From: Candidatus Levybacteria bacterium RIFCSPLOWO2_12_FULL_41_12
GTDB lineage: Bacteria > Patescibacteriota > Microgenomatia > Levybacterales > UBA12049
DNA: 34,011 bases
NCBI GenBank assembly: GCA_001784155.1
Contig: MFPL01000002.1
Location: forward strand, 1 to 34,011
Reading direction: 5' to 3'
The notes below the pieces were generated by a model. The model made no database searches. It had not been told where the DNA came from and saw only the letters and a list, made by a program, of their open reading frames with translations. The position numbers and the translations under genes are program-made. This document shows positions 1 to 34,011 of this stretch, piece by piece; position 1 is the first letter of the stretch, and every line of letters begins with the position of its first letter.

Positions 1-392
1 ATATTTTTCTCTCTTATATTCTTACCGTTTACTGATGCTGACCCAAGACTCGGTCTAATCTTTTCAAAATATATGTTTGACTTTTCAAGAGCCTTGTATC
101 CAAGCAAATATTGGTTATATTCAAACAGAGTTTTTGCTTCAACGAGATATTTATCAGCGTATCTTAAGTTGTATTTATATCGACCAAAGTCTCCAAAATA
201 CTTAAATTCGGAAAGTTTCTCGTAGATTAAGTGAAGCTTGTAAATGCTGCTTCCCGGCATTGATGATGGATAAGGAAGAACGTAAGGGGAAGAAGCGAAA
301 GACGGCTTTAAGATTAATAAAAAAAATGCCACTATGGCAAATAAGATGAGTAAGTTTTTAACTTTGAGCTTTAAGATTTTTTTGTATGCCAT
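1..392 (-). CDS. Partial secreted DUF5667-like protein (C-terminus runs off the left edge)
   Basis: Not in the ORF track. Manual reverse-complement translation from ATG at 392-390: MAYKKILKLKVKNLLILFAIVAFFLLILKPSFASSPYVLPYPSSMPGSSIYKLHLIYEKLSEFKYFGDFGRYKYNLRYADKYLVEAKTLFEYNQYLLGYKALEKSN..., open to base 1. N-terminal signal peptide plus the 'YVLPYP..MPG...YKL' signature typical of DUF5667 proteins. Confidence 0.75.
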   Translation of the reverse strand, partial: MAYKKILKLKVKNLLILFAIVAFFLLILKPSFASSPYVLPYPSSMPGSSIYKLHLIYEKLSEFKYFGDFGRYKYNLRYADKYLVEAKTLFEYNQYLLGYKALEKSNIYFEKIRPSLGSASVNGKNIREKN

Positions 393-1333
393 TTCCAAGC
401 AGTCTTCACTATTGTTTCCAAGTCTGAGTGCTGAGGGGAGAACCCTAAGGATTCCTTTGCTTTTTTATTGTCTGCAAAAATTACAGGAGGGTCCCCCTCT
501 CTTCTTTCTGCAAATTTTATAGGAAAATCAACTCCACTTACTTTTTTCACCATTCCTATTACTTCAAGATTTGAGTAACCTCTCCCCACTCCAAGATTAT
601 AGCTATCACTCTTTTTGGTTTCGTTAAGCTTTTCTATTGCCAAAAGATGTGCACTAGCTAAATCCTCAACGTGGATATAGTCCCTGATCACTGTGCCGTC
701 TGGAGTATCATAATCCCTACCGTAAAGCTCAAATTCCAACTGTCCTAGCGCCGCTTTTATAGCTCTTGGGATTAAATGCGTCTCAGGATCGTGATCTTCT
801 CCTAGGCTTCCATCAAGAGCGGCTCCCGCGGCATTAAAATACCTAAGATTCATATGTTTTATCCCGTAAATACGGTCATACCAATAAAGCATTTTTTCAA
901 AAGCAAGCTTAGACTCTCCGTAAACGCTGCCCGGATTCTTTTCCGAATTCTCAGAAACAGGAAGGGAATTAGGGGCTCCGTAGATAGCACACGTGGATGA
1001 AAAGACGATTGATTTAACACCCTCCTCCTTCATGAAATCCAAAAGATTTAGCCCTCCAAGAATGTTGTTTTTTATGTAGTCAGATGGATGCTTCATAGAC
1101 TCGCCGGCTAGAGCATATGCCGCAAAGTGAATAACCACATCAAATTTCTCATTCTTAAGCTTTCCTAGATCTTCAGTGTTCAATAGATCGCCAACTACAA
1201 GTTTTCCCGTAACGCTTTCTTTATGACCATACTTCAAGTTATCAAACACGACGGTTTCGTGCCCTTCTCTTTTAAGAAGCTTGTCCGTAATGCTCCCTAT
1301 GTAGCCTGCTCCGCCTGTAACTAGTATCTTCAT
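371..1333 (-). CDS. galE: UDP-glucose 4-epimerase
   Basis: MKILVTGGAGYIGS Rossmann GxxGxxG, YGESK (YxxxK) catalytic motif, LYGRDYDTPDGTVIRDYIHVEDLASAH. The listed ORF start (1411) adds 26 non-homologous residues; the likely ATG at 1333 gives an ATGA overlap with the upstream gene's stop. Confidence 0.93.
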   Translation of the reverse strand: MKILVTGGAGYIGSITDKLLKREGHETVVFDNLKYGHKESVTGKLVVGDLLNTEDLGKLKNEKFDVVIHFAAYALAGESMKHPSDYIKNNILGGLNLLDFMKEEGVKSIVFSSTCAIYGAPNSLPVSENSEKNPGSVYGESKLAFEKMLYWYDRIYGIKHMNLRYFNAAGAALDGSLGEDHDPETHLIPRAIKAALGQLEFELYGRDYDTPDGTVIRDYIHVEDLASAHLLAIEKLNETKKSDSYNLGVGRGYSNLEVIGMVKKVSGVDFPIKFAERREGDPPVIFADNKKAKESLGFSPQHSDLETIVKTAWKWHTKKS

Positions 1334-2190
1334 TTGTCTATCCTTAGATATTTTACATAAGAAATGGGAAATCTCAAACTCGAGAAGAAAGAAAAAACAA
1401 ATCCTTGCCACATATCCAAAAAACCCTTGTGTCTAAAAAATGTGAGAACAAACCAAGAAATTGGCTTAACAAAAATATAGCTTACTCCAGAAATCGGATT
1501 TTTAGGCAGGTTCTTAACATGGTATTGCGAAGCAATGAAAGAGGTGTATCTGTTGTTTTTTTTAATATATTTCTTAAAAGTAGGTGAGTCCCAATGCATT
1601 AGATCGTTTTTTAACCATCCGACTCTACCATTAACTACATACTGTTCATGAACGTCAATGCATGGAAGATATGCGTAATTTTTTCTAAACATTCTAATCA
1701 CCCCGTCGGGATAGACTCCTCCATGCCTCAAAAATCTTCCCAAGAAATAATTTGCTCGCGGTAAAAAGAAAGCTGAGTAGGGATCGTTCTTATTCCCAAT
1801 CGCACCATCCCTCTCTTCGATTATCTGCTGGTGTTTTATAAGAAGCGAAGGGATGCTTTTCTCATACTCCTCAATTTCCTGATCAGACATAGAAAGTACT
1901 TTTTTTATTTCTTCTGCAAGCTTTTCACTTACATACTCATCTGCGTCTAATTGCAAAATCCAATCCCCTGTAGTCAGGTCTATTGCCTTCTGTTTATTGA
2001 TGTGAAACATCGCAGGGTTGTCTGTTACTACTACTTTTGCACCTAACTCTTTGGCTTTTTCTGCAGTCCCATCAGTTGATGATCCGTCAACGACAATTAT
2101 CTCATCGGCAATATCTCTAACTGATGAAAGACACCTTACTATATTTTCTTCCTCGTTGTGAGTTGCTAAAGCAACCGAAAGCTTTTTCAT
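1330..2190 (-). CDS. Glycosyltransferase family 2 (WaaE/KdtX-like)
   Basis: MKKLSVALATHNEEENIVRCLSSVRDIADEIIVVDGSSTDGT...WILQLDADEYVS: GT-A fold, GT2 signature motifs. Confidence 0.9.
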   Translation of the reverse strand: MKKLSVALATHNEEENIVRCLSSVRDIADEIIVVDGSSTDGTAEKAKELGAKVVVTDNPAMFHINKQKAIDLTTGDWILQLDADEYVSEKLAEEIKKVLSMSDQEIEEYEKSIPSLLIKHQQIIEERDGAIGNKNDPYSAFFLPRANYFLGRFLRHGGVYPDGVIRMFRKNYAYLPCIDVHEQYVVNGRVGWLKNDLMHWDSPTFKKYIKKNNRYTSFIASQYHVKNLPKNPISGVSYIFVKPISWFVLTFFRHKGFLDMWQGFVFSFFSSLRFPISYVKYLRIDK

Positions 2191-3839
2191 ATAATTTCTG
2201 CGATTATCAGTACTGTTGTGTTGTTGGGATACTTAATTTCTTTAATAACCCGCATGTCTTTCGTAACCTCCTGGGGGTTTATTATATACAATCTGTTCTT
2301 TCCAAGCTTTCCCTTAATATCTCCAAAGACATATTTTCCGATTAAGTGCTCTTCGTTAAAACCCCCAGATACTGTTCCGCCATTTCTTTGATAAACACTA
2401 GGATCGTATTTATTTAAAAATAGATAAAACATATAGCTCTCAAACAACACTTCTCTGTTTGAAACAACAACTTTTTCATAGCTATTTTCTAATTCCCTTG
2501 CATCAGTTAATGCGCTTATAGCTCCGTATTGAAAATGATTAGAAAGCTCCCTAGGCATAAGAGAAAAGTACGAATGATAAAACCAAACTACTGATACGAA
2601 AACTACAAATGAAGAAAAAAATAGAAAACTTCGTTGCATGCTCTTGCTCTTTATTAAAGAGAGTAGATAAATAAAACCGATTGATGCAAGAATTTGCGGT
2701 AAAGGAAGCATAGCGTATGTTCTCATGGCGTGAGGATAATCAGTTGTAATGCTTGCCGGCAAAATAGATACTGCACCTAAGATAATTAGAAACATCTTAT
2801 TCTTGTAATGTATAGGAGTTTTTAATAACACTAAAAATGAGATAAAAATCAAAGGGAGCTCAAATAGATAAAGAAGTCCTAATGTCGGAGACTTAAAGGG
2901 CTCTCCCCCTTTATTCATGAAAAGCCAAACAGGATCGAAATGAGAAAGATAAGCGTTTGATACGAGAAGAGCTGTGGCAATTTTTCTGTTGTCATAAACA
3001 TAACCCAGCATGTCACCATTTTCTACGTTTAATACATTCCTTTTTGCAATCATCTCGTAATACTGCGAAGAATTTTGAGTAAGGCTTGTTGCTTTAAATC
3101 TAATAAGCGCATTATCTCCAAGACTTGCCTGTATAACAGGAGCTATGATTATTATCCCCAAAATCAAAGCAATAATAACTTTTGATTTTTCCCTAACAAT
3201 ATTTTTAAAATAAAGAGAAAAAAAGACCATAATAAGCACTGGTATAATTACTTTTCCATTTTGATAAGAGTTAAATGATAAAGCCAAAAAAATCGCAGAT
3301 AGGAATAGACTCCACTTTTTACCATCTATAAATCTCAGAAAAAATAGAATGCCAAACATTAAAAAGGCGAGAAAGGCGTTTGCTTCATGCCCCAGGCGAG
3401 ATATATATATGTGCCAAGGTGATATGGCTAATAGAAAAGAGGCGAAAAGTGAAACATCAAGCGATAAATATTTCAGCTGAATCGGTTTAATCCCGTTGGT
3501 TAAATATCTCGTTAAGAAATATACTGCGACTACCGTAAGAACAGATAGAACAACTGAAGGAAGCCTCACGGAAACAACATTCAATCCAAAAAACTTCACA
3601 AAAGGAACTGCTAAGTAGGAGTAAAGAGCCGGTCTATAATCATCATACGCTCTGAGTAAGACTGGGAGTCTTGTACCATACTCATCAGAACCAGTGTTCA
3701 GAATAGAATATGCATTATATCCCAAAGAAACTTCATCTACGGTTGGCTGCGGAGGAACGCTTCCTAATTGATAAAATCTAAAGAAAATTGCGACGAGAAT
3801 CACCAAGAAAAGAGGCAGTAACTTAATATTAAATTTCAT
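2187..3839 (-). CDS. GT39/PMT-like GT-C glycosyltransferase, polytopic membrane protein (paralog 1)
   Basis: N-terminal TM, 'PPQPTVDEVSLGYNAYS' acidic loop motif, 'LLAISPWHIYISRLGHEANAF', multiple TM helices, soluble C-terminal domain '..SYMFYLFLNKYDP'. Confidence 0.85.
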   Translation of the reverse strand: MKFNIKLLPLFLVILVAIFFRFYQLGSVPPQPTVDEVSLGYNAYSILNTGSDEYGTRLPVLLRAYDDYRPALYSYLAVPFVKFFGLNVVSVRLPSVVLSVLTVVAVYFLTRYLTNGIKPIQLKYLSLDVSLFASFLLAISPWHIYISRLGHEANAFLAFLMFGILFFLRFIDGKKWSLFLSAIFLALSFNSYQNGKVIIPVLIMVFFSLYFKNIVREKSKVIIALILGIIIIAPVIQASLGDNALIRFKATSLTQNSSQYYEMIAKRNVLNVENGDMLGYVYDNRKIATALLVSNAYLSHFDPVWLFMNKGGEPFKSPTLGLLYLFELPLIFISFLVLLKTPIHYKNKMFLIILGAVSILPASITTDYPHAMRTYAMLPLPQILASIGFIYLLSLIKSKSMQRSFLFFSSFVVFVSVVWFYHSYFSLMPRELSNHFQYGAISALTDARELENSYEKVVVSNREVLFESYMFYLFLNKYDPSVYQRNGGTVSGGFNEEHLIGKYVFGDIKGKLGKNRLYIINPQEVTKDMRVIKEIKYPNNTTVLIIAEII

Positions 3840-5491
3840 TTTACAACAATTTCTATAGCAGGCTTTCCGTTTAGAAAATTTACAGTCTTAATGCTTTTTG
3901 TAGACTTTGGAAAATCATCAGGTCTACCTATGTATAAATTCCCACCTTCTTCCTGATCCCATACAATATTCCTAAATTCGTATTTATCAAAATTATGATT
4001 TTCCTTAAACCCACCTGTTTTGGTCCCACCCTCCGCTAGATATTGTTTAGGGTCGTATTGTAAATAGTAAAGAAAAAACATGTATGACTGATCCAAAGGT
4101 ATGTCATTTGACACAATGATTTTATTATAACTTTCCTGGTTTGGCTTTATATAATCAATTGCCTCTTTATATCCATACTGCCAACTCTCCGAATGAAAAA
4201 AGTTTTGCTGCACAAAATACTGATTAAGGTAATATCCTATGTTTACCGCAAAGATAAGAAAAAATACGCCTATAATCGAACGTTTTACATTAAGTGGTAG
4301 ATACCTTTTTTTATTATCAATAATATACAAAAAACTGTATATCATTCCCAACGCAACGAAAATCTGCAGTGTTGGTAAAAAATTAATTGTCCTAACCGCA
4401 TGAGGAACTCCACTGGTAATAGATGCCGGAACCGGTGCGATAAGAAAAATTGAGAATACGGTCAGTTTTGTTTTTAGAGAATATGGCCAAAAGAAAAGAA
4501 TGTAAATGCCAATCAGCAGAAAAGGCAACTCAAAAAGATACAATAACCCCATACCCGGAGCATGATGCCTTTCTATATCTGCGGTCACAAATAGCCAGTT
4601 AAGATTGTAGTGAGAGATGTATCCTGAAACAATCGCTTTCGCGTATTCTACCCGTCTATTATCGACAATTACTCCCAGGAGGTCACTTTTACTTTTATCT
4701 TCCGCAAACTTTATAGCATTTCCTTTCAAAAACTGCGTTTGATCGGAAAATATACTCACTCCCTTCGCCCTTAACAGGGCATTTTCATTAAATAGAAGAC
4801 CGTGAGCCATGGGCGCTGAAAGAACCAAACCAAGCATTATTGCTCCCAGAACGGCAGCTTTCGGAAGCTTTAGAATCTCTCTGTAGTAAATCACGCCCAA
4901 GACTAAAAACAAAATAGGAAGATAAACCTTCTCGCTTTGATACATATAAATACTTGCTGATGCAAAGACTACCGATGGAAAAAGGAGATACTTATTCTTA
5001 AGTCCCTTCATGAAGAATAATAAAGACAGTATATTTAATGACAACCCCACTTGCGCTTCAAAAGCTATTCTAGAGAACTGAAGATGCCAAGGAGAGATAG
5101 CCAAAAGAAAAGAGGACAGCAGGGCAATAGAATCTTTTTCTTTATGTTTATCGAATAACTCTCGGACTAGAAAATACGTTCCAATAACTGCAATTACTCC
5201 AAATATTGTGCTCGGAAGCCTAACTGCGAGCGTGGTAAGCCCAAAAACCTTTATAAAGGGTATGACAAGATACGTATAAAGAGCCGGCTTATAATCGTCA
5301 AAAGACCTAAGTATCACAGGAAGACTTTGGCCATATTCATCTTTACCCGTCTGCATTATAGAGAGTGCGTTATATCCCAAAGACGCTTCATCCCAATCTG
5401 GAGAAGGCGGTACATTGCCAAGCTGCCAAAACCTCAGCATAAAAGCGATTAGTAGTATTAATAGAAAAAATAATTTATTTAGTTTTCTCAT
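3836..5491 (-). CDS. GT39/PMT-like GT-C glycosyltransferase (paralog 2)
   Basis: 'VPPSPDWDEASLGYNALSIMQTGKDEYG', 'LLAISPWHLQFSRIAFEA', multiple TM. Start trimmed from 5533 to ATG at 5491 (MRKLNKLFF...) because the first 14 residues do not align with paralogs. Confidence 0.85.
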   Translation of the reverse strand: MRKLNKLFFLLILLIAFMLRFWQLGNVPPSPDWDEASLGYNALSIMQTGKDEYGQSLPVILRSFDDYKPALYTYLVIPFIKVFGLTTLAVRLPSTIFGVIAVIGTYFLVRELFDKHKEKDSIALLSSFLLAISPWHLQFSRIAFEAQVGLSLNILSLLFFMKGLKNKYLLFPSVVFASASIYMYQSEKVYLPILFLVLGVIYYREILKLPKAAVLGAIMLGLVLSAPMAHGLLFNENALLRAKGVSIFSDQTQFLKGNAIKFAEDKSKSDLLGVIVDNRRVEYAKAIVSGYISHYNLNWLFVTADIERHHAPGMGLLYLFELPFLLIGIYILFFWPYSLKTKLTVFSIFLIAPVPASITSGVPHAVRTINFLPTLQIFVALGMIYSFLYIIDNKKRYLPLNVKRSIIGVFFLIFAVNIGYYLNQYFVQQNFFHSESWQYGYKEAIDYIKPNQESYNKIIVSNDIPLDQSYMFFLYYLQYDPKQYLAEGGTKTGGFKENHNFDKYEFRNIVWDQEEGGNLYIGRPDDFPKSTKSIKTVNFLNGKPAIEIVVK

Positions 5492-7136
5492 CTGCAGTTC
5501 TCTTCTCGTAAGCAACAAGAATTGTTGTACCATCCAGTTGCTTGAATTCCCTAAGTATCTTTAGTTTTCCGCGAAGCCTAGCAGGATCACCTATGAATAA
5601 ATTTTTCTCCGATGAATCAAAGCCTTTATTCAAGTCGTCTCTAAACGAGAGTTTTCCAATTCTCGTAACATGCGTGAATCCAAGCGCATCTTTACCTGAA
5701 TCAGAATCTTCTCTAAATTTCTGCGGCGAGTATCCGGAATAAAAAAGATAATAAATATACGGCCTGCCAAGCGACTCCGTCATGTAAATCTTGTCGTACT
5801 TGCGTTCATTATCATTAATAAAACCTATGGCCTCCTTATATCCGTACTGCCATTGACCCGAGAATTCTTTGGAATAATGAACGAAGTAATTGTGTACAAA
5901 GTATAAAAAATTGAAAACTGCAAAAAAACAAATAACAGACACTACCACCGGGAGCGCATTTATTCTGTAAAACTTTCTGTTGAAAATTCCTAATATATTA
6001 AAAAGGCCATATGCCGTGAGGATTTGGAAGGTCGGGATTATTGTTTCTATCCTTAATGCATGAGGAGTTTCTCTGGCAACTCCAGCAGGAGCCAGTCCCA
6101 ACAAAATCCATAAAGGAATAATAAGCCAGTGACCTTCTCTTTTTCTAAATAAGAAAAGCATACCCAAAAGGAAGAATGGAATTTCCCAAATGTACATTTG
6201 ACCAACATCTTGAATCGAGAACTTGGGATTACCATCCCCCGATATAAACAGGAATTGAGGACTAAGATTATCAAGATAATGCTTAATATAAGCCAAGCCG
6301 TATCCCACTCTTCTGTTGTGTATCAGATTGGACCATGCTTTGTTGCCATCATTTGCTATCTGCTGATTTGCTGTGGTAACAATCGAGCTATCCGAAAAAA
6401 TATTAACCTCGTTGTACCTAAGTTTTGCCTGTGGCGTAAGAAGGAAAAGAAAGAGAGGGAGAAATGTTATTAGCCCAAAGGCGAAAGAAACTACTAAGGA
6501 TTTCTTATCCTTAAGTAAAACTTTAAAATATTTTAAAAACAGAAAAAATCCGAATAGCGGTACGAAAACTCTGGCTGAATTGAAGGCATACATCGAAGCA
6601 ATAAGAGATAATGTTGCAACCGGCAATAACCATCGCTTATCAAAAGAGTAAAGAAATAAATACGTTCCCAGAACTATGAAGAAAGTTGCAACATTTGCCT
6701 CAAAGGCAGCCCTAGACAAAAGAATATGCCAGGGAGAAATAGCGAGAATTAGTGCGCTAACTAATGCAATGGCTTCCCGTTTTCTGTCAGATGCGGTAAA
6801 GAAGATTCTTTTGGTTAAAAGGTATGTCAGAAGTATAGTAAGCGTTCCCAAAAATGCCGAAGGAAATCTAACCGTCCATTCGTTGAGACCAAATACCCTA
6901 ACAACTGGGGCTGTAAGATAAGCATAAATAGGCGGCTTGTAGTCTCCAAAAGACTCAAGGCTTGTTAAGGGCAGAAGCCTACCAAACTCGTCTCTTCCGT
7001 CTATCCCTAAAGAATAAGCATTATATCCCCAAGACGCTTCATCCCATGTCAAAGAAGGCGGAAGAGAGGAGAGCATAAAAACCCTTAAATACGCTCCAAT
7101 AACTAAAATTCCAATAAGAGGTATTATCCTTTTCAC
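5475..7136 (-). CDS. GT39/PMT-like GT-C glycosyltransferase (paralog 3)
   Basis: 'LPPSLTWDEASWGYNAYSLGIDGRDEFG', 'ILAISPWHILLSRAAFEANVATFF', multiple TM; GTG start preceded by AAGGA. Confidence 0.85.
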   Translation of the reverse strand: MKRIIPLIGILVIGAYLRVFMLSSLPPSLTWDEASWGYNAYSLGIDGRDEFGRLLPLTSLESFGDYKPPIYAYLTAPVVRVFGLNEWTVRFPSAFLGTLTILLTYLLTKRIFFTASDRKREAIALVSALILAISPWHILLSRAAFEANVATFFIVLGTYLFLYSFDKRWLLPVATLSLIASMYAFNSARVFVPLFGFFLFLKYFKVLLKDKKSLVVSFAFGLITFLPLFLFLLTPQAKLRYNEVNIFSDSSIVTTANQQIANDGNKAWSNLIHNRRVGYGLAYIKHYLDNLSPQFLFISGDGNPKFSIQDVGQMYIWEIPFFLLGMLFLFRKREGHWLIIPLWILLGLAPAGVARETPHALRIETIIPTFQILTAYGLFNILGIFNRKFYRINALPVVVSVICFFAVFNFLYFVHNYFVHYSKEFSGQWQYGYKEAIGFINDNERKYDKIYMTESLGRPYIYYLFYSGYSPQKFREDSDSGKDALGFTHVTRIGKLSFRDDLNKGFDSSEKNLFIGDPARLRGKLKILREFKQLDGTTILVAYEKRTADEKTK

Positions 7137-7147
7137 TTTTCCTTAGC

Positions 7148-7162
7148 TATAATGCTATTATA
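7148..7162. promoter_or_regulatory. Putative divergent promoter: back-to-back -10 elements TATAAT-GCT-ATTATA
   Basis: Plus-strand TATAAT at 7148-7153 and minus-strand TATAAT at 7162-7157 within the 47-bp divergent intergenic gap; no convincing -35 boxes seen. Confidence 0.55.
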
Positions 7163-7183
7163 CATAAAAGTCCTGGTTTTAAT

Positions 7184-8731
7184 ATGTATTCTTTGCTAAA
7201 AAGGAGTTACTTACTACTAATAGTTCTTGCCCTCTCACTCCTCTTCAGAATAACTAATCTAGATTTAATTGAGTTTAAGGCAGATGAAGGAATAAATCTT
7301 TTCCTGGCCTCAAGACCTATTTTCGGACATGGCTTTGCCCCAGGAGGGACGGTGTCAAGCCTAGGGGTAACAAACTTTCCCCTAATTAACTATCTCTTAC
7401 TTCCGCTTGTTATGATTTCAAAAGATCCCCGAATTATTTCTTTTTTTATTGCACTTATTAACTCTTTGGCAATCGTCGGCTTTTTTATTATAGTCAGGCG
7501 CTATTATAACCAGACTATAGCCTTCACCTCATCCCTTCTCATGGCTACATCTCCCTGGGCTATTTTGTTTTCAAGAAAAATCTGGGCCCAGGACTTCCTA
7601 ATCCCTCTTTTTATTCCCTTTTTTCTTAGTTTTCATAAAATTGTAATCGACAAGGACAGGAGATACTGGCTTTTATATGCCGCGTCTTCCCTTTTTCTTA
7701 TTCAAATTCACCAATCAGCACTCTTTTTCATCTTTCCACTTACAGCCTTTATGGCTTACAGGAGAACCGGAATAAGTTCTAAATATTCCCTGGTTGGAAT
7801 TGCACTTGGCCTCCTTCCTACCGTTCTCTATCTCCTCTACCAATTGAGGACAGGTTGCTTTGATTGCAAAATGATCCTATCCTCTTCGGAAAGAGTATCT
7901 GACGTTTCAAGCCCCCTTCTTTTCTTACGGCCGTTTCAGATAATCCACCAAGGGAACTTTTTCCCAATATTAGGAGAAAACGTAGTCTATTTTGCTCAGA
8001 ACTTTCCTATCGCATATTTTTCTAAGTACATTTATTATGCTGAATACTTCCTACTTGCCTTAGGAGCAATTCTGTTTTACAAGTTATTCAAAAAAGTAGG
8101 ATTTATAATTTTCCCCGTAATACTTCTTCCTTTTATCTATGCATTCTTTAGATTGGAACCTCATATTCATTATTTCTTAATAGTCGCGCCTTTCCTTTTC
8201 TTATTTTTAGGCACCTCCCTTTACTATTTAATTTCACATAAAAACCTATTAGTAAAATATTCATCAATCACATTATTCCTTTGCGTAATTTTAGTTTCCA
8301 CTTATTATAATTATGCTTTTTATGAAACGGTCAGAGCTAAAGAAAATATAAAAGGGGATTATGGAAAAATATTTGAGCAAACAGACAGGGACACAAAAGA
8401 ATTTTATAAGAAATATGTAAACGATCCCTACTACGAAGAGATGATTATTGCGAGTTATGTCCCCTACTCGTTATCGCACGGGGATATAGGAGTAGCTAAA
8501 ATGCTTTACGACTCAAAAGAAACAGAAGAAAATATGACAATCCTTGAGGAAAGACTAAGAGATGTACCTATTGATAGGAGAATTCACCAAGAGCTCATAG
8601 CTTATTACACCCGAGAAAATCCATCTAAAGAAACTATCCGGATCCTTAAGGGAAAAAGTGACTTAAACCCGGGAATGATACCCGTGTATGAAGAGGTATA
8701 CAATCTCTATCGCGAAAGAGGCGGAAAATAG
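7184..8731 (+). CDS. GT39-like GT-C glycosyltransferase with charged C-terminal helical tail
   Basis: 'NLDLIEFKADEGINLFLA' (acidic loop DE), 'LLMATSPWAILFSRKIWAQDFLIP', multiple TM helices, hydrophilic C-terminal ~110 aa. Confidence 0.8.
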   Translation: MYSLLKRSYLLLIVLALSLLFRITNLDLIEFKADEGINLFLASRPIFGHGFAPGGTVSSLGVTNFPLINYLLLPLVMISKDPRIISFFIALINSLAIVGFFIIVRRYYNQTIAFTSSLLMATSPWAILFSRKIWAQDFLIPLFIPFFLSFHKIVIDKDRRYWLLYAASSLFLIQIHQSALFFIFPLTAFMAYRRTGISSKYSLVGIALGLLPTVLYLLYQLRTGCFDCKMILSSSERVSDVSSPLLFLRPFQIIHQGNFFPILGENVVYFAQNFPIAYFSKYIYYAEYFLLALGAILFYKLFKKVGFIIFPVILLPFIYAFFRLEPHIHYFLIVAPFLFLFLGTSLYYLISHKNLLVKYSSITLFLCVILVSTYYNYAFYETVRAKENIKGDYGKIFEQTDRDTKEFYKKYVNDPYYEEMIIASYVPYSLSHGDIGVAKMLYDSKETEENMTILEERLRDVPIDRRIHQELIAYYTRENPSKETIRILKGKSDLNPGMIPVYEEVYNLYRERGGK

Positions 8732-10753
8732 CTATTGAGTTCCCCAAATCTCAGAATTAGCATTCTCATAGATTTTATAGAGTCCTAAATCTTGTGGTAA
8801 GTAAAGAAGGCTTTCTATGTATCCTTCGTACTTGGAAAGGTAAACATAATCTATAGACTTTTCCTTAAGTATCTCACGGGACTTCTGACTATTTTTGGCT
8901 GTTACAAAGGAATAATCACTTACTGTCCTTTGACCACTCTTTTGTCCTACATAACTTTTAATTCCTGCCGCTGCGGCTGGCTTATTTGGAGTGGAAAATT
9001 TACACCTTAGACAATCCTTGTCATAAGTAAGGACATTGCCCTGAGGCAGTCTGGACAATACGCTTAAACCATCCATTTCAGTTTGGCTGACATAATAGCT
9101 AGTAGTCGCTCGCAAGAATAGATAAAGCAAAATAAAGGCTCCTACTATAACAGCAAGGGGCTTTCTATGTTTCCTCACGATTTTCTTGTTCTTGATTAAT
9201 ATAACCCCAAAGGAAAGTAAACTAATAGCTACAAGCGGAATATATTTATCTAGTCTTACTTTAAATACGAATGGAATATTTGGATAAAAACTATGGATTG
9301 TTGTTCCTTCCGGGGGAACTTTATAATTTTTGACAGGCTTTATTAATATTTTATCTTTATTCTTTTGAACTTCGATCATCTCCGAGTTCAATGACTCAAG
9401 CGAAATCGTCGAGACCGGCAAAACAATCTCTTCTTCATCCAAGAAAATCGTACCTTTTTCAAAAAAAATACTAAGCCTATCTGACTCCCTAGACAAAGAT
9501 AAAAAATTACCTAAATTGAGCTCTACGGTCGATTCTTTATCAATTACAAAATCTACTACATATGGTAAGTTAATGGATAGACCGAGCTGTTTATTCGGAG
9601 ATTTGTAAAAAGGTTCCATAAAGTTATTCTGATAAATCCGGAGATCAACAATTCTTGTCTTCCTGGAGGAAGAGTTGTAAACAAATCCTATTCTGTATGA
9701 ATTTCCCTGAATCCAAAAAGATCTACTGTCAGTACCTAGAAGGTCTTTCGATTCTATGACATGAAGGGGAGAAAGACGGGGAAATGTTTTTCTATACCAC
9801 TCGGAGAAGTCTTTCATTGTCGCGATCCGAACACCTTTTTGCTGATACTCAGATACTAGATCTAGATGTCTTGCGTAAGCGCCAACATACGTTTCGGGAG
9901 AATAGTCAGCTTCAGAACCTATCGTTAAATGTGCGAAGTCATTGTAATCTTTTCTAACAGAATACAATTCTATAAGGTTATCCAGGTAAGCTGCAGACTG
10001 ACCAGCCACATGATAGTCCTGCGAGCTATAAAGGCTTGCTTGACGATCATTAGGACTTGCGTAGCCATTTAAAGGGTCTCTCGCAGCCCAGCGAAACGTA
10101 ACGATGTCAATCTTCCTTGATATGTCATTCGATGGAATGCCGGCATGAAGGGCACTCGGATAAAATGGCGTGGACCATGGCGTTCCCCAGACTGAATAAC
10201 CATCCAAATCATACTGATCGGAAATTCCCAATACACCTGTAATCTTATATCTGTCTTTCATGTAGGATAACGAGTAAGAATCTACCCACCACGCTCCGAC
10301 TGATTTGGGATAATATCCAAAGTTTTTCTTAAACTCTGAAAATACTCTATCAATTAGTTTTCGTCTGTCATCTTGAGAATATCCGGTCAGAAAAACGGAG
10401 GTAGCTCTTTGCCATCCGTCTGTTTTGTTATAAAGGACTCCTGAGTTTTTAGAAAAGTTTTCAGTAACTTCTAGAAAAATTCCTAATTCCTGTTTTTCAT
10501 TCATTGCGGACACTATTTCACCCACTGAACTGTCCATGACGGCGTCAAATGTTAAAAGCCAGGTCGCAGACATATCTCTTTTTCTAATTTCACCGTACTC
10601 TGCCATTAAGCTTTTAGCCGGGTTTTCCGTATAAGACGAAATTCTTACAGGATTTACGATTGTGATAAAGGAATTGACATTTTCTTTAGCATTGGCGTTT
10701 CCAGCTAAGAAAATAAACCACAATGTAATTAGTAATAACCTGAGGAGACGCAT
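8732..10753 (-). CDS. Secreted, membrane-anchored multidomain protein with deacetylase/glycoside-hydrolase-like N-terminal domain; function unknown
   Basis: Signal peptide MRLLRLLLITLWFIFLAGNANA|KE. N-terminal ~330 aa resembles the NodB/polysaccharide deacetylase (beta/alpha barrel) layout ('SATWLLTFDAVMD...ELGIFLEVTENF'), then a beta-rich region, two TM segments (YIPLVAISLLSFGVILI; PLAVIVGAFILLYLFLRA) and a soluble C-terminus. ORF-track start at 10756 is TTG; ATG at 10753 preferred. Confidence 0.8.
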   Translation of the reverse strand: MRLLRLLLITLWFIFLAGNANAKENVNSFITIVNPVRISSYTENPAKSLMAEYGEIRKRDMSATWLLTFDAVMDSSVGEIVSAMNEKQELGIFLEVTENFSKNSGVLYNKTDGWQRATSVFLTGYSQDDRRKLIDRVFSEFKKNFGYYPKSVGAWWVDSYSLSYMKDRYKITGVLGISDQYDLDGYSVWGTPWSTPFYPSALHAGIPSNDISRKIDIVTFRWAARDPLNGYASPNDRQASLYSSQDYHVAGQSAAYLDNLIELYSVRKDYNDFAHLTIGSEADYSPETYVGAYARHLDLVSEYQQKGVRIATMKDFSEWYRKTFPRLSPLHVIESKDLLGTDSRSFWIQGNSYRIGFVYNSSSRKTRIVDLRIYQNNFMEPFYKSPNKQLGLSINLPYVVDFVIDKESTVELNLGNFLSLSRESDRLSIFFEKGTIFLDEEEIVLPVSTISLESLNSEMIEVQKNKDKILIKPVKNYKVPPEGTTIHSFYPNIPFVFKVRLDKYIPLVAISLLSFGVILIKNKKIVRKHRKPLAVIVGAFILLYLFLRATTSYYVSQTEMDGLSVLSRLPQGNVLTYDKDCLRCKFSTPNKPAAAAGIKSYVGQKSGQRTVSDYSFVTAKNSQKSREILKEKSIDYVYLSKYEGYIESLLYLPQDLGLYKIYENANSEIWGTQ

Positions 10754-10762
10754 CAAAGACTA

Positions 10763-10771
10763 ATTATATCA
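10763..10771 (-). promoter_or_regulatory. Putative extended -10 promoter (TGATATAAT) for the 8732-10753 transcription unit
   Basis: Minus-strand TGnTATAAT in the 30-nt gap between two CDSs; expected TSS about 10756, giving a leader of only a few nt. Confidence 0.5.
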
Positions 10772-10786
10772 AAAGCGACTTTTTGG

Positions 10787-12436
10787 TTAAGGTGCATATT
10801 TAAGGAGTTGAAAAGCATCAGATCCATCGTTCCACTTAATCGTTTCGATGAGTCTTGCATTCTTTTTAGGCAACGGGCATGTGCCTCTATTTACATACAG
10901 CACTCCCGACTTTGGCTTAATATATTGTGGATTATCTGCGGGATCGGCGAAAGGACAGTCAAGAGAAGTAAAACTATACTTACCAAAACCATTTCCTTCT
11001 ATCAAGTCTCCCGGAGAACCCTCAGCCTGATATTTTACCGGGTCGTACTTACTGTAAAACAGAAAATAAATATATGGACTTGCGTGTGTTTTTGTAATTA
11101 AGAATTTTTGATAATTTTGATCTTGCCTTTGCAGGTTTTCGGCCAAAGCCTTGTAGGCATATCCTCTATACCACGGCCTATGAACAGGCTGGTGAACAAA
11201 AAGCTGATGTAAAAAATAGATGATATTAAAAATTAAAAATATCCCTGTTAAAGGAAGTGCATATTTGAGAACCCTTCTTTTTTTAATCTCGGTAAAAACC
11301 TCTAGCGCGCCGAATGCCACGACCATTTCAATAAAGAATACTAGAAGAAAAAATCTGTGAACATTTGGTGATTCATCAACTGCCAACGCTAACCCGAGAG
11401 GAAGAAGGACTATAGATCCAAGAACAAAAACCCCCCACTTCTCCCTTCTTCTAATTATCAGAAACGCTCCAGCTAGGAATAAAGGAAGTTCAATAAGATA
11501 AAATAAGCCGCTTGACGGAACAATTTCTCGATCCGGTTGTCCTCCTTTAAGAAAAAGGAAGTCGAAGCTGAAATAGTCAAAATAATTTTTAGCAAAAAAT
11601 AATGAGTAGTCCATCGGCTTATTATGAAAGAATCTGGCTGTTAAAGCTGATGAGAGACCATCTTCTCTTATTTTCTCTTCCAAAACCAGCTTCACGGTGG
11701 GAGTATTAAAGACACTTAACTGTCGGAATCTGCTACCTGATTGACCGAAATAAAGAAAAATGTCTAAAGCGAATATGAGAAGGAAAACGGGAACAAAAAG
11801 ATACCTTTTATCCTTTAGAAGACTTTTTCCGTAGAACAGCAATAAAACAAAAATCGTTATTGGCAAAAAAATCCTGGGAGAAGGATAGGTAAAAAAACTT
11901 GCAGTCCAAAACAGTAGCGTAAATATTAAAAAAAAGCTATTTTTTTTCTCGACCCACAAAAGAAATAAATAAAGACCAGTCAATATAAAAACCACAGATA
12001 CTAATGGATCACTTTGAACTCGGGACAGCAGGATCGATAACGGATTAATCGCACAGAAAGCTGCCGTCAAAATAGCAATCTTTTTGTTTTTCGTTAACTG
12101 TAGGGACAACAAATAAGAAATGCCAACAAATATAACTCCAAGTATAGCTGTAGGAGCGCGAACAGCAAATTCATTAAGCCCTAGAAGCTTAATGAACGGA
12201 ATTGTTAAATATGCATACACTGCGCCCTTATAATCCCTAAATGATTCAAGGATTAAGGGAAAAGATACACCATATTCGTCTTTACCTGTCTCGAGTAACG
12301 AATAGGCATTATAACCAAAGGCAGCTTCGTCAGAATGAAATCCGCTTGGAATTCTATCGAGCCCATAGAATCTTAAACCAAATGCCAAAAGCAGGATTAA
12401 AACAAAAAGTAAATTTATTTTCTTAATTCTTACCAT
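10787..12436 (-). CDS. GT39/PMT-like GT-C glycosyltransferase (paralog 4)
   Basis: 'IPSGFHSDEAAFGYNAYSLLETGKDEYGVSFPLILESFRDYKGAVYAYLTIPFIKLLGLNEFAVRAPT', 'PYIYFLFYSKYDPVKYQAEG' C-terminal motif shared with paralogs 1-3. Confidence 0.85.
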   Translation of the reverse strand: MVRIKKINLLFVLILLLAFGLRFYGLDRIPSGFHSDEAAFGYNAYSLLETGKDEYGVSFPLILESFRDYKGAVYAYLTIPFIKLLGLNEFAVRAPTAILGVIFVGISYLLSLQLTKNKKIAILTAAFCAINPLSILLSRVQSDPLVSVVFILTGLYLFLLWVEKKNSFFLIFTLLFWTASFFTYPSPRIFLPITIFVLLLFYGKSLLKDKRYLFVPVFLLIFALDIFLYFGQSGSRFRQLSVFNTPTVKLVLEEKIREDGLSSALTARFFHNKPMDYSLFFAKNYFDYFSFDFLFLKGGQPDREIVPSSGLFYLIELPLFLAGAFLIIRRREKWGVFVLGSIVLLPLGLALAVDESPNVHRFFLLVFFIEMVVAFGALEVFTEIKKRRVLKYALPLTGIFLIFNIIYFLHQLFVHQPVHRPWYRGYAYKALAENLQRQDQNYQKFLITKTHASPYIYFLFYSKYDPVKYQAEGSPGDLIEGNGFGKYSFTSLDCPFADPADNPQYIKPKSGVLYVNRGTCPLPKKNARLIETIKWNDGSDAFQLLKYAP

Positions 12437-14420
12437 ATTTATTTAAGTACTCCTGAGCTTTATTTTTGTCAACTGTCATTATCTTAATATCTTTATTTAA
12501 AAACACAGTTTTTAAGTATTTAGCTGAGTCCGTGCTATAGAGATTAGTAGCTGGATTGGTATATAGATATCCGATACCGTACTTCAGAAGTTGAGCGCTT
12601 GCAGAAGAAGCATCATTACCGTTAAAAACGGTATCTCTTACCTTAAGGCGGGTAGAGAAATCTATTCCGTGTGCCTCCAGCTCATCATGCTGACCCGACA
12701 AGAACATTTTTTTATCTGATAGAAAGCTTATGTACGGAGACTGAATATCCATAAGAATTTTTGGATCCACAAGCACCAATGAATCATCCTTCTGCTTCAA
12801 CAAAAAATCTAAGCCCTTCAGTTCGTCTTTTGATATATAAAACCCAGCGCCAGAAGAAATGTTTGATATGTTTTTATAAGCCTGATAAATGCTACGCGGA
12901 ATAGTTAATGAAACCACCAACAGTATTATTAACACCTTTACTGTAAGGCTTCTGTCTCTTAACCAATAGTAACAAGCAAAGGCAGAGTATATTGATCCTA
13001 CAATAAATATGGAGACCAAAAAATTAAAAGTATTAGATCCTCCCGTAGATTGACTGAAAAATAAACCAGGAACTAAGCTTACTAAAATCCCCGCGATTAA
13101 TAGAATATTTATTTCTCTAGGGATAAGAGAAAGAGACTTCCTGTTTTGAAGTAAACCTACCAGCTTGGTTCCAAATATTGCGAAGATAAAAACAGAAGCC
13201 AAGATCAGCTCGTATTGAATCATCCTTGGCCAATTGTGATGCTGGACATATATTAGTCTCGCATACTCTAGCCTATTTAGATCACCTAAATATCCTTGCA
13301 AAATGAAATTTTCAAATCTCCAAAAACCCGTATAGTAAAGTCCGCCCGCCTGACTGTTTACGGGAAAATATATAAATGCTGAAAGTAAAAAAGTCACAAG
13401 GATTGGCACAAGCAAATCAAATTTCCTTTTTAACAAAAAGACCACCGCGAGAACGGCTAGGCCCGAGAGCACAAAAATTCCCACATATACCTTAAACCCG
13501 ACTATTGTCGCGGCAACAACAGCCATTAGTAGGCCTAGGAATTTGTTTTTTCTTTTTATCCAAAGATAGAAAAGAGACATGAAGGTGAAAAAGACAACTA
13601 TGGCTAAAGCCCTGGGTATGTTTTCAAGGAACTGCTGTCCGCTCTCCAAGGGATTCATTGCAAAAAAATCTTGACCCCTATATAAAGCAATTAAAACCCA
13701 TATGAGATCGCCGCCAAAATATAAAAAGAGGGCCAGCCAGCGCGCAAAGGCCTTTTTAAAACCTACGATTTGACCAAAAATAACGGCAGATAATCCCAAA
13801 AACAATGAGATAAAAACTGTCATATATTGATAACTCGTCGCTATGACAGGGAGATGGAATACCCTCACAAGCTCTCCTGCGATTATACTCCCCCAGTAAT
13901 GGTAGTTTTGAATAGGTGTCGCAAACATTCCGGGCTCGAGTGGAGGAAAATTGTTTACAATTTCGTTTGTATACGAAATCATAAGAATATTGTCTGCTAT
14001 GTTCCCACAGCAAAAATAAAGACCCTTTGTCGTTAAAACTCCTGTAAGCCATACCGAAGTTAGTTGAATGAAAACGCCCAAAACAATAATAAGCGTTAGT
14101 ATCCAATCTGTGTTTTTTAAGATTTTGAAGGGTTCAAATCTTTTATACTGCTTATATGAGGGCACTACCTTTTTAAGCCACAGAAAAAGGAACAATAATA
14201 AATAAATGTAGGATAACCACCTAATATTTAAATAGCCAAAAACAAAACCTTGCCAGCCCCATAAAACCATTCCCAGAATAAAGCTTAAGACTATTTCCTG
14301 AAGCTTTGCAAGTTTTAATTTTGAGATAAAGTAAACTCCCGGAAGATAAAATGCCAAAAGGATTGCGACTAAAAAATATACTCCGTCAAGCCAGAAAAAG
14401 ATATCCGTTAAGGTAATCAT
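12423..14420 (-). CDS. Polytopic membrane protein, GT-C-like architecture, family not recognised
   Basis: 665 aa with many hydrophobic helices and a soluble C-terminal domain; conserved-looking loop 'NNFPPLEPGMFATPIQNYHYWGSIIAGELVRVFHLP'. Confidence 0.75.
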   Translation of the reverse strand: MITLTDIFFWLDGVYFLVAILLAFYLPGVYFISKLKLAKLQEIVLSFILGMVLWGWQGFVFGYLNIRWLSYIYLLLFLFLWLKKVVPSYKQYKRFEPFKILKNTDWILTLIIVLGVFIQLTSVWLTGVLTTKGLYFCCGNIADNILMISYTNEIVNNFPPLEPGMFATPIQNYHYWGSIIAGELVRVFHLPVIATSYQYMTVFISLFLGLSAVIFGQIVGFKKAFARWLALFLYFGGDLIWVLIALYRGQDFFAMNPLESGQQFLENIPRALAIVVFFTFMSLFYLWIKRKNKFLGLLMAVVAATIVGFKVYVGIFVLSGLAVLAVVFLLKRKFDLLVPILVTFLLSAFIYFPVNSQAGGLYYTGFWRFENFILQGYLGDLNRLEYARLIYVQHHNWPRMIQYELILASVFIFAIFGTKLVGLLQNRKSLSLIPREINILLIAGILVSLVPGLFFSQSTGGSNTFNFLVSIFIVGSIYSAFACYYWLRDRSLTVKVLIILLVVSLTIPRSIYQAYKNISNISSGAGFYISKDELKGLDFLLKQKDDSLVLVDPKILMDIQSPYISFLSDKKMFLSGQHDELEAHGIDFSTRLKVRDTVFNGNDASSASAQLLKYGIGYLYTNPATNLYSTDSAKYLKTVFLNKDIKIMTVDKNKAQEYLNKYGKN

Positions 14421-15643
14421 TGCTCCTTATCCGGCCAGAAATAGGCTGTGGTAAAAATAAGGCTTAAGAATGCAATATGACTGTTGTTAAAGTATCTTGA
14501 AAGATACCAATAAACAAATAGAAATATTCCATATGTAAGGACTAAATTTTTCACCGAGTGATTTTTCTTAAGGTATTTTATAAGGAGGAGTAACAAGGGG
14601 ATGCCAACCAAAGCCTGAATAACTATGAATGGAAACTGACCTTTTAGGTCCTGTATTATCCCAAACTCATTGAGAAGCATGCCAAATCCATAACCCGATA
14701 TGGGGTAGCTATGAGACGTGTTACCAGAAAGATAAAAAATAGTACTGTCCAGAAATGCCTTTGGATCCCAAAGGAAAAATGGCAAAACAAGTATCAGAAA
14801 AATCCCGGAAAAAATGGCTAAGGATTTGTAAAATACCCCTTTGTCCTTATTAAGAAACCATAAGTATGCGAGGTATAAGGGGAAAAGGGGCCAGACAGAC
14901 TGTTTTACTGCAAAAGATGCTCCGATAAGGGCTGCGGACAGAAAAAGTCTTTTCTTATGAAGAAAGTAAAGACCAGAAATAAGAAAACCAAACATAAAAA
15001 AATCAGACCTTCCTTCGAGCGCATAAATTATCATGAGAGGATTAAATGCGAGCAGGAGGACAAACGATCTTCTTCTTTCTCCATCCTTAAGAAGTCTAAA
15101 AGCAACTGCCAGAGACACGAAGAAAAGAAATAAGAGGGGGAATCTTCCGTCAAAGTATCCAAGAATTGACCCCGATACGACGGAGAAAGGCAGGGCAAAA
15201 ACTAAATACAGGGGCTGCATGACAAAGTGGTAAAGCGCGGGATTTACTTCGGTATCCGAATAGTGCCATTGCTCAAGAGGCGTCCCGAAATAATCTTCGG
15301 CGTATGGATTCTTCCCATCAATAAGATATCTTAGTGCGATTTCCTGCTGAACAAGTATATCGTGAGCCTGATATGTTGGGTGAGTCTGATGCCTAACTAT
15401 AATTGAAGAGCCAAAACTAGATAATATTACAGTTATTACCAGAGCCCACATACCAATATTCTTCATACTTTCGTAGAGTTTTTCTCTTATTTTTAGAACA
15501 TCTAATAGTATGTAAACAAGAAAGCCTATGAATATTAATGAAAAAAGCCAAAAAGGAGTTTCAGTAGGGGAAATTCTAACTGTCATTATGAAGGGGACGA
15601 TAAGAACGAAGGCCAATACCGAATCAAGCCTTATTTTTCCCAT
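14417..15643 (-). CDS. Polytopic membrane protein, probable GT-C (GT87/DUF2029-like) glycosyltransferase
   Basis: 'RYLIDGKNPYAEDYFGTPLEQWHYS' followed by multiple TM helices, typical of polyprenol-phosphate-mannose-dependent GT-C proteins. Start moved to ATG at 15643 (MGKIRLDSV). Confidence 0.7.
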   Translation of the reverse strand: MGKIRLDSVLAFVLIVPFIMTVRISPTETPFWLFSLIFIGFLVYILLDVLKIREKLYESMKNIGMWALVITVILSSFGSSIIVRHQTHPTYQAHDILVQQEIALRYLIDGKNPYAEDYFGTPLEQWHYSDTEVNPALYHFVMQPLYLVFALPFSVVSGSILGYFDGRFPLLFLFFVSLAVAFRLLKDGERRRSFVLLLAFNPLMIIYALEGRSDFFMFGFLISGLYFLHKKRLFLSAALIGASFAVKQSVWPLFPLYLAYLWFLNKDKGVFYKSLAIFSGIFLILVLPFFLWDPKAFLDSTIFYLSGNTSHSYPISGYGFGMLLNEFGIIQDLKGQFPFIVIQALVGIPLLLLLIKYLKKNHSVKNLVLTYGIFLFVYWYLSRYFNNSHIAFLSLIFTTAYFWPDKEQ

Positions 15644-15644
15644 T

Positions 15645-17132
15645 TTATTTAGTATACCACTCCTCTGTAACAGTATATATTTGTCTTGGATTAACATTGA
15701 CCCACTCTGAGTTCTTAAGTTCGGAAGCCCTTGAACTACTTAAGTCTAGCATTCTAAGCCCTGGGACTTCACCGTATATCGAAGGGTAAAGCATTGTCGC
15801 AGATTCTGTCCCATAGACTACGCCCACCCCCATTCCTTCCTCATCTATTAAGTTTTTCGAATCCAAAAAAAGAGAAAGAATTAAATTTTTATCAGCCACC
15901 TCGTATCTATGTGCATATACCGAGAATTTCTGGTTGGGGTATTTATCAGTAAGTAATTTTAAATAAACTGAGCCTTCATCAGCCGCCATATTTGTCTTAT
16001 TGTAATTTATCTCATCAATATCTTTAAGAAGGCTAAATACAACGATTAGCGTAAAAAGGCTGAAGCCTATTATTCTATTCCTTTTATATAATAATAAAAT
16101 CACCCAACCCGTAAGGAGAAAAACAAATGGATGAAGAAAAACTACATAACTATCATAAAGCGGAGTTCTCACGTATCGGAGAAGAGTCACCATACCAATA
16201 AAGCTGGTTATTATTATCTGCCATTCTTTGTTAATCTCTCTTTTAAAAAACTTATAGATAGTAGTTAGGGCAAGAGCTGAGATTATTAAGTATCCTAGAA
16301 TACTTTTCCCACCTACTATGTGAGTCCATGCATTTGGCCAAAAAATCCCAGCATAAGTTCTCCAGTTTCTTCCCAAAACGTCTAGAGAAATCTTGTATTG
16401 GTCATGAAGATAGTATTGAATCATGGATCTTGAATTGACAAAGTTATTTTTAATATCAAACAAAAGAAGAGGAATCATTGGAATAAATAAGCCAGTTAAA
16501 GTACTAAGTATCCCCCGCATACCCACCCTACCCAAGATTAACGTCGATATGACTAAAGCCAAAAGCGCAACTCCCTGAAGATGAAAACTTATTGCTAAAG
16601 ACACTGCAAATCCCATGATAAACAGGAATATTATTTTCTCTGTCTTTACATATTTGACCATTCCCCAAATTGCAATTAAAGAAATTAAAGCTAGCGGGGA
16701 TTGATTTGTCAGACTAACGGACTGGGCTATTTGCGCTGTTGATATAAGAGACAAAATTCCTAAAAGAATTCCAAACTTTTTACTAATCAATTCTTTTCCT
16801 AAAAGAATTATGATAAGTACAAAGAGTAGGTACGTTGTAGTTAAAAATATCCAAGGAGTCATAACTGAGCCTTGATACGGGATAACACCAAGCATGACGA
16901 ACCAGTACCATTCACCGCCGGTCTGCATGGGTCCCGCTGAAGAAAACGGACCCACGAGTGGAAGTGCGCCTGCATCCAAAGCATATCTTGCTACGAGAGC
17001 GGAGTATGCCTGATCATAAGCAAGCCCCCATCTGTTTTCGTAATTATAAAAACGCAGTACTGCTGAAAAAAGGAGAATAGACGCAATAGCAATAATAAAC
17101 CAGTTCTTTATAATAAATTCTTTTGAAATCAT
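15645..17132 (-). CDS. GT39-like GT-C membrane protein
   Basis: 'FYNYENRWGLAYDQAYSALVARYALDAGALPLVGPFSSAGPMQTGGEWYWF', multiple TM helices. Confidence 0.75.
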   Translation of the reverse strand: MISKEFIIKNWFIIAIASILLFSAVLRFYNYENRWGLAYDQAYSALVARYALDAGALPLVGPFSSAGPMQTGGEWYWFVMLGVIPYQGSVMTPWIFLTTTYLLFVLIIILLGKELISKKFGILLGILSLISTAQIAQSVSLTNQSPLALISLIAIWGMVKYVKTEKIIFLFIMGFAVSLAISFHLQGVALLALVISTLILGRVGMRGILSTLTGLFIPMIPLLLFDIKNNFVNSRSMIQYYLHDQYKISLDVLGRNWRTYAGIFWPNAWTHIVGGKSILGYLIISALALTTIYKFFKREINKEWQIIITSFIGMVTLLRYVRTPLYDSYVVFLHPFVFLLTGWVILLLYKRNRIIGFSLFTLIVVFSLLKDIDEINYNKTNMAADEGSVYLKLLTDKYPNQKFSVYAHRYEVADKNLILSLFLDSKNLIDEEGMGVGVVYGTESATMLYPSIYGEVPGLRMLDLSSSRASELKNSEWVNVNPRQIYTVTEEWYTK

Positions 17133-17138
17133 GGAGAC

Positions 17139-17855
17139 CTAGTCAATAAATCTATATTTAAACAGGGTCCAAAGCGCAATTGATCCGTCCCTGATTGTAT
17201 TTAATTTCTTCCCCTCCTCATATCCCCTGGGTTTTGTGGTTATATTAACTTCTGCAATCTTATAACCTTTTTTTAAAAGCTTTGATGTAATTTCTGGCTC
17301 AAAATCAAAAGACCTAGATCTCAGCTCTATTCCGTCAAGAGCTTTACGTGGGAAAAGCTTATAACAAGTTTCCATGTCTGTAATCCATGAAAAATATAAA
17401 ACACTTGTTAGAAGACTTAACATGCGGTTCCCAAAAAAATGAAGCAAGAAAAGAAATCTTTTCTCTTCGCCGGTTACATGAGGCATCCTATTAAGTCTTG
17501 TTCCATACACCACTTTTGCTTTTCCCCCAAGAACAGGAGCGAGAAGTTTTGGAATATCGTTTGGATTATACTCAAGATCTGCGTCCTGAATAATTATATA
17601 GTCTCCTGTAGAGTTCGCTATTCCGGTTTTTACTGCAGCGCCCTTTCCTTTATTTTTTGGATGATGGACTATCTTTATCGACTTATCAGTCCTTCCTATC
17701 TCTTCTAAAATTTCTGTGGTTTTGTCAGAGGAGCCATCGTTTACAACAACTATCTCTTTGTCCACTCCTGGAACTTCCTGTTTCTTAACCCTAGAGACTA
17801 TTTCAGCTACTGTCTTCTCTTCATTGAAGGCTGGAATAATTATGGATAATTTCAT
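17139..17855 (-). CDS. GT2, DPM1-like polyprenyl-phosphate sugar synthase
   Basis: MKLSIIIPAFNEEKTVAEIV...VVNDGSSDKT...NKGKGAAVKTGI...GDYIIIQDADLEYNPNDIPKLL: DPM1/DPG synthase signature; no C-terminal TM. Confidence 0.88.
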   Translation of the reverse strand: MKLSIIIPAFNEEKTVAEIVSRVKKQEVPGVDKEIVVVNDGSSDKTTEILEEIGRTDKSIKIVHHPKNKGKGAAVKTGIANSTGDYIIIQDADLEYNPNDIPKLLAPVLGGKAKVVYGTRLNRMPHVTGEEKRFLFLLHFFGNRMLSLLTSVLYFSWITDMETCYKLFPRKALDGIELRSRSFDFEPEITSKLLKKGYKIAEVNITTKPRGYEEGKKLNTIRDGSIALWTLFKYRFID

Positions 17856-18787
17856 TTACTAATTTCTTTGACAACTTCTTGGTCTTTCTTTACGAAATAG
17901 CGAAATGCAATAGACCTTGATTTTAACACTTTGGGAATCCTTATCAAAGCCATAAGAAACCCGGCTAGAAAGCTCCAATTAAGGCTAGCTAATGCTTTTC
18001 CTAAATGATAAGGAAGCCATGCAATGTGGGAAACTAACATGGGTAACTCGAAGTTCTTCCAGACGAATATGAACTGATTACGGTAAGCAATTCTTTTTAC
18101 TTTAGCTTCCGTATAATTGTTTTTAATGGATCCTTCAAGATGCCTATGAACCACAACGCTTTTATCTTCAAAGAGTATTTTATATCCGGATTTCAACGCT
18201 CTGTACGAAAGGTCTATATCGTCCCAGTAGAAAGGGTTATAGATTTCATCCATGCCTCCAAGCTTCTCCCATAAAGACTTTCTGAAAGCACTGCTTCCTC
18301 CTGCCGCCCAAAGAGTATTTCTCTTTCCAATCTCTCCCCTCCTGTGTACGAGAAATCCTCTCTTGATACTGCCCACTCCTCTTCCTCTTTTCACAATTTT
18401 TCCATTTTCTTCGCTCTCGTCTAAGAAACCTGTGGCAAAAACATTATCGTTCTCAAAGTTTTTAACAAGGTATTTTAAGAAGTCGGGTCTCGGCTCTACA
18501 TCGCTATTTAGAAGTATAATAATATCTCCCGATGCATTCCTTGCGCCTTTATTTACTGTTGAAGAAAATCCGAGATTTGTTTCGTTCTGGAAAAGTTTTA
18601 TTTCAAAATCTTTATTCTTCGATATAAATTCACCGATGAAACCTACCGAACTATCCACTGATGAATCATCTACTATTATTAACTCCGCGTTGCCTTCATA
18701 TTCTTCAATTGACTTAAGCACATGAGGCAAATTTTTCTTAAGTATCCCCTCCCCGTTAAAATTAGGAATTATTATGGATAATTTCAT
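17852..18787 (-). CDS. Glycosyltransferase family 2 (rhamnosyltransferase-like)
   Basis: MKLSIIIPNFNGEGILKKNLPHVLKSI..IIVDDSSVDSS...NLGFSSTVNKGARNASGDIIILLNSDVEPRPDFL...FYWDDIDLSYRALKSGYKILF. Confidence 0.9.
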   Translation of the reverse strand: MKLSIIIPNFNGEGILKKNLPHVLKSIEEYEGNAELIIVDDSSVDSSVGFIGEFISKNKDFEIKLFQNETNLGFSSTVNKGARNASGDIIILLNSDVEPRPDFLKYLVKNFENDNVFATGFLDESEENGKIVKRGRGVGSIKRGFLVHRRGEIGKRNTLWAAGGSSAFRKSLWEKLGGMDEIYNPFYWDDIDLSYRALKSGYKILFEDKSVVVHRHLEGSIKNNYTEAKVKRIAYRNQFIFVWKNFELPMLVSHIAWLPYHLGKALASLNWSFLAGFLMALIRIPKVLKSRSIAFRYFVKKDQEVVKEISK

Positions 18788-21043
18788 TTATAAGAGCGTA
18801 GCATAAAACTCTACGATATGCGTACCCTTAGGAATAGCTACTCCTCTTAAAGTGTAATCCGTAGGATAAATCGTTAGCTCTTGTCCAGATTCAGTTATCC
18901 TAGCTTTCCAAGACGGATAGAAATTGTCTGTAAGAACAAGAAAACCATTTTCTTTGAGTTCAACTCTAACTATGACCCTATCAGCACTATATTTTAGGAT
19001 TTTGGCGCTACCGCTACCCATTCCGCCTGTCTTATCCCAACCCTCAACTACCGCTTGGTTTCCGGGCTCAAATGAAGGATCCATTATCTTTTTAATCGCA
19101 TCCTCTCTGTCTTCGGCCGATATAACTTCCTCGGCAAGAAACGCTCGGGGAACTACTCGCTTATTCTCATATATCTTAGTCTGTCCTTCTTCGTACACTT
19201 TAACAAGCTTGGGCAAATTTACTTCATCAAGAGAAAGAACATACTTTACCCCAAGCAAATCAATTAACCGATTTGATGAATCATGTGGGGTAATTATCCT
19301 GTTAAAGTTAAATGGCGGAGATATGTCAGGCTTGCCTCTCTGCATTGCAACAACAAACTCTGCATATCTTTGAGTAAAAAGCGGATCATAGCCTTCTATG
19401 CTTTGTATGCGGTGGGCTACAGAAAAGTTGGGCGGCATAATCCTTGAGTCAGTTGTCATGACTCTATAATCTCCCACGTTTCTTTCTAAAAACACCAAAG
19501 CCTGTGTCTTGGGAAATAAATATTCCCTGGGAGTGAAGGGTGTAAATTTCCATCCAAATCTAAAGAGGTCAACTACGGTTATTAATACGAGTAGTAGTGA
19601 GAAGACCATTCCTAATCTTTTATTTCTTACTTTATAAAACAGTAGGAAAATAGCAAGGGTAAGTGCAAATATACCTACGGGAAATATGATGTTTCTTTTA
19701 GCTACGACAACATTCTGAGGCTCTATGTTAAATATAAATAAGCTTGCAAATGAAATAGCTAACAGACCTCCCACAATGATAAATGGAAAGATGAAAAGTC
19801 TACCTCTATTTTTTAGAGCATAGTCAAACCCAAATGCTGACAGAACAGAAATCGAGAAGCACGAAACAAAAAGAAGCCTGGTGGGCTGAGAGGATGAGAT
19901 GAATGGTAGATCTAACATGTAAGGAAGTTTCGCTAAGACGGTAGGCAATGAAAAAATAATCGACAGAAGAAACATGACGCAGAAGAAAACTGTTTTTTTA
20001 TCCCTTTTGGCTATTAAAGCTAATGCTGCCATTGTTATAGGAAAAACTCCAGAATATCCTACAAACTCAGCGTAGTTCCATGTCCCCCAGTAATTAAGCG
20101 TCGTGGGATTACCAAAGAAGTCAGGAATAATGAACTGAACTAAATGTTGCCATGGTATAAACCAGCCTGGAGAAGTGAAGATTTGCTTATCCAAATCCCT
20201 AGCCGATGAGAGAATAAAATCTAGTGAAGGAATCCACTGCACAGCAGTAAGTGTCAAAAACACGACTACGGATAGCGCTGCATAAATTAAAGGGATAGTT
20301 TTTTTTCCAGATCTAAACCACTCGAAAAAGAAGTAGGCGAATGAAACTATAGAAATGTAGAAAAAAGTCTGCAAATGGCCTGCAAAAAAAGAAAAAACAA
20401 GGGACAAGACGAAAACCGCAGGCCACAAAAAGGAAATTTTTGGTTTAACGAAAAGAGTAATCTTATCTATTACCAGAAGTATTAACGGAAGCCAAAGTGC
20501 GGTACTAATAATATTCCCCCACTCAAGCCATGCTATTGAAAACCCACCAAACGAAAAAGCAATTCCACCCAAAACTGCAGCTCTTCCATCAAGCTTCTGA
20601 TTTCTAAGATATAGATAGGTAAATAATCCCGCAAGAAGCGGTTGGCTTATTATATAAAGGGACCACGCGAGGTGGAAAGGAAGGAAAAAAAACAAAATAT
20701 TCAACGGGTAAAAAACTCCTGATTGAATATTAGCCAGATGAGGAGTCCCAGAAAAAGAATAGGGATTCCAAAGGGGAAGCTGTGCATCCTTAAAACCTTT
20801 AATAGCTAAGTTTTTCCAGGGATATTGTTGTCTAACGGGATCAGTTATTAAAAAGTTCTTGAAAGGAATTCCTCGCGGATAATCTTTGGCATAGAAATCT
20901 CTGTAAGGATGGTATAAACCAACTACGGTATCTGCGGGAATTGGTAAAAACCCTTTCAGAAAAAACTGATAAAAGAATACCAAGACTAGGAACACCAACA
21001 GAAAGGGGTACAAAAGTTTATTAAAACGGAACATGTTAACCAT
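18788..21043 (-). CDS. YfhO-family membrane protein (copy A)
   Basis: 'LPLWNPYSFSGTPHLANIQSGVFYPLNILFFFLP', C-terminal 'YPSWKARITESGQELTIYPTDYTLRGVAIPKGTHIVEFYATLL*'. Strong colinearity with 30405-32822. Confidence 0.88.
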   Translation of the reverse strand: MVNMFRFNKLLYPFLLVFLVLVFFYQFFLKGFLPIPADTVVGLYHPYRDFYAKDYPRGIPFKNFLITDPVRQQYPWKNLAIKGFKDAQLPLWNPYSFSGTPHLANIQSGVFYPLNILFFFLPFHLAWSLYIISQPLLAGLFTYLYLRNQKLDGRAAVLGGIAFSFGGFSIAWLEWGNIISTALWLPLILLVIDKITLFVKPKISFLWPAVFVLSLVFSFFAGHLQTFFYISIVSFAYFFFEWFRSGKKTIPLIYAALSVVVFLTLTAVQWIPSLDFILSSARDLDKQIFTSPGWFIPWQHLVQFIIPDFFGNPTTLNYWGTWNYAEFVGYSGVFPITMAALALIAKRDKKTVFFCVMFLLSIIFSLPTVLAKLPYMLDLPFISSSQPTRLLFVSCFSISVLSAFGFDYALKNRGRLFIFPFIIVGGLLAISFASLFIFNIEPQNVVVAKRNIIFPVGIFALTLAIFLLFYKVRNKRLGMVFSLLLVLITVVDLFRFGWKFTPFTPREYLFPKTQALVFLERNVGDYRVMTTDSRIMPPNFSVAHRIQSIEGYDPLFTQRYAEFVVAMQRGKPDISPPFNFNRIITPHDSSNRLIDLLGVKYVLSLDEVNLPKLVKVYEEGQTKIYENKRVVPRAFLAEEVISAEDREDAIKKIMDPSFEPGNQAVVEGWDKTGGMGSGSAKILKYSADRVIVRVELKENGFLVLTDNFYPSWKARITESGQELTIYPTDYTLRGVAIPKGTHIVEFYATLL

Positions 21044-22100
21044 TTACTAACTGCTGAATTTTTTGACAAAAGTCTTGGTTTGAAAAAAATTTGGCTTTCT
21101 GCCTAGCATTCTTAGACATTTTTTCCCATAAAACAGGATCATCAATAAGCTCTTTAGTTTTATCTTTAAGCTCCTCAAGGCTATCCCATAGAAATCCGCT
21201 CTCAATATCTACAACTTCTTTTTGACCACCGGCATTTATAACCACAGGCACAACCCCTGCTCCCATGGCTTCAACGGTTGATATCCCGAAGTGTTCTGCA
21301 AATTCGGGATGACTATCTAAGTCTTCTCCATAACCCGTTGCATGCCAATATATTTTTGACTTAGAATATATATCCCAAAGCTCCTTATTAGACTTATTGA
21401 TAAGAAATTCAACAGGATAGCCCGATGCATCATTTTTTACCTTCTCAAATACGTCCCTTTCTTTGTCCCAAACGCTAACTGCCAAAATAAATTTCCAATC
21501 TTTAAGTCCATCATCCACCATTTTCTTAAAGGCATTTAGCATAACCGATTGCTTTTTGTAATCGTCATTCTCAACACTTTTCACTCTGAATCTTCCTACA
21601 TGCAGAACTATATTTTCTTTTTTTAGTTCTTTGGGCATAAGAGAAATAGGTGGATATATCATTTTTGTCTTAAGAGAGAATCTCTCCTCAATAAAAGATT
21701 TCGTATACTTAGAATTACAAAAGAAGCTATTTACCCGGGAAACCTTTAGCTTATCAAGCAAAGACTTCGTCTGCATCTCCCTTAGTGGCTGTTGAACATG
21801 CACTAAAAGCTTTGTTGATACTAAGGGGATGCTTCCATCACTAAGAACAATTATTGCGTCATATTTTCTTGTTATCTTTAGCCTTTCGATTAATGAAACT
21901 CTCTTACTGAAAATGTTTTTTTCTACTCTTACAGAAGACAGATCAAGTGAAAATCTCTTTAGAAGCCCTTTTAGATCGCTATCGTTATCCCAAAAAACAG
22001 AAACATCATTTTGCTTCGAAAGACACTGGGCTATCATCATCATATACTTTTCCCCTCCGCCCAGGTCATCTAGGTAGGGGTCGTAGATTCCAATCTTCAT
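21036..22100 (-). CDS. Glycosyltransferase family 4 (ALG11-like)
   Basis: MKIGIYDPYLDDLGGGEKYMMMIAQCL...ENIVLHVGRF...EFAEHFGISTVEAMGAGVVPVVINAGGQKEVV: GT4 E(x7)E region. Confidence 0.9.
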   Translation of the reverse strand: MKIGIYDPYLDDLGGGEKYMMMIAQCLSKQNDVSVFWDNDSDLKGLLKRFSLDLSSVRVEKNIFSKRVSLIERLKITRKYDAIIVLSDGSIPLVSTKLLVHVQQPLREMQTKSLLDKLKVSRVNSFFCNSKYTKSFIEERFSLKTKMIYPPISLMPKELKKENIVLHVGRFRVKSVENDDYKKQSVMLNAFKKMVDDGLKDWKFILAVSVWDKERDVFEKVKNDASGYPVEFLINKSNKELWDIYSKSKIYWHATGYGEDLDSHPEFAEHFGISTVEAMGAGVVPVVINAGGQKEVVDIESGFLWDSLEELKDKTKELIDDPVLWEKMSKNARQKAKFFSNQDFCQKIQQLVNG

Positions 22101-22108
22101 CCAAGCTT

Positions 22109-22131
22109 ATTCTAACAACTTTTGCAAATAA
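22109..22131 (-). promoter_or_regulatory. Putative promoter -10 region (TAGAAT at 22114-22109) for the GT4-led unit
   Basis: Minus-strand TTAACT-17 nt-TAGAAT immediately upstream of ATG 22100; expected TSS about 22102. The TTAACT element extends just beyond the listed end. Confidence 0.4.
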
Positions 22132-22149
22132 AGTTAAGAACTGTTACCA

Positions 22150-22155
22150 TATATT
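22150..22155 (+). promoter_or_regulatory. Putative -10 (TATATT) placed for leaderless GTG start at 22162
   Basis: TATATT ends 7 nt before the GTG start; no convincing -35. Confidence 0.3.
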
Positions 22156-22161
22156 AGATTT

Positions 22162-22404
22162 GTGAACTACGCGAATTTTTTACCACAGCTTCCACCCGCG
22201 CTTCTATTTGCAATCCTTCTCTGGTCTACCTTTTGGAAGCTTTTAGCTCTTTGGAGAAGCGTAAAATCAGACCAGCAGTATTGGTTTATCGCTATATTTC
22301 TTCTTAATACGGTCGGGATCTTAGAGATTGTATATTTATTTAGGTTTGCCAAGAAGAGGCTAACCCTTGGTGACATTAGAAATGGTAATTTCTTTCCTAG
22401 GTAG
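22162..22404 (+). CDS. Small DUF5652-like membrane protein
   Basis: Starts with GTG: (M)NYANFLPQLPPALLFAILLWSTFWKLLALWRSVKSDQQYWFIAIFLLNTVGILEIVYLFRFAKKR; the 'LWKxxALWR...WFIxxxxLNTxGILEIxYLF' pattern matches DUF5652. Confidence 0.85.
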   Translation: MNYANFLPQLPPALLFAILLWSTFWKLLALWRSVKSDQQYWFIAIFLLNTVGILEIVYLFRFAKKRLTLGDIRNGNFFPR

Positions 22405-23155
22405 GCTGACTATCTTTTTTCTGCTGTAATTCCCAAAGCTTCGCGTAAGTAACAAATGCGCTGAACGACTGATAAATACTTTCTACTAACCCTGTGGCTC
22501 CTGCTTTCCACCCTTTTTGACCGATATATGAACCCAAAAATGACGTAAGCATAACTCTAAAGATTCGCCAAGATTTAATCTTAGGATGGTTCCCCTGAAA
22601 TCTTTTCCTTGCTTCTATGTCTGACCATTCAATTGTTTTATTAAGCATTTGAGAGAGGTTTCTGTGAGTGAAGTGCAATAGGTAGCCGGGAAGAAGTCCT
22701 GTCTTGCTGTCATAAACTGGGCTTTCATGAATTTCCCCCTGCCATTCACTTAATGAACCTTTTCTAAAAAATCTCTCCATTTTCTCAACCTTGGGCCATT
22801 CATTGTTTCCGAAGTAATAATTCTTTCGGCTCACTTTATACACCCGGAAGGGCGGGTTTTTGCTCGAAACAATGGACTTTATTCCTTCCCTTAACTCATC
22901 CGATACCCTCTCATCGCTATCAATAAAAAACAGCCAGTCCAAGGACGCCTTTGACATACCAAAATTTCTTAACTTTGAAAAATCAGAAACTTCCGTTTTA
23001 AAGACTTTCGCACCCCTATCTTTTGCGATCTGATGTGTATTATCGGTTGAATCATTGTCTATAACAATTATCTCATCGCAAAATTTGACCGACTCCAAGA
23101 CGCCTCTAATCATTTCTTCTTCATTCCTTGCGATAATTACTGCAGAGATTTTCAT
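22397..23155 (-). CDS. Glycosyltransferase family 2 (WaaE-like)
   Basis: MKISAVIIARNEEEMIRGVLESVKFCDEIIVIDNDSTDNT...WLFFIDSDERVS. Start moved from 23185 to ATG at 23155, giving a TAATG junction with the upstream gene. Confidence 0.9.
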   Translation of the reverse strand: MKISAVIIARNEEEMIRGVLESVKFCDEIIVIDNDSTDNTHQIAKDRGAKVFKTEVSDFSKLRNFGMSKASLDWLFFIDSDERVSDELREGIKSIVSSKNPPFRVYKVSRKNYYFGNNEWPKVEKMERFFRKGSLSEWQGEIHESPVYDSKTGLLPGYLLHFTHRNLSQMLNKTIEWSDIEARKRFQGNHPKIKSWRIFRVMLTSFLGSYIGQKGWKAGATGLVESIYQSFSAFVTYAKLWELQQKKDSQPT

Positions 23156-24075
23156 TAATCTTTTGGTATTTCTCCCTTCCCCCATCTTCTAAGATAAAAG
23201 TCTACCACTCCTTTTTTCTGCCACATCCTGCCTGACAATAAAAAACCCAGGCTCTGTCTTATAATAGCTACTTTAATCCTAGGTGGTGCGTACTTGAGCG
23301 AGAAAAGCATACGATTCCTAGTAATATAGTAGTCTTGGAGATCAGAACCTGAACCTCCGCTTGAAGCCGCATTTTTATGCCAAATCACACTAGATGGACA
23401 GTAATAAATTTTATAGCCTTTCCCTCTTATTCTCTCACTTAGATCGGAGTCCTCGTAATACAGAAAATATTTTTCGTCAAATAAACCAACTTTTCTTAAT
23501 ACTTCCGATTTAATTAGCATCGCACACCCTGATGCAAATTCAGTCTCTGATGTCTCATTGTACTGACCTATATCTACCTCATCAACACCCCTATGTTTTG
23601 CAATAACGTTGTGCCAATCAATCTCCCCGCCTGCGTACCATATAACTCGTCCTCTCTCTGGGGCATTATATCGATCCTTATGGAACTCGTATCCCCTTTC
23701 AAAGTATATTTTAGGAGCCACTGCGCCTACATTTTCCCTTTCTTCTGATATCTCAAAAAGCTCTTTTAAAAAATTCGCGTCTACGGTTGTATCATTATTA
23801 ATTAATAAAACATAATCTGCTCCTTTTTCTAAAGCGTATTTTATTCCTTTATTGTTTCCTCCAGAAAAACCTAGGTTTTCTCTATTGTAAATAACCTTCA
23901 AGTTGAGACCTTTGTATTTATCTGTATCTATCTCGATAGGCTTCTTTGGGTAATTATCAACTATTAGGAAGGTGAGCAAAAAACTGCTTTTATCCACTTT
24001 CAAAAAAGACTCGAGAAGTTCCTTGGTATTCTTATCACCTTTGTAATTTAGCGTTATTACAAAAACTTTTTTCAC
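23155..24075 (-). CDS. Glycosyltransferase family 2 (rhamnosyltransferase-like)
   Basis: KVFVITLNYKGDKNTKELLESFLKV...LIVDNYPK...NRENLGFSGGNNKGIKYALEKGADYVLLINNDTTVD...YFLYYEDSDLSERIRGKGYKIYYCPSSVIWHK; GTG start. Confidence 0.92.
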   Translation of the reverse strand: MKKVFVITLNYKGDKNTKELLESFLKVDKSSFLLTFLIVDNYPKKPIEIDTDKYKGLNLKVIYNRENLGFSGGNNKGIKYALEKGADYVLLINNDTTVDANFLKELFEISEERENVGAVAPKIYFERGYEFHKDRYNAPERGRVIWYAGGEIDWHNVIAKHRGVDEVDIGQYNETSETEFASGCAMLIKSEVLRKVGLFDEKYFLYYEDSDLSERIRGKGYKIYYCPSSVIWHKNAASSGGSGSDLQDYYITRNRMLFSLKYAPPRIKVAIIRQSLGFLLSGRMWQKKGVVDFYLRRWGKGEIPKD

Positions 24076-24998
24076 AATTTAGGAGATTTCAATTTTTCAC
24101 TAAATCTTGCTGCCATTTTTCTAAAAGGGCTTTTCATACTTTCTATTTTTTCTTTGGAGAACCAGAACAATATCTCTTTTCCACTCTTTTTAAACTCCTT
24201 CTCCGCTTCCTTTAAGAAATCGGGGCCTTCGTAGCGGGAGAATCCCCTCTGTTCCCATACAAAAGCAAAAATTAAGAAGTGGTAGAAGGCCATAAACATC
24301 GAGACCATTAATCCATGAAATCCATCCTTATATCCTTTCCTTGCGAAAAATCTGCTTAGGAATTCTCTTAAAGGAAGTTTTATCGCATCGAAATAAGAAA
24401 ATTCATATCCTTTTTCCATAAGATCCTTCGCTTCGTTCTGTGCGTAATTTGTGGTTTTATTAATAAACTGAAGAACAGAGGTGTAGTTATGATGAACAAT
24501 ATGTTCTTTTAGTTTTTTTGCTTCGCCTTCAAGCTTAATGCCTTCATGCACGTGTTTACTCGTATATCTTCCCTTACCTTTTTTAAAAAGTTTTAATTGA
24601 AAGTCAGGATACCATCCTGCATTCTCAATCCATTTATCAAAAATAAGGTTCTTTCTGGATATCCAATATCCAGTTACCGTTGGTTTGTTCGCTTCTTTAC
24701 TCAAGACGCTCTTAATTTCTTTAGCAAGCTTGTCTGTGACCTCTTCATCGGCATCCAGACTAAGAATCCACTCGCTTGATGCCTTATCAAACCCAAAGTT
24801 TTTTTGAATATCAATTTGCTCCGGATTATTTTTTTGAGAAAAAATCTTATCTGTAAATTCCCTAGCTATCTTTACTGTGAGGTCCGTTGACTCATTATCT
24901 ACCACTACAATTTCGTCTGCGAACTTAAGCGACCCAAGACACCTTTTTATGTTCTCTTCCTCGTTGAAGGCCGAAATAACTGCGCTTATTTTGCTCAT
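24072..24998 (-). CDS. Glycosyltransferase family 2 (WaaE-like)
   Basis: MSKISAVISAFNEEENIKRCLGSLKFADEIVVVDNESTDLTVKIARE...WILSLDADEEVTDKL. Confidence 0.9.
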   Translation of the reverse strand: MSKISAVISAFNEEENIKRCLGSLKFADEIVVVDNESTDLTVKIAREFTDKIFSQKNNPEQIDIQKNFGFDKASSEWILSLDADEEVTDKLAKEIKSVLSKEANKPTVTGYWISRKNLIFDKWIENAGWYPDFQLKLFKKGKGRYTSKHVHEGIKLEGEAKKLKEHIVHHNYTSVLQFINKTTNYAQNEAKDLMEKGYEFSYFDAIKLPLREFLSRFFARKGYKDGFHGLMVSMFMAFYHFLIFAFVWEQRGFSRYEGPDFLKEAEKEFKKSGKEILFWFSKEKIESMKSPFRKMAARFSEKLKSPKL

Positions 24999-26443
24999 GC
25001 TCTTTTCCTAACTACTCCTATAGCAGCTGTAATTTCTTTTTTTGCCAAAATATAATAAGGCACACTGTAGGAAATAACTCCTAACATGACTACTGCGACA
25101 AGAGTAAACATATCTTTTACTATAAACTGTGTTCCCATAAATACAATTATACCCATAAAAAGCGCGCATATAGAAGGCTTAACAATGCTTTTTATCAAAT
25201 TGAACTTAACTATGCTTCGGGCCATATATATGGTTATGACTACTGTCAATGAAACGACAAAAGATGCCAGCGCCACACCGTTATAACCGAATAGATATAT
25301 AAAAAGCGGCGTCAGGATCCATGTTGATGTAGTCCAGACAATCATAAGATTTAATGTCTTCCTCACCCTTCCTGTAGCATCCATAAGGTTTACCAAGATG
25401 CTAGATACAGACGAGATTAAAGCATTAAGGCTGAAAAAAACCAAGCTTATTACCGCAGGCTCCCACTTATTCGCCCAAGGTGGAAAATACTTGATAATGT
25501 AAGGACCTGTAAGTATAAGACCTGTTATTATGGGAAACATTGCGCTTGTAGTGAAAAAGAGTGATTTCTCAATTGCTAACTTGAGCACACCCACATCGTT
25601 TTGAATCCTAGAATACGCAGAAAAAGTTACTTTTGTTACGCTATCCACAATATAGCGGTAGGCGAAAAGAGAAAGTCTTTGGGCAAAACCAATGTAACCT
25701 ATTTCAGCATATGTCAAAAGCCTGACTAAAATAACTGTCAGAAAATCATCTTTAATAGTAGCAAGGATATTTTTCGCCTGGAACTGAAGCCCATACTTCA
25801 AATGACCGAGAGACTTCCTATCAATTCCTACGCCTATTCTCCACGGAGAAACAATATAATAGAACGGTATTCCCGCAATGGAAGATGTAAGAAAAGCCCA
25901 TGAGAAGCTCTCTATACCAAATTTTCTAAGAACTAAAATGATTAGAACAAAATTAAACACTAAGGCTTCTACAATCTGGGGTATAACCAGCTTATCAAAG
26001 CGCACACTTCGTTCTAGAAGTATCGATGGTATGGTTTTGAAAGACGAGAGAAATATCGTAAAGACGAGTACCAAAAGAAGCCCTGTGCCCTTTTCATCAA
26101 ACCTGAAAAAACCCGCTATATCTTCTTTCAAAAGGAAAACTACAATAAAAATAGCAAAAGTTACTGCGGACTGAATAGTAAAAGCGCTTTTTAAGTCAGC
26201 TTGCGTAAGATCATCCTTTTTCTGAATAAGGGCTGCTCCTAAACCAAAATCAGTAAAAAAGCTGACTATCCTCTGGGCTGCTATTACGGCTGTATAAACT
26301 CCGAGCTCCGTGGGAAGAAGAAGTACTGATATAAAAAGGAAGGATGAAAAAGAAATTAAATTAAGAAAAAAAGTTCTAGAAATAAGGGCTATAACCCCAC
26401 GCAGAGAATGCTTTGTTAATGCAGCCAGATCTAAGTCATTCAT
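24995..26443 (-). CDS. Oligosaccharide/polysaccharide flippase (Wzx/WzxC-like, MOP superfamily)
   Basis: 'TELGVYTAVIAAQRIVSFFTDFGLGAALIQKKDDLTQADLKSAFTIQ', multiple TM helices typical of Polysacc_synt_3. ATG at 26443 gives an ATGA overlap; listed start 26464 is less likely. Confidence 0.9.
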   Translation of the reverse strand: MNDLDLAALTKHSLRGVIALISRTFFLNLISFSSFLFISVLLLPTELGVYTAVIAAQRIVSFFTDFGLGAALIQKKDDLTQADLKSAFTIQSAVTFAIFIVVFLLKEDIAGFFRFDEKGTGLLLVLVFTIFLSSFKTIPSILLERSVRFDKLVIPQIVEALVFNFVLIILVLRKFGIESFSWAFLTSSIAGIPFYYIVSPWRIGVGIDRKSLGHLKYGLQFQAKNILATIKDDFLTVILVRLLTYAEIGYIGFAQRLSLFAYRYIVDSVTKVTFSAYSRIQNDVGVLKLAIEKSLFFTTSAMFPIITGLILTGPYIIKYFPPWANKWEPAVISLVFFSLNALISSVSSILVNLMDATGRVRKTLNLMIVWTTSTWILTPLFIYLFGYNGVALASFVVSLTVVITIYMARSIVKFNLIKSIVKPSICALFMGIIVFMGTQFIVKDMFTLVAVVMLGVISYSVPYYILAKKEITAAIGVVRKRA

Positions 26444-27144
26444 ACTTTCCTTATCGAATGCCAAACCTTAAATGTCTCAATTATTGCTCTTAGTATTACC
26501 CTTGCATTCCCTCCGCTTTGGTCTCCATACTTTCTAGGAAAGTGCGAAACCTCTACCTGCTCTATTTTGAGCTTTGCCTTTTTTGCTTTGGCCAAAATCT
26601 CGGTTGTTATCATGGCCCCTTCAGATCTCAGCGGAAAAATTTTGTCTAGTGCACTTTTTCTGAAAAACTTAAAACCACAATCTATATCTTTAAAGTAAAA
26701 TCCGAAAAATATGAAATCCCAAATTTTTAAAAGATTCATTAAAATGTGGCGGAAAGGATGATCAAACCTCTTCTTTCTAAAGCCTATAACTATGTCCGAA
26801 TCATCAATTTTATCGATGAACTTATTAACTTCAGAAAAATCAAACTGTCCATCGCCATCATTAAAGACAACAAGGTCAAAGCGTGAGTTAGCAAATCCTT
26901 CCCTAAGCGCTGCTCCATATCCGCGGTTTGGCATATGTGATATTGCCCGAAGATTCTTATGCTTCTTCTCTAATTCTCTTGCTATTTCTAGAGTCCTATC
27001 AGACGACCCATCGTCAATCATTAATATTTCCCACTTCTCTGCTACTTTAGGCGCTACTTCAATTGCCTTTTCCACAACAGACACTATATTTTTTTCCTCG
27101 TTCCAGAAGGGGAAAAAGATGGAGAGTTCAGGAACTTTTGTCAT
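26440..27144 (-). CDS. GT2, DPM1/DPG-synthase-like
   Basis: PELSIFFPFWNEEKNIVSVVEKAIEVAP...MIDDGSSDRT...MPNRGYGAALREGFANSRFDLVVFNDGDGQFDFSEVNKFI. Confidence 0.88.
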   Translation of the reverse strand: MTKVPELSIFFPFWNEEKNIVSVVEKAIEVAPKVAEKWEILMIDDGSSDRTLEIARELEKKHKNLRAISHMPNRGYGAALREGFANSRFDLVVFNDGDGQFDFSEVNKFIDKIDDSDIVIGFRKKRFDHPFRHILMNLLKIWDFIFFGFYFKDIDCGFKFFRKSALDKIFPLRSEGAMITTEILAKAKKAKLKIEQVEVSHFPRKYGDQSGGNARVILRAIIETFKVWHSIRKV

Positions 27145-28831
27145 GATTTTTTCGCCGTGAAGTGATTATACCAGCAAAAAGGAGAGCTACGCCAGAAACT
27201 GAGAGGAGATTCGACAGTTTTTCAATAAAAGTCTGTTCGTAACTAAACACCAGACGGTGTCGTCCCTTGCTCACATTTAGGCTATATACCCCGTAGCTAG
27301 ACGCAAGCATCCCTTCCTCACCGTCTAAATATGCATGCCAGGCCGGAAAAAAGGCAGTATTTATTCTGACAGCCGTATCTTTGTTTAGATTTATATCTGC
27401 TTTTATTTCCCCTACCCTTACATCCAAATAGCTTACCTCTCCGGCACTTTTATCAACAGCGATTTTCTCACCTATAACATCCTCCTCATTTTCTGGGACC
27501 TTAAAATTTTCAGGAAGATATTCATCGGAGATCTTGGAAGTCGTCCACTTTATTTGCTTTTCGTTAGTGTAAAATTCAGATGGGTCGGCGTTAATAGCCT
27601 GAGAAGAAAAAAACTTTTGATAATGAGCTACCAACAAAATTCCTAAGAAAACTATAGGCAAGAACACTTCTTTTTTCACAATCTTTTTTTCAATAACCCA
27701 AATCACAGCCCCAGCACAAAAAGAAGCTGACAGGGATGATATTAGAAGAAATCTCCAGGGAAATTGAAAAAATTTCATAACCGGAATTGTCTCCCACAAA
27801 GCTTTCGAATACTCTGTCATTAGGAAGAGCGAAATGATGAATAATAAAAGAAACGCCAATAGGATCCACTGTCGTCTAGCCCTCCTAAGGAAGAGAAGTA
27901 CGCCAACAGACATTAGTAAAAAAGCAATATGAAATTTTCCAAGCTGGAAAGACATCCCGTCTATACACCCGGAAGCAGAACCAGCATATCCCCAAGGACT
28001 GTTCCAGAATTGAATGAGACAAACAAAGTGGTCTCGGAAATTTGATCCTCCTCCTACAACGGATAGCACGTCAGCGTATTTCATTTCGGCAAGTGCGGGA
28101 ATCCAGTAGAAAGACGCAATAAGAATTCCTAAAGGTAGGGCCAAAAAGACATGGAGAGGAAGCTTTTTCTTCCTTTTAAAGTACAGAATGCTAAAAACTA
28201 ACACCTCAGCTGCTAAAAGCGGAGCTATCATTAAAGCAGTTAAATTGTGGGAGATTATTAGAAAAGAGATAAAAAGAGATGATATGCCCATCCAAGCCCA
28301 TCTATGCTTGCCGTTTTCTTCTAGATACGTTTTGTAAACTCCCCAAATCGCCAAAGGAACAAAGCCATATGCTAAAAGCTCAGCAAAGTCTCCCCTAACA
28401 TAAGCATTTAATGCGTGGAAAGGAGCATAAACATACAGAAGAGAAGAAATGATAGCAGCATTCTTTCCCCAAAATTCACGAGCCAAGACATACATTGATA
28501 TTCCGGGCAATAACATCGTAAAGACAAGAGTAGCCTTTGTGGCTAATAAGGCATTTAAGCCTAGGAGAGTCAGAAACCCACCTATGTAGTAAAAGAGCGG
28601 AGCGTAAAAATTAAAGATTGGATATCCGTACCCGTATCCTAAGTTTTCGGACCACCTGACGGGAAACATTCCGTCGGAAAGCGCATTTCCCATTTCATAA
28701 ACTCTCTGGATTTGAGTGTTATCATGTATTGGGAAAAAGCCGCCGCCAAGAAGAGGCAATACGGCAAATAACGACAATAGTAAAACTGCAATAATTGGAA
28801 GATGATTAATAACCCTCTTAACTTTATCCAT
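27128..28831 (-). CDS. PTPS-related (PF10131-type) polytopic membrane protein, copy 1
   Basis: 'GGFFPIHDNTQIQRVYEMGNALSDGMFPVRWSENLGYGYGYPIFNFYAPLFYYIGGF'; C-terminal 'FFPAWHAYLDGEEGMLASSYGVYSLNVSKGRHRLVFSY'. Confidence 0.82.
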   Translation of the reverse strand: MDKVKRVINHLPIIAVLLLSLFAVLPLLGGGFFPIHDNTQIQRVYEMGNALSDGMFPVRWSENLGYGYGYPIFNFYAPLFYYIGGFLTLLGLNALLATKATLVFTMLLPGISMYVLAREFWGKNAAIISSLLYVYAPFHALNAYVRGDFAELLAYGFVPLAIWGVYKTYLEENGKHRWAWMGISSLFISFLIISHNLTALMIAPLLAAEVLVFSILYFKRKKKLPLHVFLALPLGILIASFYWIPALAEMKYADVLSVVGGGSNFRDHFVCLIQFWNSPWGYAGSASGCIDGMSFQLGKFHIAFLLMSVGVLLFLRRARRQWILLAFLLLFIISLFLMTEYSKALWETIPVMKFFQFPWRFLLISSLSASFCAGAVIWVIEKKIVKKEVFLPIVFLGILLVAHYQKFFSSQAINADPSEFYTNEKQIKWTTSKISDEYLPENFKVPENEEDVIGEKIAVDKSAGEVSYLDVRVGEIKADINLNKDTAVRINTAFFPAWHAYLDGEEGMLASSYGVYSLNVSKGRHRLVFSYEQTFIEKLSNLLSVSGVALLFAGIITSRRKNHDKSS

Positions 28832-30395
28832 TCTTTTGTCGGGCGAGTTTTGTTTTAATTATACCCTTACTGCTCCAGAATATAAGGATAAAAAAGGCAA
28901 GTATTGAAATCGCATCAGATGCTAATCGCACCGGGGTCTCTGTAAAATAAACCTCTAGACTAGACCTGCCAGGAGGAACCTTGACGTCTATCACTCCTCT
29001 TTCATTACCAAAATCAATAAGTATATCTTGACCATCTATCTTTGCCTTCCAACCCGGATAATAAATAGTATTCATCCTTACGACTCCACCATTAACACTA
29101 ACCACATCAAAAGATATGTTCTTGGAATTATATGCTAAATCCTCGATTTTCCCATCGCCCTCCAAAATCTCTACCTTCTCCACAAATCTCTTGTCGGGCT
29201 TTTGGATAATCCAACGCGGCATATATTCGTCTTTTACTGTAGTCGTTGCCTCGTTTGTTGAATAGAATCCCTCTCCCTTATCAAACGTCTCTTTTGGACT
29301 GAGGAATGGAAGCGATGAGGCAAAAGCTAACACAACAAACACGCCTGCAAGGATAGTTTTATTTCTTCCTTTGATTACTGAGACAACGCAGGCAGCGAGA
29401 AATGCAATGCTCGGCACTAAAAGAGAGAGGATTCTAAACGGGAATTGAATAAATGAAGTGGGGAGAAAATTCCAAACCTGAGAGCTTACCGATGTTGCTA
29501 AAAATGCTGAAGACAAACCAGTCACCAAGAATAGCACGGTAAGTCTGTGTTTTTTTATCTCTATTTTTTTGAAAATTATTAGTATAAATATACTTGCAAA
29601 AATTGCAAAGGTAGATAACCCGATTAGCTCAATATCTGCAAAATAGCTCGCCCACTGCGAAATTTGAGTATTTGAAAAGAAAGTGTATCTTAATTCATAA
29701 AATGCGGGGATCCAGAAAAACGACGCCATACCTAGTCCAATTAAAGCTGCCGCTAAATACTTTGATATCAGTTCATTTTTAAGCTGAGACACGTAGACGT
29801 TCAAAAACATATAACCAAGGATGAGTATAAGAAATAAAGCTGCAAGAGTATTGTGTGCAAGAATAAGAAGGAAAACCCCGATTGCAATCCAGAATACGCT
29901 TTTCCTCTCAATCTGCCAGAAAATAAAAGGAAGAATCCCGATAGAAAGTACTTCTCCAACCGAACCTCTCTTATACAAATCGAAGATGTGATATGGCGTA
30001 TATGTAAAAAAGAGTGCGCCTATGAGCGCGCTTGTTCTATCAAAAAGCTTTGATAGCCAGGCAAAAGCAAATACCCCGCCGCCCAGCATGGATAGTATAA
30101 GTATTAGTTTTACTGAATTAACAAAACCAAAGCCTAAAATCTGAAGGGGTGTCGCCATATACATAAAACCTGGGTAAAGGAAATTAGCTACAGGATATCC
30201 GTAACCGAAGTTAAGCCTCCCCAAGAACCTCACTGGAAATTGACCATCAGAAAGAGCCTGATAGAAAGCAGAAAATCGAATTACCATCCATTCCCCATCA
30301 TCTGTCTGGAAAAATCCCGGCTGCAAAAGAGAATAAATTGAAGGGATCAGAAGAATTATAAGGATTAATAAAAATCCAATCGCTTTAGGTTTCAT
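28824..30395 (-). CDS. PTPS-related (PF10131-type) polytopic membrane protein, copy 2
   Basis: 'PGFFQTDDGEWMVIRFSAFYQALSDGQFPVRFLGRLNFGYGYPVANFLYPGFMYMATPL'; C-terminal 'YYPGWKAKIDGQDILIDFGNERGVIDVKVPPGRSSLEVYF'. Confidence 0.82.
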   Translation of the reverse strand: MKPKAIGFLLILIILLIPSIYSLLQPGFFQTDDGEWMVIRFSAFYQALSDGQFPVRFLGRLNFGYGYPVANFLYPGFMYMATPLQILGFGFVNSVKLILILSMLGGGVFAFAWLSKLFDRTSALIGALFFTYTPYHIFDLYKRGSVGEVLSIGILPFIFWQIERKSVFWIAIGVFLLILAHNTLAALFLILILGYMFLNVYVSQLKNELISKYLAAALIGLGMASFFWIPAFYELRYTFFSNTQISQWASYFADIELIGLSTFAIFASIFILIIFKKIEIKKHRLTVLFLVTGLSSAFLATSVSSQVWNFLPTSFIQFPFRILSLLVPSIAFLAACVVSVIKGRNKTILAGVFVVLAFASSLPFLSPKETFDKGEGFYSTNEATTTVKDEYMPRWIIQKPDKRFVEKVEILEGDGKIEDLAYNSKNISFDVVSVNGGVVRMNTIYYPGWKAKIDGQDILIDFGNERGVIDVKVPPGRSSLEVYFTETPVRLASDAISILAFFILIFWSSKGIIKTKLARQKNG

Positions 30396-30404
30396 TATTC
30401 GTAT

Positions 30405-32822
30405 TTATGCTGCCTTCTTAATTTTAATTGCCTTTGAAATCGATAGCAACAACAAGATAAAAAGAGTAACGCCTGTAACTTTAAGCCCTAGATTAAATGA
30501 GTCCGGATAATAAGAAAAGGCAACTTCGTGACTTCCTTTAGGAACCACAACAGCCCTGAATGCATAATCTGCTCTGTAAATTTTCTGCTCAACGTTATCT
30601 ACTTTTGCCTTCCAGCCTTGATAATAGCTGTCAGAAATAAAAAGCAGTGAGTCGGCGGCAGACGAGGTATTGATTACTATACTGTTTGGCTTGTAACTCT
30701 TCACGCTTACCTTAGCGTTCTTATCTTCCCCTGGACTAAAACCTGATGGCAAGTCATCTTCCAGAATAAGCGTCTCTTTTAAGTTAAAGGCTGGGTCGTG
30801 GATTGTTTTTATTATTTCATCTTTATCGTTTACAACAATATGGTTTCCAAATAAAGAAACCCTTGCTAGCGCAGATTTGTTCTCATAGATTTGCCAATTA
30901 CCTTTATCCCAAATCATTTCGTAAACCGTTTCATCAAAGGTTTCATAGTCAGGAGGAGTATTAACCACGTCTACCTTATGGAGAAGGTATTTTACTCCGA
31001 GCAAATTTAGAATATTTTGGCGATTTCTGTTATTCCTTAGGTCTTCCTTTCCAAACCCCCTTGCTATTTCTGCCTCCGATCTTGCCACAGAGGATGAAAC
31101 ATTCCCATTCTGCGAGGATGAGACTAATTCTGAGTATCTTTTACTATGTAAAGCGTCATACCCGTCAGCTGAAAATATCTTTTCGTACGTCTGAATATTG
31201 GATTCCAGATATGCGCTCCCATATCCCCAGGAACGGTCTATTCCTTGAATTTTTTTGAGCTGGGTTAAAACTTCAGTCTTTGGATAAACAGATTGCTTCG
31301 GTGAAAAGGGAGTAATTTTCTGAAAAAAATAGTATAAGTCAAAGACTGTCAGAATAATCAGTCCAATCAGTATGTATTTCCTGAGCCTATCCGTGAATAC
31401 ATAAGCAAGAATAAGCACCGCTCCTAATGCAAAAATTCCGCTGGGCAGAATCAAATTTCTCTTGGAAATACTTAAACTTGCGAGCCACGATTCCCCTTGG
31501 AAGAAATTCTGAGCAAGCAACACAAAACCCCAAAGGAACGCAAATACAGATCCCACCAGAAATAACGATAGCAACAAATGTTTATCCTTACGCCTGCTTT
31601 CCTGCAAATATTCAAACCCGAATGCAGCTAGCACACTTAAGGAAAAACAAAAAATAAACATTACCCTCGTAGGCACTGCTGTTGAAAGCAGCGGAATATC
31701 TAAGGAATAGATTGACCTTGCAATTATTGTGTCAAATGACATAAAGAAAGCTGCAATCAAGGATAAAATGAAGAACCAAACAACAGAACTTTGTCTCTTA
31801 ATTACGGCAAAGAGTCCAAAAATTAATGGCATCACCCCAACATAAGAAACTCTTTCAATGTACGTACCTTCCAGGAAGTAATTTCTAGTTGCGGGATTTC
31901 CGAAAAAGTCCGGTGCAAAAAGCGTAGCTATGTGAATTTTTGGAATCAAGAGCTTAAAAAAATTATCAATAGAATAGGCTGTTCTCGTGGAATTATTAAG
32001 AAGTTCAAGCATGGGTAACAACTGCATCGATGACAATAATACCGGCAAAATAAAGACCGGCAAAACTTTTAGTAAAGTCGGAAGTCTTTTTTCCCTGTCT
32101 AGGGAAATTATATTAAACAGCATGAAAACCAGAAGAAAGACAAAAAAATAAAAGGACGTTTGAATATAGCCTGCGAGTAAGGAGAGAGTAAGTCCTGCTG
32201 TAATGGCAAGAGATAGGCTTAAACTGGGCTTTCTTAAAAATTTTAAAGAAAAAAACATCAGAAGGGGAAGCCAGAGAATAGAATGTCCGATATTTCCATA
32301 TTCAATCCATACAACGAGGTAAGACGAGAAGGCGAAGCTCAGAGCACCCAAAAAACTACTCTTTTGCCCCAAACGAAGCTCCCGAAGAAAGAGAAAGGTA
32401 AAAATTCCTGCCAAAATAGGCTGAATATAAATATAAAAACTCCAAGCATGTAAAAAGGGCAGGATGTAAAAAATCAAGCCTAGCGGATAAAACGAACCGG
32501 ACTGAAGGCTTGCCAAATGCGGAGTTCCTGAGAAATTATAAGGATTCCAAAGCGGCACTTCCAAATTCCTAAAGGTTTCTACGCTAAAGTATTTAGCGGG
32601 ATACAAAAGCTCTGCCACATCAAAATTTTGTCCTTTGTTAGGAAACGAGCCTGGCACATATCCTAAGAAAGAATATGAATTGTATGGGGCATATTCCCCT
32701 ACGATAAGATCTCCCGGAAATGGAACTTTTTGAAAAAGAATTGTCTGATAAAAAAACAATAGGGGTATTAAAACTAAAAGAATTAACCAGACCTTCTCCT
32801 TAACGGCTCGGAAGAACTTCAT
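30405..32822 (-). CDS. YfhO-family membrane protein (copy B)
   Basis: 'VPLWNPYNFSGTPHLASLQSGSFYPLGLIFYILPFLHAWSFYIYIQPILAGIFTFLFLREL', C-terminal 'YYQGWKAKVDNVEQKIYRADYAFRAVVVPKGSHEVAFSYYPDSF' + TM helix. Confidence 0.88.
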   Translation of the reverse strand: MKFFRAVKEKVWLILLVLIPLLFFYQTILFQKVPFPGDLIVGEYAPYNSYSFLGYVPGSFPNKGQNFDVAELLYPAKYFSVETFRNLEVPLWNPYNFSGTPHLASLQSGSFYPLGLIFYILPFLHAWSFYIYIQPILAGIFTFLFLRELRLGQKSSFLGALSFAFSSYLVVWIEYGNIGHSILWLPLLMFFSLKFLRKPSLSLSLAITAGLTLSLLAGYIQTSFYFFVFLLVFMLFNIISLDREKRLPTLLKVLPVFILPVLLSSMQLLPMLELLNNSTRTAYSIDNFFKLLIPKIHIATLFAPDFFGNPATRNYFLEGTYIERVSYVGVMPLIFGLFAVIKRQSSVVWFFILSLIAAFFMSFDTIIARSIYSLDIPLLSTAVPTRVMFIFCFSLSVLAAFGFEYLQESRRKDKHLLLSLFLVGSVFAFLWGFVLLAQNFFQGESWLASLSISKRNLILPSGIFALGAVLILAYVFTDRLRKYILIGLIILTVFDLYYFFQKITPFSPKQSVYPKTEVLTQLKKIQGIDRSWGYGSAYLESNIQTYEKIFSADGYDALHSKRYSELVSSSQNGNVSSSVARSEAEIARGFGKEDLRNNRNRQNILNLLGVKYLLHKVDVVNTPPDYETFDETVYEMIWDKGNWQIYENKSALARVSLFGNHIVVNDKDEIIKTIHDPAFNLKETLILEDDLPSGFSPGEDKNAKVSVKSYKPNSIVINTSSAADSLLFISDSYYQGWKAKVDNVEQKIYRADYAFRAVVVPKGSHEVAFSYYPDSFNLGLKVTGVTLFILLLLSISKAIKIKKAA

Positions 32823-34011
32823 AGATACTCATGTAGGAATTACCTATTCCTTTCTGGTATTTTGAGAGTAACTTTACGGGCCAAGAGGGCGGCGCCTCTT
32901 TTGAATCATTAAAAACGTAAAAGACTCTCATTTTTTCTGCTTTTTTTACCAAATCCTCAGGTATCTGGGACTCTGTTGGCCATATTCCCCTTTTTTTTAT
33001 ATTTTTTACTTCGTCAAGGTAAATTTCCGTAGCATAGGTCGGAAGAGACCCGAAGGTTCCCTCTGTAGCAACGTAAATTTCCTTATCTTTTGACTCCTCT
33101 CTTAGAAAGGACACTATTTCCCTTACTCCTCCCCCTGCAGGCCACGCATTCACGAATTGATCGGTATCTGCCTTTGCTATCGGTGCACGTGACAAATCTG
33201 TAAGAACATAGAAATCAGATCTTACCAAAAAACCGAAGATCAAAACAAATGCTCCCGTTATTACAATTTTATTTTTCATATTTTCAAGAATGTGGGTAAG
33301 AGAAAAAGATGCCAAGACCAAAAGAGGCATTGTCATAAAAAGAATGAAACGCGGATAAAGGATCCTTCCAAACATTGCCAAAGCGATAAATGGAAAGACA
33401 AACCACAATAACAAAAATATCTTTTCTCTAAGATATTTTTTTCCGCCTATTAAAAGAGATCCAAACATTGCTATTAGAAGAGGGACCGTAGAATATGAAA
33501 TTAACCAGTCAGTAAGTCCATTCCAGTTACCTCTAAAAAACTCCAGCGGATGATTAATCCAATCATGGAAAGGATATACAAAAACTCCATTTTTTTCAGA
33601 AACTATATGGAAAAAAGGAGACAACCTAAGAACCGAGTAGAATCCATAAGCCATAAGAGCCGAAAGCCCTGCGAGCGCTACCCATTTTATAAATTCCCTA
33701 ACCCTGTTGTTTTGTCTGAAATCAAACAGCAATAAAGATAAGGGGAATAAGTAAATAAGAAAAAATCCCGAGCTTTTAGTCAGGACTGCAAATCCTATTA
33801 TCATGCCCAAAACTAATGCCATATCAAGACGCCTTCGTCTTATCAAAAGAACATGGAACAGAATCCCCCAGATTATTGACGCAGCCACTAACGATTCGTA
33901 AAGCGCCATTCTGTCGTAAACCAATGTGAAGGGATATACTAAGTACAAAGATGCAGCGATAAGCCCTGCACTACTGTTTTTGAATATCTCTCTTCCCAGA
34001 AAAAACATTCC
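32800..34011 (-). CDS. GT39/PMT_2-like GT-C glycosyltransferase, N-terminus truncated by the right edge
   Basis: ORF open to the window edge; 'GLIAASLYLVYPFTLVYDRMALYESLVAASIIWGILFHVLLIRR' PMT_2 pattern, multiple TM helices. The Met at 34008 is probably internal. Confidence 0.75.
   Translation of the reverse strand, partial: GMFFLGREIFKNSSAGLIAASLYLVYPFTLVYDRMALYESLVAASIIWGILFHVLLIRRRRLDMALVLGMIIGFAVLTKSSGFFLIYLFPLSLLLFDFRQNNRVREFIKWVALAGLSALMAYGFYSVLRLSPFFHIVSEKNGVFVYPFHDWINHPLEFFRGNWNGLTDWLISYSTVPLLIAMFGSLLIGGKKYLREKIFLLLWFVFPFIALAMFGRILYPRFILFMTMPLLVLASFSLTHILENMKNKIVITGAFVLIFGFLVRSDFYVLTDLSRAPIAKADTDQFVNAWPAGGGVREIVSFLREESKDKEIYVATEGTFGSLPTYATEIYLDEVKNIKKRGIWPTESQIPEDLVKKAEKMRVFYVFNDSKEAPPSWPVKLLSKYQKGIGNSYMSIYEVLPSR

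Follow-up and report, generated by a model that had tools for sequence, protein, structure and literature searches.

What does a secreted protein do that carries a deacetylase-like domain at one end and a piece of a GT-C membrane enzyme at the other? Such a protein was originally predicted, as a 674-aa orphan, from a gene in the window, by which we mean the entire 34,011-nucleotide stretch of DNA analyzed here. The window (1-34011) is a dense surface-glycan supercluster that encodes about ten GT-C-type membrane proteins (PMT_2, PTPS_related, and YfhO among the types) as well as several GT2 genes and one GT4-like gene. A single open reading frame does exist at the predicted position, on the minus strand, which the prediction had left unspecified, but it reaches 674 aa only when translated from a TTG; from the ATG, which sets the residue numbering used here, it encodes 673 aa.

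Domain layout and barrel fold

The AlphaFold2 model of the window protein (mean pLDDT 93, pTM 0.90), which was built from a 62-row alignment, reproduces the layout that had been proposed: a barrel-like domain, a beta-rich middle, two transmembrane (TM) helices, and a C-terminal soluble domain (Table 1). Sequence comparison indicates that a hydrophobic N-terminus is present in most relatives. The loop that follows TM helix 1, KNKKIVRKHRKP, is positively charged and would be cytoplasmic by the positive-inside rule. The two helices would serve as an anchor, with both soluble domains outside the membrane.

Table 1. Coordinates of the gene, its domains and conserved residues, and other genes in the window
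Feature	Position	Strand	Remarks
Whole gene	8732..10753	-	673 aa from ATG 10753; stop 8732-8734
Alternative TTG start	10756	-	would give 674 aa
Signal peptide/N-terminal hydrophobic helix, residues 1-23	10685..10753	-	model helix 2-15
N-terminal barrel, residues 26-325, glycoside hydrolase/deacetylase superfamily, DUF3863-like	9779..10678	-	Foldseek, profile search
E95	10469..10471	-	72/72; directly after strand 3, position of NodB HxxxH
D158	10280..10282	-	70/72; after strand 4
D184 (with Q180)	10202..10204	-	invariant; after strand 5
D246 (with Q245)	10016..10018	-	72/72; not in strand-end zone
E281	9911..9913	-	72/72; after strand 7, position of last NodB His motif
Beta-rich domain, residues 329-490	9284..9769	-	invariant W347 and R354; model, alignment
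TM helix 1, residues 495-521	9191..9271	-	model
TM helix 2, residues 523-549	9107..9187	-	model
C-terminal alpha/beta domain, residues 552-673, GT-C tail homolog	8735..9100	-	hmmsearch, hhalign
CLRC, C581/C584	9002..9013	-	invariant in the 31-member CxxC clade
Upstream GT-C (PMT_2/PMT)	10787..12436	-	same strand, 33 bases from the gene
Convergent GT-C (PMT_2)	7184..8731	+	ends exactly at the end of the gene
Wzx-type flippase	24995-26464		window
GalE-like epimerase	371-1411		window

A Foldseek search of the PDB with the model returned 3lm3 as the top match (E 1.5e-13), a structure whose PDB title is putative glycoside hydrolase/deacetylase, followed by CE4-type enzymes (3qbu, 8t0j; HP0310, ArnD, a mycobacterial deacetylase, PdaC, and PgdA). 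The model of a GT-C-fused relative, L157, also matched 3lm3 (E 1.1e-10). When a profile of 72 aligned sequences was searched against the PDB with hmmsearch, 3lm3 was the sole significant sequence match (E 8.7e-9), in two collinear stretches that span the barrel and the beta domain. Pfam DUF3863 (PF12979) matched the window protein with an E-value of 8.6e-5 and a score of 21.9 bits for the whole protein and 23.1 bits for the domain alone, which is under the gathering cut-off of 27 bits, and it matched 23 of the 72 relatives at E <= 0.1. No true DUF3863 member for comparison was found when relatives and controls were searched with PF12979. Collectively, these computations show that residues 26-325 are predicted to form a barrel of the glycoside hydrolase/deacetylase superfamily that is closest to DUF3863 (3lm3). 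The N-terminal domain might have modeled as an unrelated fold but did not; as a statement about fold, the deacetylase-like label was correct.

The window protein has Q180, D184, G190, and an FYPS stretch in common with 3lm3 (BDI_3119 of Parabacteroides distasonis). Both also have a beta domain with a W..yR motif, such that W347 and R354 correspond to the C-terminal part of 3lm3. However, 3lm3 lacks equivalents of W155 and D158 in the printed alignment and has neither TM helices nor a GT-C part. The barrel is a variant within a known superfamily and belongs to an unnamed family. Within the library of papers that was searched, nothing relevant on DUF3863, 3LM3, or Patescibacteria glycans was found.

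Conserved residues instead of the NodB metal motifs

While the barrel fold is shared with CE4/NodB polysaccharide deacetylases (PF01522; HP0310, ArnD, PdaC), the metal-binding and catalytic motifs of those enzymes are missing from all 72 aligned relatives. Within the corresponding zone, motif counts found TFDD in 0/72 sequences and an HxxxH-like motif in 0/72, and no histidine column in the barrel domain of the 72 sequences exceeded 49%. The lack of an HxxxH pattern, which had been pointed out for the window protein, therefore holds for the relatives as well, and on the motif count we reject an identity as a NodB deacetylase. A CE4-type metal mechanism is unlikely given that both motifs and a histidine column above 49% are absent, and deacetylation as the predicted function of the protein is not sustained. 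A metal-dependent deacetylase of the CE4/NodB type whose ligands have moved would account for the Foldseek neighbors that rank behind 3lm3 (HP0310, ArnD, PdaC, and PgdA), but the same motif and histidine counts make it improbable.

Instead of the metal motifs, E95, Q180, D184, Q245, D246, and E281 are invariant in 72/72 aligned relatives, which share down to 23% identity with the window protein, and R37 and D158 are nearly invariant. In the model, D246 is the only one of the five acidic residues that is not located at the C-terminal end of a barrel strand; the other four follow strands 3, 4, 5, and 7. The overall placement of conserved functional residues at strand ends (8/15; Fisher p 0.066) is at most suggestive. 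The protein may be the pseudo-enzyme that had been considered in the original prediction, but the constancy of these acidic and polar residues points to a pocket that is in use.

In GH57 enzymes, which belong to the same superfamily, the catalytic carboxylates follow strands 4 and 7. The conserved D158 and E281 of the window protein are located behind these two strands, a lead by topology that may point to a GH57-like site. Weak Foldseek matches to GH57/GH38 glycosidases (1k1x, 6rrj) were obtained for the fused relative L157, and Pfam and PDB searches yielded no sequence match to a GH57 Pfam model or GH57 structure. We infer that the barrel may cut or transfer a sugar via a carboxylate pair comprising E281 and either D158 or E95, in which case its chemistry would be GH57-like in topology and would use carboxylates rather than a His-bound metal.

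A sugar-binding protein that is not an enzyme would likewise retain a pocket. The main rival explanation is a non-catalytic accessory subunit whose barrel would bind a glycan for presentation to a GT-C, while its tail domain would dock on this GT-C or regulate it. This is possible but on the unlikely side. The missing NodB enzyme motifs are compatible with it, but five invariant or nearly invariant acidic residues, together with Q180, Q245, and R37, in sequences whose identity to the window protein falls as low as 23% exceed what a scaffold usually needs.

The tail domain, its GT-C relatives, and the CxxC pair

The predicted resemblance of the C-terminus to GT-C domains proved to be real homology. 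Residues 550-673 of the window protein aligned with the C-terminal domain of GT-C-fused relatives from end to end and collinearly over 118 columns (hhalign probability 99, E 6.7e-18), two hhalign controls with beta domains gave no match, and hmmsearch E-values against the fused relatives reached 2.5e-11. By these profile comparisons, the tail is shown to be homologous to the extracytoplasmic domain at the C-terminus of oligosaccharyltransferase (OST)-like GT-Cs. The link to PglB/AglB/STT3, DPY19, AftA, and ArnT runs through fused relatives whose membrane part matches these enzymes, and it is limited to the last domain; unlike those enzymes, the window protein contains just two TM helices and lacks a GT-C core and the acidic loop motif. 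The two helices did not align with the GT-C membrane core in hhalign.

The fused relatives (about 1000-1190 aa) share the barrel and beta domain and continue with 7-14 predicted TM helices, and in the OST-like ones a complete GT-C lies downstream of the barrel. Fusion proteins of about 1150 aa were seen at loci L144-L161. Foldseek matches to the L157 model (pLDDT 81) comprised 3lm3 and then STT3, AglB, PglB, DPY19, AftA, and ArnT, and this protein (L157, 5917-9402) has no Pfam or NCBIfam match in its GT-C part despite the OST-like predicted fold. Of the aligned fused relatives, 20/21 keep an HD..WH motif in the first loop of the GT-C. In three proteins (L022, L176, and L177) the order is reversed, a PMT_2-type GT-C coming first and the barrel second (PMT_2 E 2.4e-10 for L022; L176 scores 25.7 bits, where the cut-off is 26.1), and L022 and L176/L177 occupy two separate positions in the tree. 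Recurring fusions in both orders and with different GT-C types are strong evidence that the barrel and GT-C share one pathway. Repeated fusion to complete GT-Cs, and retention of the tail domain where the GT-C membrane core is missing, would also suit an accessory subunit, but the barrel family includes forms without any GT-C part. Proteins of 600-628 aa (L110, 6320-8191, and its kin) have a barrel followed by several predicted helices and no recognized tail domain.

Could the window protein be a decayed, functionless barrel-GT-C fusion that has lost its membrane core, or an assembly artifact? Its tail domain without a GT-C core is the kind of remnant that decay would leave, and two relatives point the same way. 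L175 (5983-9162), the sole exception to HD..WH conservation, has fewer TM helices and a shortened membrane part and perhaps a degenerating GT-C core, and the fusion at L173 (4009-7258), beside a Wzx-type gene, is apparently broken into three open frames. However, 31 members from many assemblies form a monophyletic group (SH-aLRT 95) with the same layout, open frames, and invariant residues, and the conserved full-length alignment largely refutes this explanation, which we regard as very improbable.

The CLRC that had been reported is present, and C581 and C584 are the sole cysteines of the window protein. A lack of conservation of the CxxC and acidic residues would have counted against the original prediction, but both are conserved: the acidic set across the 72-row alignment, whereas the CxxC is invariant in 31/31 members of one clade and missing elsewhere. 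All 31 distinct CxxC proteins fall on one side of a branch with an SH-aLRT of 95, and a CxxC after residue 450 occurs in none of the compared GT-C fusions. In 17/31 clade members, these are the sole two cysteines after residue 30. Confinement to one subclade indicates that the core function does not involve the pair; it is likely a structural disulfide or metal clip within the tail domain of this clade. A search for VKOR found none in the window genome, and VKOR is not tied to the CxxC gene (13/27 genomes with the gene versus 13/24 without).

Next to the CxxC clade, the tree places a group of four proteins (752-806 aa; SH-aLRT 88) with 4-7 predicted helices after the barrel; their tail is related (hhalign E 7e-7) but has no CxxC. 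A small GT-C of about 387 aa could be the split partner that supplies the missing core in the 15/31 CxxC loci that have one; no homolog of it was found in the window genome. CxxC-type and GT-C-fused members also occur about 27-35 kb apart on one contig (G102, G178, G196), which suggests that the two types probably have different jobs in one glycan region.

Distribution, gene neighborhood, and proposed role

The protein is not an orphan. Searches with the whole protein found matches in 11/60 related genomes, and with residues 25-450 as the query a homolog was identified in 121/374 sampled genomes of the class. In a phylum-wide sample, 12/380 genomes had a match, ten of them within the same class and two, both weak, outside it. 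A pattern-based scan of genome contigs with a 16-row alignment yielded 67 named loci, and zero matches were obtained with the single window sequence as the query. The named relatives are Microgenomates-type Patescibacteria (Levybacteria, Daviesbacteria, Woesebacteria). The nearest named ones are Candidatus Levybacteria (L115, L116), which makes the host of the window a Microgenomates-type member of this phylum, and full-length homologs in other Levybacteria share 56-58% identity.

Among relatives with long context, the closest is L015, where the gene is flanked by a GT-C on either side in the same order as in the window. A Wzx-type flippase is directly upstream in 28/32 GT-C-fused relatives. 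About half of the CxxC clade shares an operon with the order GT4, small GT-C, Wzx/Polysacc_synt flippase, GT2, CxxC gene, and GT4, where the small GT-C-like protein is Pfam-negative and takes its label from a reading of its sequence. The family is therefore tightly linked, by repeated gene fusion and operon position, to GT-C enzymes and Wzx flippases. The CxxC members L016, L018, L141, and L133 are not adjacent to glycan genes, and the first three of these are beside tRNA synthetase or transporter genes, suggesting that the gene can function outside of a cluster. At four loci (L069, 9661-10461; L070, 9405-10214; L068; L072), the gene directly upstream of the CxxC gene encodes a protein of about 267 aa with no evident signal peptide. 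The window protein had been singled out as the only evident glycan-modifying candidate here that is not a transferase. This passes over the GalE-like epimerase and the Wzx-type flippase (Table 1), although neither trims glycans.

Taken together, we consider the chances about even that the protein, secreted and anchored in the membrane, processes glycans in a surface-glycan pathway, and it is probably used in building or trimming the cell-surface sugar coat. Its substrate could be a newly flipped polyprenyl-linked glycan or a surface glycan, and its GT-C tail domain might bind a glycan or dock on a GT-C encoded nearby. A more specific proposal is that the family represents an undescribed class of glycan-cleaving or glycan-transferring enzymes with a DUF3863 barrel and a metal-free carboxylate site. 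Throughout the Microgenomates-type Patescibacteria, these enzymes would be physically coupled to OST-like and PMT-like GT-Cs and would trim or transfer lipid-linked glycans in surface assembly, the CxxC clade having a GT-C tail only. We regard this proposal as doubtful and rather unlikely.

The window genome, from an uncultured groundwater-type bacterium, comprises 853 kb in 12 contigs, and genomes of this sort commit entire gene clusters to surface-glycan enzymes. In about a third of one class, the family ties a DUF3863-like barrel to flippases and GT-Cs, and it offers a defined set of residues for mutagenesis. It would also supply a function for a domain that so far has a structural-genomics structure only.
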